From positions 248,001 through 312,000 of the forward strand of contig VCCI02000003.1 in NCBI GenBank assembly GCA_005938025.2: a stretch of DNA of 64,000 nt, read 5' to 3'. Below the pieces are notes generated by a model. That model had not been told where the DNA came from. It ran no database searches and saw only the letters and a list, made by a program, of their open reading frames with translations. The translations under genes were made by a program, and so were the position numbers. This document shows, piece after piece, positions 1-64,000 of this stretch (positions are counted from its first letter, which is position 1; the number at the start of each line of letters is the position of its first letter). The DNA comes from Inquilinus sp. KBS0705. GTDB lineage: Bacteria; Bacteroidota; Bacteroidia; Sphingobacteriales; Sphingobacteriaceae.

Positions 1-1
1 T

Positions 2-472
2 AAACCCGATTACTTAAGTTTGGGCGTAGATGCCGAATACCCCGGCGCGGTAACCATTGTATCGGCCTTTCAGCATGGCGGCGCAGATCCCTTAAGCTGG
101 TTATGGAAGTTAATATACACTGCTATTACTTTAGGTACCGGCTTTAAAGGGGGCGAGGTAACGCCCTTGTTTTATATAGGCGCTACATTGGGTAACACCC
201 TTGCCGATTTGATGAACGCGCCTACAGGCTTATTTGCCGCACTGGGGTTTATAGCCGTTTTTGCCGGAGCTACCAACACACCGCTGGCCTGTACATTAAT
301 GGGTGTTGAGTTGTTTGGTGGCCATTACGCCATACTTTTTGCTATTGCCTGTTTTACGGCTTACATTTTTAGCGGAGATGGCGGCATATATCCGGCGCAA
401 AAAACAACGGCTTTAAAATTAACCGGTAATAGTAAATACCTGCAACGTATGTTTTCAAAGTATAAACTTTAG
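2..472 (+). CDS. ClC-family chloride channel/antiporter, C-terminal part (cut by window edge)
   Basis: The reading frame is open from the first bases of the window, so this is the C-terminal part of a longer protein. Seen: hydrophobic membrane helices, and the ClC signature [19 protein letters not shown] followed by [21 protein letters not shown]. These match the late helices of voltage-gated chloride channel/proton-chloride antiporter proteins, where a GxFxP-type loop lines the anion path. The end, with [10 protein letters not shown] and then a short basic tail, shows no CBS domains, so this would be a short ClC. The internal TTG at 20 is not a real start. The family is secure; whether it is a channel or an exchanger cannot be decided because the gating residues lie upstream. 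Confidence 0.88.
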
Positions 473-529
473 TGTATGTTCAAAACATATTAATAACCAG
501 TTGTTATAATTAAACTAACCATTACAATC

Positions 530-1003
530 ATGAAGATCAGCAAAATACTAATAGGCATAGACGAAAGCAAAAACGCCGAATATGCAGCGGCATACGGTTT
601 TGAACTGGCCCGTACTTTTAACGCGCATGTGGGGCTGGTGCATATTGTCGAACCATCTGTAACACCCGAAAGTACTGTAGACTCGGTAACCGGTATGCCC
701 ATGATGAACACCGGTATGGTTGATGCTGAGGTAATGGATATATTAAGCTATAACTCGGATAATATTATTACCCGAACCATAAAAAAGTATGGCGATGGTT
801 TAAAGGTTACCCATTTTAATGAGTTTGGATCTACAGCCGATGCTATTGTAGATTGCGGCAAAGAATTTAACGCCGACCTTATTGTTTTAGGTACGCATAG
901 CCGCACCGGTTTAGACAGACTGTTTATGGGCAGCGTTGCCGAAAATGTGGTGCGCCATAGCCAGGTACCTGTGTTAGTAGTGCCTCTGCCGGCGGGTGCT
1001 TAA
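530..1003 (+). CDS. Universal stress protein, UspA family
   Basis: A 157-residue single-domain Usp protein, a cytosolic alpha/beta fold often binding ATP and induced by stress or growth arrest. Seen: the N-terminal strand KISKILIGIDESKNAEYAA and the C-terminal nucleotide loop GTHSRTGLDRLFMGSVAENV, ending in the hydrophobic strand VPVLVVP. The usual ATP motif is G-2x-G-9x-G(S/T); here the second glycine is a serine, so ATP binding is likely but not certain. It follows the ClC gene in the same direction by 57 bp. Its stop codon overlaps that of the convergent phosphatase gene by 4 bp. Confidence 0.92.
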   Translation: MKISKILIGIDESKNAEYAAAYGFELARTFNAHVGLVHIVEPSVTPESTVDSVTGMPMMNTGMVDAEVMDILSYNSDNIITRTIKKYGDGLKVTHFNEFGSTADAIVDCGKEFNADLIVLGTHSRTGLDRLFMGSVAENVVRHSQVPVLVVPLPAGA

Positions 1004-2307
1004 TACAACAACCTGAATTTTATTGTTTGCTCGATAGCCTTTAGCTCGTTGAGTACCTGGGTATCGTAACCGGTGTTTACATCGGTAATTACGTAACCTA
1101 TCTGTGGGTTGGTCACCAAAAATTCGCCAACTATGTTAATGTTGTGGCGGGCAAATACTTCGTTTATTTTGGCCAGTATACCGGGTACATTTTTGTGGAT
1201 GTGTATAAGGCGGTGGGCATTATTGTTGCGCGGCGGCTGCAAATCGGGGAAGTTGCAACTCATGTGAGTGCGGCCTTCGTTCATAAAGGCTATTACCCGG
1301 CGCGGTATAAAATCGGCGTTACGGGGGTTTTGCTTAGGGTCGTCAAATATGATGATCCCCTTGTCGCAGGCAGCCTCGGCCAGTTTGCGGCTGTTTACCT
1401 TTCCAAAAAAGCCTATCACCTTTAAACGACCGGCATTTTGCAATTGCTCGGATGTAGGTTGGTTAGCTTCATCACAAAATAATACGCCGGCTTCTTGCAG
1501 GTATTCTTCCTCAATGGTATCGCGGTGGCGCAGGTTGTAACCTTCTTTACGCATTTGGATAAGTGCCTCATCGTCAATAGTACCTACTACCAAACACTTG
1601 ATGCGATTTTTAGGGTACGATATAGCCCTGGGCAATTTATTAATGTACAGAAACTCGTCGAAGCTTGGGGTAATATGATCGGCCTTTTCAGTAACTGATT
1701 TACGTTCGATGTTTTCTGTAAAGGCAAAAAACCTTTTGATCATACCCGATTCTTTCAATTGAAAATCGGAATAGCCATCGCCAATTCCAAATATCTCGCC
1801 GGGTAGGTTTAACTCTTTTAACAGTTTTACCTTGCCGCCTTCCTGCGATAGCGGGTTGGTTTTGTCGTAACCGACTATATTACCTTCTTCATCAAATACA
1901 AAGGTGTTAGCGTAAATGTTCTCTTTTTTAATATGATACTCGGTAACTACCGGAGTAATAAACTCCTTAAAACCGCCCGACACGATAAGCACTTCATCCT
2001 GATGGTTTTTAAAAAATATGGTATTACGCGAAAAGGAGGTAGATACCTTCTTTTTCAGATGCGAAATAAGCTGTTTTAAATGATCGCGGTTGGCGCAAAG
2101 CAGTTTCACACGGGCTTCAAGGCTTTCGGTAAAACTAAGGCGGCCCTCCATTGATGCGTTGGTAAGGTCCTCTATCTTTTTATAGATAGCTTCCCTATCG
2201 GGATGATTTTTTAATGATATGCGTGCTAACTCGTCTAAAGCTTCTACTTGTGTAAAGGTGCTATCGAAATCTATTATAAAAAACTGGTCCATTTTGGGGG
2301 TATGCAA
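1000..2307 (-). CDS. Phosphoserine phosphatase fused to a PGDH-derived regulatory region with ACT domain
   Basis: A 435-residue protein in two parts. Residues about 5-215 are a HAD-IB phosphatase: motif I is DFDST and the late motif is GDGYSDFQL, as in SerB, which releases serine from phosphoserine. From about 235 on the sequence resembles 3-phosphoglycerate dehydrogenase: a lobe like its substrate-binding domain (KCLVVGTIDDEAL, LKVIGFFGKVN), then directly the region before the ACT domain (NEGRTHMSCNFPDLQ) and an ACT domain (HIHKNVPGILAKINEVF). The Rossmann domain with its GxGxxG loop is missing, so no dehydrogenase activity is expected. The ACT domain suggests feedback control, perhaps by serine; that is inference. 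Its start is followed upstream by about 50 bp and a terminator for the next gene. Confidence 0.85.
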   Translation of the reverse strand: MHTPKMDQFFIIDFDSTFTQVEALDELARISLKNHPDREAIYKKIEDLTNASMEGRLSFTESLEARVKLLCANRDHLKQLISHLKKKVSTSFSRNTIFFKNHQDEVLIVSGGFKEFITPVVTEYHIKKENIYANTFVFDEEGNIVGYDKTNPLSQEGGKVKLLKELNLPGEIFGIGDGYSDFQLKESGMIKRFFAFTENIERKSVTEKADHITPSFDEFLYINKLPRAISYPKNRIKCLVVGTIDDEALIQMRKEGYNLRHRDTIEEEYLQEAGVLFCDEANQPTSEQLQNAGRLKVIGFFGKVNSRKLAEAACDKGIIIFDDPKQNPRNADFIPRRVIAFMNEGRTHMSCNFPDLQPPRNNNAHRLIHIHKNVPGILAKINEVFARHNINIVGEFLVTNPQIGYVITDVNTGYDTQVLNELKAIEQTIKFRLLY

Positions 2308-2359
2308 ATACTAATTGCAAATGTGCAAAAATTTTGCGGATGTGGCGATGGTAAACAAG

Positions 2360-2390
2360 TAAAGCCGTTACACTTGCTGTAACGGCTTTA
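2360..2390 (-). terminator. Hairpin terminator after the OmpA/PD40 gene
   Basis: A perfect 13-bp inverted repeat (2360-2372 with 2378-2390, loop of 5) lies 27 bp after the stop of the OmpA-family gene on the minus strand and before the phosphatase start. The T-run after it is weak (ACTTGTTTACC), so termination is inferred mainly from the stem and position. Confidence 0.65.
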
Positions 2391-2416
2391 GCCTAACTGT
2401 ATTTTAACAATTATCT

Positions 2417-3949
2417 CTAATAGTTCAGTATCGTAAACTCAACACGCCTGTTTTGTGCGCGGCCTTCTTCGGTATCGTTAGTAGTAACAGGCCTGCTTTT
2501 GCCATAGCCGCTAGCTTTTAATCTGCCCTGTATAATGCCTTTAGTTGTCAGATATTTTACTACGGCCATAGCTCGCGCAGCTGATAGCTTGTTGTTGGCA
2601 TCGTCTGATCCAACATTATCAGTGTGGCCTCCAAGTTCAATTTCCAGTTTAGGCTTGGCTTGCAGCAGGGCAACTAAACGGTTAAGATCAGGGAACGACT
2701 CGGGTTTAAGGTCAGCTTTGCCAAACTCAAAAAATATGTTGTTGATGCGCACTACCTGGCCTTTTTCTATTGGTACCATATAAAGATCGCGGGTTATCTC
2801 TTTATACTCCCCTGCTTTTAAAAGGTCTAGGTTGTCGGCTATCGGTATAAAGTTTTCCTGGCTCGAGTTAAAGCCATAGTTTTTACCATAAGGTAAAACT
2901 ATTTGGTATGCACCGGTGGCGGGGTCGCTAATAGCTATACCTTCGTTATTACCGTTTGCCAGGTCCTCATAAATAATGGCCGCTTCAATTGGCTCCAGTG
3001 TTTTTTTGTTTAGTACACGGCCCTTAACAAACACTACCGGCAGGGGTTTAATATTGTCGTTTAGTTTAATACGCACAATATCGCCTAATCCCTGGCCGCC
3101 AGCTTTAGCACTTATCATGTAAGCGTAATCGCCCCGTGCATCTAAAGAGAAATACGATTCAAAGCTTTCAGAGTTTACACTTGGGCCAAGGTTTACAGGC
3201 TCCGTCCATTTTTGCCAGGTATCATCTAAGCGGGTAGTTTTGTAAATATCGTTGCTGCCCAAGCCGCCCGGCCTGCTGCTGCTAAAATAAAGGGTTTTAT
3301 TATCTGATGCCACAAAAGGCGAAATCTCATCATCGGCTGTGTTTAGCGCTTTAATAGGCACCGGCCTGGAGAAGCTACCATCTACCTTTTTAAAAGAGAT
3401 GTACAGGTCATTGTCTGCTGCATCTTTCACTTCGCTAAAATAAAAAAGCAGCGCCTTGCCGTCGGGTGTTAAAAAGCTGCCTATGTATTTGCCTTTTACC
3501 ATATCTGTAAAGCCATCTATATCTATACCAACGGGTGTTTTCCAGCCGGTAAGGCTACGGCTTACAAACGAGTAACCGGTACCGGTTATGCGCTGGCCAT
3601 TTTTAAAATAGCCTTTTATCATAATGGTGTTATTATCAGGCGATATATTAGTAACGGCAGAGTGTGTTAAGCCGTTATTGAACGGCGCAGCCATGTAACG
3701 GGCAAGCGTCCATTCGCCTTTGTCATCCTGTTTGGCATACCATAGGCTTTGTACCTCGTCATTAGCCTGCTTGCGAAACATCTCGCGCAAAAAATATATC
3801 TCGCGGCCATCTGCCGATATAACCGGTGCTAATTCGGCATAGCGGGTATTTATTTTAGGCCCCAAATTTACAGGCAGGTAAGCATCCTGCGCATAAACGC
3901 TAAGCATAGCAATTGTTAATAAAAAAAGGCCGGTTAATTTTTTGATCAT
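2417..3949 (-). CDS. OmpA-family protein with PD40-type beta-propeller repeats
   Basis: A 510-residue exported protein. Seen: a signal peptide (MIKKLTGLFLLTIAMLSVYAQ); a propeller-like region at about 30-290 with repeated WD40-like PD40 segments (ISADGREIYFLRE, SDNKTLYFSSSRPGGLGSNDIY, SLDARGDYAYMISAKAGGQGLGDI); a short carboxypeptidase-regulatory-like fold at about 310-385; and a C-terminal OmpA peptidoglycan-binding domain at about 395-510 (FFEFGKADLKPES, LGGHTDNVGSDDAN, GYGKSRPVTTNDTEEGRAQN). This architecture is common in Bacteroidota and some members act in type IX secretion or anchor envelope complexes to the wall, but this one has no such neighbours. It is probably co-directional but separately transcribed from the upstream gene, since a strong terminator lies between them. 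Confidence 0.88.
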   Translation of the reverse strand: MIKKLTGLFLLTIAMLSVYAQDAYLPVNLGPKINTRYAELAPVISADGREIYFLREMFRKQANDEVQSLWYAKQDDKGEWTLARYMAAPFNNGLTHSAVTNISPDNNTIMIKGYFKNGQRITGTGYSFVSRSLTGWKTPVGIDIDGFTDMVKGKYIGSFLTPDGKALLFYFSEVKDAADNDLYISFKKVDGSFSRPVPIKALNTADDEISPFVASDNKTLYFSSSRPGGLGSNDIYKTTRLDDTWQKWTEPVNLGPSVNSESFESYFSLDARGDYAYMISAKAGGQGLGDIVRIKLNDNIKPLPVVFVKGRVLNKKTLEPIEAAIIYEDLANGNNEGIAISDPATGAYQIVLPYGKNYGFNSSQENFIPIADNLDLLKAGEYKEITRDLYMVPIEKGQVVRINNIFFEFGKADLKPESFPDLNRLVALLQAKPKLEIELGGHTDNVGSDDANNKLSAARAMAVVKYLTTKGIIQGRLKASGYGKSRPVTTNDTEEGRAQNRRVEFTILNY

Positions 3950-3964
3950 GGTTGTTTAAATAAA

Positions 3965-3990
3965 AAGCAGAGGGCGATAACCCTCTGCTT
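3965..3990 (-). terminator. Rho-independent terminator after the 602-residue secreted protein gene
   Basis: A perfect 10-bp stem (3965-3974 with 3981-3990) with a 6-base loop, 18 bp after the stop of the upstream minus-strand gene. Read on the minus strand it is followed by a T-rich run (TTTTTATTT), so it fits an intrinsic terminator. Confidence 0.85.
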
Positions 3991-4007
3991 AATAATATAT
4001 GGTTGAT

Positions 4008-5816
4008 TTATTTGATAAGGTCGACCCTTGATATCAGGATCTTGTCGCCCTTTTCGGTCTCGCTAAAAAACAGGCTGTAATTGCCCAGGCGAGTATCGCT
4101 TACGTTAGGGAACAGGTAAAACTTTTTCTTTTCGTCCTCGCCCAAAAATTTAAAGTCAGACAGTTGCCCGTCGCTGATATTGATACTGCCATATTCCATA
4201 TTATATAATGGCGACCAAGTAGTAGTAGTAGAGTTTGAGCTAAAACCAAAGGTGGTATTGCTTTCTTTATGTATAGATTTTGCCATACGCATCATCCAAT
4301 AAAGGCTTTTACCATCGCCCGACTCCTGTATAAAACTGCGGGAAGGGATCATGTCTGATGTAAGCGGAGATGAGTTAAAAAAGCCACTGGTTTTGCTTTG
4401 ATCTAAAAACACCCCATAATTACGTTTTAACTGCCCGCCCTGGTCAAACTGGAACATATATACGCCTTTGTAGCTGCGGCCTTTTTTTATCTTTTTAAAG
4501 TCCTGCCCGTTTACAAATACATCGCCCGATTTTGAGAAGGATATGCCATTGATAACAAAGCTTTTTCCGTCAAATTCTGCAAACTTCTTTTGCCCCTCGG
4601 GCTTAGCTTGTTTCTTTTCAAACTCGTCGATAGAAGGGTTGCTCAGAAAATCGAATTTTCCGTTGCTTATTTTACCTATCTGGAAGTTGGTATATTTAAG
4701 CTCATCCAATATGCCGTCTATTTTAGATTGGGTTATACCAAAATCCGCACTGCCCGATAGCATGGCAAAACCTGCCTTTAGCCCCCCTGCATTTGATTCG
4801 TCCTTCTCATCATCGTCTGCCGATGTGGTTGGCACCATAACGGTTTTATAAATTTGATTAATGTATTTATCCTCGTTTTTATTATTTGCCGAACCATAAA
4901 GGAATACCGAGCCATCGTGGTCATAAGCGCCTAAAACCCTCCAGCCGTTTGATGGTGATGCAAAACTAAATTTTTCTACTACCTCGCCCTGCGTGTTCAG
5001 GCGTATGTAGGTAAAGTTGTTTTGTTTCGGGTCAGCAATATCTTTACTGATGCCCGAGCCTTGCTGCGGGGCAAAAACCATTATCCAATCGCGTGGGTAA
5101 TCATCATTGTCAAGTTCAGAATTATCGTCTTCCAGGGCCGCCGAAAAAACCGGGATGTTGGGGTATTGAAACTCGAGCTTACCAACAGTTTTAATGTTAA
5201 CCTCATTGTCGCAGCTTAAAATGTCATAGTGCATCATAGAGCCTGCCAGGTCATTCTTTTTATCCTGGCGGCCTGCAATAACCAACACGGTACTATCCGG
5301 CTTCACCTCGTAGGCGCCACCTCTAAAAATATATTGCTCGCCACTGGCTTCATTTTTTGGTTTAACTTTCTCCAGCTGTTTTATTGATTTATTGTAGCTG
5401 CCGGTTAACCATAAGTATTTCCAGGTGATCTCTTTTTTGCGAAACACCAGTTTGCCCGATAAATTGGCTGATGCGCTTAAGCTGTGCGATATGTAACTAT
5501 CACCTTTAAAGTTGAACCATTTGTATTTCTTTTTCATTTCTTCCTGCGGTTGCTCATCCTTTACGGTGTTTAGCAGGTTTAATTCTTTATCGTAAGTATA
5601 CACCTCGCGCCTAACCATCTTTTTTGTGGTCGATCGTAAAACAAACACCATATCAAAGGTTTCCTTAACCGGGTCAACCACCACACCACCCAGGTAGCCG
5701 TTTTTTGCTTTGCGTGATATGTCGTAGCTTTTTTCAAGTATGGGTAATTGTGCATGTGCAAATGTTGAGACAAGCATCATAAAGCAGATGCTTGGGAGTA
5801 ATAGTTTAATTTTCAT
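4008..5816 (-). CDS. Large secreted protein of unknown function
   Basis: A 602-residue protein that I do not recognise. Seen: a clear signal peptide (MKIKLLLPSICFMMLVSTFAHAQ) and a long beta-rich, lysine- and aspartate-rich body without membrane segments. Segments such as DGSVFLYGSANNKNEDKY, FDGKSFVINGISFSKSGDVFVNGQDF and YKGVYMFQFDQGGQLKRNYGVFLDQSK look like blades of a propeller-type structure that reports values, similar in style to other Bacteroidota envelope proteins. It probably ends in the periplasm or on the surface. It is followed by its own terminator, and its start faces an APC permease gene across a 196-bp divergent promoter region. Confidence 0.8.
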   Translation of the reverse strand: MKIKLLLPSICFMMLVSTFAHAQLPILEKSYDISRKAKNGYLGGVVVDPVKETFDMVFVLRSTTKKMVRREVYTYDKELNLLNTVKDEQPQEEMKKKYKWFNFKGDSYISHSLSASANLSGKLVFRKKEITWKYLWLTGSYNKSIKQLEKVKPKNEASGEQYIFRGGAYEVKPDSTVLVIAGRQDKKNDLAGSMMHYDILSCDNEVNIKTVGKLEFQYPNIPVFSAALEDDNSELDNDDYPRDWIMVFAPQQGSGISKDIADPKQNNFTYIRLNTQGEVVEKFSFASPSNGWRVLGAYDHDGSVFLYGSANNKNEDKYINQIYKTVMVPTTSADDDEKDESNAGGLKAGFAMLSGSADFGITQSKIDGILDELKYTNFQIGKISNGKFDFLSNPSIDEFEKKQAKPEGQKKFAEFDGKSFVINGISFSKSGDVFVNGQDFKKIKKGRSYKGVYMFQFDQGGQLKRNYGVFLDQSKTSGFFNSSPLTSDMIPSRSFIQESGDGKSLYWMMRMAKSIHKESNTTFGFSSNSTTTTWSPLYNMEYGSINISDGQLSDFKFLGEDEKKKFYLFPNVSDTRLGNYSLFFSETEKGDKILISRVDLIK

Positions 5817-6012
5817 GATCAGGGATTATTGTTTTTCTCAAATTTACCCCTGGCGCCAAAGGCAGGCAATACCGTGGAAAGGGTATATTACACTGCGGTT
5901 TTTCGCAGCAGTATGTTCATTATCAAAACTTTCATCAGCTTTTACCCCGCATCAACATTTCAAAAGCAATAAGCATACAGTAAAATTGAAATAGAAACAA
6001 TATTTTTATGGC

Positions 6013-7338
6013 ATGCCACAACCAGCTATCACCCGAAAGATAAAACCCTTTCAGCTTGTAGCGCTTATTTTCTTCACGGTGTCCGGTGGCCCATACGGTC
6101 TCGAGCCGCTTTTAACCTATGCCGGCGAGCATGCTGCTTATTTAATATTGCTTGTAGTGCCATTTTTGTGGGATGTGCCTGCCATTTTTGTGGTAATAGA
6201 ATTAAACAGCATGATGCCCATTACCGGCGGCTATTACAAATGGGTGAAGCATGCATTGGGTACACGCTGGGGCTTTTACGAAGGCTGGTGGACCTGGATA
6301 TACACCTTTGTAGACCTGGCCATTTATCCTGTGCTATTTGTAACCTACGCCTCTTTCTTCTTCCCGGGGATAGAGGAATACCGAATAGCGGTTTGTATTA
6401 TAATTGTATGGCTATCTGCCGGGTTAAATATATTGGGCATTGTACCGGTGGGTAAGGTATCGTTGTTTTTAGGCGCAGCGGTTTTATCGCCCTTAATTAT
6501 ATTATTTGTATTGGCTATTTACAAACATGCCGGGCATATGGCCATACCTGCACAAACATTGCGTGGGGTATCGTTCCCTTCGTTAGGCATGGCTTTATAC
6601 ACTATTATGTGGAACTGCCTGGGTTGGGATAATATAACTACTTATGCCGAGGAGGTAGAGAAACCAATTAAATCGTACCTGCGGTCAACCTTTATTGCTT
6701 TTGCATTGGTGATGGTGGTTTATTTCCTGGCAATTTTTGTTGCTCAACAATCGGGTATATCACACCAACTGTTTAATGAGGGGGGCTTTCCGGCGCTGGG
6801 CGAACTGGTAAGCGGGCGTTGGTTAGGGGCCATATTGGCAGCAGGCGGAATGGCCAGCTCGTTGGGTATATACGCAGCGGTATTGCTTTCGGTATCGCGG
6901 GTACCAAAGGCCATGGCCGATGATGGCTTATTACCCAAGCGTATCAATATGCTGCACTCAAGGTATCAAACACCTTATATATCTATTATTTTATGCTCAG
7001 CGGTAGTAAGTTTTATGATATTATGGCCCTTTGCCGAACTGCTGATCATTGATGTGACGGTTTATGGTGCGGGTTTATCCTTAGAGTATATATCGCTTAT
7101 TGTTTTGCGCATAAAACAACCTCATGCTATAAGGCCATTTAAAATTCCCCTCAATGTATTTGGCTTGTGTATGCTGATATTGTTACCTTATAGCATGTAT
7201 TTTATAGCCCTGGCCGGTGCTTTCTCAGCCGAAACAAGATCAATACAAGCCGCCCTGTTTGCCATTGGCACATTGTTAACTGCCGAGCTAATGTGGCGGA
7301 TGATCATTTGGCGTAAGCCGCATTTTAAAGAAAGTTAA
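6013..7338 (+). CDS. APC-superfamily amino acid permease
   Basis: A 441-residue inner-membrane transporter with about 12 predicted helices. Seen: an N-terminal FQLVALIFFTVSGGPYGLEPL, which is the unwound helix 1 region of APC carriers (GGP in place of the common GxG), then NSMMPITGGYYKWVKHALG, the helix 3 start typical of amino acid/polyamine antiporters. The LeuT-like fold is known for the family; the substrate cannot be told from sequence alone. I chose the ATG at 6013; the ATG at 6008 is out of frame. It stands alone between a divergent secreted-protein gene and ku. Confidence 0.88.
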   Translation: MPQPAITRKIKPFQLVALIFFTVSGGPYGLEPLLTYAGEHAAYLILLVVPFLWDVPAIFVVIELNSMMPITGGYYKWVKHALGTRWGFYEGWWTWIYTFVDLAIYPVLFVTYASFFFPGIEEYRIAVCIIIVWLSAGLNILGIVPVGKVSLFLGAAVLSPLIILFVLAIYKHAGHMAIPAQTLRGVSFPSLGMALYTIMWNCLGWDNITTYAEEVEKPIKSYLRSTFIAFALVMVVYFLAIFVAQQSGISHQLFNEGGFPALGELVSGRWLGAILAAGGMASSLGIYAAVLLSVSRVPKAMADDGLLPKRINMLHSRYQTPYISIILCSAVVSFMILWPFAELLIIDVTVYGAGLSLEYISLIVLRIKQPHAIRPFKIPLNVFGLCMLILLPYSMYFIALAGAFSAETRSIQAALFAIGTLLTAELMWRMIIWRKPHFKES

Positions 7339-7402
7339 TCCTCTCATTTTAAAACCGTTCGTTATATAAATAGTTATAACAGGTATAAAAATCTGTTATA
7401 TT

Positions 7403-8173
7403 ATGAGATCTATTTGGAAGGGGTCGCTTGGCTTTGGGTTAGTAAGCATACCTGTTAAACTATATTCTGCGGTGCAAACTACCTCGCTTGATTTTGACAT
7501 GCTGGATAGCCGCGACCACCAGCGTATACGCTACCAGCGCGTTAACGAAAACACACATAAAGAGGTGCCTTATGATAAAATTGTAAAGGGGTATAAGCTA
7601 AACGACGATTATGTAATAATGGACGACCATGACTTTGAAGATGCCGCACCCGAGAAAAGCAAGGTGATAGAAATAGAAAGCTTTGTAGATATAGCCGATG
7701 TAAACCCCATGTTTTATGAAACATCATACTATACCGAGCCCGATACCAAAAACAATAAAGCTTATGCCTTATTACTACAGGCATTAAAAAAATCAAATAA
7801 AGCAGGCCTGGCCCGTTTTGTACTGCGCAGTACCGAAAGTCTGTGTATAGTACACCCGGTTGATAATGTATTGGTAATAACGCGCATACGCTTTGGACAG
7901 GAGATACGCAGTGCAGAAGAGTTAAATATTGCCGAAGATGTTAATATCAGCAAAAAAGAATTAGATGTGGGGCTTGCCCTTATCAACCAATATGCCGAAG
8001 ATTTTGATGTATCTAAATTTAAGGACGAATACAACGAGGAGCTGCTAAAGATCATCAAGGCTAAAGCAAAAGGTAAACGGGCAACTGTTAAAAAGTTGAA
8101 GCCGCATAAAGCCACAGGTACCGATCTGTACGATCAGTTGATGAAGAGCCTGAGTGCTAAAAAAGGGGCTTAA
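7403..8173 (+). CDS. ku: Ku protein for non-homologous end joining
   Basis: A 256-residue bacterial Ku homologue. Seen: the family start MRSIWKGSLGFGLVSIPVKLYSA, the central segment YYTEPDTKNNKAYALLLQAL and the basic C-terminal tail KAKGKRATVKKLKPHKATG. Bacterial Ku forms a homodimeric ring on broken DNA ends and recruits LigD. No ligD is visible in this window, so its partner must be elsewhere. The length is normal for the family. It is followed by a DUF892 gene and further on by a DUF2383 gene, two families often linked to stress, which fits a stationary-phase or desiccation context; that link is inference. Confidence 0.95.
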   Translation: MRSIWKGSLGFGLVSIPVKLYSAVQTTSLDFDMLDSRDHQRIRYQRVNENTHKEVPYDKIVKGYKLNDDYVIMDDHDFEDAAPEKSKVIEIESFVDIADVNPMFYETSYYTEPDTKNNKAYALLLQALKKSNKAGLARFVLRSTESLCIVHPVDNVLVITRIRFGQEIRSAEELNIAEDVNISKKELDVGLALINQYAEDFDVSKFKDEYNEELLKIIKAKAKGKRATVKKLKPHKATGTDLYDQLMKSLSAKKGA

Positions 8174-8264
8174 TGTAAATTGTAATTAAATAATTATCAT
8201 ATAAATAAAACTTATGTAAATAAGCTGTGTTGTCATGGTATACAAAAAACTAATATCTACCATT

Positions 8265-8813
8265 ATGGCAACTACAAAAACAAAAAGTAAACCCGAGACA
8301 ACCGAAGTTGTGCAAGAATCGGCGTTGAACGAATTATTTATTGATGAATTAAAAGATATTTATTGGGCCGAGAAGCACCTTGCTAAAGCCCTGCCAAAAA
8401 TGGCTAAAGCTGCAACGTCTGACGAATTGCGCACAGCGATAGAAAACCACCAGGCCGAAACAGAAAACCATGTAACTCGCTTAGAAAGTGCTTTTGCATC
8501 TATCGACGAAAAAGCAGTTGCGGTAAAATGCGAAGCTATGGCCGGATTGATCAAAGAAGGCGAGGAAATAATATCTGAAACAGAAAAAGGTACGCTAACC
8601 CGCGATGCCGGTATTATATCGGCGGCTCAAAAAATAGAGCATTACGAAATCGCTTCTTATGGTACCTTAAGGGTGTTAGCCCTTACTTTGGGTTACACCG
8701 AAGCTGCGGATTTGTTGGAGGCAACTTTAAATGAAGAGAAAACTACCGATGGACTGCTTACCCAAATAGCAGAGGGTGGCATAAACGAAGGTGGTAAGAG
8801 CGAAAAGGAATAA
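8265..8813 (+). CDS. Ferritin-like DUF892 (YciE/YciF-type) protein
   Basis: A helical protein of 182 residues from the ATG at 8265; an in-frame ATG 30 bases upstream would add a hydrophobic MVYKKLISTI that is not typical. Seen: ALNELFIDELKDIYWAEKHLAKALPKMAKAA, which is the hallmark of DUF892/YciE, and later glutamates and histidines (NHQAETENHVTRLE, KIEHYEIASYGTL) placed as in a di-iron four-helix bundle. Known members are stress-induced under osmotic or stationary conditions; the enzymatic role is not established. It follows ku by about 90 bp. Confidence 0.88.
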   Translation: MATTKTKSKPETTEVVQESALNELFIDELKDIYWAEKHLAKALPKMAKAATSDELRTAIENHQAETENHVTRLESAFASIDEKAVAVKCEAMAGLIKEGEEIISETEKGTLTRDAGIISAAQKIEHYEIASYGTLRVLALTLGYTEAADLLEATLNEEKTTDGLLTQIAEGGINEGGKSEKE

Positions 8814-8850
8814 TAATCCGCTCATCTTTAGTACACAAGCTTATTAGATA

Positions 8851-8894
8851 GGAATAATAATATTGATATTAAATAATAGATAATATTATTATCC
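8851..8894. repeat. AT-rich hairpin in intergenic region
   Basis: A near-perfect inverted repeat: GGAATAATAATATT is mirrored by AATATTATTATCC with one bulged base. It lies between the DUF892 gene and the terminator-like hairpin further on. A smaller stem (GTAACTT with AAGTTAC) follows at 8910-8931. The role is unknown; it could be an RNA end or a protein binding site. Confidence 0.5.
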
Positions 8895-8947
8895 GGGGTA
8901 TCGCACTACGTAACTTATAATAAAAAGTTACAAAAAGTTTTCCACAT

Positions 8948-8977
8948 AAAGGCTCCTTTTTAATAAAAGGGGCCTTT
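8948..8977 (+). terminator. Terminator-like hairpin before the lipoprotein gene
   Basis: A 13-bp stem (8948-8960 with 8965-8977, one G-T pair) with a 4-base loop, inside the 203-bp gap after the DUF892 gene. It is suited to end transcription from ku and the DUF892 gene, although the following T-run is modest. Confidence 0.6.
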
Positions 8978-9016
8978 ATAACATTATCTTTATCAACCTT
9001 TTAATAATTTAAAACG

Positions 9017-9679
9017 TTGAGAAGATTTTTACCCCTTGTAGTTGTATTGCTTGTGTTTATAAACGGCTGCAAAAAAGATACGCCTGATCTTAACGGATAT
9101 AAGCCTGCCGATCATACATATGATAATAGTTACATGCCGCTTTCTAAGGGTTCAACATGGAATTACACATCGGGCAGTGGCGAGCAAATGGTTAAAACCT
9201 CTCTTACGTTAACAGGCGACTCTACAACTATTAATAACCGCACTTATAAGCTAATGCTTAACAAAACTACCGGTGCACCTGATAAAACCCAATATTATTA
9301 TAATGCACAGCACCTTTACTCAGTATCAGAAAATGCAGGCGGCGTTAGTTTAGAATATTTTTGTTTAAACGACCAACTATTTACAGGAAATACCTGGAAC
9401 GCTAAATTAACCCCAACCGGCTTGGTGAATGGTGTGCCCGGGCGCATTAGTGGCCAGGTAGTTGAAAGGAATGTTACCAAAATAGTTTTGGGCAAAACCT
9501 ATATTTATGTAATACATACCAGGCTTTCGGTACAATACGATTATTCGCATACGGGTGAGTACAAAGAGTATGGCAGCTATGATTATTACTTTGCCAAAGG
9601 CGTAGGCATTATACAAAGCAACGTTACTTTAGGTGGCATTACAAAAACGTCAATGCTTACCGACTATACAATCCAATAA
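9017..9679 (+). CDS. Lipoprotein of unknown function
   Basis: A 220-residue protein with a lipoprotein signal: MRRFLPLVVVLLVFINGC, with Cys18 as the lipidated residue. The start is TTG at 9017: an in-frame stop lies just upstream (9005), and no ATG would keep the signal peptide, so TTG is forced. The mature part is rich in Thr, Tyr and Asn and beta-strand-like (SKGSTWNYTSGSGEQMVK, GVGIIQSNVTLGG). The phrase 'PLSKGSTWNY' is common in Bacteroidota lipoproteins of unknown role. It is monocistronic in appearance. Confidence 0.8.
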   Translation: MRRFLPLVVVLLVFINGCKKDTPDLNGYKPADHTYDNSYMPLSKGSTWNYTSGSGEQMVKTSLTLTGDSTTINNRTYKLMLNKTTGAPDKTQYYYNAQHLYSVSENAGGVSLEYFCLNDQLFTGNTWNAKLTPTGLVNGVPGRISGQVVERNVTKIVLGKTYIYVIHTRLSVQYDYSHTGEYKEYGSYDYYFAKGVGIIQSNVTLGGITKTSMLTDYTIQ

Positions 9680-9757
9680 TTTTTTATTTGCCTGCTGGCT
9701 ATGGTAATCCTTATGCCATAAAACAGCATGCCTGCGCATCTGCGCCAACCTGCTATG

Positions 9758-9765
9758 TATTTTTG
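9758..9765 (+). promoter_or_regulatory. Bacteroidota -7 promoter box for the LLM monooxygenase gene
   Basis: TATTTTTG fits TAnnTTTG, the -7 element read by the Bacteroidota primary sigma factor. It sits 12 bp before the ATG at 9778, so the leader would be very short. No convincing -33 TTTG was seen. Confidence 0.55.
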
Positions 9766-9777
9766 TGTTCATAAAAT

Positions 9778-10788
9778 ATGATGGACACTAAAAATATCCG
9801 CCTAAGCGTGTTGGATCAATCGCCGATACGCAAAGGTAATACTGCCGAGCAGGCCGTATACGAAACCATAGAACTTGCAAAATATACCGATACCTTGGGT
9901 TACACACGCTTTTGGGTATCGGAGCACCACAATACCGGCAGCCTTGCAGGCTCCACGCCCGAAGTACTGATAGCCCATTTAGCCGGGCAAACCAAAAATA
10001 TGCGCATAGGCAGCGGCGGGGTAATGATGCCCAACCACAGTACACTTAAAGTGGCGGAGAACTTTAGGATGCTGGAGGCTTTGTTCCCAGGGCGTATAGA
10101 TTTGGGGATGGGTCGCGCGCCAGGTACCGACAGGCTGACGGCATCAATATTGAACCCCTCTAATGGGTTTAAGGAACAGGATTTTATTGAGCAGCTGGTA
10201 GAACTGCAACATTACTTTCGTGATACAGCCGAACCGGGCACCATTATGGAAAAGATACGCGCTATACCTCAGGTGCAAACCGTACCCGCCATGTGGCTGC
10301 TTAGTAGCAGCGGCCAAAGCGGCTTGTTTGCCGCGCATTTTGGTATGGGCTTTTCATACGCGCATTTTATAAACCCGATAGGCGGGCCGCAAAATGTAAA
10401 AATGTACCGCGAACGCTTTCAACCCTCGTTAGATCTGCCACAGCCGCAGGTTAACGTTGCCCTGTTTGTTTTTTGCAGCGAGGATGAAGAGAAGATAGCA
10501 CACCACCAGGCTGTAATGGATCATCGCTTTATTCAATTTGAAAAAGGCGGAGGGCTATCTCCTTTGGCTTATGATGATGTAAAAGGCGCTACATATACAT
10601 TAGCCGAGCAGGAGCGTATACGCTACAACCGCCAGCGTGTGGTAACAGGTACACCCGATAAAATAAAGGACACCCTTACCCAATTGGCCCATGATTATGA
10701 TACCGACGAAATTGTTGCCGTTATCATAAGCGAAGACTTTGATGATCGTTTAACTTCCTATAAATTGCTGGCAGAAAAATTTATTTAA
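9778..10788 (+). CDS. Luciferase-like (LLM class) flavin-dependent monooxygenase
   Basis: A 336-residue TIM-barrel flavin oxidoreductase. Seen: the start IRLSVLDQSPIRKGNTAEQAV, then YTRFWVSEHHNTGSLAGSTPEV and RIGSGGVMMPNHSTLKVAENFRMLEALFPGRIDLGMGRAPGTD, which are signatures of the MsnO8/YhbW-type branch of the bacterial luciferase superfamily. These enzymes use reduced FMN from a separate reductase to oxygenate an unknown substrate. No reductase or luciferase partner is adjacent. Two ATGs are adjacent at 9778 and 9781; the protein starts MMDTKN or MDTKN. Confidence 0.9.
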   Translation: MMDTKNIRLSVLDQSPIRKGNTAEQAVYETIELAKYTDTLGYTRFWVSEHHNTGSLAGSTPEVLIAHLAGQTKNMRIGSGGVMMPNHSTLKVAENFRMLEALFPGRIDLGMGRAPGTDRLTASILNPSNGFKEQDFIEQLVELQHYFRDTAEPGTIMEKIRAIPQVQTVPAMWLLSSSGQSGLFAAHFGMGFSYAHFINPIGGPQNVKMYRERFQPSLDLPQPQVNVALFVFCSEDEEKIAHHQAVMDHRFIQFEKGGGLSPLAYDDVKGATYTLAEQERIRYNRQRVVTGTPDKIKDTLTQLAHDYDTDEIVAVIISEDFDDRLTSYKLLAEKFI

Positions 10789-10851
10789 TTAAAAATTAAA
10801 TTTATGGCATGGTGGTTGCACTGTTGTTACCAAACAATATAAAAAACTACC

Positions 10852-11310
10852 ATGGAAACTACAGAAAAATCAGTTGAAGTTTTAAACGATCTAATAGAAA
10901 TTAATAACGACCGAATTGACGGATTTGAGAGAGCTGCTAAAGAACTCGGCGATGCTGATGCTGATCTGAAAGCGATATTTTCAAAGTTTGCTAACGATAG
11001 CCGTAACAATGTGCAGGAGCTTAGTGCATGTGTAGGCGCTGTAGGCGGCGAACTGGAAACAGGTAATTCGGTAAGCGGTACGTTACACCGTACCTGGCTT
11101 GATGTAAGAGCTACTTTCTCGGGCCACGATCGTAAAAGTATATTAGACGAATGCGAGCGCGGCGAGGATGCTATTAAAAAAGCATACCGCGACGCTTTAT
11201 CAGAAGAAAATGGCCTTACTTTAGATCACATACAGGTGCTGCAACGCCAGCAACAAGTTATCAACGAGGGGCACGATAGTATAAAAGCGCTAAGAGATAG
11301 CCAACTATAA
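10852..11310 (+). CDS. DUF2383 / PA2169-type four-helix-bundle protein
   Basis: A 152-residue, highly charged helical protein. Seen: VEVLNDLIEINNDRIDGFERAAKEL, then ANDSRNNVQELSACVGAVGGE, TLHRTWLDVRATFSGHDRKSILDECERGEDAIKKAYRDAL. This is the ferritin-like DUF2383 family, whose members can be di-iron-like helical bundles; the function is not known. It is followed at once by a strong terminator. With the DUF892 gene 2 kb upstream it suggests a stress-survival neighbourhood, which is inference. Confidence 0.88.
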   Translation: METTEKSVEVLNDLIEINNDRIDGFERAAKELGDADADLKAIFSKFANDSRNNVQELSACVGAVGGELETGNSVSGTLHRTWLDVRATFSGHDRKSILDECERGEDAIKKAYRDALSEENGLTLDHIQVLQRQQQVINEGHDSIKALRDSQL

Positions 11311-11326
11311 AAAATAGTTTAACTTT

Positions 11327-11358
11327 AAAAGCCGTCCGCTAACCAGCGGGCGGCTTTT
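11327..11358 (+). terminator. Strong Rho-independent terminator
   Basis: A 14-bp stem (11327-11340 with 11345-11358, one G-T pair), loop AACC, GC-rich at its core and ending in a T-run at 11355-11360. It follows the DUF2383 stop by 16 bp. Confidence 0.92.
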
Positions 11359-11412
11359 TTGCGCCTACAACAATTACGGGTACTTTATTTTAATCGATGC
11401 TGGTTTTATTTG

Positions 11413-11420
11413 TATATTTG
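11413..11420 (+). promoter_or_regulatory. Bacteroidota -7 box for the desaturase gene
   Basis: TATATTTG matches TAnnTTTG and lies 40 bp before the GTG start at 11461, giving a leader of about 35 bases. The upstream -33 element is not clear. Confidence 0.6.
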
Positions 11421-11460
11421 TAATCATTATAAATAACATTACCGAATAAATCTATTTTTT

Positions 11461-12195
11461 GTGATTATATTAATTTTCTTTCTGACGCACTGGTTTTGCT
11501 CTTTGTTTTTTCAAACGTTTTTCCTGCACAGATACGCTTCTCATAAAATGTTTACCACCAATAAATTTTTTGAGCGTACCTTTTATGTAATGACCTATAT
11601 TTTTCAGGGATCATCGTTTTTAAACCCGCGTGCTTATGCAATTATGCACCGCGAGCACCATGCTTACAGCGATACGGAGAAAGATCCGCATTCGCCGCAT
11701 TTTTTCAAGGATGTTTTCCAGATGATGTATTACACGGCTATCAGCTATCGTAAACACGAGAAACGCCTAAAAGAGCCCGAAGAGCAATTTAAAGGGAATT
11801 ACCCTGAGTGGAAATTTTTAGATTACGTTGGTTCGTCTATTGTGTCGCGTATCATCTTCGGTTTGTTATATGTGGCCTTTTACCTGGTATTTGCAACGCA
11901 ATGGTGGATGTACCTGTTAATCCCTATCCATTTTGTAATGGGGCCATTACACGGCGCTATTGTAAACTGGTGCGGCCACAAATACGGCTACTCAAACTTT
12001 GATAATAACGATAAATCAAAAAATACAACGCCTTTTGATTTTTTAATGCTTGGCGAGTTGTTTCAGAACAATCACCACAAACGCCCCAACAGCGCCAATT
12101 TTGGTGCTAAATGGTTCGAGATCGATCCGGTTTACCCGATCATGAAAGTGATGCACTGGGCCCGTATCATCAGGCTGCGGAAAGCATACCTATAA
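11461..12195 (+). CDS. Membrane fatty acid (acyl-CoA type) desaturase
   Basis: A 244-residue integral membrane di-iron desaturase that makes unsaturated acyl chains. Seen: the histidine boxes HRYASH (23-28), HREHH (63-67) and NHHK (204-207), plus NWCGHKYGY near 169-177, arranged as in delta-9-type desaturases. The start is GTG: the protein begins with a hydrophobic helix MIILIFFLTHWFCSLFFQTF, and the first box follows directly. The protein is shorter than eukaryotic stearoyl-CoA desaturases but usual for the bacterial branch. It is monocistronic, with its own promoter box and terminator. Confidence 0.92.
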   Translation: MIILIFFLTHWFCSLFFQTFFLHRYASHKMFTTNKFFERTFYVMTYIFQGSSFLNPRAYAIMHREHHAYSDTEKDPHSPHFFKDVFQMMYYTAISYRKHEKRLKEPEEQFKGNYPEWKFLDYVGSSIVSRIIFGLLYVAFYLVFATQWWMYLLIPIHFVMGPLHGAIVNWCGHKYGYSNFDNNDKSKNTTPFDFLMLGELFQNNHHKRPNSANFGAKWFEIDPVYPIMKVMHWARIIRLRKAYL

Positions 12196-12215
12196 AGCAA
12201 AAAGCTTTGAAGCAG

Positions 12216-12244
12216 AAAGCGAAAAGATTTATTCTTTTCGCTTT
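12216..12244 (+). terminator. Rho-independent terminator after the desaturase gene
   Basis: A 12-bp perfect stem (AAAGCGAAAAGA at 12216-12227 with 12233-12244), 5-base loop, followed by more T residues. It begins 20 bp after the stop codon. Confidence 0.85.
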
Positions 12245-12294
12245 TTTGTTTTCATAGCTTTTAGCTTTAGTCTTTTTGCTCTCCGCTTAATCCC

Positions 12295-12302
12295 TATATT
12301 TG
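12295..12302 (+). promoter_or_regulatory. Bacteroidota -7 box for the aminotransferase gene
   Basis: TATATTTG fits TAnnTTTG, with TTTG at 12275-12278 upstream as a possible -33 element. Transcription would begin near 12308, which excludes the upstream in-frame codon at 12300 as a start and supports the ATG at 12324. Confidence 0.7.
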
Positions 12303-12323
12303 CCCTCAGTAAATAATCTACAA

Positions 12324-13580
12324 ATGAAAGTATCGGTATTAGCAGAAAATTTGCACGGGTCTGAGATCATAAAAATCGCTGGCGAGATAAATGAATTAAA
12401 AAAACAGGGTCAAAATATTGCCAACCTAACCATAGGCGATTTTGACGCCGATATATATCCTATCCCTGCGGAACTGCGCGATGGCATAATTGATGCTTAC
12501 AATAAAAACCAAACCAATTACCCACCGGCTGATGGTATGCTTAGCCTGCGCGAAAGTGTATCGGCTTTTTTAAGTAGCACATTGGGCTTAAATTATGCGC
12601 CTAATCAAATATTAATATCGGGCGGTTCAAGGCCTTTAATATATTCTACCTATTTAGCCCTGGTTGACCCGGGCGATAAAGTGGTTTTCCCGACACCATC
12701 ATGGAATAACAACCATTATTGCGACCTTACAGGGGCCGAAGCTATTTTAGTAGAGACCCGTGCCGAAAACAACTTTATGCCTACGGCTGATGAGATACGC
12801 CCGCACCTAAAAGGCGCTACCTTGCTGGCTTTATGCTCGCCGCTTAACCCGACAGGTACCATGTTTGAGAAAAAGGACCTGGAAGAAATTTGCGACCTGG
12901 TTATTGCCGAAAACAAAACCCGCGGCCCCGGCGAAAAACCACTATACTTACTATACGACCAAATATACTCGCAACTAACCTTTGGCGAGTACAAACATTA
13001 CGACCCGGTAACCCTGCGCCCTGAGCTGAAGGATCACACTATTTTTATAGATGGCGGATCGAAATGTTTTGCGGCAACAGGTGTGCGTGTAGGTTGGGGC
13101 TTTGGCCCGGCCTTTATCATTAATAACATGAAAGCCATAGTTGGCCACATGGGGGCATGGTCGCCAAAAGCTGAGCAGGTGGCAATGGCCGAATATTTAA
13201 AAAATGACGGGTATGTTAGCGCCTTTTTAGCCAAGCTTAAACAGGATATACAAGCCAGTTTGTCTACACTGCACGAAGGCTTCCAATCATTAAAGACTGA
13301 AGGCTTTAGTGTGGATTCTATTGAGCCAATGGGTGCTATTTATTTAACCGTTAAGGTTGATTATGCCGGTAAAACCACACCCGATGGCCAGGTGCTGAAC
13401 AGTGCTACCGATATTAATTTTTACCTGATAAAAGCGGCAGGGGTGGCATTTGTACCATTCTCGGCCTTTGGTACAGGCGAAGATGTAAACTGGTTCCGTG
13501 CATCGGTAGGTGCAAGCACATTGGCAGATATCCAGCAAATGATACCGCGGATCCGCGAGGCATTAGCTAAGCTAAAATAA
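12324..13580 (+). CDS. PLP-dependent class I/II aminotransferase
   Basis: About 418 residues from the ATG at 12324, chosen because the longer frame would begin inside the promoter box. Fold type I aminotransferase of the aspartate aminotransferase kind. Seen: NLTIGDFDADIYPIP and YPPADGMLSLRESVSAFL, the SPLNPTGTMF substrate/cofactor segment, LYDQIYSQLTF (the Asp-x-x-Tyr that contacts PLP), and the Schiff-base lysine in DGGSKCFAATGVRVGWGFG. This family moves amino groups between amino acids and 2-oxo acids; the exact substrate is not clear. It ends tail to tail with a hypothetical gene with no gap. Confidence 0.9.
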   Translation: MKVSVLAENLHGSEIIKIAGEINELKKQGQNIANLTIGDFDADIYPIPAELRDGIIDAYNKNQTNYPPADGMLSLRESVSAFLSSTLGLNYAPNQILISGGSRPLIYSTYLALVDPGDKVVFPTPSWNNNHYCDLTGAEAILVETRAENNFMPTADEIRPHLKGATLLALCSPLNPTGTMFEKKDLEEICDLVIAENKTRGPGEKPLYLLYDQIYSQLTFGEYKHYDPVTLRPELKDHTIFIDGGSKCFAATGVRVGWGFGPAFIINNMKAIVGHMGAWSPKAEQVAMAEYLKNDGYVSAFLAKLKQDIQASLSTLHEGFQSLKTEGFSVDSIEPMGAIYLTVKVDYAGKTTPDGQVLNSATDINFYLIKAAGVAFVPFSAFGTGEDVNWFRASVGASTLADIQQMIPRIREALAKLK

Positions 13581-14297
13581 TTAAGCCGCAGTCGATAAAT
13601 ACTTCACCAGGCTCCTTTTAGCGACAGGTAAAAGCGTTTGCTCCAGCGGGAAACTAATGTCGCTTTGTACATAGTACAGGGCTGGGTTAGGCAAGTGCTT
13701 GTGGCGGCGTATCAGGTCAAGCTTAATGTATTCGGGTGTAGTGGTGATGCTTTGCTCGTACGTATCAACAAACTGCACGTTAATACCCCTGAATTTGTCG
13801 TCTCTGCTCTCAAAAATAGTCACCTGGTATTCGTATACCCAATTGGTGCGATGATGCCCGTTACGCAGCGAAAAGTAGCCGTGGTAGGGCATTAGCGGTA
13901 CTACGCCTATAGGGTCAATGTTTAGGCGGCTTTCTACAAAATCGTATATCTCTTTTCCGGTTTGTATGGCAGGGTCCATCTTGCTGATGGCGTACGATAT
14001 AATGCCCTCAATCTCTTTCATTGAAAAATCGTCCTGAACAATTTTTTCATAAGTAAGCTTTACAGCCTCAATATCGGCTTTGGTTAATCGCTGCGGAAAA
14101 GCCTGCTGCAACGCCGATTTGTTGGTTTTAAAATTAAGCAGGTTGTTGTAGTGAAAAATAAGGTCGGTAAGGTTGGGGTATAACCGGCTTTTATCAAAGT
14201 GGCGGTTAATCTCCTGCAAATAATCAAGCAGGATGTACTTTTTATGCTCAAAATCTATCGAGCCTTCAATAAACCAATTGATGCCTAACGATCTCAT
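13581..14297 (-). CDS. Conserved hypothetical protein
   Basis: A 238-residue protein I do not recognise by function. It has no signal peptide and no membrane helix, so it is probably cytosolic. Seen: MRSLGINWFIEGSIDFEHKKYILLDYLQEINRHFD at the start, an alpha-helical first half, and a second half with EVYEYQV-like strand patterns and the segment PLMPYHGYFSLRNGHHRTNWVYEYQ. The N-terminal wording is typical of proteins kept across Bacteroidota. It abuts the convergent aminotransferase gene and is divergent from the methylase gene. Confidence 0.75.
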   Translation of the reverse strand: MRSLGINWFIEGSIDFEHKKYILLDYLQEINRHFDKSRLYPNLTDLIFHYNNLLNFKTNKSALQQAFPQRLTKADIEAVKLTYEKIVQDDFSMKEIEGIISYAISKMDPAIQTGKEIYDFVESRLNIDPIGVVPLMPYHGYFSLRNGHHRTNWVYEYQVTIFESRDDKFRGINVQFVDTYEQSITTTPEYIKLDLIRRHKHLPNPALYYVQSDISFPLEQTLLPVAKRSLVKYLSTAA

Positions 14298-14352
14298 ATA
14301 AAAAACCTTTTTTTGAATAGCTTAAGTTAAATAAAAATAGTCAATTTGCAAT

Positions 14353-15063
14353 ATGGCTTCAGGAACACTTTTTTTAATACCCGTACCACTTGCCGATGAG
14401 GCAGCGGCAAAATCATTTACTCCTTACCTAGTAAATACCATAAATAGTATTAAAGAGTACATAGTAGAAAACGAAAAAACGGCACGGCGGTTTTTAAAGT
14501 TGGCAGGGCTTAAAACCCCGCAAAGCGAATTGCTTATACACGATTATGGTAAGCATAACCGCGACGCCGGCCTAAAGGAATTTTTTAAAGGTTTAACCGC
14601 TGGCAACGATGTTGGCCTGATGAGCGAAGCCGGTTGCCCCGGCATTGCCGACCCCGGCGCCGATATAGTTGCCGAAGCGCACCGCAGGGGCATAAAGGTG
14701 GTACCCTTAGTAGGCCCCAGCTCTATATTGCTGGCGCTGATGGCTTCGGGTTTTAACGGGCAAAGCTTTACGTTTCATGGTTATTTGCCTATCGACAAAA
14801 TAGAACGCGCCAAACGCATTAAAGAACTGGAGGGCCTTGCCGAAAAAAACAAACAAACCCAGTTGTTTATAGAAACCCCCTTTAGAAACGACAGTATGCT
14901 ACAGGATATTTTAAAAACATGCAAACCACAAACCCGCCTATGCATTGCCTGCGATATTACCGATACCACCGAGTTTATTAAAACCATGCCCATTGCCGAA
15001 TGGCAAAAGCAAGTGCCCGATCTGCGTAAGCGGCCCGCTATTTTCTTACTTTTTCATGCCTGA
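14353..15063 (+). CDS. SAM-dependent methyltransferase, tetrapyrrole methylase/RsmI-like
   Basis: A 236-residue protein of the tetrapyrrole methylase superfamily, close to RsmI, which 2'-O-methylates C1402 of 16S rRNA. Seen: LFLIPVPLAD at the start, the SAM-site segment GLMSEAGCPGIADPGADIVAEAHRRGIKVVPLVGPSSILLALMASG, and FIETPFRNDSMLQDIL. RsmI normally starts with LYLVATPIGN and is about 280 residues, so this shorter divergent form may have another target; the rRNA role is inference. It is followed by an FAD monooxygenase gene after only 4 bp, so they are probably co-transcribed. Confidence 0.85.
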   Translation: MASGTLFLIPVPLADEAAAKSFTPYLVNTINSIKEYIVENEKTARRFLKLAGLKTPQSELLIHDYGKHNRDAGLKEFFKGLTAGNDVGLMSEAGCPGIADPGADIVAEAHRRGIKVVPLVGPSSILLALMASGFNGQSFTFHGYLPIDKIERAKRIKELEGLAEKNKQTQLFIETPFRNDSMLQDILKTCKPQTRLCIACDITDTTEFIKTMPIAEWQKQVPDLRKRPAIFLLFHA

Positions 15064-15067
15064 TTAG

Positions 15068-16672
15068 ATGATAGCACTGCCTAAACATACCAGTGTTTTA
15101 ATAGTAGGCGCAGGTCCATCGGGTTTAATGATGGCCGCCCAGTTGCTGCGTTATGGCATACAACCTGTTATTATTGATAGCAAGGCCGGCCCCACCAATC
15201 AATCAAAGGCATTGGCAGTGCAGGCGCGCTCTTTAGAGATATACCGGCAAATGGGCGTTATAGACCAGGTATTGGCCGAGGGCAAACCAGCGGAAGGTGC
15301 TGCCATTAACCGGCCGGGTAAGCAAATAGCCGCCATACCCTTAAACATTGCCGGAGAAGGCCAAACGCATTTCCCATATGTGCTCATGTTTCCACAGAGT
15401 AAGAACGAGCGCCTCTTGCTTGATTATTTAACGGTTAACTGCTGCCCCGTTTACTGGAACACTTCTTTAGAAAGTTTTAAGGATGTAGAAGGTGGTATGC
15501 AGGTACAATTAGGTAACGATTCCGAGCATTTTACCATTGATTGTAACTGGATAGTGGGAGCCGATGGTGCCCATAGCGTTGTGCGTAAACAATTGGGCAT
15601 AGCCTTTAACGGCGATACTTATCAGCATAAATTTTACCTGGCCGATATTACCATAGGTAACAGTTTTAAAGATGATTTTGTGCACCTGTTTTTATCTGAT
15701 AATGGTTTTGCCGGATTTTTTTTAATGCCGCAAAAAAACACCTTCAGGATAGTAGGTAACCTGCCCGCCCAACTGAATGATAAGGCTAAACCGGAATTGG
15801 GTGATGTGTTACCTTGCCTTAACAAAATAACGGGTACCGATATAGAAGTGCTGCAGGTTAACTGGTTTACCACCTACAAACTACACCATCGCATGGCCGA
15901 AAAATTTAGCCTGCACCGCTGCTTTTTAATTGGTGATGCCGCGCACATACATTCGCCGGTTGGAGGGCAGGGTATGAACACCGGCCTTCAAGACGCTTAC
16001 AACCTGGCCTGGAAACTTGCCGGGGTAATAAACGGGCAGTTAAAAGAAAGCATTTTAACCAGCTATGCCAACGAGCGTATGCCGGTAGCCAAAGCGTTGT
16101 TAAGCAGTACCGACCGCGTGTTTAACATAGTAACATCGCAAAGCTGGGCCAGTAATTTTTTAAAGAAGTTTGTGCTGCCGCCTGCAATTAACTTTTTATG
16201 GAAGGGTAAAGCGTTCAGGTCAAAAATGTTCAGGCAAATATCGCAGATAGGTATCAGCTACCGCGATAGCAAGATCAATTTGCATTTAAGCCAGGCCAAC
16301 CTTGTTAAAGCTGGCGACCGCCTGCCTTACCTGGAAATATTTGACGAGAAAAAGCAGCAGAAGACCGATATACATGCCTGGTGCGCTAAACCGGGCTTTA
16401 CCCTTATTACCCTTGGCGAAATTAAAGAAGCTTACCTGTTTACCATCGCTAAATGGATCACACAGAACTACCCGGCAAACCTTAACTTTTTTCATTTACC
16501 ACCATCGGCTAACAACCAAAACGTTTTTGACGCGTTTGAGGTAAAACCCGGCATGCGCAAAGCGCTCATCGTTCGCCCCGATATGCACATAGGCTATATA
16601 AACGACATTGTAGATATTGCCTTATTAGATAACTACATGCAAAATGTAGCAGGCATTATAAAGCAGGGCTAA
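15068..16672 (+). CDS. FAD-dependent aromatic-type monooxygenase
   Basis: A 534-residue class A flavoprotein monooxygenase of the PheA/TfdB hydroxylase type. Seen: the FAD Rossmann loop VLIVGAGPSGLMMAAQLL near the N-terminus, the DG motif NWIVGADGAHSVVRKQLG, and the GD motif CFLIGDAAHIHSPVGGQGMNTGLQDAYNLAWKLAGV. The last 130 residues look like the thioredoxin-like domain found in this branch. The substrate is unknown; these enzymes hydroxylate phenols or polyketides, or inactivate drugs such as rifampicin or tetracycline. It sits 4 bp after the methylase gene. Confidence 0.9.
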   Translation: MIALPKHTSVLIVGAGPSGLMMAAQLLRYGIQPVIIDSKAGPTNQSKALAVQARSLEIYRQMGVIDQVLAEGKPAEGAAINRPGKQIAAIPLNIAGEGQTHFPYVLMFPQSKNERLLLDYLTVNCCPVYWNTSLESFKDVEGGMQVQLGNDSEHFTIDCNWIVGADGAHSVVRKQLGIAFNGDTYQHKFYLADITIGNSFKDDFVHLFLSDNGFAGFFLMPQKNTFRIVGNLPAQLNDKAKPELGDVLPCLNKITGTDIEVLQVNWFTTYKLHHRMAEKFSLHRCFLIGDAAHIHSPVGGQGMNTGLQDAYNLAWKLAGVINGQLKESILTSYANERMPVAKALLSSTDRVFNIVTSQSWASNFLKKFVLPPAINFLWKGKAFRSKMFRQISQIGISYRDSKINLHLSQANLVKAGDRLPYLEIFDEKKQQKTDIHAWCAKPGFTLITLGEIKEAYLFTIAKWITQNYPANLNFFHLPPSANNQNVFDAFEVKPGMRKALIVRPDMHIGYINDIVDIALLDNYMQNVAGIIKQG

Positions 16673-16676
16673 TGTT

Positions 16677-17054
16677 TTAAGATGCTGTAAGGTAATCTAC
16701 CCGCGATGCAAAAAGGCTAACATCTAAAGGCTTTACAAAAAGCGCGTCGCACTTATAAGCTTCCTCGCGTGTTTTTTTAGAGCGGTAGGCGGTTACTACT
16801 ATCAGGGGTGTAGAGTTAAGTTCGGTATCTTGTTTAAAGTCCCTGCAAATTTCGGCACATTCGTTATTTAGTAAAAGGTAATCCAGTATAACCAGGTCGG
16901 GTTTAAGTGATTTTGCTTTATCGTAAACGGCATGCGGGTCAAACGTAATATGTACATCAAAGTTACCCAGGTAGCTCATATCGTCTACGGCAGGCAGTAT
17001 GCGGTTGTCTTTGTCTAATATTAGTATTGTCTTTTTAGGCTTTAAAAAATCCAT
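16677..17054 (-). CDS. Single-domain response regulator
   Basis: From the ATG at 17054 (MDFLKPKKTILILDKDN) it has about 125 residues and is just a CheY-like receiver. Seen: the acidic pair in LDKDN, the phospho-acceptor Asp in LVILDYLLLN, the conserved Thr in VVTAYRS and Lys in LFVKPLD. No output domain follows, so it would act by protein contact. The longer frame back to 17123 adds a segment with no receiver features. No histidine kinase is nearby. It is convergent with the FAD monooxygenase gene with a 4-bp gap. Confidence 0.85.
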   Translation of the reverse strand: MDFLKPKKTILILDKDNRILPAVDDMSYLGNFDVHITFDPHAVYDKAKSLKPDLVILDYLLLNNECAEICRDFKQDTELNSTPLIVVTAYRSKKTREEAYKCDALFVKPLDVSLFASRVDYLTAS

Positions 17055-17242
17055 TGTTAGTTTAATTATAGGGGTTAACAAATTGGTGCAGAAACCCTTT
17101 GCATCAGGTTTCAAAACTATCAACGGAAATAATTATCAAATAATATCACATAGTATAGGGCAGTAGCGTAATGCCGCTGTGTCAACGTTTTATTTAACTA
17201 AATTTAACTAAAATAGAATGGTAGCAGCAGCAAATTGGGGAA

Positions 17243-17842
17243 CTATCCGTGTATAGTTTCGGCTTTGCCGTAGTTTTGTATCACTTGTGCTTCGTATGCT
17301 AAAAAGGCTGCCCAGCGTTTATCTACATCAATTTCTACAGCGTATTTCTTGGCCAGCCTAATAAACATAGCATAATGGGTAGCCTCGCTTATCATCAATT
17401 CATGGTAAAACGCCGACAGGGCGGCATCCCCAATATTTTCTGACAGTACTTTAAAGCGTTCGCAGCTGCGGGCCTCTATCATAGCCGAAAAAAGCAGGCG
17501 GTCAATTAATTGTGCCTCGCGGCCGCCGCCAATTATGATAAACTTGCGCAATTCATTCACGTAATTGTCTTTACGTTCTTTACCCAGGGTGTAGCCGCGT
17601 TGTATAATAATTTCGTGTACCCGTTTAAAGTGGTCCATCTCTTCTTGTACAAGTGCGATCATCTCCTGCACCAGATCGCTCAGGTTTGGGTTTTGTATAA
17701 TAAGTGTGATGCCGTTGGTAGCCGCTTTTTGTTCGCAGTAGGCATGGTCGGTAAGTAGTTCTTCAATATTGCTTTCTACCACGTTTTTAACCCAAAGCGG
17801 GTCGGTAGGTAGTTGTAATTTTAAAATGGTTTTATCGCTCAC
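17243..17842 (-). CDS. miaE: tRNA 2-methylthio-N6-isopentenyladenosine hydroxylase-like protein MiaE
   Basis: A 199-residue di-iron protein of the MiaE family, which hydroxylates the ms2i6A37 modification next to tRNA anticodons. Seen: LQLPTDPLWVKNVVESNIEELLTDHAYCEQKAA, EEMDHFKRVHEIIIQRG, and MIEARSCERFKVL with ISEATHYAMF, which supply the two E-x-x-H sites of the ferritin-like fold. The start is GTG at 17842, since a promoter box ends only 5 bp upstream and no nearer ATG keeps the conserved N-terminus. The mRNA may therefore be nearly leaderless. Confidence 0.9.
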   Translation of the reverse strand: MSDKTILKLQLPTDPLWVKNVVESNIEELLTDHAYCEQKAATNGITLIIQNPNLSDLVQEMIALVQEEMDHFKRVHEIIIQRGYTLGKERKDNYVNELRKFIIIGGGREAQLIDRLLFSAMIEARSCERFKVLSENIGDAALSAFYHELMISEATHYAMFIRLAKKYAVEIDVDKRWAAFLAYEAQVIQNYGKAETIHG

Positions 17843-17847
17843 GATGG

Positions 17848-17855
17848 CAAAGATA
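17848..17855 (-). promoter_or_regulatory. -7 promoter box abutting the miaE start
   Basis: On the minus strand TATCTTTG ends 5 bp before the GTG at 17842, so transcription would start at or beside the start codon. Confidence 0.6.
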
Positions 17856-17875
17856 GTGAAGATATTTGATGGGCC

Positions 17876-18187
17876 TTAATCTTCCGGATTGATGCCGGGG
17901 TTATTACTTAAGCTACGGGAATGGTGGTGGATGGTAAGAATATTTACTTGAGCTTCGTTTTCAAAATAAAATATTACATAGTTTCTAAATACAGTTCTTC
18001 TGATAAGTTTCTCGTTAACATATTTAAACTCCTGCCCTTTTAAAGGTTGAAATTTTATTGTTTCGCAGTAAGCTTTGATCTTTTGAACTTCGAGACGTGC
18101 ATACTTAACAGAATCGTAGCTAATGTATTTGAATATAGAAGCTAAATCCTCAATGGCTGTTTTTAAGTAGATTACTTTTATTGCCAT
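17876..18187 (-). CDS. ParE/RelE-type toxin
   Basis: A 103-residue protein of the RelE/ParE toxin superfamily. Seen: VIYLKTAIEDLASIFKYISYDSVKYARLEVQKIKAYCETI, the LIRRTVFRNYVIFYFENEAQVNILTIHHHSRSL strand core, with the arginine and terminal basic patch usual in ParE. ParE members poison gyrase and RelE members cut mRNA; the ISYDS wording and length favour ParE but the target is not proven. It overlaps the upstream antitoxin gene by 10 bp, the usual toxin-antitoxin linkage. Confidence 0.87.
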   Translation of the reverse strand: MAIKVIYLKTAIEDLASIFKYISYDSVKYARLEVQKIKAYCETIKFQPLKGQEFKYVNEKLIRRTVFRNYVIFYFENEAQVNILTIHHHSRSLSNNPGINPED

Positions 18188-18369
18188 TTATTAATTTCTT
18201 CATCCAACTGGTCTGAAGTAAGGAATTCGCCGTTAGCTAACTCCTCAAGTGCTTTTTCTACTTTTGCGGTTATAATTATCTGATCGATAAAATCCTCTAT
18301 AACTATATTCTCAGGAGACTTATTTAGCATTTCCTGGATTCGTTCTTTTCCTATACTTAATGTTCCCAT
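18178..18369 (-). CDS. Antitoxin partner of the ParE-type toxin
   Basis: A 63-residue acidic protein: MGTLSIGKERIQEMLNKSPE, with the C-terminal ELANGEFLTSDQLDEEINKWQ. The size, the first position in the pair and the acidic C-terminal helix fit the small antitoxins that accompany ParE/RelE toxins; GEFLTSDQ-like endings occur in that group. The N-terminal part may be the DNA-binding or dimerising part. Sequence recognition alone is weak, so the call rests on the overlap with the toxin gene. Confidence 0.78.
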   Translation of the reverse strand: MGTLSIGKERIQEMLNKSPENIVIEDFIDQIIITAKVEKALEELANGEFLTSDQLDEEINKWQ

Positions 18370-18403
18370 GTTTAAATTTATGAAGAAAATAAACTAAAAC
18401 CTA

Positions 18404-18976
18404 TTACCTATACAAACTTTTACTCTCAATAAACTTTAAAACAGCATCGGGTACAAAATATTGCACGTTCTTTTTTTCGGAGATGGACTTGCGTATAAAA
18501 GTAGCGGATAGCTCCATCTGCGGGGTCATGGTAATGGTAACGGATGGGTGCGATGCCAGTTCGGCATTTTCATAGCCGGGGCGTGGGTAAACGTATATTT
18601 GGTGGTCGCGTAGTATCAGCCGGTAATTTTTCCACTTATGCAAGGTTACCAGGTTGTCAGACCCCATTATCAAGGCAAATTCGTGCTGCGGGTATTTTTC
18701 CTTTAAAAAGGCGAGGGTATCAATGGTATACGAGGGCTGGGGTAATTTTAGCTCAACATCGCTTACTTCAATATGAGTTGAGTTATCAGTAGCCAGTTTG
18801 GCCATTTCCAGGCGGTCGTAAGTGTTTATCAGGTCGCCATACTTTTTTAATGGATTTTGCGGCGATACCACCAGCCAAACTTTATCAAGCGCGGTGTAAT
18901 TAGCCATGTAGTTGGCAATAATTAAATGCCCTATATGTATGGGATTAAATGAACCGAATAGTAAACCTATTTTCAT
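18404..18976 (-). CDS. nadD: Nicotinate-nucleotide adenylyltransferase NadD
   Basis: A 190-residue enzyme that adenylates nicotinate mononucleotide in NAD synthesis. Seen: the nucleotidyltransferase start GLLFGSFNPIHIGHLIIANYM (the G-F-N-P and H-x-G-H elements), the central ALIMGSDNLVTLHKWKNYRLIL, and the late LSATFIRKSISEKKN, equal to the ISST-x-x-R motif. It is complete. It is last in the minus-strand series yicC-gmk-nadD, though a 98-bp repeat-containing gap separates it from gmk. Confidence 0.95.
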   Translation of the reverse strand: MKIGLLFGSFNPIHIGHLIIANYMANYTALDKVWLVVSPQNPLKKYGDLINTYDRLEMAKLATDNSTHIEVSDVELKLPQPSYTIDTLAFLKEKYPQHEFALIMGSDNLVTLHKWKNYRLILRDHQIYVYPRPGYENAELASHPSVTITMTPQMELSATFIRKSISEKKNVQYFVPDAVLKFIESKSLYR

Positions 18977-18984
18977 CAGTTGGT

Positions 18985-19074
18985 GCCCCTTACTCCCCTA
19001 AAGGGAAATTGTTAATGTGGTGAAACCCCTGTTTCAATTGAGTATGTTGAAACACCCCCTTCAGGGGCGGGGGG
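18985..19074. repeat. REP-like palindromic repeat between nadD and gmk
   Basis: Two C/G-rich foldbacks (CCCCTAAAGGG and CCCCCTTCAGGGGCGGGG) face each other across a short spacer that also holds a small GTTTCAA/TTGAAAC palindrome. The form, a hairpin followed by a G-rich foot, is like the other REP-type units in the window. Confidence 0.6.
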
Positions 19075-19641
19075 CTAACTAATAAATCCCCTCACTAAAT
19101 CTTCCGCCTCTTTGCAAGCCGTTTCAAGATCGTAATTTTTAAGGATAATATCAAATTGCGGCGCGTAATTCAGTTCTTTTTCGGCTTTTGCAAAGCGTTC
19201 CTGTAATTTTTCGGCACTATCGGTGCCGCGACCGCTTAAACGCTGCTTTAAAACCTTAAGTGATGGTGGCTGTACAAATATAGCCAGTGCCTGCCCGTCG
19301 TACTTGCGTTTAAGGTGAAGGCCGCCCTCTACATCAATATCAAAAATTACGGTTTTGCCTTTTGCCCAAATGCGTTCAATTTCGGTACGCAGGGTGCCGT
19401 AAAAGGTGCCTGTATAAACTTCTTCAAACTCAACAAACTGCTTTTTGGCTATGCGGTGGGTAAACTCGGGCAGGCTGATAAAATAATAATCTACACCGTC
19501 CTTTTCTTCGCCGCGGGCCGGCCTTGTGGTAGCCGATATAGAAAACTCCAGCTGGGGTATTTTACCAAGCAAGTGATGCACTATAGTAGTTTTGCCTGCG
19601 CCGGACGGGGCCGAAAATATGATGAGTTTACCTTCTTTCAT
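19075..19641 (-). CDS. gmk: Guanylate kinase
   Basis: A 188-residue enzyme that phosphorylates GMP to GDP. Seen: the P-loop FSAPSGAGKTTIV, the GMP-binding part ISATTRPARGEEKDGVDYYF, EVYTGTFYGTL and the acidic strand VIFDIDVEGG. I use the ATG at 19641 (MKEGKLIIF) because it gives the normal N-terminus just before the P-loop; the longer start would add nine residues from a repeat region. It lies between yicC and nadD in one direction, a common Bacteroidota order. Confidence 0.96.
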   Translation of the reverse strand: MKEGKLIIFSAPSGAGKTTIVHHLLGKIPQLEFSISATTRPARGEEKDGVDYYFISLPEFTHRIAKKQFVEFEEVYTGTFYGTLRTEIERIWAKGKTVIFDIDVEGGLHLKRKYDGQALAIFVQPPSLKVLKQRLSGRGTDSAEKLQERFAKAEKELNYAPQFDIILKNYDLETACKEAEDLVRGFIS

Positions 19642-19645
19642 TATT

Positions 19646-19726
19646 GTTGTAAAGTTATAAAGTTGCAATGTTGTAAGGTTGAAGCGCGATTAACATTTCA
19701 ACTTTACAACATTTCAACCTTACAAC
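19646..19726. repeat. Double inverted repeat at the yicC/gmk junction
   Basis: Two near-identical left arms, GTTGTAAAGTT (19646-19656) and GTTGTAAGGTTGAA (19670-19683), face two right arms, AACTTTACAAC (19700-19710) and TTCAACCTTACAAC (19713-19726). The right arms run into the end of yicC, whose last codons and stop lie in the repeat. Confidence 0.75.
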
Positions 19727-20595
19727 ACATTAAGTAACTGTTCTTTAATTTTTTCAAGCTCTTCTTTCATGCCTACTACCAGCTTTTGCATAGCGGCATC
19801 GTTGGCTTTTGATCCCAGGGTATTTATCTCGCGGCCTATCTCCTGCGATATAAAGCCCAGCTTTTTGCCATTGGCATCGGCATTTTTAAGTGTTTCAATA
19901 AAGTAATCGCAATGGCTTTTCAACCTTATCTTTTCTTCGGTGATGTCCAGTTTATCAATGTAATAGATCAGTTCCTGCTCAAAGCGGTTCTTGTCAATAC
20001 TTTCGGCGCCTACGGCTTCGCTTAAAAACTGGTTAAGGCGTTCGCGTATAACCGGTACACGTTTTGGCTCTTCCACTTCAACCAACTCAAGGTTTTTCAG
20101 AATGATGCCTATGCGCATTTTAATATCCTGCTCCAGCACGTTACCCTCGTCGCTGCGAAACTGCTGAAAAGCGGCCATAGCCTGCTGAAAAGTTTTTTCA
20201 ACCAGTTTCCACTCATCGTCAGATACGGTGTCTTCTTCGTATTTAACCACCTCGGGCAGGCCCAAAGCCAGTTGCAGCAGGTTACCGCCCGGCTCGTTAA
20301 GTTCTTCGCTTACGGCTTTAAGCTGATTGTAGTAATGTTTAAGCAATTCACGGTCGATACCGGCGGCTTTTACATTTGAGTTCGCCTGTTCAACGTTTAT
20401 AGATAGGTTTACCTTTCCGCGGTCTATTAGCTTGCTGCAATCGTTGCGCAGCTGAAACTCTTTTTCCGAAAATATTTTTGGTAAACGCAGCGATAACTCA
20501 AGAAACTTACTGTTCAGGGATTTTATCTCAACGGTGTATTTAATGCGCCCCGAGTCGAAGCTTGCAATTCCATACCCTGTCATGGATTTTATCAT
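19720..20595 (-). CDS. YicC/YloC-family endoribonuclease-type protein
   Basis: A 291-residue protein of the YicC family. Seen: the start MIKSMTGYGIASFD, the segment EIKSLNSKFLELSLRLP, and the conserved ending LGFISQEIGREINTLGSKANDAAMQKLVVGMKEELEKIKEQLLNVL with its E-x-N-T and K-x-E-L parts. Known members are RNases acting on small RNAs or on stationary-phase transcripts. It heads the yicC-gmk-nadD series. A promoter box ends 4 bp before its ATG, so the mRNA may be almost leaderless; the conserved N-terminus argues against a later start. Confidence 0.93.
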   Translation of the reverse strand: MIKSMTGYGIASFDSGRIKYTVEIKSLNSKFLELSLRLPKIFSEKEFQLRNDCSKLIDRGKVNLSINVEQANSNVKAAGIDRELLKHYYNQLKAVSEELNEPGGNLLQLALGLPEVVKYEEDTVSDDEWKLVEKTFQQAMAAFQQFRSDEGNVLEQDIKMRIGIILKNLELVEVEEPKRVPVIRERLNQFLSEAVGAESIDKNRFEQELIYYIDKLDITEEKIRLKSHCDYFIETLKNADANGKKLGFISQEIGREINTLGSKANDAAMQKLVVGMKEELEKIKEQLLNVL

Positions 20596-20599
20596 GCTG

Positions 20600-20607
20600 C
20601 AAAGATA
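20600..20607 (-). promoter_or_regulatory. -7 promoter box next to the yicC start
   Basis: On the minus strand, TATCTTTG ends 4 bp before the ATG at 20595. It would put the transcription start at or beside the start codon. Confidence 0.6.
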
Positions 20608-20775
20608 ATTATTTTTAACTATTGAGCGTTTAATGGTACGAGATTAGGAACAGCTAAGGCCATAGGCGGTATAATTTAACTGATCTCAACGGCGCATCCT
20701 ACCGTTAACCACACAACTTTAACATTTTTTCACAATTTTAACCAGATACATTTTTTATGTTTACTGCTTAATATT

Positions 20776-21495
20776 ATGTACTTAAAGCGCACTATTTCTG
20801 GCCTGCTTACCTTGCTTTGTTTAATATCTGTTGTTTATGCACAGCAAACTATAAAGGGCACGGTATACCGTAAAATATCCTCAGAGCGGTTATCGCAGGT
20901 GTTGGTTACCAACTTACACACTAAAGCCATTATGATGAGTGATGAGTTAGGCGGCTTTACCATAAAGGCTACCATTGGCGATACGCTTGTGTTTGATAAA
21001 AATGAATATACACCGCAAAGGCAAATAGTTACCGGTTACGATATGGTGGTGTATATGCAGCCCGAAATTCAGTTGGGTGGTGTAACCATAAAGGGCCAAA
21101 CCAAAAAGCAGGAACTTAACGAGATAATGAGCGATTACCGCAAGCAGGGCACATTTTACAATGGCAAACCACCAGCGTTATCGTTTTTAACATCGCCTTT
21201 AACGGGTATTTACGAGTTATTTGGCAAAACGCCGGGCCGCGCCAAAAAATTTGCGCAATACACTAAAATGGAACTGGAAGCAACTGAGGTTGACCGCCGC
21301 TACAATAAATCGTTTGTAAAGCGGGTTACCGGTTTAAACGATAGCACTGTGGTAAAGTTTATGCAATACTACCGCCCCACCTACGACGACCTTAAACTGT
21401 GGAACGATTACGACCTAATTAACCACATAAAAAGTCAGTTGGAATATTACCGCAAAAATGGCGAGCAGGCAGATAAGTTAGAGAAATTGTATTAG
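20776..21495 (+). CDS. Exported protein with carboxypeptidase-regulatory-like domain
   Basis: A 239-residue protein with a signal peptide (MYLKRTISGLLTLLCLISVVYAQ). Residues about 25-100 fit the CarboxypepD_reg-like beta-sandwich found at the front of many Bacteroidota envelope proteins: IKGTVYRKISSERLSQVLVTNL, then DELGGFTIKATIGDTLVF and VYMQPEIQLGGVTIKG. The rest is helical and charged (TPGRAKKFAQYTKMELEATEVDRRYNKSFVKR) with no membrane barrel, so it is likely periplasmic. I do not know its role. It is convergent with rnc, separated by 11 bp. Confidence 0.8.
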   Translation: MYLKRTISGLLTLLCLISVVYAQQTIKGTVYRKISSERLSQVLVTNLHTKAIMMSDELGGFTIKATIGDTLVFDKNEYTPQRQIVTGYDMVVYMQPEIQLGGVTIKGQTKKQELNEIMSDYRKQGTFYNGKPPALSFLTSPLTGIYELFGKTPGRAKKFAQYTKMELEATEVDRRYNKSFVKRVTGLNDSTVVKFMQYYRPTYDDLKLWNDYDLINHIKSQLEYYRKNGEQADKLEKLY

Positions 21496-21506
21496 CAGAC
21501 AGGTGC

Positions 21507-22232
21507 TTAAATACCCAATGCCGCGCAGGCTTTTTCGGCAGCCAGTTTTTCGGCGTTCTTCTTGCTGAATTCTTTACCAAGCCCCATTATTTCGCCATCT
21601 ACGCTGGCTTGTATGCTAAACAGCTTGGCGCTTTCGCCTTCCTGGTTGGTAATCACATCAAAGCTAATGTCTTTACCGTGGCGTTGGCACCATTCTATCA
21701 ACTTGCTTTTAAAGTTGGTTTCGGTTTGCTCAAGCGTATGGATATCGATGTGCGATTTGATGATATGGTTTACCAAAAAATTGCGGGTAAAATCGTAGCC
21801 CTTATCAAGGTAAACAGCGCCTATAAGGGCCTCAAAGGCATCTCCAAGCAACGATCCCTGCCTGCTGGAGTTCATTATCTTGCTGTCAAATTCTATAAGC
21901 TTATCAAAGCCCAGCTTGCGGCCAAGCTGGTTTAAATTAACGCGGCTTACAATTTTTGAGCGCAGCTCGGTTAAAAAGCCCTCGTCTTCATAAGGGTATA
22001 GTTTAAACAACACTTCGGCCACTACGCTGCCCAGTACAGCATCGCCTAAAAATTCGAGGCGCTCGTTGCTGTTCTTAACGCCTTTTTTTATGTTTTGGGC
22101 AACCGATTTATGGCGAAATGCCAACCGGTATAACGACAAATTGCCCGGTACAAAACCGAGCAAATTTTTTAAAACCTTAACATATTTTCTATTAGGCGAC
22201 AGGTAAAGCTTGTAAAAGCGGCTAATTGGCAT
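21507..22232 (-). CDS. rnc: Ribonuclease III
   Basis: A 241-residue double-stranded RNA endonuclease. Seen: the RNase III signature NERLEFLGDAVLGSVVAEVLF, the second acidic cluster GDAFEALIGAVYLDKG that completes the metal site, and a C-terminal dsRNA-binding domain (FKSKLIEWCQRHGKDISFDVI with KKNAEKLAAEKACAALG). It matures rRNA and trims structured RNAs. It lies 9 bp after fabF and is probably in one operon with acpP-fabF-rnc. Confidence 0.97.
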   Translation of the reverse strand: MPISRFYKLYLSPNRKYVKVLKNLLGFVPGNLSLYRLAFRHKSVAQNIKKGVKNSNERLEFLGDAVLGSVVAEVLFKLYPYEDEGFLTELRSKIVSRVNLNQLGRKLGFDKLIEFDSKIMNSSRQGSLLGDAFEALIGAVYLDKGYDFTRNFLVNHIIKSHIDIHTLEQTETNFKSKLIEWCQRHGKDISFDVITNQEGESAKLFSIQASVDGEIMGLGKEFSKKNAEKLAAEKACAALGI

Positions 22233-22241
22233 CCAATAAAA

Positions 22242-23495
22242 TTAATCCTGGTATTTTTTGAATATAACCGAAGCGTTATGCCCACCAAAACCAAAACCAT
22301 TGCTTTGCGCTATGTTAACCACACGTTTTTGCGCGGTATTAAACGTAAAGTTGATCTTTGGATCAAAAGTAGGGTCATCAGTAAAGTGGTTGATGGTTGG
22401 CGGTATAATATCGTTTTTAAGCGCCAGTATAGACGCGATAGCCTCAACCGCGCCGGCAGCACCAAGTAAATGGCCTGTCATTGATTTGGTTGAGCTAATG
22501 TTGATACGATAAGCATGCTCACCAAAGGCATCCTGTATGGCTTTCACTTCCTGCGGGTCACCAATAGGGGTTGATGTACCGTGTACGTTCACATAATCAA
22601 TATCGGCAGGGGTAAGGCCTGCATCTTCTAAAGCGGCTTTCATTACCAACGATGCACCTAATCCCTCAGGATGCGGGGCCGTCATGTGGTAAGCATCGGC
22701 ACTCATGCCGCCACCAACCATTTCAGCATAAATTTTAGCACCGCGTTTAAGGGCGTGCTCCAATTCTTCTAAAATAATGGTACCCGCACCTTCGCCGGCC
22801 ACAAAGCCATCGCGGTCCAAATCAAACGGACGGGATGCAGTAGCAGGGTCATCGTTACGGGTTGACAAGGCGTGCATGGCATTAAAACCACCAATACCTG
22901 CTTCGTTTATGATCGCTTCAGACCCACCTGTAATAAACATGTTGGCTTTACCCAGGCGTAAATAGTTAAAAGCATCAATAAGCGAATTGTTTGATGATGC
23001 ACATGCGGAAACTGTGGTAAAGTTTGGCCCGCGTAAGCCATATTTAATAGATATATGGCCCGGTGCAATGTCGGCTATCATTTTGGGGATAAAAAACGGG
23101 TTAAAGCGCGGTACGCCATCGCCTTTGGCAAAGTTTACAACCTCGTCTAAAAACGTTTTTAAACCACCAATACCCGACCCCCAGATAACGCCTATACGGT
23201 TAGTATCAAGCTTCTCAAAGTCTAATCCGGCATCTTTAACGGCCTCTTCTGTCGAATATAAAGCATATTGCACAAACGGGTCAAGCTTCCTGGCTTCCTT
23301 ACGGCCCAAAAAACCTTCCGCGTCAAAATTCTTCACTTCGCAAGCAAACTTGGTTTTGAAGTGGGTTACGTCAAAACTCTTAATTAAGGCAGCGCCGCTT
23401 ACCCCATTGATCAACGAATCCCAATATTCAGGAACGGTGTTACCAATTGGAGTAAGCGCTCCAAGCCCGGTTACTACAACTCTTTTAAACTCCAT
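22242..23495 (-). CDS. fabF: 3-oxoacyl-ACP synthase II (FabF)
   Basis: A 417-residue condensing enzyme that extends acyl-ACP with malonyl-ACP. Seen: RVVVTGLGALTPIGN at the start, the nucleophile Cys in TVSACASSNNSLIDAF, and the two catalytic histidines in VNVHGTSTPIGDPQE and STKSMTGHLLGAAGAVEA. Full length and intact. It follows acpP by 19 bp and precedes rnc by 9 bp. Confidence 0.97.
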   Translation of the reverse strand: MEFKRVVVTGLGALTPIGNTVPEYWDSLINGVSGAALIKSFDVTHFKTKFACEVKNFDAEGFLGRKEARKLDPFVQYALYSTEEAVKDAGLDFEKLDTNRIGVIWGSGIGGLKTFLDEVVNFAKGDGVPRFNPFFIPKMIADIAPGHISIKYGLRGPNFTTVSACASSNNSLIDAFNYLRLGKANMFITGGSEAIINEAGIGGFNAMHALSTRNDDPATASRPFDLDRDGFVAGEGAGTIILEELEHALKRGAKIYAEMVGGGMSADAYHMTAPHPEGLGASLVMKAALEDAGLTPADIDYVNVHGTSTPIGDPQEVKAIQDAFGEHAYRINISSTKSMTGHLLGAAGAVEAIASILALKNDIIPPTINHFTDDPTFDPKINFTFNTAQKRVVNIAQSNGFGFGGHNASVIFKKYQD

Positions 23496-23514
23496 TGAAC
23501 AGTTTTAAAGGAGC

Positions 23515-23751
23515 TTATTTAACGTTTTTCTCAAGGTAAGCAACAGCTTGACCTACAGTGCCAATGGTTTCTGCCTGATCATCAGGAATAGCAACGTTAA
23601 ATTCTTTTTCAAACTCCATGATTAATTCCACGGTGTCTAACGAGTCAGCACCAAGATCGTTGGTGAAGCTAGCTTCTGGTGTAACTTCACTTTCGTCAAC
23701 ACCCAGTTTTTCCACGATAATAGCTTTTACTCTTGAAGCGATATCAGACAT
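23515..23751 (-). CDS. acpP: Acyl carrier protein
   Basis: A 78-residue acidic carrier. Seen: the phosphopantetheine serine in [17 protein letters not shown], preceded by [17 protein letters not shown]. It carries growing fatty acids as thioesters. It is first in the acpP-fabF-rnc series; the upstream 100 bp is AT-rich and holds CTTTGCAC, a weak match to a -7 box. Confidence 0.97.
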
Positions 23752-23897
23752 AGTCTTTATAGTTTAATGATTAATAAAATTTCAGTGCAAAGAAAAATAA
23801 ATTATGTTAAATATCAAATGTAAACTTTTGCATAATAACTCTGAACAAAATTTTATTGCAAAGGTTTGGATTTGTAAATTTACACGCCGTAAAAGTA

Positions 23898-24323
23898 ATG
23901 ATTTTGAACAGGAAAATTTTAAAGTTTGAGATCGATTTTGATTTTGTACTTATTGCACTTACTACATCCCTTAAAGATTACCGTATTTGCTACCTTATTA
24001 ACAAGTATTTAAATTTTAATTTCGTACGCCAGGACGACCTTAAACTGGATATTGGCCTGATGGGTGGCCCGGCACTTTTCTCGTTATATAAACATAGTTG
24101 GGAAGCTACCGAAACCGACTTCTATTTCATTGGTAATAAGGGATCTGACGGTTATTTGATACCCGAAATGCGCGAGGTTGATTACTTTATTTTGATAAGA
24201 AATTATATAGATGAAGACGACCTGGAACAGCTAATTTCGGCACTAAATAAGATACCCGAAATTGTTGCCGCCGTAAAGATTGAACCGAAAAAAATAAAAT
24301 CACGCGAAAATCTATTATTTTAG
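23898..24323 (+). CDS. IPExxxVDY-family protein
   Basis: A 141-residue protein from the ATG at 23898; the upstream TTG at 23856 would add a poorly kept segment. Seen: ILKFEIDFDFVLIALTTSLKDYRICYLINKYL, YFIGNKGSDGYLIPEMREVDYFILIRNY. The IPExxxVDY signature defines a small Bacteroidota family of unknown role. It lies just before pyk in the same direction, a pairing kept in related genomes, so a link to pyruvate kinase control is possible; that is inference. Confidence 0.88.
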   Translation: MILNRKILKFEIDFDFVLIALTTSLKDYRICYLINKYLNFNFVRQDDLKLDIGLMGGPALFSLYKHSWEATETDFYFIGNKGSDGYLIPEMREVDYFILIRNYIDEDDLEQLISALNKIPEIVAAVKIEPKKIKSRENLLF

Positions 24324-24389
24324 CGGAAATTTAGATGTGTAATTAATACACATTATATATTAGAATACAGCCAGATTTAACCTGAGAAT

Positions 24390-25826
24390 ATGAAATTTTA
24401 TTATAATCGTACTAAGATTGTTGCCACAATGGGTCCGGCATCAGCCAAAAAAGAAGTTTTATTAGCCATGATAAGGGCCGGATTAAACGTTTGCAGGCTT
24501 AACTTTTCGCACGGAAAACCCGAAGACCACAAGAAATTTATTGACCTTATACGCGAAATAAACACTGAATATAAAACCAATGTTGGCATTTTAGCCGATT
24601 TGCAGGGCCCTAAAATTCGTATTGGCCTGGTAAAAGATGGCGGTATACACCTTATAAATGGTACCCGTATTAACATTACTACCCACGAGTGTATTGGTGA
24701 CGACAACCAAATATATATTACCTACGAAACCTTCCCGCAGGATGTGCAGGCAAACGAAGTTATTTTGCTTGACGATGGTAAGCTACAGTTAAAGGTTATT
24801 GAAACAAACCGCAAAGATACCGTGGTTTGCGAAGTTGTACACGGCGGTATATTAACATCGCGCAAGGGTGTTAATCTGCCAAACACTAAAGTATCTATCC
24901 CAAGCTTAACGCCCGAAGACTTAGAAAACCTGCAATATGCCTTAGAATGGGATGTTGATTGGGTGGGCCTTTCGTTTGTGCGTACCGGGCAGGATATCAT
25001 CGACCTTAAACGCATCATCCGCGAAAGTGGTAAAAGCGCCCGCGTAATTGCCAAGGTTGAAAAACCGGAGGCAATTGACAATATAGACGAAATTATTGCT
25101 GCTACTGACGGTGTGATGATAGCCCGTGGCGATTTGGGTGTTGAGTGCCCGCTTGAAGAGGTGCCATTATTACAAAAAATGATTGCCCGCAAATGTCGCG
25201 ACGCATCAAAACCGGTAATTGTAGCTACACAGATGCTGGAATCGATGATCACTACGCCGCGCCCAACACGCGCCGAGGTGAATGACGTGGCCAACTCGGT
25301 GTTAGATGGCGCCGACGCGGTAATGCTAAGCGGCGAAACGTCTGTAGGCGAGTTCCCGGTTATAGTTATAGAGACAATGGCGAAGATTGTGCGTAACGTA
25401 GAGGACCTTGGTTATCCGTTTAACGCCAGCAAAGCCGAAAACAAAGATGTAACATCGGCAAGTTATTTAAGCGACGCGCTATGCGGATCGGCAGTGTACC
25501 TGGCCGAGCATACCAATGCTACAGGTATAGTATCAATGACTACATCGGGTTACACCGCTTTTGAGATATCAAGCTACAGGCCTAAGGCGGGTACTTATAT
25601 ATTTACATCAAACAAGCAACTGTTAAACGCGCTTAGTTTGGTATGGGGTGTAAGGGCTTTTTATTATGATAAATTAGAAAGTACCGACCAAACCATTACC
25701 GATGTAAATACTATCCTGAAAACAGAAGGTTTGATACACGAGGGCGAAGTAATTATAAATACTGCTGCTGTGCCTATTGTAAAACAAGGCAAAACCAACA
25801 TGATAAAGGTTAGCGTGGTTGAGTAG
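24390..25826 (+). CDS. pyk: Pyruvate kinase
   Basis: A 478-residue glycolytic enzyme that makes pyruvate and ATP from PEP. Seen: the start TKIVATMGPASAKKEVLLAMI, the substrate-phosphate region CRLNFSHG, the catalytic lysine segment VIAKVEKPEAIDNIDEII, the metal-site loop GVMIARGDLGVECP, and KPVIVATQMLESM with RAEVNDVANSVLDGADAVMLSGET. Domain order A/B/C is complete. A small palindrome (ATGTGTA with TACACAT, 24335-24353) lies upstream and could be a regulator site. A terminator follows. Confidence 0.97.
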   Translation: MKFYYNRTKIVATMGPASAKKEVLLAMIRAGLNVCRLNFSHGKPEDHKKFIDLIREINTEYKTNVGILADLQGPKIRIGLVKDGGIHLINGTRINITTHECIGDDNQIYITYETFPQDVQANEVILLDDGKLQLKVIETNRKDTVVCEVVHGGILTSRKGVNLPNTKVSIPSLTPEDLENLQYALEWDVDWVGLSFVRTGQDIIDLKRIIRESGKSARVIAKVEKPEAIDNIDEIIAATDGVMIARGDLGVECPLEEVPLLQKMIARKCRDASKPVIVATQMLESMITTPRPTRAEVNDVANSVLDGADAVMLSGETSVGEFPVIVIETMAKIVRNVEDLGYPFNASKAENKDVTSASYLSDALCGSAVYLAEHTNATGIVSMTTSGYTAFEISSYRPKAGTYIFTSNKQLLNALSLVWGVRAFYYDKLESTDQTITDVNTILKTEGLIHEGEVIINTAAVPIVKQGKTNMIKVSVVE

Positions 25827-25876
25827 TGGAGAATAAAGATTAGTGATTGGAGATTAGTTCCCGGTCGTTTCAAAAT

Positions 25877-25917
25877 AAAAAGAGAGGGTTAGGCGATGAG
25901 CTTAACCCTCTCTTTTT
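25877..25917. terminator. Bidirectional terminator between pyk and the thioredoxin-like gene
   Basis: A perfect 15-bp stem (25877-25891 with 25903-25917) with an 11-base loop. A-run on the left and T-run on the right let it end both pyk (plus) and transcripts from the right (minus). Confidence 0.88.
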
Positions 25918-25926
25918 GTTAAATAT

Positions 25927-25995
25927 GTCATGCTGAGCCTGTCGAAGCATTAATGAATAGGCCTTTAAGCGCGCCCTTCGACAAGCACAGGATGG
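25927..25995. repeat. Dispersed palindromic repeat of the TGCTGAGCCTGTCGAAGCA class
   Basis: The left arm GTCATGCTGAGCCTGTCGA is answered by CCTTCGACAAGCACAGGATG near 25975-25995. Related arms occur at 38540-38564 and, in altered form, at 56360-56388 and 56774-56802. It lies in the gap after pyk, outside genes. Confidence 0.7.
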
Positions 25996-26083
25996 CCGCC
26001 TATTTCTTAATGTTACGATTTGCGGACAAGTCTCGTGTTCGCGCCTAAACACAAACTGACTTCAATTCTCTAATCTCTATCCA

Positions 26084-26596
26084 CTACTTGGCCTTCTCTA
26101 CATAGCTCTTAGGATCGAGCGCGGTTGGCGACCAGCCTTGAAAAAAATCCATCACCTTTTCTTTACTGTGGCCCTTACCTTCTTCCAGATACGACGAGTT
26201 TTGGGTATGCAGGCGGTTGCCTTTACTATCCAACACCACAAACACCGGGAAACCAAAACGCTGTGGGTAACCTAAGTCGGCCAGCAGGGCCTCGTTTTTA
26301 TTTTCGGGGCTCCAGTTAATATGCAGTACTACGTAATTATCATTCAGGTATTTATTCAGGTCGGCATCTTTGGTTACCAAATCGTTAAAACGCAGGCACC
26401 ATATGCACCAGTTACCGCCTATTTGCAGCAATATATTTTTATGCTGCGCCTGTGCGGTTTTTACGGCTGCGGCAATATCGGCCTTAGCATCGGCAGCAGG
26501 GTTGTACAATTTTGGCCCATCGGTTTTCGGGGCCTCCTGCGCTTTCGCGCTAAATGATAGGGCAACTACAGCAGCAACAAATAATAATTTTTTCAT
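26084..26596 (-). CDS. Exported thioredoxin-family protein
   Basis: About 170 residues from the ATG at 26596. Seen: a signal peptide (MKKLLFVAAVVALSFSAKAQ), a redox centre GGNWCIWCLRF (C-x-x-C), and the cis-proline strand GFPVFVVLDSKGNRL. This is a periplasmic thioredoxin-like fold of the kind used to reduce or check disulfide bonds; the W-C-I-W-C form and the extra helix before it resemble the DUF255-type branch. The partner is unknown. It is divergent from the gene at 26672. Confidence 0.88.
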   Translation of the reverse strand: MKKLLFVAAVVALSFSAKAQEAPKTDGPKLYNPAADAKADIAAAVKTAQAQHKNILLQIGGNWCIWCLRFNDLVTKDADLNKYLNDNYVVLHINWSPENKNEALLADLGYPQRFGFPVFVVLDSKGNRLHTQNSSYLEEGKGHSKEKVMDFFQGWSPTALDPKSYVEKAK

Positions 26597-26671
26597 TAGC
26601 AATAATATTAATAAGCTAAATATAGGGGTTATTATGTTATGCTAACAAACTGCATTGTGTATATTTAATGC

Positions 26672-27259
26672 ATGAAAAAGTGGTTTATTGTATCTTTATT
26701 GGCACTGGTTGTATGTAATGTAAAAGCGCAATCTGTTATAGCAGAAAAAGATTGGACTGAATTGATAGGCAATCTTACCAAAGAACAATGGCAACAAGCC
26801 AACAAGCTATCAGAGGCTTATTTAAAGAAAATTCCCGTTGAAGCAATTGAAGATACCGAGGCAAGTGTATTAAGATATATGTATATATTATCTACATCTG
26901 GGTTAATGAATACACGAAAATTTTCTAAAGAAGAGGGTTTAAAAAAGGTGGCAATGTTTAAAGGCCATAAAATCGTTCTCCCTTCGCATCCAATCACATT
27001 AAAAACAGGGTTTAATAGTGTTCAGTTAGTTGATAGTAAACCAGACAGCTTAATGATTACTGCTACTAATTTAAAAGCAACTGAAATATATAGTTTTGAA
27101 TACATTATCCCTAAAAAGCCTATGACTTTAGAAGAGTTTAAAAATGCAGAAGGCAAAATGTGCAGAGTAGAAGGGCTACTTCAATCAATAAAAGTAGAAG
27201 GGAGTATCTTCCCCAGATTTAAAATATTTATTGACGATGCATACTTAATTATAGAGTAA
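26672..27259 (+). CDS. Exported protein of unknown function
   Basis: A 195-residue protein with a signal peptide (MKKWFIVSLLALVVCNVKAQ). The mature part is helical at first (DWTELIGNLTKEQWQQANKLSEAYLKKIP) and then strand-rich (IVLPSHPITLKTGFNSVQLV, KMCRVEGLLQSIKVEGSIFPRFKIFID). I do not recognise a family. It is convergent with the pentapeptide gene with a 4-bp gap. Confidence 0.72.
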   Translation: MKKWFIVSLLALVVCNVKAQSVIAEKDWTELIGNLTKEQWQQANKLSEAYLKKIPVEAIEDTEASVLRYMYILSTSGLMNTRKFSKEEGLKKVAMFKGHKIVLPSHPITLKTGFNSVQLVDSKPDSLMITATNLKATEIYSFEYIIPKKPMTLEEFKNAEGKMCRVEGLLQSIKVEGSIFPRFKIFIDDAYLIIE

Positions 27260-27263
27260 CCGC

Positions 27264-27836
27264 CTATTCAGATATTTTTATATCGTACTTACCCAGCAAA
27301 CCCGGCAAGCCGTGCAGCGAGAAGTGGGCCTTTTTTATTACGTTATCGTCCGGGTCTATATTAAAGTTGTAGGAGCTGCGCAGGTCGGCACCTTTTAAAA
27401 TGGTGCGGTTAAAAAACGCGCGGTTTAAATTGCAGCTGACGAATTTGGCTTCTGTAAGGTCGGCCTCGGTCAAATCCGTTTCTATCATCGAGCAATCTGT
27501 AAATACGCCCTTTTTGTTCTTTTTTTTATAAAAGATGGCATTATCTAAAATGCAGCCCTCAAAATGCACCTCGAACAAAAAATCGTGGCTTTTGCTAAAA
27601 TTTACACCGCTTAACTTGCACTGCTTAAAGTTAACGTTTTGCCAGCCGGTATTACTTACCTGGGCCAGGTGCAGGTTACAATCTTTAAAAACACAATCAA
27701 TAAAAACGATACCATCCAAATAAGCATTGCTTAAATCGCAGCCAATAAACCGGCAATGGTCATAAGTAAGGTTAGCACACTTAATTTGATCGGCGGTAAC
27801 CTTAGTAAAGGTTTGGTCTTCGATATGGGATTGCAT
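27264..27836 (-). CDS. Pentapeptide-repeat protein
   Basis: A 190-residue protein made mostly of A(D/N)LxX-type five-residue repeats, for example CANLTYDHCRFIGCDLSNAYLDG, DCNLHLAQVSN, ETDLTEADLTEAKFVSCNLNRAFF and TILKGADLRSS. Such repeats form a right-handed square beta helix that can mimic DNA, as in the gyrase-protecting Qnr/MfpA proteins. The size is near that group, but resistance is not shown here. It has a promoter box 5 bp from its ATG. Confidence 0.88.
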   Translation of the reverse strand: MQSHIEDQTFTKVTADQIKCANLTYDHCRFIGCDLSNAYLDGIVFIDCVFKDCNLHLAQVSNTGWQNVNFKQCKLSGVNFSKSHDFLFEVHFEGCILDNAIFYKKKNKKGVFTDCSMIETDLTEADLTEAKFVSCNLNRAFFNRTILKGADLRSSYNFNIDPDDNVIKKAHFSLHGLPGLLGKYDIKISE

Positions 27837-27841
27837 GGCGG

Positions 27842-27849
27842 CAAAGATA
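27842..27849 (-). promoter_or_regulatory. -7 promoter box abutting the pentapeptide gene
   Basis: On the minus strand, TATCTTTG ends 5 bp before the ATG at 27836, giving little or no leader. Confidence 0.6.
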
Positions 27850-27881
27850 AAAAATTAAATATATCACCATGCCTCACCGCG

Positions 27882-27977
27882 CGTCATTGCGAAGAATGAA
27901 GCAATCTCCCTGATAGAGATATCTGGTAGGCATAGTTCTGAGATTGCTTCTCTGTTAGCCAACAGATCGCAATGACG
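27882..27977. repeat. Dispersed CGTCATTGCGA/GAAGCAATCTC inverted repeat
   Basis: The left arm CGTCATTGCGAAGAATGAAG (to CAATCTC, 27882-27908) is mirrored by GAGATTGCTTC (27940) and TCGCAATGACG (to 27977). The same family appears at 32131, 34341, 34429 and split around the IS at 61616/62698. It sits just after icmF. Confidence 0.85.
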
Positions 27978-27994
27978 GATAGAAAAAAGTTTCA

Positions 27995-30900
27995 CTACAT
28001 ATTCCTCCTGTACTGCCCGCCAACCTCGTATAGTGCATGGCTTATTTGCCCCAGCGAGCAATATTTACAGGCCTCCATCAGACTGTCGAAAATGTTATCG
28101 CCGGCTATGGCTTTTTGCTGTAGTTGCTTTAATAGTTCAGGTGTGTGTCGCTGATTCCGTTGCTGAAACAGGTGTAGGGCCGCTATCTGGAATTGCTTTT
28201 CTTCTTCGGTAGCGCGTATCACTTCGGATGGGGTAATCGTAGGCGATCCTTTTTTGTTAAGGAAGGTATTTACCCCAATAATAGGATATTCGCCGGTATG
28301 TTTCAGCGTTTCGTAATACAACGATTCCTCCTGTATCTTGCTGCGCTGATACATCGTTTCCATGGCACCTAAAACGCCGCCGCGGTCGTTAATGGCCTTA
28401 AACTCGGTGAGTACGGCTTGCTCTACCAGGTCGGTGAGTTCTTCTATAATAAAAGCACCCTGTATGGGGTTTTCGTTTTTGGCAAGGCCCAGTTCGCGGT
28501 TAATGATGAGCTGTATGGCCATGGCCCTGCGTACCGACTCCTCGGTAGGGGTGGTGATAGCTTCGTCGTATGCGTTGGTGTGCAACGAATTGCAGTTATC
28601 GTAAATGGCATATAAAGCCTGCAATGTGGTACGGATATCGTTAAAGTCGATCTCCTGCGCGTGCAACGAGCGCCCGCTGGTTTGTATATGGTATTTAAGC
28701 TTCTGTGAGCGATCGTTTCCCTTGTACTTATTCTTGATAGCCTTGGCCCATATGCGTCGTGCTACGCGGCCTATAACGCTATATTCAGGGTCGATGCCGT
28801 TGCTGAAGAAGAAGGAAAGGTTTGGTGCAAAGTCATCAATGTGCATACCCCGACTTAGATAATATTCCACGTAAGTAAAACCATTGCTTAACGTAAAGGC
28901 CAACTGCGTAATGGGGTTGGCACCGGCCTCGGCGATATGGTAGCCGGAGATAGACACCGAATAAAAATTACGCACCTTTTTATCGATAAAATACTGCTGA
29001 ATATCGCCCATCATGCGCAGGGCAAACTCGGTGCTGAAAATGCAGGTGTTTTGCGCCTGGTCCTCTTTTAAAATATCGGCCTGTACCGTACCGCGAACGG
29101 TGGCTATTGCGTAGGCTTTTATCTTTTCGTAAACATCCGCAGGTAAAACCTGATCGCCGGTTAGGCCAAGGAGCATAAGACCGAGGCCATTGTTACCGGG
29201 GGGGAGAGCAGCCTCACCTAAATCCTCTCCAAAGGAGAGGATTTTCCTGTTATCTGTTTTTTCACCTCCCTCTCCTTTGGAGAGGGCCGGGGTGAGGCTC
29301 CTGTCAGGTTGGTTAAATAACCGATGTTTTATAGCCTTAACTACTTGTTGTGGATTTCTTAATACTTCGTCGTTTGTAAAACGGATAACGTCAAAGCCTT
29401 CCCGGTTTAAAACATTGGTTCTTGTTTCATCTTCCTCAGTTGTGAGCATATGGTAACCGCCGTCTACCTCAATAACCAGGCCTTTTAGCAAACAAACAAA
29501 ATCGGCTATATAGCCATCTATGGCATGTTGCCTTCTTATTTTATAGCCCGTTTGGCTGTTTCTTAAAAGTTGCCACAATACATTTTCCGCTTCAGTTTGA
29601 TTTTTTCTGTTATCTCTTGAATTGGCTTTTAGTACTTCCCATATTTTAGTGTCAGCAGTGTAATAGCCTATTTTTTTGGCCTCACCTAAATCCTCTCCAA
29701 AGGAGAGGACTTTCCTGTCAGAGAGGTTTTCACCCCCCTCTCCTTTGGAGAGGGCCGGGGTGAGGCTTTGATACCGCGGCCGCTTTAGCCCTTTCTCATC
29801 ATAAACCCTTCTATAAGCAGCCTCTACCAAATGTTGCAGCTTATTTTCGGTGATGTGTTTTTCGCATTGCTGGTCTATGGCGGCATTCATAAAAAAGCCC
29901 AACAGCATTGGTGCAGGGCCGTTAATGGTCATGCTGACAGAGGTGCTGGCGTGACAAAGATCAAAACCGGAATACAACTTTTTGGCATCATCCAGTGTGG
30001 CGATGCTAACGCCCGAGTTGCCTATTTTGCCGTAGATGTCGGGCCGTGTGTTCGGGTCCTCGCCATACAGGGTAACCGAATCAAACGCGGTAGACAACCT
30101 GTGCGCCGGCTGGCCGAGCGATACATAATGGAAACGCTTATTGGTGCGTTCGGGGCCGCCCTCGCCGGCAAACATACGGGTAGGGTCCTCACCCTCGCGC
30201 TTTAGCGGGAATACCCCCGCAGCGTAAGGGAACTCGCCCGGTACATTCTCTGTAAGCAGCCATCTTAATACATCGCCCCAGGCCTCGTATTTGGGCAGGG
30301 ATATTTTAGGCACCTTTAATTGCGATAACGAGGTATAATACAAAGGTTGTTTTATCTCTTTATCCCTCACCTTGTATATAAAATCATCGGCCTTGTATCT
30401 GGCAACCGTTTCGGGCCACTCTTTTAACAAACGTTTGCAATCGGGGTGCAGGTGGTTCTCTAAATGGTTATAAATATCCTGTAGAGACGCGATACTTCGC
30501 GTCTTTTCCTTTGCATCGGTTGCCTGCAAGTTGGGAGACGCAATGTATTGCGTCTCTACGGTCAGGAGGTCCATCGTCCCCCTCACATTAAACATTTGCT
30601 GGGCGATTTTACACTGCTCATCTACCCAGGTGGTGTAGGCCTGGCTGCTTTCGGCAATTTCGGCCAGGTAGCGTATCCTGTCAGGCGGGATGATGTATAT
30701 CTTCTCCGATTCTCCTTCTTGTTTATTGATTCTTGCCTCTTGATTCTTTAAAAGATCTACCCCCGTCTTCTCCTTCACGGTTTTCATAATGGCAGCGAAA
30801 AGCGTATTCATACCCGGGTCGTTAAATTGCGAGGCCATGGTACCGTAAACGGGCAGATCATCATCGGCGGCGTTAAACAGCATATGGTTGCGCTTATATT

Positions 30901-31954
30901 GCTTGCGCACATCGCGGATGGCATCAAGCGCGCCGCGTTTATCAAACTTATTAAGGGCCACCAGGTCGGCAAAGTCAAGCATGTCTATCTTTTCCAACTG
31001 GGTGGCGGCACCGAACTCGGGGGTCATTACGTAAAGCGATACATCGCAGTAATCTGTTATCATCGTGTCCGACTGCCCTATGCCGCTGGTTTCTACTATC
31101 ACCATATCGTACCCGGCGGCTTTGCAAATATCAATGGCTTCCTGCACGTGCTTGCTCAAAGCCAAATTGGCCTGCCGCGTAGCCAGCGAACGCATATACA
31201 CCCGCGGACTATTTATGGCATTCATGCGGATACGGTCGCCTAATAAGGCGCCACCTGTTTTGCGCTTGCTGGGGTCGACAGAGATTATGGCCAGCGTTTT
31301 ATCCGTCTCCATCAAAAACCGGCGCACAAACTCATCTACCAAGCTCGATTTACCCGAACCGCCCGTGCCGGTTATACCTAATGTTGGGGTGGTAATAGTA
31401 GCAGTGGCGGTTGCAGTAGTAGCTGGCAGTTTAGCGGGGTTGCCCAGTTCGGCAGCGGTTATTAGCCTGGCTATCGATTTGGCGTCTGCCACTGCTCCTG
31501 CCACTGCCACCGGGGTGAGGTTATCACAAGCCTGCATCATATCGTTTATCATCCCTTGCAGGCCCATGGTGCGGCCATCATCGGGCGAGTAAATACGGCT
31601 GATGCCATAGGCGTGCAGCTCGGCAATTTCGTGCGGCAGAAACACCCCGCCGCCGCCGCCGAATATTTTGATATGCCCCGCGCCGCGTTCGGCAAGCAGG
31701 TCGTGCATGTATTTAAAGTACTCTACGTGGCCGCCCTGGTAACTGGTAAGGGCAATGCCCTGCACATCCTCTTGTATGGCACAGTTTACCACCTCGTCAA
31801 CACTACGGTTATGGCCCAGGTGTATCACCTCGGCACCGGTGCTTTGCAGTATGCGGCGCATAATGTTGATGGTAGCGTCGTGCCCGTCGAACAGACTGGC
31901 GGCGGTTACAAAGCGTATTTTATGAGTGCTTTTATACGGGGCGATGCTTTCCAT
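27995..31954 (-). CDS. icmF: IcmF-type fused isobutyryl-CoA mutase with embedded DUF559 nuclease domain
   Basis: A 1319-residue B12 enzyme that isomerises isobutyryl-CoA and butyryl-CoA. Domains: B12-binding at about 10-140 with FDGHD for base-off cobalamin; a Thr/Ala-rich linker near 177-191; a MeaB-like GTPase with P-loop [12 protein letters not shown] at about 193-204; then the mutase barrel ([36 protein letters not shown]) to the C-terminus. Two insertions of repeat origin lie in frame: residues 466-491 and 730-915. The second carries a complete DUF559 endonuclease domain between RPRYQ and [10 protein letters not shown]. Without it the protein would be 1133 residues, near the normal size. 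Whether the mutase still works is not known. The promoter box lies 26 bp upstream. Confidence 0.92.
29211..29299. repeat. 89-bp BIME-like repeat, copy 1 (icmF 3' side of the insert)
   Basis: A head-to-head pair of REP units. Each unit is a hairpin (CTCTCC-TTT-GGAGAG), a 5-base linker and the foot GGTGAGGC. The outer ends are therefore GCCTCACC and GGTGAGGC. It is in direct orientation and nearly identical to the copy at 29679, differing mainly in the central spacer. Confidence 0.9.
29679..29767. repeat. 89-bp BIME-like repeat, copy 2 (icmF 5' side of the insert)
   Basis: Same length and structure as the copy at 29211: two CTCTCCTTTGGAGAG-type hairpins head to head, with linkers ATTTA and GCCGG and feet GGTGAGGC. 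Translated on the minus strand as part of IcmF. Confidence 0.9.
30481..30559. repeat. In-frame GAGACGC palindromic repeat pair inside icmF
   Basis: Ends are inverted: GTAGAGACGC at 30481 and GCGTCTCTAC at 30550. Inside are two hairpins, AGACGCGA-TACT-TCGCGTCT and GAGACGCAAT-GT-ATTGCGTCTC. It encodes [19 protein letters not shown] and then TRSIASL in IcmF (residues 466-491), in a linker between GTPase and mutase parts. Confidence 0.8.
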
Positions 31955-31979
31955 GCAGGTAGTGTAATTGGTTGCATGG

Positions 31980-31987
31980 CAAATATA
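31980..31987 (-). promoter_or_regulatory. -7 promoter box for icmF
   Basis: On the minus strand, TATATTTG fits TAnnTTTG and ends 25 bp before the ATG at 31954. Confidence 0.65.
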
Positions 31988-32063
31988 GTTAACAAAACTA
32001 TGCTTGCATAGTTTAAGGTTAAAGGAAAAAGGCGAAAGGTAAAAGGTAGCTGCCTTGCATCAA

Positions 32064-32095
32064 ATTCCCTCCCTGGGGAGGGTAGGGAGGGGTTA
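32064..32095. repeat. REP-like unit, CCCTCCC/GGGAGGG type
   Basis: Hairpin TCCCTCCCTGGGGAGGG followed by a short linker and GGAGGGGTTA foot. The same form occurs at 34284-34320 and, with other stems, at 34725 and 35206. Confidence 0.7.
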
Positions 32096-32130
32096 TTCGC
32101 CATGTAATAACAACGCTGCAATAATAAAGC

Positions 32131-32158
32131 CGTCATTGCGAGGTACGAAGCAATCTCC
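32131..32158. repeat. Half unit of the CGTCATTGCGA/GAAGCAATCTC repeat
   Basis: CGTCATTGCGAGGTACGAAG followed by CAATCTCC; one arm of the family seen whole at 27882-27977. The other arm is absent here. It lies in the 793-bp gap before icmF, which otherwise holds repeats only. Confidence 0.75.
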
Positions 32159-32199
32159 AAATTGGACAGGGAACAAATTATATATTCAAACGAGTTTTC

Positions 32200-32675
32200 G
32201 CCCGCTCATTGCCGCGGGAGGGCTACTTCTTTTGTCTTGAAACAAAAGAAGCAAAAATTCAAGTCAGCGCGATGCTTCCTGCGCTCCCTGCCGGTTCTTC
32301 ACGCTTTTTTGTCGATTGTTCGCTTTGCTCCAATCCATCCAAAAAAGCTAAACCGACATTCCCGCCATACACCCGGCCCGCGCGCGCTGACAGTAAGGCC
32401 CGCGCTCTTTTTGATTTCGCAACTCCCCGTCAGCAAAGCAGCTTCGGGCGAAAGCGGGTAAAACAATGATGGCCTTGTGCGGAGGCAAGGGCATAGGAAA
32501 TTTTGCTGAAGCCATAGGAATGCGCGAGCGAAGCAGGGCAAAAGATTCCAGCCCGTGGTTTTGCCCGTTTGGCAGGGCAAAGGCCCAGTGCGGCAAAGAA
32601 GCCTTTTTGCTGATTGATTTTTTGGTTCTTTTTGATCAAGCAAAAAGTAATGGGCCTCCGCGGCCAAGAGCGGGC
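32200..32675. mobile_element. Non-coding palindromic element, copy A (476 bp)
   Basis: Left end CCGCTCATTGCCGCGGGAG from 32200 and right end CTCCGCGGCCAAGAGCGGGC to 32675 are imperfect inverted repeats of about 55 bp. Each end holds a hairpin: CTTCTTTTGT-CTTGAA-ACAAAAGAAG at 32226-32251, and CTTTTTG-ATCAAG-CAAAAAG at 32628-32647. The centre shares long stretches with copy B, including CAGCAAAGCAGCTTCGGGCG. Open frames across it are not protein-like and are not kept as genes. Confidence 0.85.
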
Positions 32676-32747
32676 CTATCTCATCATCACGCCCTAATAT
32701 TTTCGAATCCCTCTATCATGCCAAGCCCCCGTCGAAGCACAATGATA

Positions 32748-32981
32748 CTATTGCTTCGCTATATCTGCCAATTCGCTAACATCGGTTTTTAGCTTTTTGG
32801 CTTTCTTTTCTTTCTTTTTAAGATAATCCTGCGCGTGTTCCTTTAGTTCGGCGGCGGCGGCTTCAATATCGTTTTTGCGTTTAATATACAGGTAGGTTAT
32901 CGCCCCGGCAAATATGGCACCAAGGGCCAAACCCGCTACTAACTTATTGCTGCTATGTTGTTTTTTAAATATGTTTTTCAT
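32748..32981 (-). CDS. Small YtxH-like membrane protein
   Basis: A 77-residue protein from the ATG at 32981 (MKNIFKKQHSSNK); the longer frame upstream lies in non-coding sequence. Seen: a hydrophobic helix LVAGLALGAIFAGAITYLYI and then a lysine-rich coiled coil (AAAELKEHAQDYLKKKEKKAKKLKTDVSELADIAKQ). This is the plan of YtxH/gas-vesicle-type stress proteins. Probably inner-membrane anchored. The role is not known. Confidence 0.75.
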   Translation of the reverse strand: MKNIFKKQHSSNKLVAGLALGAIFAGAITYLYIKRKNDIEAAAAELKEHAQDYLKKKEKKAKKLKTDVSELADIAKQ

Positions 32982-33121
32982 GGTTGTAGTTGTTTTATAG
33001 GGTAACACGCCGTTTGCCGTTTGGTTTTTTGCCTTGTTTAAAAGGGGCAAAAGCAAAGGGGGCAGCCCACAATGCTTTCGCATTGCCGCTACCCCCTAAA
33101 ACTAATCTTACTAACTATTAA

Positions 33122-34162
33122 CTATTTTAACACCACCTTGCGCAGTGCATTGGCATAAGCGTCGGTAAAGTACAGCACGTTTTCGCCGGGGCCCAGTAAA
33201 AGGTATTCGGCATGCGCATCTGCCTTGGCACCCACACCATCGCGGCTATCGTTGTAGCCGGCATTAGGGCCAATTATTTTGGTAGCCTTGCCGTTCTCTA
33301 TCTTACGTATCACCCCGTCATCGGCAATATATATGGTACGGCTATCCTTATTGACTACTATACTGGTTATATCGGTAAACTTAATATCGGTATATAGCTC
33401 CTGGAAAGTGCCATTTGGCGTTAACTTATACAGGTGGTTAGGAAGTGCAACATATTTTACCTTATTGTAACCTACAAACATGGCGCTGTAGGTGCGGTCT
33501 AATTCGGTGGCCGGGGGTAGTATACTGTGGTCGTAATTAATAAAGTCGCTGCCTATTTTTTCGTCGTTTATTACTTTATGCTTGCCAATATTGTCGCCGT
33601 CGGCGTACCAAAGCACATCTTCGTAAGGGTCGTTGGCCAGGCACCTAAAATAACCATAATAATACCAGTACGAGCTTATAGCCGCACCTGTGGGGCTATA
33701 CACCCACGACTTGCTGTACCCGTTTGCGTCGTCAACATTTTCGCAAATAAGATGCATGTTGCCATTGGCGGTAAAGCCTATATATTGCGGGCCCAGTAAG
33801 CGATTGCCGTTTTTGTCGGGCTGCAGTACCACGGTTGATACCACCCCCTGTGGGGTAACCCTGCGTACAGCGTTGTTATTTATATCGGCAACGTAAAAGT
33901 TACCATCTTTACCTATGGCAAAGCCAAATGGGGTAGAAAAGCGTGCAGCCGAACCCGTTCCGTCCACCAGTTGCGAGCCCGAGTAGCGCTTGCCGGCAAT
34001 AGTAGTAACCGTGTTTGGCGCCACGCCCGACGATGGCACCGATAGCGACGAAAGGTTGTTTTGGTCAAAGTCGGCCTTGTTGCTTAGGTCGTCGCCTTTT
34101 TTACAATTGCTAAACAGGGTAGCTGCCAGCAATAGCGCCGTGTAGGTAAATTTGTTTTTCAC
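33122..34162 (-). CDS. NHL-repeat-type lipoprotein
   Basis: A 346-residue lipoprotein from the GTG at 34162: MKNKFTYTALLLAATLFSNCKKG, with LFSNC as lipobox. The longer frame to 34345 runs through a repeat and lacks a signal peptide there. The body is a beta-propeller of NHL-like blades: RFSTPFGFAIGKDGNFYVADI, NNAVRRVTPQGVVSTV, DITSIVVNKDSRTIYIADDGV, AEYLLLGPGENVLYFTDAYANALRKV. Such proteins bind sugars or proteins at the surface. No SusC/D genes are beside it. Confidence 0.83.
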   Translation of the reverse strand: MKNKFTYTALLLAATLFSNCKKGDDLSNKADFDQNNLSSLSVPSSGVAPNTVTTIAGKRYSGSQLVDGTGSAARFSTPFGFAIGKDGNFYVADINNNAVRRVTPQGVVSTVVLQPDKNGNRLLGPQYIGFTANGNMHLICENVDDANGYSKSWVYSPTGAAISSYWYYYGYFRCLANDPYEDVLWYADGDNIGKHKVINDEKIGSDFINYDHSILPPATELDRTYSAMFVGYNKVKYVALPNHLYKLTPNGTFQELYTDIKFTDITSIVVNKDSRTIYIADDGVIRKIENGKATKIIGPNAGYNDSRDGVGAKADAHAEYLLLGPGENVLYFTDAYANALRKVVLK

Positions 34163-34283
34163 AATTGGTTTATTGATAATGAAATATAAATTTACCCAAT
34201 GCCCCTGTTTATAAATGCAGGCCATATTACTTGTATACCATTGTGTGAAAAGTGTGCAATTTTTGTGTAGTTGCAGAAAACCA

Positions 34284-34320
34284 AATTCCCTCCCACGGGG
34301 AGGGTTAGGGAGGGGTTTAG
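34284..34320. repeat. REP-like unit, CCCTCCC/GGGAGGG type
   Basis: ATTCCCTCCCACGGGGAGG followed by GTTAGGGAGGGG: a hairpin, short linker and G-rich foot, as at 32064. It overlaps the N-terminal extension that was rejected for the lipoprotein gene. Confidence 0.7.
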
Positions 34321-34340
34321 CCACCATGCCTAACCACCAT

Positions 34341-34456
34341 GTCATTGCGAGGAGCGACAGCGACGTGGCAACCTCATCGCGTTTTCTCCATTGCGATCCG
34401 TTGGCTAACGGACTGGCAATTACCTAACCGTCATTGCGAGGAACGAAGCAATCTCC
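34341..34456. repeat. Two units of the GTCATTGCGAGG repeat family
   Basis: One unit begins at 34341 (GTCATTGCGAGGAGCGACAG) and a clean one at 34429-34456 (CGTCATTGCGAGGAACGAAG, then CAATCTCC). Between them is TTGCGATCCGTTGGC, related to the right arm of the copy at 27882. Confidence 0.75.
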
Positions 34457-34497
34457 TGACAGGACTGCTAACGAAATTTGTACTTTAAACAGGTATC

Positions 34498-35129
34498 GCC
34501 CGCTCATTGCCGCGGGAGGGCTAGTTACTTTTCTCTTGATAGAAAAGTAACCAAAAGATCAAGTCAGCGCGATGCTTCCAGCGCTCCCTGCCGGTTCTTC
34601 ACGCTTTTTTGTCGATTGTTCGCTGCGCTCCAATCCATCCAAAAAAAGCTAAACCGACATTCCCGCCATACGCCCGGCCCGCTCACGCTGACAGTAAGGC
34701 CCCGCGCTTCTTTTTCTTTCTTAGTTCCCCTCTCGAGAGGGGTTAGGGGTGTGTTAGTCGCCATGCATAATAAACCGCGCTCCCTGCCGGTTCTTCACGC
34801 TTTTTTGTCGATTGTTCGCTTTGCTTCAAACCATCCAAAAAGCTAAACCGTCATTCCCGCCATACGCCCGGCCCGCACACGCTGACAGTAGGCCCCACGC
34901 TTCTTTTTTTGATTTGGTTTAAACTCGTTCTTCCGCAGCTACGTCAGCAAAGCGGCTTCGGGCGAAAGCGGGTAAAACAATGGTGACCTGTGCGGGGAAG
35001 GATTTTTTGTCTTGATTTATTCACCTATTGTTTGTTTTTTTATAGGTGTTCATGAGCTCCCTACGGTCGGTTTTTGGTTCTTTTTCATCAAGGAAAAAGA
35101 ACTGGGCCCTCCCGCGGCCAAGAGCGGGC
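34498..35129. mobile_element. Non-coding palindromic element, copy B (632 bp)
   Basis: The ends match copy A: CCGCTCATTGCCGCGGGAG on the left and CTCCCGCGGCCAAGAGCGG on the right. Left hairpin: GTTACTTTTCT-CTTGAT-AGAAAAGTAAC (34524-34551). Right hairpin: GTTCTTTTTC-ATCAAG-GAAAAAGAAC (35077-35102). Stem bases differ from copy A but pair, and the loops are kept. About 140 bp of the interior is present twice (from 34581 and from 34777) with a CCCCTCTCGAGAGGGG REP unit (34725-34756) between. Not coding. Confidence 0.85.
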
Positions 35130-35525
35130 CTATCTCATTATTAAACCATAATATTTAGCTAAGCCCCCTGCCATGCCCAACCCTGCCCAAGCACCCTGCC
35201 AATCGTTCCCCTCCCAGAGAGGGCTTAGGGGTGTGTTAACCACCATACCCTAACAAACCCTGCCATACCGAACCCGCCCGTGCACCCAACCTGCAAAATG
35301 ACCCAATGACGCCCTGCAAAATGGCCCAATGCCGCGCAGCAAATGAAACCGTAAATTTTTGTAAAGGTGCTGTTGTGCCGATAGCTTGCGATAGCCCCGC
35401 TATCCGCTTATACTGCACAAGGCCTTAATCGGCGGGCCGGTATACGCTGCTATCGGGTTTAGGGGGGATGAGTTGTTAACACACACAATACGCGTGTGCC
35501 AGCGAAGAATCCTTTTTTATTAGAT
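35130..35525. other. Gene-free repeat-rich stretch before the AT-rich island
   Basis: No gene seen. It holds a REP unit at 35206-35239 (CCCCTCCCAGAGAGGG, then GGGGTGTG foot), two tandem 23-bp direct repeats at 35290-35334 (CCTGCAAAATGACCCAATG, then with G for A), and GATAGC/GCTATC hairpins near 35378-35405. Composition changes sharply near 35515, where the AT-rich genes begin. Confidence 0.7.
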
Positions 35526-36341
35526 TTAGGATGTGGAACCTTCATTTTTGGCCTGTTCCCAGGCTTTTTTCAAAATTGCTCGTGAGAGATTCAAAATTTC
35601 ATCACTAAGAGAGTTTAGTAGTTCGGGTTTATCTTTAGGATTTGAAACTGAATGTCTGAAATATTTGTCAAGGGCATTTTCTAGGTTCATATGATCTTCC
35701 TCCTGTTTATTTAGAAATAGCTTGATTTGAAATGAAAATATTCTTGCAGTTTTTAATCGTTCAAGAACATCTTTGTATATTATATCAACCTTTTCGTCGT
35801 TGCCTTTTTCAATAAGCGATATCAATTCTTCTACATAAGTATTAACTAGTGCTACTTCACCATTGAATTTACTTAAAAGCTCCCGCAAATCTTGAATCCA
35901 TGCAATTCTAGCTTGAGAAACGTTATTTGCCCTAACTTGTGTAAGCGTCATTTTAGAGGTTTCTCTAATTTGTTCTCTAGAGAGTTTCAATAACTCCTGT
36001 GCTTGTGCTTCCTGACTTTTTAATTGTTGGGCCGCGTTTGAGGTTTGAACCTTAATCTGTTTTTTTCCTATATAGATTGCACCTAATGTGGATATAACTA
36101 CGACAATTAGTGCTACTAAAGAGGGGGTAATATCTCTGAAGGTATTTGTGTCTTTTTTTAACACTTTGCTTAACTCATCTAATTGAACAATCGACACTTT
36201 TAAAGAATCATTGCCGCTTTTTTTATAAAAAAAGAGTTTGTTTATTGTCGTATCAGATTTTGGATTTTTAATAGATCTGTTTTTTGCGATGTTAAAAGAT
36301 ACAGCAAATACAAATAAAATAATTAATGATATTTTTTTCAT
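35526..36341 (-). CDS. Membrane-anchored coiled-coil protein, last gene of AT-rich operon
   Basis: A 271-residue protein I do not recognise by function. Seen: a hydrophobic N-terminal segment (MKKISLIILFVFAVSFNIA), a second membrane helix near 75-95 (ITPSLVALIVVVISTLGAIYIG), then a glutamine/lysine coiled coil and the segment SQARIAWIQDLRELLSKFNGE, a helical motif found in several uncharacterised bacterial membrane proteins. The C-terminus is helical and cytosolic or periplasmic. Its start overlaps the upstream gene by 4 bp. Base composition is visibly lower in G+C than the flanks. Confidence 0.78.
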   Translation of the reverse strand: MKKISLIILFVFAVSFNIAKNRSIKNPKSDTTINKLFFYKKSGNDSLKVSIVQLDELSKVLKKDTNTFRDITPSLVALIVVVISTLGAIYIGKKQIKVQTSNAAQQLKSQEAQAQELLKLSREQIRETSKMTLTQVRANNVSQARIAWIQDLRELLSKFNGEVALVNTYVEELISLIEKGNDEKVDIIYKDVLERLKTARIFSFQIKLFLNKQEEDHMNLENALDKYFRHSVSNPKDKPELLNSLSDEILNLSRAILKKAWEQAKNEGSTS

Positions 36342-36694
36342 CGTAGAGAGTCAATTAATAATTGAATGGAATTTAATTTCATTCCATAGTCTATCAACAT
36401 TTTATCTGTGAATTTCTCAGGATCTACCCAATATTTGCTTTTTTCTTTCAGTATATCTGTTAACTCCTTTACTTCCTGATTATTAATTTTTTCCAAATTT
36501 TCAGCCGTTCTCAACCATATATTTGACAAAATAGATGAACGTTGGTCTTTATTTAAATTTCGAGTTTCGTTGATATGGAACTTGGTTTGATTAATTGCGT
36601 ATGTGACTTCTTGTATAATATAATTTAATTCGGACTTCCTAAGTCCTGATATATTCAAAATGTTTTTTGTTTGGTAGATAATAAAGTTAATCAT
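36338..36694 (-). CDS. Small helical protein of unknown function in AT-rich operon
   Basis: 118 residues from the ATG at 36694. A TTG at 36772 would lengthen it but overlap the upstream gene by 55 bp, so the ATG is preferred. Sequence is helical and rich in Asn, Ile and Lys: MINFIIYQTKNILNISGLRK, FHINETRNLNKDQRSSILSN, DKMLIDYGMKLNSIQLLIDSL. No family recognised. It is joined to the next gene by a 4-bp overlap, which implies translational coupling. Confidence 0.68.
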   Translation of the reverse strand: MINFIIYQTKNILNISGLRKSELNYIIQEVTYAINQTKFHINETRNLNKDQRSSILSNIWLRTAENLEKINNQEVKELTDILKEKSKYWVDPEKFTDKMLIDYGMKLNSIQLLIDSLR

Positions 36695-36717
36695 ATTAAG
36701 ATATAGTGTAATTGGAG

Positions 36718-37212
36718 TTATTCTGTTTTTTGTAAGTTTATTATTTTGGTTAATATTAATAGACTCCTCCAAAGAGTTAGCGCGATTATTATTAATCCTA
36801 AAACATTGAAGAAATAAATATATTTATGGTTGTCCTCATTTAAAAACAACTTTAATGAATATCCAATCACAGATATAATTGTTAGAGATTTTACACAGTT
36901 TTTAAGGTGTTTTACTGTTTCGAAATACAGGTTAGTAGCAAAAAATATCTCAAAAACAGTATGATCGTCCATTTTCGATCTATTATCAATGCTAGAACCA
37001 CTTTTAAAAGTGATTAGAACTGTAAGTAAGGTTAAAATAAATCCAGCCAATGTCAAGGCAATTGTAGATAAGTCTGAAGCAGTAGTGATAGTATACTGTG
37101 GTTTAGGTAAAATCAGAATATTTTTGTGGCATAAATAATAAGTTGTTCCACATACTGCTAAAGCCAATGTATAATCCCAAACTAATGGTCGACGAAAGTA
37201 TGAATTTATCAT
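36718..37212 (-). CDS. Four-helix membrane protein in AT-rich operon
   Basis: 164 residues with four clear membrane helices: DYTLALAVCGTTYYLCH, STIALTLAGFILTLLTVLIT, LTIISVIGYSLKLFL and FFNVLGLIIIALTLWRSLLI. A short polar loop with KSGSSIDNRSKMDDHTVFE lies between helices 2 and 3. I do not recognise the family. Small multi-helix membrane proteins paired with a soluble sensor are common in phage-defence operons (for example KwaA in Kiwa), but I see no specific sequence match. It overlaps the upstream gene by 4 bp. Confidence 0.78.
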   Translation of the reverse strand: MINSYFRRPLVWDYTLALAVCGTTYYLCHKNILILPKPQYTITTASDLSTIALTLAGFILTLLTVLITFKSGSSIDNRSKMDDHTVFEIFFATNLYFETVKHLKNCVKSLTIISVIGYSLKLFLNEDNHKYIYFFNVLGLIIIALTLWRSLLILTKIINLQKTE

Positions 37213-38195
37213 TCCGCTAGCTTTTCAATAAATTCATCAAATTCAGGCTTTATCAATTCATACCAATCTTTTAGTTTTGTGATTTTAGTCAAATCAAATT
37301 CTTTAACTATTTCTTTTTTCCCTTTTAATAAATTAAAAACTTCTTCATTTCCTTCTTTATCTTCATACTTAACCACAAAATTTTCGAATGCATCTATGTT
37401 AAATGGCCTCCCTTTAAATTTTTGCAATAAATTTATTACCATACTATTTGCCTCCTTGTTAAGCTCAGTGCTTCTAACTGTGTTGCCTGGCGTTTGATAC
37501 ATAGCTTCAAGTTTTATAAATTTTGGCTTAATTCTTTGACCAATTGTATTAATACCGAGAAAATATTGGCCAACTAATTCAGTGTCAAGAATCGCAAGCT
37601 TTTGTGGTTGTACTTTAATGTCAATATTTAAAACATTTTTTAATTCCGACAAAGTTTTATCAATGGATGTATTCATGTGCATAGTTACCTCAGTCGCTTT
37701 AGCTAACCTTAAAGTGTCTCGCGCAACATTTCTTAAATAATATTCTATATCTGATAGCCTTGGGCCATTACTGTTAAATTCTAAACATATTATTGCCGGA
37801 CTTTTACTGTAGTCAATAAAAAAATGGGTTTGTTCAGCTATTGAACCCTGAGCAGCATCTAAAGGAATCAATTTAAATTTGTCAGCGGGTTTAAGCATTG
37901 GAACTCTACCAGACCTAAGTAATGCTATCGTACATCGTATTCTTTTATCTTTAAGTATAAAAACCGATTGTGCCATAAACAACTCTCTACTTCCTTCGTC
38001 AGGTCGGTTATGGTTTCTATCAATTAGATGTCCCTTCCCTTTGTGCAACTCGTTAGTTACATAAGTTATTATCTTAAATAGAATTTCGTCAGCTGATTGG
38101 GCTACGTCATTATAAGGCGTGAATTTTAATGAATAAAAGTGAAATCGTATAGTTGATAAATTTTCTTTTGATTTTCGATTTTCTTCTTTACTCAT
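37209..38195 (-). CDS. Soluble protein of unknown function, first gene of AT-rich operon
   Basis: 328 residues, no signal peptide and no membrane helix. The first 140 residues are mixed alpha/beta (LSTIRFHFYSLKFTPYNDVAQSADEIL, FMAQSVFILKDKRIRCTIALL, AIICLEFNSNGPRLSDIEYYLRNVARD), the end is helical and charged (KITKLKDWYELIKPEFDEFIEKL). The N-terminal half, with a strand-rich core and an E-x-N-x-x-G segment, could be a binding or nuclease-like fold, but no catalytic motif is certain. It leads the four-gene operon. Confidence 0.78.
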   Translation of the reverse strand: MSKEENRKSKENLSTIRFHFYSLKFTPYNDVAQSADEILFKIITYVTNELHKGKGHLIDRNHNRPDEGSRELFMAQSVFILKDKRIRCTIALLRSGRVPMLKPADKFKLIPLDAAQGSIAEQTHFFIDYSKSPAIICLEFNSNGPRLSDIEYYLRNVARDTLRLAKATEVTMHMNTSIDKTLSELKNVLNIDIKVQPQKLAILDTELVGQYFLGINTIGQRIKPKFIKLEAMYQTPGNTVRSTELNKEANSMVINLLQKFKGRPFNIDAFENFVVKYEDKEGNEEVFNLLKGKKEIVKEFDLTKITKLKDWYELIKPEFDEFIEKLAE

Positions 38196-38451
38196 TTCAT
38201 ATAAAAATTAAGTCAATAGTAATGGGTCTGATAAAGATGGAGATAAAATGTCAACTTAAAAATAGAAAACCACCTGATTTACAAATAATTATAAATTAAA
38301 TACTGTGCTTATGGGTTAAGGTATTTAATGATGGTAATAATTAATTTCAAAGAACAATTCCTACCCGGTAACCACACGGTAAATGCCGCCGCTGCTTAAA
38401 CCGCCTCAGCAGGGCAGGGGTTTTAAAGGTCCATCGGTTAAATCCGCAGGT

Positions 38452-38566
38452 GTCATTTCGACCGTAGGGAGAAATCTTGTTGGAATGGCAGTTGGGCTAA
38501 TTGCACATCGAACAAGATCCCTCGTCGCTGCGCTCGCCGTGCTTCGACGGGCTCAGCATGACAGGG
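38452..38566. repeat. GTCATTTCGACC/AAATCTTGTT palindromic repeat
   Basis: Left arm GTCATTTCGACCGTAGGGAG with AAATCTTGTT; right part AACAAGATCCCTCGTCG followed by TGCTTCGACGGGCTCAGCA TGAC, the same class as the repeat at 25927. The arms form a long foldback of mosaic type. Confidence 0.7.
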
Positions 38567-38581
38567 TGGTGAGGGCGGTTG

Positions 38582-38741
38582 AAGAAGTCCATAGTCCATA
38601 GTCCATGGTCGATAGTCAATAGTAGCTGCGATGGCATGGTCGGCAAGAAGTCCATAGTCCATGGTCGATAGTCCATAGTAGCTGCCATCGACTGCCTACT
38701 GCCAACTATCGACTATGGACTATCGACTATGGACTATCGAC
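38582..38741. repeat. Direct and inverted CCATAGTCCATGGTCGATAGTC repeat block
   Basis: Two direct copies of AAGAAGTCCATAGTCCATG with GTCGATAGTC and TAGTAGCTGC (from 38582 and from 38646), and then the inverse GACTATGGACTATCGAC at about 38711-38741. The block can fold into a long hairpin. Confidence 0.8.
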
Positions 38742-39030
38742 CACATACAAATATCGGTACCCGGGTTTAAAGTTTTCGTGACAGTGTTTTGTCACACGGT
38801 TTTTTTGGCGGGTGGCATCCCCCAAAAGTCCAAAAACCAAAACAGGTGTTTGGAATACTGCTTTTTATTTCGTAAATTGGTTACCCTGCCCCCAACAAAA
38901 AAAACGAAAACGCCACAGCGCGGCCAACAAAAAAAACCAAAAATTGCAAAAATTTATAGCGGCACTGTAATGGCGGCTAAAATGCCATTGGCATGGCAGT
39001 AGTCGGGTATCGCCCTCCCCAAAAAATCAT

Positions 39031-39038
39031 TATCTTTG
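39031..39038 (+). promoter_or_regulatory. -7 promoter box next to the radical SAM gene
   Basis: TATCTTTG fits TAnnTTTG and ends 8 bp before the ATG at 39047, so the leader would be only a few bases. Confidence 0.65.
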
Positions 39039-39046
39039 CCCCTCAA

Positions 39047-40003
39047 ATGCAAGCTGAAGACACCACCACCATACCATCCACCTGGGAAAAAGGGTACAAC
39101 AACTATGGCCCCTGGCTAAAGCAAAAGTACCCCGGTCACCGTGTGTTTAAGGTGATTGTAGATGGTGGCTTTACCTGCCCCAACCGCGATGGCAGCAAGG
39201 GTTACGGCGGCTGCACCTACTGCAATGTAGACTCGTTTACGCCCAGCGTAAGCCGCAATGCGCCCACCCTTAGGCAACAGGTAGAAGAGGGCATGGAAAG
39301 GGCCATAAAGGGCAATAAGGCTGATAAGTTCATTATCTACTTTCAGCCCAATACCAACACCTATGCCCCGGCGCACTACCTTAAAATGCTGTACGACGAA
39401 GCCCTGAGCATCAACACCGAAAACATTGTGGGCCTGAGCGTTGGCACCCGCCCCGACTGTATAGACGCTGAGAAAATAGCCCTGCTTGAAAGCTACACCA
39501 ACCGCTTTGATGTTGACCTGGAGATGGGTATGGAGAGCATTTACAACGATACCCTAAACCAGATAAACCGCGGCTGCAGCCACGAGGAGCTGGAAAAGGC
39601 TCTGGCCCTAACGGTAAACACCAGGCTGGATGTTTGCGTACACACCATCTTCGGCTTCCCCTGGGAAACCCACCAGATGATGCTTAAATACGCCGACGAG
39701 ATAAACCGCCACGCGCAGATCAAGTTTGTCAAATTCCACCACCTGCACATCGTAGAGGGTAGCGTAATGGGCGTTAAGTACAAGCGCGAGCCCTTTAAGC
39801 TGTTCAGCCTGGAAGAGTACGCCGACTTCCTGTGCGAACTGCTGCCATTGGTACGCCCCGATATTGTTATACAGCGCCTGTTCGGCCTAAGCGACCGCGA
39901 ACTGCTGATAGCCCCCAACTGGGGACTGAAGAAAAGCGAGATACAGTACTTTATAGATCAGCGCATACTAAGCCGCGGCGTAGTGCAGGGCAGCGCCTTG
40001 TAG
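39047..40003 (+). CDS. Radical SAM protein, YhcC/TIGR01212 family
   Basis: 318 residues from the ATG at 39047, chosen because the promoter box lies just upstream and the longer frame would run into it. Seen: the [4Fe-4S] cysteines in CPNRDGSKGYGGCTYC, whose wide spacing is the mark of the YhcC family rather than the classic C-x3-C-x2-C, then FQPNTNTYAP, LSVGTRPDC, VDLEMGMESIYNDTLNQINR and VCVHTIFGFPWET. The reaction is not known; relatives are linked to RNA or peptide modification. It is likely monocistronic. Confidence 0.9.
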   Translation: MQAEDTTTIPSTWEKGYNNYGPWLKQKYPGHRVFKVIVDGGFTCPNRDGSKGYGGCTYCNVDSFTPSVSRNAPTLRQQVEEGMERAIKGNKADKFIIYFQPNTNTYAPAHYLKMLYDEALSINTENIVGLSVGTRPDCIDAEKIALLESYTNRFDVDLEMGMESIYNDTLNQINRGCSHEELEKALALTVNTRLDVCVHTIFGFPWETHQMMLKYADEINRHAQIKFVKFHHLHIVEGSVMGVKYKREPFKLFSLEEYADFLCELLPLVRPDIVIQRLFGLSDRELLIAPNWGLKKSEIQYFIDQRILSRGVVQGSAL

Positions 40004-40127
40004 CTATGCCATTACCCCTTTTGGCTATAAACTGATGCCAGGCAAAAATAGCCCGCCGTTAATTGGTATCTTGTTTGCAACAACCATCACCAAGTAACAT
40101 TCGTAAAACGTAAATTAAATAGCTGTT

Positions 40128-41363
40128 TTGGCGCAAAAACCTTTACAAAACTACATTCCGGCGTTAACGGGGGTGCGGGCACTGGCGGCCTACCTGGTGT
40201 TTATATCGCATTACGCGTATGTGTTTGATGAAAATTTTCCCCGTGCTGTGCAACGTTTTCTTAACGAGTTCCATATTGGGGTAACCATCTTCTTTGTGCT
40301 GTCGGGTTTTTTAATTGCTTTTAGGTATTTTGATAGCTTTAAGCTAACGGGCCCCTGGTTTAGGCAGTACCTTAAAAACCGGGTGGCGCGTATATACCCC
40401 ATGTACTTCCTGCTCACGCTTGGGGCTTTCGTATCGTACCACTACACTCACGACCCTAAGATAACCGGCGGCTACAGCAACGCAACGGGCTTGTTTTTTA
40501 TGCATATTACCTTTGTAAGGGGCTTTTTTGATCAGCTTAAGTTTACCGGCATAGCCCAGGGCTGGAGCCTTACGGTTGAGGAGTGCTTTTACTTTTCGGC
40601 ACCGTTTATATTTTACTTTGCCCAGCGCTACCGCAAGTTTTATATACAGCCCATTGTTATAACCTGCTTCGGCGTTTTGCTGGTGCTGATGTTCAGGAAT
40701 GTAGACTGGCACGGCTTCTTCGGCAACTTTACCTTTATGATGCTGTACACCTTTTTGGGCCGGTGTTTCGAGTTTTTCGCGGGGATACAACTGGCGCTTA
40801 TCGTTCGTAAAAAACAGCTGACGGGTACGGCCAAAAGCAAATACACCTACCTGGGTTTTGTGCTGATATTTGTATGCGTTGGCATCATGTCGGTATTGCC
40901 TATACCCAAAAACGAGGTGGCCGGCTTGCACAACCCGCTGGGGATTATTACCAATAACTACCTGCTGGCGGCATCAATAGCCTTGTTTTTTTATGGCTTA
41001 CTAACCGAGGCCACCACCATTAAAAAGATACTATCAAACAAGTTTGTTGAGCTGCTTGGCAAAAGCTCGTATATATTTTACCTGATACACCTAGGCTACA
41101 TGTACGACTTTTTACACAACTACTTTAACAAATGGAACGACCAGGTATTTGACCTTTACGACAAGTGGGGGGTAGACTGGGTATCGCCCTTCCAATACGA
41201 TAGTTTGAACGTGTTATACGGTTTTATCATCCTGAATGGTGTTTCTATAGCGTTATTCAAGCTAATTGAAGAACCTTTAAATCATTATATTCGTAAATCA
41301 AATTTTCTGATCAAGAATGCACCCCGTAATCCTGATAATGATTCGGGTGCAATAAAAGCTTAA
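40128..41363 (+). CDS. Membrane acyltransferase, acyltransferase-3 family
   Basis: 411 residues, about ten membrane helices. Seen: YIPALTGVRALAAYLVFISHY, where the R-x-x-A-x-x-x-V-x-x-x-H pattern carries the catalytic His, then FHIGVTIFFVLSGFLIAFRYF and KNRVARIYPMYFLL. Such enzymes O-acetylate sugars of lipopolysaccharide, capsule or peptidoglycan. The start appears to be TTG at 40128, as no ATG lies close upstream and the first residues fit the family. It is followed after 8 bp by an esterase gene, a plausible acyl transfer/removal pair. Confidence 0.88.
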   Translation: MAQKPLQNYIPALTGVRALAAYLVFISHYAYVFDENFPRAVQRFLNEFHIGVTIFFVLSGFLIAFRYFDSFKLTGPWFRQYLKNRVARIYPMYFLLTLGAFVSYHYTHDPKITGGYSNATGLFFMHITFVRGFFDQLKFTGIAQGWSLTVEECFYFSAPFIFYFAQRYRKFYIQPIVITCFGVLLVLMFRNVDWHGFFGNFTFMMLYTFLGRCFEFFAGIQLALIVRKKQLTGTAKSKYTYLGFVLIFVCVGIMSVLPIPKNEVAGLHNPLGIITNNYLLAASIALFFYGLLTEATTIKKILSNKFVELLGKSSYIFYLIHLGYMYDFLHNYFNKWNDQVFDLYDKWGVDWVSPFQYDSLNVLYGFIILNGVSIALFKLIEEPLNHYIRKSNFLIKNAPRNPDNDSGAIKA

Positions 41364-41371
41364 CTGTAACG

Positions 41372-42685
41372 ATGAATACGCCTAAAAGATGGAGTAAGTT
41401 TTTGAAGATAATTGCCAGTGTTGTTTTAATAGCAGGTGCCCATCAGGCCATTGCGCAAGACGACGCTAAAAATGAAGGGGAGGTATCAACCACCCTTACA
41501 CCCGCAACCAAAAATGCCATTTTTGATAATAACGCCAAATATACCTTCGAGGTAAAAAACACCACCGCTATAGACCAGTCGGGCAAGGTATCGTACGTGG
41601 TTACCCGCTATGGCAAAACGTTGCATAAAGATTCGGTTAAAGTAACCATCAAAAAGAATAGTTCGGGTAAGTATACCTTTGACTTGCCTGCCATGAAAAC
41701 CGGGTTTTACAAGATCAATTTTATGGTAAACGTTACCGAATATGACGACACCACCCGCCGTGTATTTGGCATAAGGCCCGAAGAGATTGTATCGCAGTAT
41801 AAAAAACCTGCCGATTTTGATAAGTTTTGGGCCGATACCAAAGCTGACCTGGCAAAGGTAAAGCCCAATTTTAAGGTAACGCTAATGCCCAAACTTAAAA
41901 CGGCAAACCGTAACGTGTACCTTATAGAAATGCAATCGTACGAAAACATGACCATAAGGGGATGGATGACCGTGCCGATATCAAAAACCAAAAGGAAGTT
42001 TTCGGTACTGCTGGGTTTGCCAGGCTACCAGGTTAACCTAAAGCCTATTACCGGTATGGACGAAGACCTGGCTATTATTACCCTTAACGTTAGGGGGCAG
42101 GGCAATAGTCGCGGCCCTATAAACACCCGCCGCGACGAATTCATTTTTTACCATATTGATAACCGCGACCGCTACGTAATGCGCGGTGTTATTATGGATT
42201 GCCTGCGTGCCGTCGATTTTATATTTACCCAGCCAAATTTGCGGCACGACAATATTATGCTTACCGGCGGCAGCCTTGGCGGGTACCTTGTTTTGGCAAC
42301 TGCAGCGCTTGATAACAGGGTTAACCTGGCATCGGTGCAAAACCCTATATTATGCGATGTGGGCAACCTTGATGGCGAGGTTACCTGGCCAATTAACGAT
42401 ATTAAGCGGTACATTAAAACACAACCCGGCCTTACCTACGAGCAGGTGCTGGAGAATATGAGATATTACGACGGGAAAAACTTTGCATCAGAAATTAAAT
42501 GCTCAACATTAATGGGTATTGGTTTATTAGACCAGTATGCCCCGCCGGCTAATGAGTATGCAACTTACAATGGTATAACGGCTAAAAAAAGGCTCGAGGT
42601 TTTCAAGGATCTGGGCCATGAAGTAAGCCAGGCGTATAAGGACCTTGAGGGCAGGTGGATGCGTGATGCATTTGCGTTATTTTAA
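41372..42685 (+). CDS. Exported acetyl xylan esterase-type hydrolase
   Basis: 437 residues with a signal peptide (to HQAIAQ). After an N-terminal beta-sandwich (residues about 40-135) comes an AXE1-type alpha/beta hydrolase: DFDKFWADTKADLAKVKP, RGWMTVPISKTKRKFSVLLGLPGYQ, NVRGQGNSRGP, the nucleophile Ser in MLTGGSLGGYLVLATAA, the acid in GLLDQYAPPANEYA and the His in FKDLGHEVS. These remove acetyl groups from sugars. Next to an acyltransferase and an outer-membrane protein it fits envelope or polysaccharide modification. Confidence 0.88.
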   Translation: MNTPKRWSKFLKIIASVVLIAGAHQAIAQDDAKNEGEVSTTLTPATKNAIFDNNAKYTFEVKNTTAIDQSGKVSYVVTRYGKTLHKDSVKVTIKKNSSGKYTFDLPAMKTGFYKINFMVNVTEYDDTTRRVFGIRPEEIVSQYKKPADFDKFWADTKADLAKVKPNFKVTLMPKLKTANRNVYLIEMQSYENMTIRGWMTVPISKTKRKFSVLLGLPGYQVNLKPITGMDEDLAIITLNVRGQGNSRGPINTRRDEFIFYHIDNRDRYVMRGVIMDCLRAVDFIFTQPNLRHDNIMLTGGSLGGYLVLATAALDNRVNLASVQNPILCDVGNLDGEVTWPINDIKRYIKTQPGLTYEQVLENMRYYDGKNFASEIKCSTLMGIGLLDQYAPPANEYATYNGITAKKRLEVFKDLGHEVSQAYKDLEGRWMRDAFALF

Positions 42686-42694
42686 TATGTATAT

Positions 42695-43537
42695 ATGAAA
42701 GCAACCCAAACCTATTTTAAATATTTAATGGTAGTGGCGCTATTTGGGCTAATACTACAGCAAAAAAGTTATGCCGGCGGTTTCCCTATTAGGCCTAAAA
42801 AGTTGCTGCTGTCGCCATCTATCAGTCATTTTACTGCCAAAAGTGGATGGGACTCGTTGGGCCGCAACATACCATTTGCAAACAACGGCAGGTTTACATC
42901 GGTTAGTTATTCGTTGTACGCCGAGTATGGTTTAACCAAGCGCTTTACCTTAGTGGCTTTGCTGCCATACGTTATAAATAATTACGACGATGATAAAAAC
43001 AAAACACTTTACAGCGGGCCTACAGATCTGGAAGTTGGTGTAAGGTATTATTTGGCCAACATCAACTACATTTATTATTTTACAATACAAGGCACCTATA
43101 TAAAACCCCTTTACACCGAGCCCAACCTTGGCTATGGGCAGCAAGGGTCCGAATTAAAGCTATCGTTTGCCGGTAGCGGTAAGCTATGGGGCAAAAACTA
43201 CTATTTTACGGTAGAGAATGGTATAAGGCAATATTTTGGCCCGCAAGGCCCAACGCAGGATAGGTACAACGGTAGCTTTGGGATGACGCTGGACAGGAAG
43301 TTTAAACACCAGCTGTCTATATCGGCAGGCGGCTCTTATTCAACCAGTAGTTTTACAGCATTTTCGCCCATACAGGCTACCAATAAAAACTTTGCCTTTA
43401 CCCAGGCTTCTATAAGCTATGGTTACACTTTCGGCAAAAGATTCTCGATGTTTTTAACCGCGGGCAAGTTTTTAATAGGCCGCAATACAGGCGATGGAAA
43501 AAGCGCCTCGGTTGCATTTATAGTTAAACCATGGTAA
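42695..43537 (+). CDS. Outer-membrane beta-barrel protein
   Basis: 280 residues with a signal peptide (MVVALFGLILQQKSYAGG region) and many amphipathic strands ending in aromatic residues: FTSVSYSLYAEYGLTKRFTLVALLPYV, TDLEVGVRYYLA, YFTIQGTYIKPLY, QLSISAGGSYSTSS, and the terminal SASVAFIVKPW, ending in an aromatic residue as outer-membrane proteins do. It resembles the MetA-pathway phenol-type porins, but the substrate is unknown. It begins 9 bp after the esterase gene and overlaps slightly with the upstream extension of the next gene. Confidence 0.82.
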   Translation: MKATQTYFKYLMVVALFGLILQQKSYAGGFPIRPKKLLLSPSISHFTAKSGWDSLGRNIPFANNGRFTSVSYSLYAEYGLTKRFTLVALLPYVINNYDDDKNKTLYSGPTDLEVGVRYYLANINYIYYFTIQGTYIKPLYTEPNLGYGQQGSELKLSFAGSGKLWGKNYYFTVENGIRQYFGPQGPTQDRYNGSFGMTLDRKFKHQLSISAGGSYSTSSFTAFSPIQATNKNFAFTQASISYGYTFGKRFSMFLTAGKFLIGRNTGDGKSASVAFIVKPW

Positions 43538-43569
43538 TGCCTGGTATATCCAATTTACAGATAGCACAT

Positions 43570-45693
43570 ATGATAAGAGTATTCGTTATAGTTTTTTTGT
43601 TGCCCTTTTATTGCGCCGCACAAACGGCAGAAACCTATATACAAACAGGCACAACCAAATCGGGTGCTAAAAATTATGCCGGTGCCATAGCCGATTTTAC
43701 CAAAGCTATACAGCTTGACGGTAAAAACGCGAAGGCCTATTTTATGCGCGCCAATGCCTATAACGACCAAAAAAACTATGCCGAAGCTATAAAGGATTAT
43801 ACACGGTCTATAGAAATTAATCCTAATGATGCCTATGAGTTTTTTTACCGGGGTAACGCCTATAGCTCAAATAAAGATTATACCAACGCCATAGCCGATT
43901 TTACAAGGGCCATAGCCATAAACCCTATTGCCGATATGTACCATTACCGGGCAAATGCAAAAGCTAACCTGGGCGATAATAATGCGGCTATTGAGGATTT
44001 TAACAAGGCAATTGCCATAGTCCCCAATGATGCCTCGCTTTACGAGTACAGGGGTGTGGCCAAAGCAAACTTAAAGGACAATGCCGGTGCCATAGCCGAT
44101 TTTGACACTGCAGCAAAGCTTGACCCCAAAAATGCCGACCTGATCTTTTACAGGGCCAACTCAAAGGGAAATATGCTGGATTATAAGGGCGCTATTGCCG
44201 ACTATACTTTAACCCTTAGCCTAAACCCTAAAAACGCGGAAGCTTTTTTTTACCGCGCTAATGCTTACGGCAATTTAAAGAACTATCCGGCTGCAATAGC
44301 CGATTATAATAAAGCTATAGCGCTTGATCCAAAACTGCCCAATTTGTTTAAATACCTGGCTAACGCGTTAAGCAACAATTCCGACAAAAAGGCTGCATTG
44401 GAATATTTTGCCAAAGCCATCGCCTTAGAACCCAACAACGCCGAACTGTATTATTACGATAGTCGCGTAAAATATAACCTTGATGATAAAGAAGGCGCCC
44501 TTGCTGATCTGGATAAAGCCATTGAGCTAAACGGAACTTCGGAAGCGTACCAAAACAGGGCGGATATGAAGCTGGATGAAAAGAAGTACAGCGAAGCCAG
44601 GGACGATGCAGATGAAGCGATTGATAAGGACGAAAAAAACAGCTATGCCTACATTACCCGCGCAAGGGCTTTAATAGAGTTAAAAGACACCACAGCTGCC
44701 CTGGTTGATTTAAACGAGGCCCTAAAATTAAATCCTAATAGCGATTATGCCTATGTGGTGAGAGGAGAGATAGCACAGGACCGTAAGAACTATAGCAACG
44801 CGTTGCAAGACTATAACAAGTCTATCGATATGAATTCGGGCAATATTGAAACTTACTATAAAAGAGGAAATGTAAAGTTAAAAATTGGCGACAGGGCCGG
44901 CGCTTTGCAGGATTTTAAAAAGATAGCAGATGTGGGCACCGCCGATGATAACCTTAGCGCAAGGTTGGTAAGGGCGATGATGAATGCTAAGTTTTATATT
45001 GAGGGCTTGCCTATACTGAACGACCTGGTTGCCAAACACCCTAAAAACGCGAACTATTTTGTTGGCAGGGGCGTAGCTAAACAACATACCGGCGATGTGC
45101 AGGGTGCTTTATTAGATTATAGTACCGCTTTAAAACTTGATACAGGCTCATACGCGGCTTACCATAACCGCGGGAGCGCTATGTTTGATATGGGCGACAA
45201 CGCGGCTGCCTTAAAAGACCTGGCTAAAGCTATTGCCTTAAAAGACAATGACGAGGATGCTTATTACATTAGAGCAACGGTAAAAATGGCGATGAAGAAT
45301 TATGACAGCGCTATTGATGATTTTAACAGCGTAACATTTATTGACCTTGACGATGCAAAATCATATGCACACAGGGCCCTTGCACAGGCATATTTGGGTA
45401 ATACTGCCCGGATGAATGCCGATTTTACCTATGCGTTTAAGCTGGAACCTAAAAACCCAGATCTGTACAATTTTAGAGGCCAGGCCAAGCTGTTGAACAA
45501 AGATGTGAACGGAGCAATGGCCGATTTTGACCAGTCTATTTTGCTAAATGCGCAAAGCCCCGATGGCTATTATAGCCGTGGAATGTTAAAACTTGCTAAG
45601 CAAGACAAAGCAGGCGCCTGTACCGATCTTAACAAAGCTGCCGCTTTAGGCCTGAAGGTGGCTGCTGATGAGGTTAAGAAAAGTTGTAAGTAG
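43570..45693 (+). CDS. Exported tetratricopeptide-repeat protein
   Basis: About 707 residues from the ATG at 43570, which starts a signal peptide (MIRVFVIVFLLPFYCAAQ); the frame upstream to 43531 overlaps the barrel gene and is not needed. It is built of about 19 TPR units of 34 residues, for example AGAIADFTKAIQLDGKNAKA, YFMRANAYNDQKNYAEAIKDY and ADYTLTLSLNPKNAEAFFYRA. TPRs form a superhelical scaffold for protein binding. It ends the plus-strand series of acyltransferase-esterase-porin-TPR genes. Probably periplasmic. Confidence 0.88.
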   Translation: MIRVFVIVFLLPFYCAAQTAETYIQTGTTKSGAKNYAGAIADFTKAIQLDGKNAKAYFMRANAYNDQKNYAEAIKDYTRSIEINPNDAYEFFYRGNAYSSNKDYTNAIADFTRAIAINPIADMYHYRANAKANLGDNNAAIEDFNKAIAIVPNDASLYEYRGVAKANLKDNAGAIADFDTAAKLDPKNADLIFYRANSKGNMLDYKGAIADYTLTLSLNPKNAEAFFYRANAYGNLKNYPAAIADYNKAIALDPKLPNLFKYLANALSNNSDKKAALEYFAKAIALEPNNAELYYYDSRVKYNLDDKEGALADLDKAIELNGTSEAYQNRADMKLDEKKYSEARDDADEAIDKDEKNSYAYITRARALIELKDTTAALVDLNEALKLNPNSDYAYVVRGEIAQDRKNYSNALQDYNKSIDMNSGNIETYYKRGNVKLKIGDRAGALQDFKKIADVGTADDNLSARLVRAMMNAKFYIEGLPILNDLVAKHPKNANYFVGRGVAKQHTGDVQGALLDYSTALKLDTGSYAAYHNRGSAMFDMGDNAAALKDLAKAIALKDNDEDAYYIRATVKMAMKNYDSAIDDFNSVTFIDLDDAKSYAHRALAQAYLGNTARMNADFTYAFKLEPKNPDLYNFRGQAKLLNKDVNGAMADFDQSILLNAQSPDGYYSRGMLKLAKQDKAGACTDLNKAAALGLKVAADEVKKSCK

Positions 45694-45696
45694 TAA

Positions 45697-46170
45697 TTAC
45701 CCTTGGTATTTACCAAACAGCTCTTCTACTGCCTTTACGCGGTATTCAAATATTTTTTTTACCTGTTTGCCTACCAGCAGTGTATTGCTAAGCCTGCCTA
45801 TAATGCCGTAAGGTATAGCATAATTTAGGATGTCCGTCATCTCAACACCGCCCGGTATCTCTTTAAAATGGTGCTGGTGGTGCCACAACGCATAAGGGCC
45901 AAAACGCTGCTCATCTACAAAGTACTGGTGGTCCTGTACATGGGTTATCTCGGTCATCCAGTTTAGTTTGATGCCAAACAAGGGCGATACCTTATAGGTG
46001 ATGATCATGCCGGGATACATCTTAGTATCGCCATTGTAATCTGATGTCACCACAAACTTCATTTCTTTAGGGGTGATCTTTGCCAGGTTCAACGGCGACG
46101 AAAAGAAATCCCAGGCTTCATCTAAGCTTATTGGGATGTTCTGCTTTAGCTTTAATGCGTATGTTTTCAC
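45697..46170 (-). CDS. SRPBCC-family (polyketide-cyclase/START-like) protein
   Basis: 157 residues of the SRPBCC fold with a deep ligand pocket. Seen: LKLKQNIPISLDEAWDFFSSPLNLAKITPKEMKF at the start, then MYPGMIITYKVSPLFGIKLNWMTEITHV, YFVDEQRFGPYALWHHQHHF and the C-terminal helix VKKIFEYRVKAVEELF. This branch is often annotated as a cell-division-inhibitor-like or ligand-binding protein; the ligand is unknown. It is convergent with the TPR gene by 3 bp. Confidence 0.85.
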   Translation of the reverse strand: MKTYALKLKQNIPISLDEAWDFFSSPLNLAKITPKEMKFVVTSDYNGDTKMYPGMIITYKVSPLFGIKLNWMTEITHVQDHQYFVDEQRFGPYALWHHQHHFKEIPGGVEMTDILNYAIPYGIIGRLSNTLLVGKQVKKIFEYRVKAVEELFGKYQG

Positions 46171-46230
46171 ACACTAATTAACGGATTATTACAATAAGTG
46201 GTTTTATTACTTGTGGTAGTAACCTCTATA

Positions 46231-47064
46231 TTACTTTTCGGTGGCAATTGGCAAATCCCGCCTCGACCATTCGCTCCACGACCCTACGTATAGTTTTGGG
46301 CCTGTAATACCTGCATATTCCATCCCCAGCAAAGTATGGCATGCCGTAACACCCGATCCGCAATGAACAATAACATCGCCGGGTTTTACATCACCTATGG
46401 TATCTTTATACATGCTTGCCAATGCTTGTTGTGTAAGGTACTTGCCCTCGGGCGATAGGCTGTTGCTGTAGAACAAATTTACCGCGCCGGGTATGTGGCC
46501 TGCAACAAGGTCTAAAGGTTCGGTATAGCCCAAATAACGCTGCCCCTCGCGCACGTCAATTACTACACGGTCTTCGGCTTTAGCAGCCTCTTTCACTTCT
46601 TCTATATCGGCGGTGTTTGCGTATTGGGGGGCAATAGGGTAAAGGCTGGTTGCACTGGGGGTATACTCGTCTGTACTCAATTCAATACCTGCATCTGTAG
46701 CGGCTTTAAGCCCCCCATTCAATACCTGTACATTGGTATGGCCAATTGACCGCAACATCCACCAAAGGCGTGCACCGCCCATGGCTGCGGCTTTATCATC
46801 GTATACTACAATGTGGCTATCGGGCTTAACACCCCAGCGGGCCAGCGTTGCAGCAAAATCAGCTAACGATGGTAATGGATGGCGGCCACCGAAAGCCGCA
46901 TCGGCAGGGTGGGCTGCAAGGTCATCATCCAGGGTGGCAAAAATGGCATTGGGTAAATGCCCGGCCAGGTAATTAGTGCGGGCATTAGCGCCGGCACGCA
47001 CATCAATCAATATGGTTGCAGGGTCAAATACCCTTGGGTCGGTAATTTCAATAAGCGGAGACAT
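46231..47064 (-). CDS. 3-mercaptopyruvate/thiosulfate sulfurtransferase
   Basis: 277 residues of two rhodanese domains. The N-terminal one is inactive; the C-terminal one carries the active Cys in VIVHCGSGVTACHTL. The CGSGVTA loop fits 3-mercaptopyruvate sulfurtransferase (CG(S/T)GVT) better than thiosulfate sulfurtransferase (CRKGVT). It moves sulfur from mercaptopyruvate to thiol acceptors or cyanide. Seen also: VIDVREGQRYLGYTEPLDLVAGHIPGAVN. A TATATTTG box is 20 bp upstream. Confidence 0.93.
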   Translation of the reverse strand: MSPLIEITDPRVFDPATILIDVRAGANARTNYLAGHLPNAIFATLDDDLAAHPADAAFGGRHPLPSLADFAATLARWGVKPDSHIVVYDDKAAAMGGARLWWMLRSIGHTNVQVLNGGLKAATDAGIELSTDEYTPSATSLYPIAPQYANTADIEEVKEAAKAEDRVVIDVREGQRYLGYTEPLDLVAGHIPGAVNLFYSNSLSPEGKYLTQQALASMYKDTIGDVKPGDVIVHCGSGVTACHTLLGMEYAGITGPKLYVGSWSEWSRRDLPIATEK

Positions 47065-47083
47065 GGGCTACAATGTTTAAGCC

Positions 47084-47091
47084 CAAATATA
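47084..47091 (-). promoter_or_regulatory. -7 promoter box for the sulfurtransferase gene
   Basis: On the minus strand, TATATTTG ends 19 bp before the ATG at 47064; it fits TAnnTTTG. Confidence 0.65.
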
Positions 47092-47302
47092 GTAAATAGC
47101 CGTTGCAGATTTGAAAAGGTTAATTAGCGTTTAAGGGAAATTTGTTGCTTTTCACTTTTTTTTATTGAAATATAATTTTATATTAGTGAGTAAGGGATAA
47201 CAAAAAAAATGAAAAGACTCCCGCTATAACCAACAAAAAAGTGGAATAATTTATAGCTGAAGCTGCAAAGCTAAATAACCAGTTTAGTTTAACCGCTAAA
47301 AC

Positions 47303-47776
47303 CTACTGCACCATCTTATTCGCGCAGCACGAACTGGCAAAAGCTTCGGGTTTGGCTTTAAATACAAAGCCCATGCTTAGTATATAACCCATTGCCTCGT
47401 GTAGGGCCTGGTTGCTTTTAAACATGGGGTTGGTGTTAATATCGGCGTGTACTTCCAGGCCTACGTCGTAAAGGTCGAGCAGGTCGCAAAGCTTGTAGGC
47501 AATATCAATTGACTTTTGCACCTCGTACAACATGCGCTCTTTGATGCTCATTTTCTGCGATGTACGCTCCTGGTGAATAAACATAAAGGCGCCACGCTGT
47601 TCGCGAATGAAAACAATAACCGTGGCAAAATCGGTTACCGAACCCTTCACCTGCGAATCTGTACCGATACAAACCTTTAATTTATTACCCAGGTTGGTTT
47701 CCCGTTCTATGGCTGCTTCAACTTCTTCCAGTATAGGTGTTTGGATCACCTCTCCGCTAAATTTTCTCCAGGTCAT
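47303..47776 (-). CDS. YkuK-type RNase H-like protein
   Basis: 157 residues of the DUF458/YkuK family with an RNase H-like fold. Seen: KVCIGTDSQVKGSVTDFATVIVFI at the start, in which an aspartate lies where RNase H has its first catalytic acid, then GLEVHADINTNPMFKSNQALHEAMGYILSMGFVFKAKPEA. The activity of this family is not settled. Upstream 47065-47302 (238 bp) holds no other gene. It ends 157 bp from gldJ in the same direction. Confidence 0.85.
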   Translation of the reverse strand: MTWRKFSGEVIQTPILEEVEAAIERETNLGNKLKVCIGTDSQVKGSVTDFATVIVFIREQRGAFMFIHQERTSQKMSIKERMLYEVQKSIDIAYKLCDLLDLYDVGLEVHADINTNPMFKSNQALHEAMGYILSMGFVFKAKPEAFASSCCANKMVQ

Positions 47777-47922
47777 AAAAATTGTTTTAGTGTTAATTTT
47801 ATCTGACCTTTTATAGGTCTATAAAAATAAGCGATAAACTATTTTATAAACGTTAATTAGGGATAATTTATTTGTTAACATTTTACTGAATATTAACAGG
47901 TTACATTAATATAAGATACAAA

Positions 47923-47952
47923 AAAAGCTGCTTCCGGTTTGGAGCAGCTTTT
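47923..47952 (-). terminator. Terminator after gldJ
   Basis: A 10-bp perfect stem (47923-47932 with 47943-47952) 21 bp after the gldJ stop; on the minus strand it is followed by a run of T. Confidence 0.85.
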
Positions 47953-47972
47953 CATATCAGGTTTGTAATGGG

Positions 47973-49586
47973 TTATCGTGCTTTGTAAGCCTTGGCTTTT
48001 TTAACAGGTAAGTGAGGCTTGCCTTCCGGATGAATCTCAGGTGCGCCTACCATGGTCATGGCGCAACGGAAACCAACTTCGGCGCTTGCGTCGTCCTGGT
48101 TCATAAAGCGGCGGGTAGCGGGATTTAGCCAGTAGGCCATATCATTCCACGAGCCACCTTTATACACCTTTGAATGGTCGTTCACTAAAGTTGTGGTGCC
48201 ATACAATGCGGTGTTTACAGTATCGCCAAAACCCCTGTTATCGGCAGTGTAGGCTTTACCAGCAAGTGGATTAACAGCACCCGGTTGTGCAGGGGTAGCG
48301 GCTGCCTGCCCTTGTTGCTGGGCTATCATTTCACTGTATTTTAACTTTTTGTTTGACTTGGCAGGGTCTTTAATAGGGCGGCCGTATTTATCTTTAGCAT
48401 ATAAACCTTTAGCAGGGTCTGCCAGGCGTTTGTTAGAGAATTCGTTACCACGGAACGGGTTAAGATCATCCACTTCTTCAAACGAAGTCTGGCGGTAAGT
48501 ATCGGCTACCCACTCGTTAACGTTACCCGCCATGTTATACAAACCAAAATCGTTAGGCTCGTATGAACGTACAGGGGCTGTAATAATGGCTTTATCGTTC
48601 AGTCCGCCGCCAACACCGGCGTTATCACCTGCACCACGTTTAAAGTTTGCAAGTATTAAACCACGTGTTTTTTTATTGGGCGAACGCACACCTAAGCCAT
48701 TCCATGGATATACGCGGCCATCGTTAATGTTTTCAAACTGGGTATTACCGGCAAGGGCTAAAGCGGCGTATTCCCACTCTGCTTCTGATGGCAAGCGGTA
48801 ACCTTGTTTAAGTATACCATCTTCCATACGTACCGGCCTTACCGATTTACCGTTTTTGCCTGTACCGGCTGCGCCTGGTGCACCAGGGCTTAGGTTTGGT
48901 AACATTTTTTTACCGTCAATCCCTGCACCGCGAATTTGTCCGTTAAGATAAATGTCTGTATTGAATGGCACTTTTGCGGCATTAGCTGCAGCGCCATTTT
49001 TACCGCTCGATGCATCTTTCCAGGTGGTAAGGCGGCCGGTTTCACGTAAAATATTTTCGTTTGTACGGTCTGTACGCCATGAGCAATACTCCTGTGCCTG
49101 TTCCCAGGTAACGCCTACAACAGGGTAATCCTGAAAGGCGGGGTGGCGCAGGTAGTTTTCTACATAGGGTTCGTTATATGATAAAGGGCTGCGCCATACC
49201 AGTGTATCCGGCAGGGCGTTGTAGTAAAGTTCTCCATCAGTAGGGAAAGTAATATTTATCCAGTGCAGGTAATCCAGCCAATCCTGGTTAGAAACTTCGG
49301 TTTCATCCATATAAAACGACGGCACGGTAACTCTGCGGCGCACGTTGTTATACTCGTATGTCACGTCCTGATCCGCACTCCCGCCTAAAACAAAGGTACC
49401 GCCCTCTATAGGCACTAAACCCGGCCCGGGCGAAGGATGATTTTGCTTAAAGCGCAGATAACCACCGTTGGTTTTATCGTTATAAGTAATACCAGTTTTT
49501 TGTGATTGCTGACGTTTACTGCAGCTGCTTAGCAAGGCGCCAAAGCCCAACAACACCAAAGCAGTATTAGTAAAAAGTACTTTCAT
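47973..49586 (-). CDS. gldJ: Gliding motility lipoprotein GldJ-type
   Basis: 537 residues with a lipobox (FGALLSSC, Cys22) and a formylglycine-generating/SUMF1-like domain without clear enzyme function. Seen: GPGLVPIEGGTFVLGGSADQD, VRRRVTVPSFYMDETEVSNQDWLDYLHW, PDTLVWRSPLSYNEPYVENYLRHPAF and the ending VYKGGSWNDMAYWLNPATRRFMNQDDASAEVGFRCAM. These match GldJ, which stabilises the type IX secretion/gliding machine in the outer membrane. GldK has a different N-terminal region and sits with gldLMN, which are absent here. A Gln/Ala/Pro-rich insert lies near residue 425. It is divergent from porV. Confidence 0.9.
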   Translation of the reverse strand: MKVLFTNTALVLLGFGALLSSCSKRQQSQKTGITYNDKTNGGYLRFKQNHPSPGPGLVPIEGGTFVLGGSADQDVTYEYNNVRRRVTVPSFYMDETEVSNQDWLDYLHWINITFPTDGELYYNALPDTLVWRSPLSYNEPYVENYLRHPAFQDYPVVGVTWEQAQEYCSWRTDRTNENILRETGRLTTWKDASSGKNGAAANAAKVPFNTDIYLNGQIRGAGIDGKKMLPNLSPGAPGAAGTGKNGKSVRPVRMEDGILKQGYRLPSEAEWEYAALALAGNTQFENINDGRVYPWNGLGVRSPNKKTRGLILANFKRGAGDNAGVGGGLNDKAIITAPVRSYEPNDFGLYNMAGNVNEWVADTYRQTSFEEVDDLNPFRGNEFSNKRLADPAKGLYAKDKYGRPIKDPAKSNKKLKYSEMIAQQQGQAAATPAQPGAVNPLAGKAYTADNRGFGDTVNTALYGTTTLVNDHSKVYKGGSWNDMAYWLNPATRRFMNQDDASAEVGFRCAMTMVGAPEIHPEGKPHLPVKKAKAYKAR

Positions 49587-49802
49587 ATTTTAAACAATAT
49601 ATATTAGGAGGTAAATTTAATAAAAAACAGTTATAGTAGTACTAATTTAAAGATACATATCTCACCGTATAATTTAAACGGATAATTTATGTATTGGTTA
49701 CAATATTTTGCAAGCTTAACAGTTAATTTTGAAGATGTAGGTACATCAATTAACGTTAGCATAATTTTATTATTTTGAAATAATAAGACTAAATTGCACC
49801 CA

Positions 49803-50978
49803 ATGAAGTTTTTTACGGTTAAGAATGTTTCTGCTTATTTACTATTGTGTTTGCCGGTAATTGCTGCTGCGCAAACTAACCCCAGCACCGATGGCAGCTC
49901 ATATAACACCATCTCAACTGCAGTTCCGTTTTTAAATATTACGCCCGATTCGCGTTCGGGGGCAATGGGCGAAGCCGGTGTTGCCATATCGCCGGATGTT
50001 AATGCTAACTATTGGAACCCTGCAAAACTGGCTTTTTTAGAAAACAATAATGATGTTTCTTTATCATATAGCCCATGGTTAAGGCAATTGGTACCCGATG
50101 TTAGTTTGGCTTATTTAAGTTATGCGCATAAAATAGACAACAGGAATACATTTGGTGCATCGTTGCGGTATTTTAACCTTGGCTCGATACAATTGGTAGA
50201 TGGTAATCAGGTAGACCAGGGTACTTATAAACCAAGCGAGTTTTCGTTAGATGCTTCTTTTGCGCGTAAGTTTGGTGAGAATCTTTCGTTGGGTTTAACA
50301 GGACGGTATATTTATTCGAATTTTTCTAACGGCGCTTTTGTATCAGGCTCGAGCCAGCAAAATAAAGCCGGTAGCTCAATAGCTGCGGGCGTATCATTAT
50401 TTTACACCAAAATGTATGGTGATAGCTCGGTTTTTTCCTTTGGTACAAACATCTCCAATATTGGGTCTAAGATATCCTATAGTGATACCGGGCCGAGTTA
50501 CTTTTTGCCTACCAACCTAAAAATTGGTATAGCCAATACCTGGCATTTAGATGATTACAGCCGGTTTACAATAGCTTTTGATATTAATAAGTTATTAGTA
50601 CCCACACCGCCAATCAGGGATAACGACGGCAATATCATCAAAGGAAAGGACGATAATGTATCGGTACCTGCCGGTATATTTCAATCCTTTGGCGATGCAC
50701 CAGGAGGCTTTAGCGAGGAAATGAAAGAGCTTACCTTTTCGCCGGGTGTAGAGTACTGGTACAGGGACATGTTTGCCTTAAGGGCGGGCTATTTTTACGA
50801 AAACCCCAATAAAGGCGATAGGCATTATGCTACCTTAGGCCTTGGTTTTAAATACAGTTCCTATAGTTTCGATTTCTCATACCTGGCCGGCAGCCAGCAA
50901 AACAGCCCACTGGCAAATACATTGCGTTTTACGTTATCGGCAAGCTTTGGCGGTACAACCAATGCTACTATCAAATAA
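49803..50978 (+). CDS. porV: Type IX secretion outer-membrane protein PorV
   Basis: About 391 residues from the ATG at 49803 (MKFFTVKNVSAYLLLCLPVIAAAQ); the TTG at 49794 adds three residues. Seen: the family start ISTAVPFLNITPDSRSGAMGEAGVAISPDVNANYWNPAKLAF and a barrel of amphipathic strands, ending TLRFTLSASFGG. PorV carries T9SS cargo from the Sov translocon to the attachment machinery (PorU). It is head to head with gldJ across 216 bp and overlaps ispF by 1 bp. Confidence 0.92.
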   Translation: MKFFTVKNVSAYLLLCLPVIAAAQTNPSTDGSSYNTISTAVPFLNITPDSRSGAMGEAGVAISPDVNANYWNPAKLAFLENNNDVSLSYSPWLRQLVPDVSLAYLSYAHKIDNRNTFGASLRYFNLGSIQLVDGNQVDQGTYKPSEFSLDASFARKFGENLSLGLTGRYIYSNFSNGAFVSGSSQQNKAGSSIAAGVSLFYTKMYGDSSVFSFGTNISNIGSKISYSDTGPSYFLPTNLKIGIANTWHLDDYSRFTIAFDINKLLVPTPPIRDNDGNIIKGKDDNVSVPAGIFQSFGDAPGGFSEEMKELTFSPGVEYWYRDMFALRAGYFYENPNKGDRHYATLGLGFKYSSYSFDFSYLAGSQQNSPLANTLRFTLSASFGGTTNATIK

Positions 50979-51460
50979 TGGCTAAAATTAAAGTTGGTTT
51001 CGGGTTTGATGTTCACCAGTTAAAGGAGCAACATCCATTTGTATTAGGCGGCGTTAACCTCGAACATACTTCCGGGGCATTCGGTCACTCGGATGCGGAT
51101 GTACTATTACATGCTATTTGCGATGCGCTATTAGGCGCTGCTAATTTGCGAGATATTGGTTTCCATTTTTCAAATACCGACGACAGGTGGAAAGGTATCA
51201 GCAGCCTGGTTTTATTACAACATGTGGTAGCCTTGCTTGCAGAAAAAAACTGGGAAATTGGCAATATTGATGCTATGGTTTGCCTGGAAGCGCCAAAGAT
51301 AAACCCGCACATACCTGCGATGAAAATTAACATAGCCAAAGCCGCGGGCATAAGCGAGGACGATATATCTATTAAAGCTACAACAAACGAGCAATTAGGC
51401 TTTATTGGCCGGCAGGAAGGCGTAGTTGCCTACGCCGTTTGTTTAATAGAAAAGATTTAA
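50978..51460 (+). CDS. ispF: 2-C-methyl-D-erythritol 2,4-cyclodiphosphate synthase
   Basis: 160 residues, the IspF step of the MEP isoprenoid pathway, making the cyclic diphosphate with loss of CMP. Seen: the metal-site residues D and H in GFGFDVHQLKE, then HSDADVLLHAICDALLGAANLRDIGFHF, and IKATTNEQLGFIGRQEGVVAYAV. Its ATG shares one base with the porV stop, so translation is coupled. Isoprenoids feed lipid carriers and quinones, with no direct link to PorV. Confidence 0.97.
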   Translation: MAKIKVGFGFDVHQLKEQHPFVLGGVNLEHTSGAFGHSDADVLLHAICDALLGAANLRDIGFHFSNTDDRWKGISSLVLLQHVVALLAEKNWEIGNIDAMVCLEAPKINPHIPAMKINIAKAAGISEDDISIKATTNEQLGFIGRQEGVVAYAVCLIEKI

Positions 51461-51500
51461 GAATAAACTACAACCTTGTTAATGCATTTAAATCTTCTCT

Positions 51501-54500
51501 TTATTTCTCGTGCTCTTCACCTACTAACTCGCCCTTTTTAAGGCTTACATTACCTGTACGTTTTAATACACCCCAACTACTTAATTCGCCTTTAAGCGCT
51601 TTACGAATTGATTTGAACAGGATATAATACATTAGCTGGCGCCAAATAAAACGCTGAGGGATAATGTATACAAGCTTTTTGTAATCTTCCTTCTCCATCC
51701 TGAATGCGATTATAGCAACCAGGAAATCGATCAATACAAATGCAACGTAATAAGTAAGCATTTTTTCGGGCTTGTCGCCAAAAAGGCCCAATAGCATGAT
51801 CAGATCGGCAAGGGGCGAAAATAACGGCAAAATTATCTGGAAAATAAGGATATTAGGCATGCCCACCATCCCGAAGAATTTGTACTTTTTGTTAAATAAC
51901 GCGTCGCGGTTTTTCCAAAAGCTTTGTATTACGCCAAAACTCCAGCGGAAACGTTGTTTTAATAACATGTTTATAGTTTCCGGCGCTTCGGTGTAAGCAA
52001 CAGCCTCGGCACAGTTCTTTATCACATACCCCAACTTTAATATGCGCATAGTTAAATCGCAATCTTCAGCCAGTGTATCATAGGTAAAACCACCTGCCTG
52101 GAATATAGCCGACTTACGGAATGCACCAATAGCACCGGGTACAACGGTAATACTATTGATAATATCAAACGCCCGGCGGTCCATATTTTGAGCGGTGATG
52201 TACTCAATTGATTGCCATTTGGTAATAATGTTGTTTTCGTTACCCACTTTAACCGTTCCGGCAACTGCACCAATTTCAGCATCGGTAAAGTAGGTCATCA
52301 TGTGGTATATGGCATCGGTACGCAGTTGCGTATCGGCGTCAATACAAACCACAAATTCGTTTTTAGCGTGCGATATCCCAAAGTTTAACGCTGATGCCTT
52401 GCCACCGTTTGGTTTGGTTAAAACAGTAACCAACGGGTGCTTGCCATAGGCTTCGGCCACAACCTGGTAGGTCCTGTCTTTACTTCCATCATCTACAAAT
52501 ATGATCTCGAATACACCATATTCGGTCTTTAACAGGCTTTGTATGGTTTTTATGGCGGTAACTTCCTCGTTATAGGCAGGTACAATTATACTTATGGCAG
52601 GTAAATCACTATCTGCAGCTTGGCGCTCTATTTTTTTGTTGACACTAAACTGCCTTGATGCCAGAATGCCTATTAAAATTATACGCCCTATGGCTAAAAA
52701 TATGGCTGTTAAAAACAGGTAGAACAGGAAACGGTTACCTACAAAAAAACCAACAACTACAACATCATAAAACTTACCCCAAAAACTGCTGTTTTCTTCT
52801 TTAGCTTCGGGCATCAGGTCGTCTTTCGTTTTGCCTAAAACATCGGCGATGGTGGTAAATTGGTAACCGTGGCTTTTAAAATAATGAATAATGGCAGGCA
52901 ACGCTTTAACCGTTTCTTCGCGCGTATCGCCACCGGCATCGTGCAGCAATATCATCGATCCGTTGTCTTTTTGCCTGATGGTGCGGGCTACAATACTATC
53001 GGCCGTTACACCGGGTTGCCAGTCCCATGGGTCTATAGATTCGCCTATAGTGATATAGCTTTGCCTGCGGCTTTCAGCAACCGGTATAACCTCTGCTAAG
53101 GTTTGTGGCTCGGCATCCGCGTTAAATGGCGGGCGGAAAAGTATGGTGCTTCGCCCGGTGATAGATTCTATCAGTTTACGGGTCGAATTTAGCTCAAGGT
53201 TTACACGCTCCAAGCCAATGGTCGAAATGTCGGGGTGGAAAAACGTGTGGTTACCTATTTCGTAACCCTCGTCATATATCCTTCTTAAAATAGGGATGTT
53301 TTTTTCAACCATCGATCCTACCACAAAGAAAGAAGCCGGAACTTTCTCCTTTTTTAAAATATCAAGTATACGTGGGGTAAAGTCGGGGTCGGGGCCATCA
53401 TCAAATGTTAAAACAACCTTACCAGGTTTAAGGCCATAGCGGCGTATAACATATTTAGTAGGCAGCTTTATATATTTTTGATTGGTAATGGTATAGCTCG
53501 CGGTATCAAGCGATACATCAATTTTGCCGGTTGTAGGGGTAGTTATCAGGTCTAAGACCTCACCGCCTTCACCTGCATAATCAATCTTATTATTTAAACC
53601 AACGGTGGTTAGTTTTTTAATATCGACGCCCGTCTTTTTTAAAGAATCAATAGAAAGGTTTTCCTGGAAGAAGGTCCAAAGGCGTGGGTCTTCTGTACCC
53701 AGTCGCCACAGTGCCACACCACCCGTTGCCCAATCATCAGCCATGCGTATGATGTTAAAATTGGTTGCCGCATCGGTGAAGTAAACAACATGGTTTAAGC
53801 CATCGGTACCCAAATAGTTGTAATGCAGGTTGGCTGATAAAGGGTCGTAAATGATTTTAGAATTTTTCTGTTGGGCAGTACTAATAGCTTGCTGATAACC
53901 TGCGATAGACCCAACACTGTTTTCGGGCCAGTCGTACCCTCCACCTGCAAAGGTTAGTATGATCTTCTCGCTTGGCACTTTTGAGCAAACTTCATCCAAT
54001 ATCTCTTCTACCCAATGTTGGTGCGAAATGTCGCCTGCGTTGCTGCCGTCGGAGTGTTGGTCAATAGCCATAATGAACAAGAAGTCATTAACATGCTGCA
54101 GGCGTTCAATGTTATATTGCTCATCTTCGGGTACCACATTTTGCGTAACCAATAGGCCATTGGCGTGCATGGTGGCGTATAATTCTTTTTGAAAAGCGAT
54201 GTAGTTTTTGCTGTTACGGTCTTTTACGTCATCAAGGTCTACATTAATACCCTGAAAATTGTAATGCTTCAATCTTTCTACCATGCTGCCAATAAAGGCG
54301 GTGCGTAGCTTTTTATTGCCAAAAATATGTTCAACCTCTTCAACATCATAACCACCTTTAAGGTTGTCGTAGTTAGATAGCGTAACCAGTATTTGTTTTT
54401 TGTATTTTTTGTTGAGGTTGATAAGGCCTGTATCTAATACCGTTTTTAATGTGTCGGAATGTTGGGTAAACGAAAACCCTTCGGTAACCACCATATCCAG

Positions 54501-54875
54501 GTGTTGCATGTATTGCAGCAACGAGTTATAGGCCTGCGGCTCCCATGCACGATAAAAGCCCGCATTAATACGGTTGGCGTTATTTGGGTGTTTTAATTGA
54601 TGCTGGCGGCGTGCCCTTGCCAATTGTTCTATCACCGATTTTTCGATCTTAAAATCCTGGTAACGTTTGGATTTTTTCATCTGATCCATCTCTTCCCTGG
54701 TTATCTTTTTTGGCGCGGGGTCAAGGTTGGGAAGTAGAGGATATTCGGTAGAGGTAACTGTAATTACTGCAGCAACTACCCCACCAATAAGTATAATTAA
54801 AAGTATGCGGCTAAGCCATTTAAAACGGTTCCACCTGCCGGGGTTGTCAGCCTGAAAGACCTGTTTATGGGACAT
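51501..54875 (-). CDS. GH18-polysaccharide deacetylase-glycosyltransferase fusion
   Basis: 1124 residues, anchored by an N-terminal helix (SRILLIILIGGVVAAVITV) and later helices. Parts: GH18-like region at about 105-440; NodB-type deacetylase at about 480-690 (VVLTFDDGPDPDF at 491, GNHTFFHPD, LFRPPFNAD, LLHDAGGD); GT2 synthase at about 762-1010 (IIVPAYNEE, VCIDADTQL, LAEDCDLTMR, QRFRWSFG). This order would make, deacetylate and trim a polysaccharide. In the GH18 part the usual DGxDxDxE is QGINVDLDD, so the acid Glu is Asp and hydrolysis is doubtful. It lies last in the minus-strand series, 46 bp after the Cys-rich membrane protein gene. Confidence 0.9.
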   Translation of the reverse strand: MSHKQVFQADNPGRWNRFKWLSRILLIILIGGVVAAVITVTSTEYPLLPNLDPAPKKITREEMDQMKKSKRYQDFKIEKSVIEQLARARRQHQLKHPNNANRINAGFYRAWEPQAYNSLLQYMQHLDMVVTEGFSFTQHSDTLKTVLDTGLINLNKKYKKQILVTLSNYDNLKGGYDVEEVEHIFGNKKLRTAFIGSMVERLKHYNFQGINVDLDDVKDRNSKNYIAFQKELYATMHANGLLVTQNVVPEDEQYNIERLQHVNDFLFIMAIDQHSDGSNAGDISHQHWVEEILDEVCSKVPSEKIILTFAGGGYDWPENSVGSIAGYQQAISTAQQKNSKIIYDPLSANLHYNYLGTDGLNHVVYFTDAATNFNIIRMADDWATGGVALWRLGTEDPRLWTFFQENLSIDSLKKTGVDIKKLTTVGLNNKIDYAGEGGEVLDLITTPTTGKIDVSLDTASYTITNQKYIKLPTKYVIRRYGLKPGKVVLTFDDGPDPDFTPRILDILKKEKVPASFFVVGSMVEKNIPILRRIYDEGYEIGNHTFFHPDISTIGLERVNLELNSTRKLIESITGRSTILFRPPFNADAEPQTLAEVIPVAESRRQSYITIGESIDPWDWQPGVTADSIVARTIRQKDNGSMILLHDAGGDTREETVKALPAIIHYFKSHGYQFTTIADVLGKTKDDLMPEAKEENSSFWGKFYDVVVVGFFVGNRFLFYLFLTAIFLAIGRIILIGILASRQFSVNKKIERQAADSDLPAISIIVPAYNEEVTAIKTIQSLLKTEYGVFEIIFVDDGSKDRTYQVVAEAYGKHPLVTVLTKPNGGKASALNFGISHAKNEFVVCIDADTQLRTDAIYHMMTYFTDAEIGAVAGTVKVGNENNIITKWQSIEYITAQNMDRRAFDIINSITVVPGAIGAFRKSAIFQAGGFTYDTLAEDCDLTMRILKLGYVIKNCAEAVAYTEAPETINMLLKQRFRWSFGVIQSFWKNRDALFNKKYKFFGMVGMPNILIFQIILPLFSPLADLIMLLGLFGDKPEKMLTYYVAFVLIDFLVAIIAFRMEKEDYKKLVYIIPQRFIWRQLMYYILFKSIRKALKGELSSWGVLKRTGNVSLKKGELVGEEHEK

Positions 54876-54921
54876 GAAAGGATATTAAATTTAGATTGAA
54901 AGTACAATAATAATAACAGTA

Positions 54922-55083
54922 TTAACGCACCGGTTTATTTGTATCGATATTTGAAAAATCGACCCCGCATTTACAGTTACTACCGCAACCCTTTTTTGCG
55001 AAGATGCTTTTATATAACAAGCACCCTACGTAAAAAACAGCTGCTGCAAATAATATAACTATAATAATTGCCTGTATATTCAT
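54922..55083 (-). CDS. Small Cys-rich membrane protein, FeoB-associated type
   Basis: 53 residues, too short to be noticed by length alone. It has one N-terminal membrane helix (MNIQAIIIVILFAAAVFYVG) and then KKGCGSNCKCGVD, a cysteine cluster close to the family once called 'FeoB-associated Cys-rich membrane protein' (CSSGCGGC-type). The codons are in frame to the TAA at 54922. No feoA or feoB is in the window. It could hold a metal or a redox thiol pair, but this is inference. Confidence 0.75.
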   Translation of the reverse strand: MNIQAIIIVILFAAAVFYVGCLLYKSIFAKKGCGSNCKCGVDFSNIDTNKPVR

Positions 55084-55136
55084 GATGCAAAATTAATCAA
55101 TTATATATACGTACATACACAAAAAAAAGTATAATG

Positions 55137-56333
55137 TTATTTGTGCATAAAGGCAACAGTGCCGCCAACCCAGTCAAAATCTTTATTGTACCTAACGCCT
55201 ATCATTTTGCCCCTGCTAAGTCTGGCAAGGTTTATAGCCAGCGTAGGTTTGGTGTCGCCATCAGGCCATAAATAAAGCAATCGTATTTCTATCTTCACTC
55301 CGCCATCCGGCGATTCAAGTACCGGTTCATAAGTTACCTTTTCCTGCAATATCCAATTTTCGGGATCTTTAATTTTTTCGATATCCCCATCCATAATATC
55401 AATAATAACACCCTGCCCTGCAAAAGAGAATAGCGGCTTTAGCACGTAGTTTTGCAGGTCCTCAGGTATTTCCTTTAACTTATGCAAAAACTGCGTTTTG
55501 GGGATGTAATTGCCGCTTAAAAAAGGCATGGTGAACTTGCTTATGCGGTAAAACCAATTTGGGTGAGTTATCCACTCTACATCCAGCGGTTTTCTTATAT
55601 CTTCCACATTATTAAATATATCCGGGTCGCTATCTATCTCGTCAAATATAAGGCGGTTATATATCCTGCGGATTCGCTTTTTTTCGCCGGAGGCCTTTTT
55701 ATAAAATAACTGATTATCCTCTTGAATCAAGTCGGCAAGCGAGACTATTGGGGTGCCTATGTATCCTTCGGTGATGTAAAAATCTACCGCGGTTTTTTGG
55801 TTAGGGGCATCTACATCCATTAATACCACCTCATCCGGCTGGTATGGGCCTATAATGGTCTTTTTAAGCAGATCGAGATAGCCGCTTTTGCTTAAACCAT
55901 TAAAAAAGATGGTTTGATTGCCATGTATATTAAAAGTATGCCTGTAATTTTCACCTAAATGCACCTGGAAACCATATAACGATGGAAAGCCTTGCATCTC
56001 TATCAGTTTAGGCACAATGTTACCGGCATCGTCCTTACAAACCCCAAAATCAAGTGCTATAAAATGGGGGTGATCATTCTCGTTTGCTACCCGCCATTTT
56101 TCGGGGATGGCACGTTCGGATAGTTCCTTAAAATTTGGCTTTAGTATAGTTGCTATGATATCGTCGCCGGCCTGTATCAGTTTATCTCTGAAATCGTCTG
56201 TTAAAAAAACGGGTGTTTCTGCTATACGAAACTCAATTGGTTTTTTAAGGCCGTCGTTAAGATCCACCAAAAAATCAGCATATTTTTCTTCGGTGAAGTT
56301 ATCGTTGAATGTTTTTCTGATTGATGTGTTCAT
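55137..56333 (-). CDS. Divergent ATP-grasp-like protein in amidoligase operon
   Basis: 398 residues with no signal or membrane part. I do not know an exact family, but ATP-grasp-type elements can be seen: the lysine and glycine loop YVLKPLFSFAGQGVIIDI, the strand WILQEKVTYEPV, EIRLLYLWPDG and INLARLSRGKM with an Asn and Arg late in the fold. The N-terminal part has FIALDFGVCKDDAGNIVPKLIEMQGFPSLYGFQV, like the peptide-binding region of other amide-forming enzymes. In position it follows the amidotransferase gene, now split from it by a GIY-YIG cassette. It may ligate a second amine or amino acid. Confidence 0.78.
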   Translation of the reverse strand: MNTSIRKTFNDNFTEEKYADFLVDLNDGLKKPIEFRIAETPVFLTDDFRDKLIQAGDDIIATILKPNFKELSERAIPEKWRVANENDHPHFIALDFGVCKDDAGNIVPKLIEMQGFPSLYGFQVHLGENYRHTFNIHGNQTIFFNGLSKSGYLDLLKKTIIGPYQPDEVVLMDVDAPNQKTAVDFYITEGYIGTPIVSLADLIQEDNQLFYKKASGEKKRIRRIYNRLIFDEIDSDPDIFNNVEDIRKPLDVEWITHPNWFYRISKFTMPFLSGNYIPKTQFLHKLKEIPEDLQNYVLKPLFSFAGQGVIIDIMDGDIEKIKDPENWILQEKVTYEPVLESPDGGVKIEIRLLYLWPDGDTKPTLAINLARLSRGKMIGVRYNKDFDWVGGTVAFMHK

Positions 56334-56359
56334 AGTGATTCTTATTACATTATACCCCC

Positions 56360-56802
56360 TTTGTCATCCTGAGCGATAGCGAAGGATCCATTAGCCAGGT
56401 ATTTTTTACAGCAAAATAAATTAGTTTGTATTAACTGGCGGCCATTCCATTATATCACTGTTTAAGAAAGTCCAATTTGGGTTTTCTTGCTCTATTAAAT
56501 TTACTTTTTTTATTCTTGTCCAGCCCTTAATTTCTTTTTCTCTTTCAATTGCATTGTTAATATAATGATGCCTTTCATACCATATTAAATAAAAACATTT
56601 GTATTTAGATGTAAAGCCGCTTTGCCCGTTTTTACCAAAATAGTGTTCATATAAACGCCGGCTCAAATCATTTGTAACGCCTGTATAAAGCACCTTTTTG
56701 TTGTAATTTGTTAGTATATAAGTGAAAAAGTTATAGTTCGTCATAGACAAAGTTCATTACAAAGCGGCGAATAGATGCTTCGCTATCGCTCAGCATGACA
56801 AA
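56360..56802 (-). mobile_element. GIY-YIG nuclease cassette between 29-bp inverted repeats
   Basis: The left repeat (56360-56388, TTTGTCATCCTGAGCGATAG and on) and the right repeat (56774-56802) are inverted with about 27 of 29 bases equal. Between them is a complete GIY-YIG gene in the direction of the operon. The right repeat forms the 3' end of the amidotransferase gene: its last six codons (FCHAER) and stop lie in or next to it. Confidence 0.85.
56421..56744 (-). CDS. GIY-YIG family endonuclease
   Basis: 107 residues from the ATG at 56744. Seen: FFTYILTNYNKKVLYTGVTNDLSRRLYEHYFGKNGQSGFTSKY, which holds the two YI-L and YTG strands, the following Arg and His, and then NNAIEREKEIKGWTRIKKVNLIE, where a Glu takes the metal-binding place. 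This is the short UPF0213/YhbQ branch, DNA nucleases of unknown use. It lies between inverted repeats inside an operon of amidoligase genes with no functional link. Confidence 0.92.
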   Translation of the reverse strand: MTNYNFFTYILTNYNKKVLYTGVTNDLSRRLYEHYFGKNGQSGFTSKYKCFYLIWYERHHYINNAIEREKEIKGWTRIKKVNLIEQENPNWTFLNSDIMEWPPVNTN

Positions 56803-57622
56803 AGGCTATCGCCTCATCCAAAAAATTAGGGATAATGGTTTTTTGCGTATGCACAATTTTATCAGGGTCCTCTAAGCGTTCGAGCATTTCTTTGTATTTC
56901 TGTTCGCCATGCTCGCTTATTACCTCATCTTTCTTGTCCTCGCGCAAAAGCATCGCTTTTATACCCATAGCGTCAGCCTCCGGGTGAAACTGGGTGGCAA
57001 AGAAGTATTCGTTAAAACGGATAGCCATCATGGCACGCGGCAAGTCAACATAGGGGCGTTCTTTTTCAAGCGCCAGTAGCTGCATGCCCAGTTTTTCCAA
57101 TTTCTTTTCATTAGGATTGGTCACTTGCCATCTGCGCGAGTCGACTGTATAAAACGGATTGGCCAGGCCTTCAAAAATAGCATCATTTTTACCGGCTTCT
57201 GTTAAATGTACCGGCAAAATACCGAACGACGGTGAGCGGCGTGTATTAATATCGCCCAAGCCATACTTTCGGCACATCAGCTGAAACGAGTGACATACAA
57301 AAAATACATGCTTTTTTTGGCCGCTATTGCCCAGGTTATGGTCTTCTAACTTATCTATCAGCCTAAAATATTTCTTTTCCCACTCGGTACCCTCACTGTC
57401 CAGCGGACTACCCGGCCCGCCGCTTGATATGTATACATCGAAGTTTGTACTGGGTACCTGCCCTTTAAGGCGAACGTCGAAAACCTCGTAAGTTAGATCA
57501 AGCCCGTGCTGTACCTTATAGCGCTCCAGAATATCCCGGAAACCCCGCATCCCCTCATTTGCTATGCCATCATATAGGTCTAAAATAGCAACTTTCACTC
57601 CCGGCTTATCTGTCTGTATCAT
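56783..57622 (-). CDS. Type 1 glutamine amidotransferase-like protein
   Basis: 279 residues of class I GATase fold. Seen: VYISSGGPGSPLDS, the nucleophile in FFVCHSFQLMCRKYG, and the His and Glu in FFATQFHPEADAM. In most relatives the Cys lies in G-x-C-x-G-x-Q; here it is F-V-C-H-S-F-Q, so the oxyanion loop differs. It may give ammonia from glutamine to a partner ligase, or act as a gamma-glutamyl hydrolase. It is 5 bp from the GCS2-type ligase gene. Its last residues FCHAER come from a repeat. Confidence 0.87.
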   Translation of the reverse strand: MIQTDKPGVKVAILDLYDGIANEGMRGFRDILERYKVQHGLDLTYEVFDVRLKGQVPSTNFDVYISSGGPGSPLDSEGTEWEKKYFRLIDKLEDHNLGNSGQKKHVFFVCHSFQLMCRKYGLGDINTRRSPSFGILPVHLTEAGKNDAIFEGLANPFYTVDSRRWQVTNPNEKKLEKLGMQLLALEKERPYVDLPRAMMAIRFNEYFFATQFHPEADAMGIKAMLLREDKKDEVISEHGEQKYKEMLERLEDPDKIVHTQKTIIPNFLDEAIAFCHAER

Positions 57623-57627
57623 TAAAT

Positions 57628-58725
57628 TTATATCCCTTTTAAAGTTTGCGATGTAATGTAATCCACCACATCTGCAAAGTTATTATTTTGGTTGTAAATA
57701 GCCAGTTGCCTGTCGGCACCTGTGCCGTTTTCCAGTATTTTGTGCACATATTGCAGGTCGTCGCGGCAACCCAGGTCGTCCACTACATCGTCAACAAAAT
57801 CCAACAGTTCCAGTATAAGGGCGCGTGTATTAACCTCCAGCTCTTTACCAAAATCTATCATTTTACCATCAATACCATATCGGGCTGCACGCCATTTGTT
57901 TTCGTTTATTAAGGCCCGGTTATAGGTAATAAACTTCATGTTTTGCTGCCTAAGCTTGTATAGTTTGGCGCAAATACACTGAAACAAGGCCACCATGGTC
58001 ATGGTTTCGTCTATCAACATGGGGCAATCGCATACCCTGAATTCGATGGTTTGGAAGAAGGGGTGCACCCTCAGATCCCACCATATTTTTTTGGCGTTAT
58101 CTATACAGTTGGTTTTTACCAGCAGCTTTACATAATTGTCATAATCTTCAATACTGGCAAAATAATCGGGTATGCCCGTGCGCGGGAATTTATCAAATAC
58201 CTTGGTGCGGAACGATTTATAACCTGTATTACGCCCCTCCCAAAACGGAGAATTGGTTGATAGCGCGTACACATGCGGCAAAAAATACCGGGCTTGGTTG
58301 GCAATATGTATGGCCATATCACGCGATTGTATGCCCACATGCACATGCAAACCAAAAATAAGGTTCGACCGCGCTGCTTCCTGCAATTCATCTACTATCT
58401 CAAAATACCTTGGATGATCTGTTATAAGCTGGTGCTGCCAATGCGAGAAGGGGTGGGTGCCGGCCGCGCCAATACGTAGGCCAATATCACCGGCTAACTG
58501 CGCTACTGTGCCCCGTAGTTTACCCACTTCTTTGCGGGCTTCCTCGGTATTGCGGCAAATGTGGGTGCCCACCTCTACAACTGCCTGGTGCATTTCGGCT
58601 TTTACCTGGTCTTCGTGTATTTTTTGCGCACTATCTACAATTTTTTGATCATGCGATTGCAGTTCCCTTGTTACCGGGTCAATCACCATAAATTCTTCTT
58701 CAACACCTAAGGTAAACTCGTTCAT
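57628..58725 (-). CDS. Carboxylate-amine ligase, GCS2/YbdK family
   Basis: 365 residues of the glutamate-cysteine-ligase 2 fold. Seen: FTLGVEEEFMVIDPVTRELQSHDQK, the metal and ATP part EMHQAVVEVGTHICRNTEEA, GLHVHVGIQSRDMA and the segment WWDLRVHPFFQTIEFRVCDCPM. These enzymes join a carboxylate and an amine with ATP, making gamma-glutamyl or other amide bonds. With an ATP-grasp protein on each side it fits a pathway that builds a small peptide-like product. Confidence 0.92.
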   Translation of the reverse strand: MNEFTLGVEEEFMVIDPVTRELQSHDQKIVDSAQKIHEDQVKAEMHQAVVEVGTHICRNTEEARKEVGKLRGTVAQLAGDIGLRIGAAGTHPFSHWQHQLITDHPRYFEIVDELQEAARSNLIFGLHVHVGIQSRDMAIHIANQARYFLPHVYALSTNSPFWEGRNTGYKSFRTKVFDKFPRTGIPDYFASIEDYDNYVKLLVKTNCIDNAKKIWWDLRVHPFFQTIEFRVCDCPMLIDETMTMVALFQCICAKLYKLRQQNMKFITYNRALINENKWRAARYGIDGKMIDFGKELEVNTRALILELLDFVDDVVDDLGCRDDLQYVHKILENGTGADRQLAIYNQNNNFADVVDYITSQTLKGI

Positions 58726-58745
58726 AATTGGTTAGGGCTATATAT

Positions 58746-58770
58746 AGCGATGGCTTTTGAGGCCATCGCT
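58746..58770 (-). terminator. Hairpin between the ATP-grasp and GCS2 genes
   Basis: A 9-bp perfect stem (AGCGATGGC with GCCATCGCT) with a 7-base loop, in the 61-bp gap between the two genes on the minus strand. The T-run is weak, so it may reduce rather than stop read-through, or be a processing site. Confidence 0.5.
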
Positions 58771-58786
58771 GTTAACATAAAAGGCT

Positions 58787-59845
58787 TTATTTTTTTGCAG
58801 ACTTTTTAGTCGGCTCTTTGGCTTTTTCAGCTGATATAGGATGGTCAAAAACACCAACCGATACATCTTTTGGAGCCTTTGCTTTCTGCGCTATAAGCGG
58901 CAATTTATTAGCTCCTGTTTTTACAAATTCGCCCCAGGTAAGGTTGTCCAGGCCATCTTTTTGCTTTTTAGCGCGCTCTATAGCGTAGCTGGCGGCCGTT
59001 TCTACCACCCACTCAAAGTTGTCCTGGCCTACGCTGGTAACTTCGGCATCAGGGGCAGGGTTGCAAAAGTCGATGGCATACGGTATACCATCGCGTACCG
59101 CAAATTCAACGGTGTTAAAATCGTAGCCCAGGTACTGGTTTAGCTGTAAAACGTACTTTGTAATGGTATCCAGCATCTTTTTAGATGCGGGCGCTTTACC
59201 ATGTTCGTAGCGTAAATGGTGTGGGTTGCGGGGTTCGTATTGCATAATGCGCACATGCTTGCCGCCTATGCAATAGCAGCGAAAATAGTCATCAAAAATG
59301 ATCTCTTCCTGCAGCAGCATTACCAACTGATGCGTTTGGGCAAACTTGTCCCAAAGGTCTTCCTTATCGCTTATTTTGTATACATCGCGCCAGCCGCCGC
59401 CGTCAAAAGGCTTCATATAGGCCGGGAAACCCACATAATCAAATATGGCATCCCAATCTAAGGGGAAGGCAAGGTTACGGAATGATCGATCATTAGTACT
59501 GGCGGGGTGATCTTTTGAAGGTAAAAGCACTGTTTTTGGTACCGGTACGCCCAATTTTACAGCTAAAGCGTTGTTGAAGAACTTCTCATCAGCGCTCCAC
59601 CAAAAGGGGTTATTGATAACCGCTGTGCCTGTTATAGCAGCGTTTTTAAGTGATGCACGGTAAAAGGGCACATCCTGCGATATACGGTCTATTATTACCG
59701 AATAACCAAGCGGTTCGCCTTGCATCATCTTATCTATACGTACAAATTCGGCACTTATGTTCTTTTCTGCCTTTTCGTTTACACGATCTACAAATGCCTG
59801 CGGGAATGAATTCTCCTGCCCAAATAATATGCCTATTTTTTTCAT
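58787..59845 (-). CDS. ATP-grasp ligase, RimK-like
   Basis: 352 residues. Seen: IGILFGQENSFPQAFVDRV at the start, then the ATP loop FPAYMKPFDGGGWRDVYKI, the strand LVMLLQEEIIFDDYFRCYCIGGKHVRIMQY and the late metal site NTVEFAVRDGIPYAIDFCNPAPDAE. These are the K, E, D/N and metal Asp/Asn positions of ATP-grasp enzymes that form amide bonds through acyl phosphates. The C-terminus is a Lys/Ala tail (EKAKEPTKKSAKK). It is in line with the GCS2, amidotransferase and esterase genes. Confidence 0.9.
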   Translation of the reverse strand: MKKIGILFGQENSFPQAFVDRVNEKAEKNISAEFVRIDKMMQGEPLGYSVIIDRISQDVPFYRASLKNAAITGTAVINNPFWWSADEKFFNNALAVKLGVPVPKTVLLPSKDHPASTNDRSFRNLAFPLDWDAIFDYVGFPAYMKPFDGGGWRDVYKISDKEDLWDKFAQTHQLVMLLQEEIIFDDYFRCYCIGGKHVRIMQYEPRNPHHLRYEHGKAPASKKMLDTITKYVLQLNQYLGYDFNTVEFAVRDGIPYAIDFCNPAPDAEVTSVGQDNFEWVVETAASYAIERAKKQKDGLDNLTWGEFVKTGANKLPLIAQKAKAPKDVSVGVFDHPISAEKAKEPTKKSAKK

Positions 59846-59934
59846 GGTTGATACTTATTTCTTTTTAATTTTTTGACTTGCTATAGCTAAGGTTCTTCAG
59901 TTTTTTACAGGTGCCGGGCTTACTAATATAAAAT

Positions 59935-60693
59935 TTATTTTATGGTAGACAAGTAATGTGGAAACATCTCTTTCCAGATGGGCCAATCGTGGTTGGCAAA
60001 TGGCCGTATATCCAGCCAATGATTAATATGCTTTTCGTTTAAAATGTTTGACATCCTGATGTTATAATCCTTACACATGTCGTGTTCTGATGTACCCAGT
60101 ATAATGTTCATCTGCCAAAGTTCGGGCTGGTTGCTGGCGGGCAAAAAATCTACCGGGTTATTATAAAAAATGTCGTCGTTATAAAAGCCATCAGTAAACA
60201 TTTTTATATCAAATGCGCCGCCCATGGTAAACAGGTGGGCCACTTTTTCGGGGTGCTTAAAGGCAAAGTTGGCCGCATGGTAGCCGCCAAAGCTGCAACC
60301 TGCCATAGCCACCCTGCCCACGCCGGTTTCGTGTTGCGCCCAGGGTATCAGTTCGTCGGTAAGCATTTTGTCGTACCAGGCATAGTTGCGGGCACGGTCG
60401 GCGGGGTGTATACCTTTATCGTACCAGCTGCGGTCGTCAATAGTATCGGGGCAGTATATTTTTACCAAACCTTCGTCAATAAACCAGCGCACGCTATCTA
60501 TCAGCCCAAAATCTTTATTTTGATGGTAACGGCCCTTTGTGGTGGGGAACAGGATAACCGGGTACCCCCTGTCGCCAAAAACCAGCATCTCCAGGTCCAG
60601 GTTTAAGTTGGGCGAATGCCAGCGGTGATATTGTTCAGTCAAGTTGTTGTGTTTAAGAATGTAAGTTACAGCTTTAGCTGTAAATGTCAACAT
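59935..60693 (-). CDS. Esterase-like alpha/beta hydrolase (first gene of amidoligase operon)
   Basis: 252 residues, cytosolic. Seen: MLVFGDRGYPVILFPTTKGRYHQ, the nucleophile Ser in AMAGCSFGGYHAANFAFKHPE (G-C-S-F-G), the acid Asp in LGTSEHDMCKDYN and the His in PFANHDWPIWKEMF. This is the esterase-D/Fes-like family, which opens esters or activated acyl groups. It starts the minus-strand series and is divergent from a second esterase gene. It may act on the operon product. Confidence 0.88.
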   Translation of the reverse strand: MLTFTAKAVTYILKHNNLTEQYHRWHSPNLNLDLEMLVFGDRGYPVILFPTTKGRYHQNKDFGLIDSVRWFIDEGLVKIYCPDTIDDRSWYDKGIHPADRARNYAWYDKMLTDELIPWAQHETGVGRVAMAGCSFGGYHAANFAFKHPEKVAHLFTMGGAFDIKMFTDGFYNDDIFYNNPVDFLPASNQPELWQMNIILGTSEHDMCKDYNIRMSNILNEKHINHWLDIRPFANHDWPIWKEMFPHYLSTIK

Positions 60694-60738
60694 GGTGCTA
60701 AATAATTATGTTTTGTTATATAAGTAAAACTATAACCC

Positions 60739-60746
60739 TACTTTTG
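60739..60746 (+). promoter_or_regulatory. -7 promoter box for the plus-strand esterase
   Basis: TACTTTTG fits TAnnTTTG, 25 bp before the ATG at 60772; TTTG at 60712-60715 lies further up as a weak -33 candidate with a longer spacer than usual. Confidence 0.55.
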
Positions 60747-60771
60747 TAGCCTTAATTATTTTTATACTAAT

Positions 60772-61587
60772 ATGTACACCTATAGTACAGCTACTGACAT
60801 GACGATTGCCAAACAGCAACTTACCATAAAATCGACCCTGCTTGAACGCGATGTTACCTGCACTTTACTGATGCCCGAAGAAGGCAGCGTGGCCGAACCA
60901 CTAAACTTATTGCTGCTGAACGATGGCCAGGAACTGGATAACCTGAAACTGGAAGATACCCTGCAAAACCTATACGAGCGCAATTGCTTAAAGCCTATAC
61001 TGGTGGTTGCCATACATGCCGGCGAAGAGCGCTTACAGGAATACGGCGTGGCCGGCAAGCCCGATTTTAAAAAACGTGGTGCCAAAGCAGGCCTTTATAC
61101 CCAATTCATTAAAACCGAACTGCTGCCCTTTATTACCGAAAATACAGGCATCGAGCATTTTGAAAGTACCGCCTTCGCGGGATTTTCGCTTGGGGGATTA
61201 ACCGCTATGGATATTGCCTGGAATAACCCCGAACTTTTTGATAAAGTGGGTGCCTTCTCGGCCTCGTTTTGGTGGCGTAGCAAGGACCTGACCAAAGGCT
61301 ATACAGCCGATGACCGTATAATGCACAGCGTTATAAAAGCTACCGAAGGCAAGCCGGAACTAAAATTTTGGCTGCAAACCGGCACTAAGGACGAAACCGC
61401 CGACCGTAACAAGAACGGTATTATAGATTCTATTGACGATACCATTGATATTATAAAAGAACTGCTGGCAAAAGGTTACCAGCGCCCTGCTGATATACAA
61501 TACCTTGAAATTTTGGGCGGCACCCACGATACCGAAACCTGGGGCAAGGCCATGCCTAAGTTTTTGAGCTGGGCATTTGGGAAGTAA
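60772..61587 (+). CDS. Esterase-like alpha/beta hydrolase, divergent partner
   Basis: 271 residues (or 262 from the ATG at 60799, MTIAKQQL). Seen: LLLLNDGQELDNLKLEDTL, the nucleophile Ser in TAFAGFSLGGLTAMDIAW, the acid in TGTKDETADRNKNGIIDSIDD and the His in ILGGTHDTETWGKAMPKFL. It is a second Fes/esterase-D-like hydrolase, divergent from the operon with 78 bp between the starts. Sharing of the promoter region suggests joint control. Confidence 0.87.
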   Translation: MYTYSTATDMTIAKQQLTIKSTLLERDVTCTLLMPEEGSVAEPLNLLLLNDGQELDNLKLEDTLQNLYERNCLKPILVVAIHAGEERLQEYGVAGKPDFKKRGAKAGLYTQFIKTELLPFITENTGIEHFESTAFAGFSLGGLTAMDIAWNNPELFDKVGAFSASFWWRSKDLTKGYTADDRIMHSVIKATEGKPELKFWLQTGTKDETADRNKNGIIDSIDDTIDIIKELLAKGYQRPADIQYLEILGGTHDTETWGKAMPKFLSWAFGK

Positions 61588-61624
61588 GGGATTTGTACGA
61601 GATTCCCTTCCACCACGTCATTGC

Positions 61625-62697
61625 TGTAAGGGTTACGTAATTCGCCCACAGAATTAGGTATTTTTTTATTTGTTGTTTAGGGTGGCCATTTCGATAGGTT
61701 TTTTGCCATTAATACCTTGATGTGGCCGTTCCCAATTGTAGTAAACAAGATACTTGAGCAACTCGTCTTCTAACTCTTCCAGGGTGTCGAAGTCTGTATC
61801 TTCGATGAGGTCTTCCTTCAGCGTTCGCCAAAAGCGTTCGACCTTGCCGTTGGTTTGCGGGCGGTAAGGCTTCATGTAGCGGCGCTTAATGCCTGTTTCC
61901 ATCAGCATACGTTCAAATGGATGGTTCTTTTTGTTCAGACTGGCAGAGGTACCGAATTCCGGCCCGTTATCTGCAATGACCTCTTCAAACTGGATGCCGA
62001 ACTCGCGCTTTAGAGCCTGCATGCAGTGCATCGCAGTGAACATCGTACTTAAGGCGGTAATGTCTTCCATCACCTGAGCCCAGGCCAGGCGTGAATAATC
62101 ATCCAGTACACAAAGCAAGTAAAGCCTCCTGTTTTGCCCTCTTATCACACTTTTACTTAAATGATGACAGTCGATATGCCCTAATTGGCCCATACGTTCT
62201 TTAATGATTTTAACCTTTACTTCCCGGTCTGCCGGCTTTAAGCGGTTCCGGTTATGCCGCTTCAGAATATTATATATCCTTGAAGGGGATGGTATAAAGT
62301 TATTGGATTTTTGTTTAAGCTGACTGTTGATCTCAAACTTATTGCAGCCCCGGTCCCGAAGTTCCAGTACCTGCTGTTCATCCGCCAGTGATGGCCTGCG
62401 GCTGCCATATTTAGGCCCGCGCTTACCCGGCAGCAGGTCAAGCTCGTTACCAGACTGTTTAAAAAGGTTATAATATTTCAGGAAAGCTCTTGCATCAGTA
62501 TCATGGGCAGAATAGAAATCCTTAGCGAACCTAAAAGTGGGATGTTCGCCACGTTTTACTTGCTCATATTCACCAATCAGGAAACGGTATTTGCTCAGAT
62601 AATTCCGTTTTAAGGTAAGGTCATTGTTAATGTTACGCATAACGTTTAGCTTTAATGTATAAAGCTAATTCTGTTACCGAATTAGTTGACCTTTACA
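61625..62697 (-). mobile_element. IS481-type insertion sequence (1073 bp) with 5-bp target duplication
   Basis: Terminal inverted repeats of about 34 bp: TGTAAGGGTTACGTAATTCG at the left and, inverted at the right, TGTAAAGGTCAACTAATTCG, both then reaching ACAGAATTAG. The 5-bp repeat ATTGC flanks both ends (61620-61624 and 62698-62702). Without the IS the site reads CGTCATTGCGAGGCACGAAG, a member of the dispersed repeat family. Confidence 0.92.
61666..62640 (-). CDS. IS481-family DDE transposase
   Basis: 324 residues in one open frame with no frameshift. N-terminal helix-turn-helix region (RRPSLADEQQVLELRDRGCNKFEINSQL) and then the integrase core with catalytic acids in LGHIDCHHLSKS, VIADNGPEFG and TNGKVERFWRTLKED, ending NWERPHQGINGKKPIEM. 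All three acids and both ends are present, so it may be active. It is the only recognisable classic IS in the window. Confidence 0.95.
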   Translation of the reverse strand: MRNINNDLTLKRNYLSKYRFLIGEYEQVKRGEHPTFRFAKDFYSAHDTDARAFLKYYNLFKQSGNELDLLPGKRGPKYGSRRPSLADEQQVLELRDRGCNKFEINSQLKQKSNNFIPSPSRIYNILKRHNRNRLKPADREVKVKIIKERMGQLGHIDCHHLSKSVIRGQNRRLYLLCVLDDYSRLAWAQVMEDITALSTMFTAMHCMQALKREFGIQFEEVIADNGPEFGTSASLNKKNHPFERMLMETGIKRRYMKPYRPQTNGKVERFWRTLKEDLIEDTDFDTLEELEDELLKYLVYYNWERPHQGINGKKPIEMATLNNK

Positions 62698-62721
62698 ATT
62701 GCGAGGCACGAAGCAATCTCC
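62698..62721. repeat. Right half of a dispersed repeat split by the IS
   Basis: ATTGCGAGGCACGAAGCAAT and on to CTCC continues CGTCATTGC at 61616-61624. A related but altered unit (CGTTGCGCGGAGCGATAGCG) lies at about 62760. Confidence 0.8.
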
Positions 62722-62832
62722 AAACTATGCCTTAATAAACTATACCCTAATAAACTGTGTCGTTGCGCGGAGCGATAGCGTCAAAGCAAACTCAGTTGGG
62801 TAGGTAATGAATTTGTGTTTCAAACGAATGTG

Positions 62833-62985
62833 GCCCGCTCATTGCCGCGGGAGGGCTACTTCTTTTCCCTTGATGGAAAAGAAGCAAAAGATCAAGACAA
62901 AAAAATCCTTCCACCCACGGGCCTTTACCTTTTGGCCCGGTTTTTTGTCGGGCCTTTGCGCACGTTCGATATTGTCCTAAACCCA
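62833..62985. mobile_element. Non-coding palindromic element, truncated copy C
   Basis: It has the left end (CCGCTCATTGCCGCGGGAG) and the hairpin CTTCTTTTCC-CTTGAT-GGAAAAGAAG (62859-62884), but no right end. After about 62890 the sequence ATCAAGACAAAAAAATCC matches the inverse of a part of copy B near 35000-35020. The end coordinate is approximate. The 541-bp gap between the transposase and the next gene is made of this, the IS end and short sequence with no gene. Confidence 0.75.
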
Positions 62986-63181
62986 AGTGTGCCACACTTT
63001 CAGATGCATGCCTCAATCCTTCAATCAGGTAAATCAAGGTTCAGATATTCAACAATATAGTATCAGGCGTACCGCAGCGGGTTAAGTAACCGATCTCATA
63101 GGTATGTTAAAAGCCCTACTTCAACACATTTGTAACACAACCACAATCCCCAGCGTCTTACACGTGCAATTAACACCAACC

Positions 63182-63664
63182 ATGAAAAAACTTAAATTAT
63201 CAGCACTCTTGGTATTAGCTACCAGCATATTCTTTTCGGCCAGGGTTTCGGCCCAAAGCCAGGATGCGTATAACTATAAAATACCCGACCAAAAGCTATA
63301 TAACACCATTATGCATATGGATAGCGTGTATTTTAACGCCTACAACACTTGCGATATGGCTACCCAGGCGGCTATTTATGCGGATAGCCTGGAGTTTTAC
63401 CATGACAGAGGTGGTTTAAGCACATCAAAAAAAGACCTGCTGGAAGCACTTAAGAAAAACATTTGCGGCAAGGTAACCCGCTTGCTGGTAAAGGGGAGTG
63501 TTGAGGTTTATCCTATACCGGGCTACGGGGCGGTACAGATAGGGCTTCACCAGTTTATAAACCATGTTGAAAGCGAAACGCCATCTAAACCCGATAAGTT
63601 TATAGTGATATGGCGATTGCGGGATACCAAATGGCAAATAACACGGGTAGTAAGTTTGCACTAA
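63182..63664 (+). CDS. Exported NTF2-like (DUF4440) protein
   Basis: 160 residues from the ATG at 63182, which opens a signal peptide (MKKLKLSALLVLATSIFFSARVSAQ); the frame upstream is non-coding. Seen: YNTIMHMDSVYFNAYNTCDMATQAAIYADSLEFYHDRGGLS, VTRLLVKGSVEVYPIPGYGAVQIGLHQF and KFIVIWRLRDTKWQITRVVSLH, typical of the SnoaL/NTF2-like cone fold of DUF4440. The ligand or reaction is unknown. Periplasmic. Confidence 0.85.
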   Translation: MKKLKLSALLVLATSIFFSARVSAQSQDAYNYKIPDQKLYNTIMHMDSVYFNAYNTCDMATQAAIYADSLEFYHDRGGLSTSKKDLLEALKKNICGKVTRLLVKGSVEVYPIPGYGAVQIGLHQFINHVESETPSKPDKFIVIWRLRDTKWQITRVVSLH

Positions 63665-63796
63665 TGGTGCTCAAAACATCTGCACATCTGCATATCCCCG
63701 CATCTGCACATCCGTTTCTCACGTTACCTTACAATTAAGTAATAATCAAACAATTGTAAAAAGGGCGCTTGGCTTTTAAATCCCAGTTATAAAGCG

Positions 63797-63804
63797 TACC
63801 TTTG
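63797..63804 (+). promoter_or_regulatory. -7 promoter box for typA
   Basis: TACCTTTG fits TAnnTTTG and ends 24 bp before the ATG at 63829. Confidence 0.65.
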
Positions 63805-63828
63805 CGGAAAATTCAGAGGCCGCATTTT

Positions 63829-64000
63829 ATGCAAAAAATAAGAAATATAGCGATCATCGCACACGTTGACCACGGTAAAACTACCCTGGTAGATAAAATT
63901 TTACACAGTTGCGCCATCTTCCGCGAAGGACAAGAGACCGGCGAATTGATATTGGACAACAATGACCTGGAACGCGAACGTGGTATTACCATCGTATCAA
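63829..64000 (+). CDS. typA: Translational GTPase TypA/BipA, N-terminus (cut by window edge)
   Basis: The first 57 codons of a long gene; no stop before the window end. Seen: [25 protein letters not shown] with the P-loop AHVDHGKTT, then [27 protein letters not shown] with the switch 1 threonine in RERGIT. The E[18 protein letters not shown] string is that of TypA/BipA, a ribosome-associated GTPase used in the cold and in stress, and not EF-G or LepA. Confidence 0.95.

Follow-up and report, generated by a model that had tools for sequence, protein, structure and literature searches.

What are the large non-coding repeats that recur in this part of the Inquilinus sp. KBS0705 genome, and what is preserved in them while their hairpins change sequence? 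Our analysis covers the whole 64,000-nucleotide stretch of DNA (the window). An initial annotation had described two copies and a part copy with inverted-repeat ends and covarying hairpins, and had read them as a fold under selection, in RNA or single-stranded DNA, that contains no open reading frame (ORF) common to the copies.

Architecture of the copies in the window

A covariance model of the end of the element (R1) identifies five ends in the window, with E values of 1e-15 to 1e-24. These constitute copy A (32200-32675), copy B (34498-35129) and part copy C (from 62833), all placed correctly by the initial annotation; beyond the five, the end model finds nothing in the window at an E value below 0.04. 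Three seed rows of R1 were hand-adjusted in length, which touches the search only and leaves the pair counts unaffected. The element is modular: an end module of ~65 nt (E), which stands at each terminus as one of an inverted pair, adjoins a branched domain of type X, Y or Z. The features of the three copies and their flanks are as follows.

32131..32157, + strand: CGTC-tagged REP-like palindrome, a flanking repeat ~45 nt outside copy A
32200..32263, + strand (predicted working strand −): left end module E of copy A; R1 95.3 bits, E value 2.3e-24
32263..32391, unstranded: X domain of copy A, closed by GTCAGCGC / GCGCTGAC
32392..32428, unstranded: copy A linker that joins its half elements, too short for coding
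32429..32613, + strand: Y domain of copy A on its predicted working strand (alignment A6; strand from the G-U/A-C asymmetry)
32610..32675, − strand: right end module E of copy A, inverted; R1 63.5 bits, E value 1.3e-15
34429-34455: second CGTC-tagged REP-like palindrome, a flanking repeat outside copy B
34498..34563, + strand: left end module E of copy B; R1 83.7 bits, E value 3.7e-21
34563..34696, unstranded: copy B X domain; after it come another repeat and, at about 34778-34890, a second partial X
34946..34998, + strand: first Y-domain part in copy B, joined to the Z-type end (from sequence comparison)
35016..35077, unstranded: PK2 linker insert (about 55-62 nt) of the copy B right end, located in the sequence
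35064..35129, − strand: right end module E of copy B, inverted; R1 66.5 bits, E value 2e-16
62833..62896, + strand: end module E of copy C; R1 92.6 bits, E value 1.3e-23
62896..62949, unstranded: Z domain of copy C, closed by GACAAAAAA / TTTTTTGTC

Copy A is complete and runs from an end E through an X domain, a 37 nt linker and a Y domain to an inverted end E, which on the + strand forms the 3' end of the Y unit. Its left end has the P1 stem CCCGC/GCGGG, whose loop GCC pairs with the next GGC (PK1), and a P2 hairpin (32226-32251) with the loop CTTGAA, followed by the linker CAAAAA and by TTCAAG (32258-32263), which pairs with the P2 loop (PK2). Inside the X domain are the helices CGGTT/AACCG and GCTTTTTTG/CAAAAAAGC. 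The Y domain has a closing helix GTCAGC../..GCTGA, an invariant GCTTC/GAAGC helix and further inner helices, with the long covarying helix at columns 27-39/156-169 of A6.

Copy B is a rearranged mosaic: its left end and X lead into another repeat, after which come a second partial X, an initial segment of Y and a Z-type right end. It matches copy A at 92% over 34498-34715 and at 84% over 34777-34995. Its left end has the stem GTTACTTTTCT/AGAAAAGTAAC, the loop CTTGAT, the linker CAAAAG and then ATCAAG. The insert in its right end (..AGGTGTTCATGAGCTCCCTACGGTCGG.., 35016-35077) has relatives at the equal linker position in genomes G025, G027 and others, and inside CGTC REPs, as if a small second repeat targeted these hairpins. 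Copy C consists of one end and a Z domain.

The CGTC tag belongs to the separate flanking palindrome and not to E, and we treat the CGTC palindromes as flanking repeats whose membership in the element is putative. Their tags point outward at copies A and B, and the spacer from REP to element is kept within one genome and differs between genomes. A further intergenic repeat of ~100 bp at 35358-35466 of the window recurs in several congeners and adjoins the mutase gene in G020.

Pseudoknots, linker code and proposed working strand

On the + reading, E comprises the P1 hairpin, GGC, the P2 hairpin with a CTTGAW loop, a CAAAA(A/G) linker and WTCAAG. Within a single end the P2 loop finds its complement shortly downstream (CTTGAA/TTCAAG, CTTGAT/ATCAAG), so that the end is an H-type pseudoknot and not a hairpin alone. 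The compensatory stem changes and the CTTGA(T/A) loop that the initial annotation quoted for the left hairpins are present in all three copies. The right hairpin that it set beside them, with the loop ATCAAG, is real but is not a separate structure: it is the same end module inverted, and the complementarity of left and right loops follows from the inverted repetition of one module. The inverted ends, annotated at ~55 bp, match each other over about 58-69 nt at 80-99%. Because stem compensation between inverted copies could reflect copying or conversion, other tests of pairing were needed.

Across 31 ends parsed by hand, P2 changes sequence throughout and P1 occurs as CCCGC/GCGGG, TCTGC/GCAGA, TCAGC/GCTGA and CTCGC/GCGAG. 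Since variable stem lengths misalign in the raw MAFFT alignment, we used padded alignments for E and Y-only alignments for the Y domain. In the padded alignment A7 (22 ends), 95.5% of cells are paired and 13 pairs have changed on both sides. Covariation in A7 is 0.373, compared with 0.099 ± 0.013 after shuffling and at most 0.084 when the pairing is slid, and none of 500 shuffles is as high; the sequences are related and the shuffles ignore the tree.

The loop–downstream pairing of PK2 is itself kept by compensatory change. At its variable pair, 63 unique ends have T-A (47), C-G (9), A-T (4) or a mismatch (3), so that 60/63 are paired against a mean of 37 and a maximum of 47 in 20,000 permutations. 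Whole families make the same PK2 pairing with other sequences (AGCC/GGCT, GCC/GGC and ATAGCC/GGC(C)TAT). In PK1 the GCC of the P1 loop pairs with the following GGC, GGC-type loops accompany a downstream GCC, and GGGC/GCCC, AGGC/GCCT and GAGCC/GGCTC occur as alternatives; the general swap statistic for PK1 is not significant, so PK1 rests on these family replacements. In a minority of ends the linker contains an insert. Loci L098, L032 and L141 carry a further hairpin type with its own loop–downstream complement (CTTTTC/GAAAAG, GCGAT/ATCGC), which is probably another family of the same design.

The PK2 linker follows the stem beside it. At the one varying position, a stem G goes with a linker C in 6/6 cases and a stem A with U in 24/24 (p 1.7e-6), linker length tracks upper-stem length (rho 0.99), and positions where the stem strand has a pyrimidine obey no linker rule. 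On the working strand PK2 is a classical H-type pseudoknot in which a U-rich first loop runs along an A-rich stem. From this covariation of linker with stem, which matches a U.A-U / C+.G-C third-strand code, we infer that the linker occupies the deep groove of the A-rich stem, where it would form U.A-U and C+.G-C triples. Triplex H-type pseudoknots occur in telomerase RNA, SAM-II and the ENE, and are typical of RNA. The element shares with these the U-rich first loop facing an A-rich stem and the pyrimidine third-strand code. It differs from them in being dispersed and intergenic, in having a second consecutive pseudoknot and no known ligand or tail, and in that its triplex is proposed from covariation only.

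The X and Z domains are different structures closed at the equal place; 19 X units entered the comparison of X domains. The Y domain (~185 nt) has 38 pairs in six helices in A6, an alignment of 33 Y domains on the working strand. In A6, 91.6% of cells are paired, compared with 82.1% after shuffling and 37-53% when slid, and 22/38 pairs show double changes, most changes falling in the closing and long helices while GCTTC/GAAGC is invariant. Covariation is 0.261 against 0.101 ± 0.008 in shuffles, of which 0/500 reach the observed value, again with related sequences and shuffles that ignore the tree. Of 177 indel runs among the 33 relatives, 170 are not multiples of three and break any frame, which rules out a coding explanation for the Y domain and upholds the earlier statement that no ORF is kept across copies. 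Covariation measured against shuffled controls favours the initial annotation for both the end and the Y pairings. Together with the PK2 permutations and the linker code, these alignments indicate that the fold is selected, as it had claimed. Folding energy gives no support for the fold (z −0.9 on the working strand) and is uninformative as strand evidence.

The fold appears to be borne by the strand complementary to that used for the left hairpin in the initial annotation. In the longest helix of Y, the non-Watson-Crick pairs of 50 unique sequences on the E-sense strand are A-C in 28 cases and G-T in 4; counted as distinct events per genome and position they number 20 and 4 (p 0.0015), and by genome the split is 9 to 1. 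A weak tendency in the same direction is seen in P1, P2 and the closing helix. As these A-C mismatches become G-U on the complementary strand, the working strand would read the domain first and carry the pseudoknots at its 3' end. The folded form is somewhat more likely to act as RNA than as single-stranded DNA, given the triplex-type pseudoknot and the G-U polarity; against this, G-U pairs are rare in the P2 stem, which fits DNA better.

Distribution and signs of mobility

The genome of Inquilinus sp. KBS0705 (4.38 Mb, 11 contigs, Bacteroidia) has the element at about 11 more places beyond copies A, B and C, as complete and single-ended copies. Copy A is matched in 45/60 relatives and the end model in 160/395 Bacteroidia genomes and 96/196 genera. 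An exact 30-nt core pattern occurs in at least 120 stretches in a set with one genome per GTDB species. The core matches listed with a phylum or genus name belong only to Bacteroidota, Chlorobiota and Neomarinimicrobiota; the Bacteroidota among those listed are Flavobacteriia, Chitinophagia, Saprospirae, Bacteroidales, Cyclobacterium and Balneolaceae, and also Mucilaginibacter, which has the same element type.

Copy number ranges from none to more than 100 within one genus, and the single contig of the congener G025 has 114 end E matches. On G025 contig 1, only 3 elements lie at ~1.6-4.1 Mb, the terminus half as judged from GC skew, and ~58 in the origin half. Single-ended units are frequent, and many genomes contain tandem arrays of units spaced at 240-460 nt. 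Of 82 placed copies, 77 are intergenic; the upstream gene is on the same strand in 41/77 and the downstream gene in 40/77, a random orientation that rules out cis-regulation through a fixed orientation to genes. Recurrent ORF neighbours of E belong to common families only, namely sugar epimerase/dehydratase genes. Ends lie near GDP-mannose dehydratase or sugar epimerase genes in 7/120 loci (L233, L237, L240, L252, L254, L255 and others), and locus L143 is in an apparent polysaccharide cluster.

Presence differs between related sites. Upstream of the mutase gene (window 27995-31954), the intergenic DNA contains copy A here but lacks the element in five congeners; next to a RAYT gene, G020 has the element at a syntenic site where G000 has none. 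We read such differences as probable gains. The congeners are too divergent (about 70% identity) to offer clean empty sites, and no clean empty site or target duplication is readable at junctions that are too diverged or too crowded with other repeats. At locus L026 (contig 7 of the same genome as the window) the P2 loop is split by ~700 bp flanked by an apparent TTTCA duplication.

We found no mobilising gene inside or beside the copies. At least 29 inward-facing pairs of E in G025 are about 425-630 bp across, too little to enclose a mobilising ORF. A search of arrays and inward pairs for a protein gene inside longer relatives, also suggested by the initial annotation, found none. Among 120 FCB loci no transposase recurs beside E. 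A search of 72,556 plasmids and 50,697 phages gave no match to the element, and 2.9 million viral contigs contain only 3 matches to its core, a near-absence that is unusual for an active mobile element.

What kind of element this is

Direct support exists for the pairings and their linker code, for the strand asymmetry, and for dispersal with lineage-specific presence. To account for them we favour, with moderate confidence, a non-autonomous, non-coding interspersed element of the Bacteroidota and the wider FCB group that is spread through its folded 3' end by an enzyme acting in trans. The unit would be a single strand that begins with a 5' branched domain (X, Y or Z, with a long closing helix) and continues through CUUGAU, a U-rich linker, the P2 stem with its AUCAAG loop, GGC and the P1 stem with its GCC loop to the 3' end. 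The P2 and P1 loops would pair with the segments preceding their stems to give two consecutive H-type pseudoknots. Recognition of this folded 3' end by the enzyme, in either RNA or single-stranded DNA, would lead to new copies in intergenic DNA, as single units or as inverted pairs.

Miniature inverted-repeat elements (MITEs) such as MITECca01 of Cardinium (PMC9769881) are the nearest class by outline: the element is likewise short, non-coding, intergenic and multicopy, with inverted terminal repeats and no transposase inside. It departs from them in having folded modules as ends, which vary in sequence while structure constrains them, in its many single-ended units and in that no autonomous parent IS sharing its ends was found.

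A REPIN- or BIME-like mobile DNA repeat, in which a Y1 transposase (RAYT or IS200-like) acts on the hairpins or on the flanking CGTC REPs as single-stranded DNA, would also be intergenic and chromosomal and built of palindromes in inverted pairs. CGTC REPs have been reported in Bacteroidetes (PMC3733652); here they flank element copies, standing ~45 nt outside most ends in G000 and beside many in G025, but many copies lack REP flanks. Most congeners have several Y1 genes, and Y1 is somewhat commoner in E-rich than in E-poor genomes (34/40 and 25/40), yet 6/40 E-rich genomes have no Y1 match and only 3/50 Y1 loci contain any E. At 14 RAYT loci the palindromes are the gene's own and not E, so that a cognate RAYT flanked by the same repeat is missing, and we rejected RAYT/IS200 as the carrier. 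The element unit is much larger than a REP (~250 nt, with pseudoknots and a branched domain), E begins at the P1 stem without the foot tetranucleotide GTAG/CGTC, and the leading/lagging orientation in G025 is weak (20/30, not significant). We regard this explanation as unlikely.

An equally doubtful reading is a structured host RNA, for example one that stabilises RNA or binds protein, which is multicopy and was spread by ordinary duplication and recombination. The triplex-type pseudoknot, the wobbles that mark one strand and the tandem arrays would suit it, but it does not account for the random orientation to neighbouring genes or for the range of copy number in one genus, and Rfam has no match for it. 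At gathering score neither the window nor 14 related loci match any Rfam family, and a permissive search of 32100-35300 yields only chance-level matches at an E value below 5. Flavo-1 and other motifs of Weinberg et al. 2010 are Bacteroidetes-confined structured candidates that are not cis-regulatory (PMC2864571), and Flavo-1, too, can be found in either orientation relative to transcripts (PMC9723704). The element resembles this class as a structured candidate of Bacteroidetes that is not cis-regulatory and differs from it in the lack of an Rfam match.

A SINE-like retroelement whose 3' pseudoknots are bound by a reverse transcriptase is very improbable: the 3' position of the pseudoknots on the predicted strand and the dispersed, intergenic, non-autonomous copies would fit, but G025, the genome richest in E, has no RVT_1 match, which led us to reject reverse transcriptase as the carrier, and reverse transcriptases occur in only 16/40 E-rich and 9/40 E-poor genomes.

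A bolder form of the interspersed-element reading, which we offer tentatively and regard as unlikely, is that these repeats are selfish structured RNAs found across the superphylum. Their two 3' pseudoknots, one triple-helical, would be recognised and recopied into intergenic DNA, and their pairing specificities (CTTGAT, CTTGAC, AGCC, GCC, GCGAT and others) would have diverged into families within and between genomes.

Repeats with this core are present in a large share of Bacteroidota genomes, and no Rfam family or paper that we found describes them. If it is the fold that gets copied, a pseudoknot, and not a sequence or a gene, would define this mobile element, and its covarying specificities would make its partner searchable. 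Even if it proves to be a host RNA, a phylum that includes many gut and soil bacteria would gain a widespread pseudoknot of the triplex type.

What the first reader, a model, noticed from the sequence alone, without database searches (positions are those of the whole stretch)
35526..38195. AT-rich four-gene operon of unknown function inside a repeat-rich region: candidate acquired system
Seen: four minus-strand genes (soluble 328 residues, four-helix membrane 164, small helical 118, membrane coiled-coil 271), with 4-bp overlaps at two of the junctions, about one third G+C by eye, in contrast with the flanks, and bounded by palindromic elements on both sides. None has a family I can name. Known: phage-defence operons often pair a soluble sensor with small membrane effectors and lie in such variable spots. 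Inference: a mobile defence or stress system.
Basis: partly seen in the sequence, partly recalled or inferred. Interest (0 to 1): 0.72.

Follow-up and report, generated by a model that had tools for sequence, protein, structure and literature searches.

The report
RexAB-like phage-defence gene pair in Bacteroidota
Two of the four genes look like distant relatives of phage lambda's RexA and RexB, a sensor and membrane-channel pair thought to stop phage infections, and they sit in a spot where related bacteria keep swapping in different, partly anti-phage, genes.

Summary
The four minus-strand genes at 35526-38195 are real and AT-rich (30.7% G+C; window mean 43.1%), but they are not one four-gene system. 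The conserved unit is genes 1 and 2: soluble P1 (328 aa) and four-helix membrane P2 (164 aa). In 29 of 29 loci where the contig reaches that far, P2 directly follows P1. P3 and P4 accompany none of the relatives checked.

P1 has no accepted family match, but its model's best solved structure is lambda RexA (Foldseek E 3.9e-6; Z 11.9, next entry 7.7). Profile alignment to RexA beats all 500 shuffles. P2 has RexB's size, topology and position, with weaker sequence support.

Relatives occur behind phage lysis genes, in an archaeal virus, and beside Qat, Septu, type I R-M/AbiD and ThsB-like genes. The site is variable; relatives carry there a dCTP-deaminase defence gene, a candidate defence gene, or unnamed AT-rich genes.

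Best reading: a RexAB-like abortive-infection pair, P1 sensing infection and P2 damaging the membrane. Function is untested. Published RexAB detection was proteobacterial only; I found no report for Bacteroidota or archaeal viruses. The 'palindromic borders' are dispersed repeats.

The parts
37209..38195 (-). P1: soluble RexA-like protein, 328 aa, proposed infection sensor and activator of P2
   Evidence: AlphaFold model pLDDT 80, pTM 0.72; Foldseek best PDB hit lambda RexA 8twq E 3.9e-6; VIA Z 11.9, next entry 7.7; hhalign to RexA 35.3, above all 500 shuffles
36718..37212 (-). P2: four-helix membrane protein, 164 aa, RexB-like, proposed membrane effector; ATGA overlap with P1
   Evidence: Directly 3' of P1 in 29 of 29 loci; four hydrophobic segments in 27 of 28 family members, the window copy scoring 3, four long helices in its model; hhalign to RexB 24.7, above 499 of 500 shuffles
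36338..36694 (-). P3: small helical protein, 118 aa, lineage-specific passenger of unknown role
   Evidence: No match outside the own genome among 201 family genomes; not next to P1-P2 elsewhere
35526..36341 (-). P4: 271 aa, N-terminal hydrophobic segment, one further membrane helix (74-92), coiled coil; passenger of unknown role, ATGA overlap with P3
   Evidence: One weak C-terminal match outside the own genome among 301 family genomes; hydrophobic segments 1-19 and 74-92
38993..40003 (+). Core radical-SAM gene, one edge of the variable spot
   Evidence: Pfam Radical_SAM; in 96 of 100 genus genomes
27995..31954 (-). Fused methylmalonyl-CoA mutase (IcmF-type), the other edge of the variable spot
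   Evidence: Pfam MM_CoA_mutase, MeaB, B12-binding; found near radSAM in 7 of 16 fetched relatives
38586..38741 (.). Palindromic dispersed repeat, not an element end
34498..35129 (.). Dispersed repeat with inverted arms, unrelated to the right-hand palindrome

Best explanation
P1-P2 is a RexAB-like two-gene anti-phage (abortive infection) module, acquired as AT-rich cargo at a chromosomal spot that carries different, partly anti-phage, genes in related genomes. Proposed working: P1, a probable DNA-binding protein with the RexA/RdgC fold (N-terminal globular part, inserted dimerisation domain, C-terminal helix back to the globular part), monitors DNA or DNA-protein complexes made by an infecting phage; when engaged it activates P2, which opens or damages the inner membrane, stopping growth before phage progeny are made. 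Shown here: the gene pair and its constant order, the RexA fold of the predicted model, the four-helix topology of P2, its phage and defence-island contexts, patchy distribution, odd composition. Inferred from the lambda and Pseudomonas putida systems: DNA binding, dimerisation, P1-to-P2 activation, membrane damage, anti-phage effect. P3 and P4 are taken to be separate passengers.
For: Fold: lambda RexA is the best of 350,542 PDB chains for the P1 model (E 3.9e-6 and 4.9e-5 for its two chains, next 1.3e-3); VIA Z 11.9, rmsd 4.1 over 157 residues, next entry kinetochore Iml3 7.7 and further down RdgC 6.6; RdgC and Iml3 are the relatives that the RexA authors report for RexA itself (PMC11077077). 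In viral models the five best hits (E 1e-13 to 7e-6) are unnamed tailed-phage proteins. Sequence: hhalign 35.3 against a null maximum of 28.5 over 500 shuffles; P1 invariants G144 and K194 align with RexA invariants G109 and K158, the first inside GPRLSDIEYYL / GPTTSDLTDFL. P2 to RexB: 24.65, 1 of 500 shuffles as high. Gene order and sizes as rexA-rexB (279 and 144 aa). Phage context: pair just downstream of endolysin and tail genes in two IMG/VR contigs; pair in archaeal virus GahPV1 (P1 tblastn E 5e-4; P2 profile E 2.2e-9). Defence context: QatA/C/D, PtuA/PtuB, type I methylase and AbiD, ThsB-like near the pair. Variable spot: dCTPase (E 5e-158) and PDC-S60 (E 4e-143) at the same place in two relatives. 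Horizontal spread: P1 is 59-61% identical to four flavobacterial copies but 46-48% to two same-genus copies, and G254 holds two pairs at 84% and 34%.
Against: No RexA or RexB Pfam model matches P1 or P2, nor the other P1 relatives. Foldseek global TM-score to RexA is low (0.28-0.34, rmsd 16.6): parts match but the arrangement differs. hhalign probability to RexA is only 36% and P2-RexB 10%. P2's model has no informative PDB match, and no RexB structure turned up. Most relatives are not beside a cI gene or in a recognisable prophage. Defence neighbours were picked by eye before the PADLOC test (10 proteins from 5 loci) and no background rate was measured. 7 of 10 cargo proteins tested from the spot have no PADLOC match. 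No experiment.
Confidence: 0.7

Rival explanations
1. Butters-type arrangement: P1 is itself the effector and the membrane protein P2 holds it inactive until infection frees it.
For: A Rex-like pair with this logic is described for mycobacteriophage Butters (summarised in PMC12894663). P1 and P2 overlap by 4 bp, as for a controlled pair.
Against: P1's closest fold is RexA, whose role in lambda is sensor and activator; no nuclease or other catalytic family match in P1.
Confidence: 0.12
2. Kiwa-like pair: P2 works like KwaA and P1 like KwaB, sensing phage attachment at the membrane and acting on phage DNA replication (mechanism recalled, not from a call).
For: Same composition in outline: small multi-helix membrane protein plus soluble protein of about 320 aa (recalled).
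Against: No Kiwa model among the PADLOC matches at E up to 10 for P1 or P2 or at E up to 1 for 22 P1 family members; fold search points to RexA.
Confidence: 0.06
3. A phage lysogeny or host-control module rather than defence: P1 biases gene expression by non-specific DNA binding, as RexA does on the lambda switch.
For: RexA acts on the CI-Cro switch independently of RexB (PMC11077077); some relatives lie in phages.
Against: Most copies are outside recognisable prophages, several near known defence genes, and P2 is always kept (29 of 29).
Confidence: 0.12
4. All four genes form one defence operon, P3 and P4 being added regulator and membrane components.
For: Same strand, tight spacing, same low G+C in all four (28-32%).
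Against: The closest relative at the same site, G254, has P1-P2 without P3-P4, and none of the 22 other loci examined has them.
Confidence: 0.12

Closest known systems
RexA-RexB of phage lambda (Pfam PF15969/PF15968)
   Same: Fold of the soluble partner, two aligned invariant residues (G and K), gene order A then B, four-helix membrane partner of similar size
   Different: No match to the RexA/RexB Pfam models; P1 about 50 residues longer; not tied to a cI gene; mostly chromosomal spots in Bacteroidota; no phenotype known
RexABpp of Pseudomonas putida prophage P1 (PP_5643-5644)
   Same: Two-gene RexA-like plus four-helix membrane protein; plain BLAST gave no clue to its function, HHpred and structure did; reported DALI Z 8.8 to 8TWQ (PMC12894663) against VIA Z 11.9 here (different programs and input)
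   Different: Other phylum; anti-phage activity and DNA binding shown there, not here
Sbash gp30/31, CarolAnn gp44/43 and Butters gp30/31 Rex-like systems
   Same: Divergent RexA-like plus membrane protein in temperate phages (as summarised)
   Different: Actinobacteriophages; not compared by sequence here
DUF6731 (PF20505)
   Same: GahPV1 gp18, a P1 relative, passes this model (27.6 bits, cut-off 27), and one Bacteroidota DUF6731 gene (L065) is followed by a multi-helix membrane protein
   Different: P1 itself does not match it; no function is attached to DUF6731
RdgC / Iml3-Chl4 (CENP-L/N) DNA-binding fold
   Same: Same general fold (Z 6.2-7.7)
   Different: Clearly weaker match than RexA; no membrane partner (recalled)

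Membership tests
RexAB exclusion systems | Soluble partner with the RexA fold | tested here: met
   top PDB hit, Z 11.9, on a predicted model
RexAB exclusion systems | Four-transmembrane partner encoded directly downstream | tested here: met
   29 of 29 loci; topology
RexAB exclusion systems | Match to Pfam RexA (PF15969) and RexB (PF15968) | tested here: not met
   No match at E up to 1 for P1 or P2; neither model among the 25 of 27 families shown for the 22 members of the P1 alignment; the lambda proteins match in the same library
RexAB exclusion systems | Sequence homology of soluble and membrane partners to RexA and RexB | tested here: inconclusive
   P1-RexA above all 500 shuffles but hhalign probability 36%; P2-RexB 1 of 500 shuffles as high, probability 10%
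RexAB exclusion systems | Location in a prophage next to the cI repressor | tested here: not met
   No repressor next to the window copy; some relatives are in phages downstream of the lysis genes
RexAB exclusion systems | Dimerisation, non-specific DNA binding, phage exclusion, membrane damage | not testable with these tools
   needs protein and phage assays
Kiwa | KwaA and KwaB profile matches | tested here: not met
   No Kiwa model among PADLOC matches
DUF6731 | Match to PF20505 above cut-off | tested here: not met
   window P1 no match; relative GahPV1 gp18 matches

The most novel reading that the evidence does not exclude
RexAB is not a lambda-type speciality but one branch of an old and widespread sensor-plus-membrane-effector superfamily, which includes the Bacteroidota P1-P2 pairs, DUF6731 pairs and a pair in an archaeal pleolipovirus, and which moves both as phage cargo and as chromosomal defence-island cargo.
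Probability: 0.6. Interest if true: 0.7.

Novelty: new variant of a known kind. Interest (0 to 1): 0.58.

Why it matters
Lambda Rex exclusion is one of the oldest abortive-infection systems known and its trigger is still unknown (PMC12894663). The DefenseFinder survey detected RexAB only in Proteobacteria and warned that its models might be too narrow (PMC9090908 passages), and only five RexAB-like systems were counted in 2026. A large, diverse family with a clear gene pair gives many natural variants with which to map sensing and activation, extends the type to Bacteroidota and an archaeal virus, and offers a function to test for DUF6731.

Tried and rejected
Rejected: palindromes as element borders (dispersed repeats); four genes as one conserved system; weak library matches of P4 to Iso_dh, CARF8_TM and ZorB and of P3 to phrog_12412, which I took for noise (for P4, coiled coil) without further test; scattered PADLOC matches of P1 relatives (AbiO 1.9e-5 in one, PD-T4-9_A 0.0015 in two of 22), inconsistent across members and not followed up.

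Led nowhere: P1 and P2 profiles against PDB sequences (none); P2 model against PDB (nothing with E under 0.6); tblastn in plasmids of P1, the GahPV1 copy and the L038 copy (none); L065 and L041 copies in phages (none); P4 in viral contigs (none); NCBIfam on ten proteins, including lambda RexA and RexB (none); search of 198 phylum genomes for DUF6731 (1 match); 395 phylum genomes with the P1 profile (own plus one); Rfam and tRNA scans of the window (none); papers for 'DUF6731' (0) and for RexAB with 'Bacteroid' (7 listed, judged from titles and abstract beginnings only).

Limits: defence neighbours were chosen by eye and PADLOC-tested for 10 proteins of 5 loci, with no background rate. No complex of P1 with P2 was modelled. 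Kiwa gene sizes, roles and mechanism, and the remark that RdgC has no membrane partner, are recalled. In the scripts P3 was cut one codon short. The site was compared in 16 of the 96 genus genomes in which the radical-SAM search matched, G254 among the 16 but not from that list.

Full report
Observation. The four ORFs, their sizes, the two 4-bp ATGA overlaps and the low G+C are as described. Operon G+C is 30.7%; only 247 of 61,331 windows of the same length reach it, and the lowest (start 35689) overlaps the operon. By gene: P1 31.6%, P2 28.7%, P3 28.0%, P4 32.0%, against 52.8% for the adjacent radical-SAM gene and 47.0% for the NHL-repeat gene on the other side. The four proteins have no match above a curated cut-off in Pfam or NCBIfam and only weak matches in PADLOC and PHROGs.

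The palindromes. Inverted repeats lie left (34498-35129) and right (38586-38741) of the operon. Queries with these stretches find 31 and 11 matches in the own genome, self-matches included. They are different sequences, so they are dispersed repeats rather than the two ends of one element.

What is conserved. P1 was found in 2 of 100 relatives, 15 of 399 family genomes (own genome counted in both) and 10 loci of the GTDB contig scan, all Bacteroidota. phmmer against ORFs of the fetched loci found P2 directly after P1 in all 22 distinct loci where the contig continues (L003/L028 and L004/L029 are the same contigs; L012 ends inside P1; L010's P1 is split by a frame change) and never P3 or P4. 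Adding the window, L044 (membrane partner judged by topology), three IMG/VR contigs, the archaeal virus GahPV1 and a fourth IMG/VR contig (its P1 judged by eye) gives 29 of 29. P3 has no relative outside the own genome among 201 family genomes, and P4 one weak partial match among 301. The unit is therefore P1-P2.

What P1 is. The model built from 22 relatives has mean pLDDT 80 and pTM 0.72. I had suspected a RexAB-like pair before the fold search, from the phage position and the sizes of the two proteins (note). Foldseek against 350,542 PDB chains put both chains of lambda RexA first (E 3.9e-6 and 4.9e-5; next 1.3e-3). Whole-chain TM-scores are low (0.28-0.34). The second aligner gave Z 11.9 over 157 residues, well above the next entry at 7.7; Iml3, CENP-N/Chl4 and RdgC lie at 5.7-7.7, and Iml3, Chl4 and RdgC are structural relatives that the RexA authors list for RexA (PMC11077077, passages). 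RexA has a globular domain split by a dimerisation domain (residues 1-139 and 248-279 around 143-234; section read); the order of elements in P1 (strands and helices to about 172, an inserted helix-rich part, strands at 270-301, a C-terminal helix 308-327) suits that plan. The paper reports that RexA crystallised closed and that an AlphaFold-Multimer model was open, which could explain good domain matches with poor whole-chain superposition; I did not test this.

Sequence support. With 28 P1 and 9 RexA-type sequences hhalign gives score 35.3, E 3.8e-4, probability 36%. Column shuffles give at most 23.8 in 200; block shuffles at most 28.5 in 150 and 24.6 in 150; the reversed alignment gives 11.7. 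P1 G144 and K194, invariant in 22 relatives, align with RexA G109 and K158, invariant in the five RexA sequences; in the wider alignment G144 stays invariant and K194 is at 90% or more. P2 against RexB scores 24.65; one of 500 shuffles is as high (25.4 in a block shuffle), probability 10%. This is weak alone but lies in the matching first two helices. An earlier comparison with shallower alignments gave P1-RexA probability 12% and nothing for P2-RexB.

Phage and archaeal copies. In IMG/VR contigs L046 and L047 the pair lies just downstream of tail and endolysin genes and two further small genes (PHROGs lysis and tail families). GahPV1 gp18 matches P1 (tblastn E 5e-4) and gp19 the P2 profile (E 2.2e-9); gp18 passes DUF6731 (27.6 bits against 27), and one Bacteroidota DUF6731 gene (L065) is also followed by a multi-helix membrane protein. 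The five best viral structure matches of P1 are unnamed tailed-phage proteins.

Bacterial context. Ten neighbours from five loci, picked by eye, were tested: QatA (4e-179), QatC and QatD near the pair in Pedobacter nutrimenti; a type I methylase and AbiD (4e-72) in Allomuricauda; PtuA (1e-97) and PtuB (3e-71) beside the pair in G371; a ThsB-like protein (2.7e-53; 4e-58 to the candidate model PDC-M50B) in Winogradskyella; a weak match in G402; none for an AbiH-like candidate. Other loci show ordinary neighbours (for example L005, L010, L030, L036, by eye). No background rate was measured.

The site. The radical-SAM gene is in 96 of 100 genus genomes. Of 16 fetched relatives, one (G254) has P1-P2 at this site, without P3-P4. 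Seven of the 16 also show the mutase gene near the radical-SAM gene. Of the ten intervals listed, most hold different genes, many of 29-35% G+C; L127, L124 and L134 hold mostly genes of normal composition. Of ten such AT-rich genes from five relatives tested against PADLOC, one is a dCTP-deaminase defence gene (4.7e-158), one PDC-S60 (4e-143), one a weak partial PDC-S42 match, seven none. G370, of the same genus, has a contig of the same length as that of Mucilaginibacter sp. E4BP6, so the window's genus is very probably Mucilaginibacter.

Mechanism. From lambda and P. putida: RexA-type proteins dimerise and bind DNA non-specifically (PMC11077077 abstract and passages); RexApp overexpression triggers RexBpp-dependent growth arrest and membrane damage without measurable depolarisation (PMC12894663 section 11). 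I propose the same logic for P1-P2; every functional step is inferred. DNA binding was not strictly needed for lambda exclusion (abstract), so the trigger stays open.

Papers seen. PMC12894663: abstract, outline and sections 3, 8, 11 and 12. PMC11077077: abstract, outline, passages and sections 4 and 18. PMC9090908: passages. All others: search listings only.

Verdict. New variant of a known kind: RexAB-like in fold, order and topology, outside the reach of the Pfam models, in a phylum where the DefenseFinder survey reported none (passages). Searches that found no earlier report: 'DUF6731', RexAB with 'Bacteroid' (listing only), RexAB with phage defense, homolog, prophage, hotspot (listing; one paper opened for passages).

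Noticed in passing
window 27995-31954 (-): The fused methylmalonyl-CoA mutase carries a DUF559 nuclease-like domain inside it (PF04480, E 1.8e-32, residues 775-878); relatives of 1132-1134 aa (L127, L138) are about 190 residues shorter than the 1319-1340 aa forms (window, L125), which suggests an inserted selfish domain.
   Followed up: no
L138 10289-11878; L128 4988-8095: The same spot next to the radical-SAM gene holds a dCTP-deaminase defence gene in one relative and a PDC-S60 candidate defence gene (metallophosphatase plus nSTAND NTPase) in another.
   Followed up: partly
L125 5068-7149; L129 11168-14881; L130 10658-12181: AT-rich operons of unnamed proteins at the same spot (307+384 aa; 221+179+839 aa; 208+296 aa), almost without library matches: candidates for unknown defence systems.
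   Followed up: no
L048 7219-8683: Archaeal pleolipovirus GahPV1 gp18-gp19 is a P1-P2 pair, both annotated hypothetical.
   Followed up: partly
L010 9983-10962: P1 in Agriterribacter humi is split into two overlapping frames, a possible decayed copy or sequencing error.
   Followed up: no
L065 1480-2848: A DUF6731 gene in a Bacteroidota genome is followed by a multi-helix membrane protein, which suggests that DUF6731 proteins also work in pairs.
   Followed up: no
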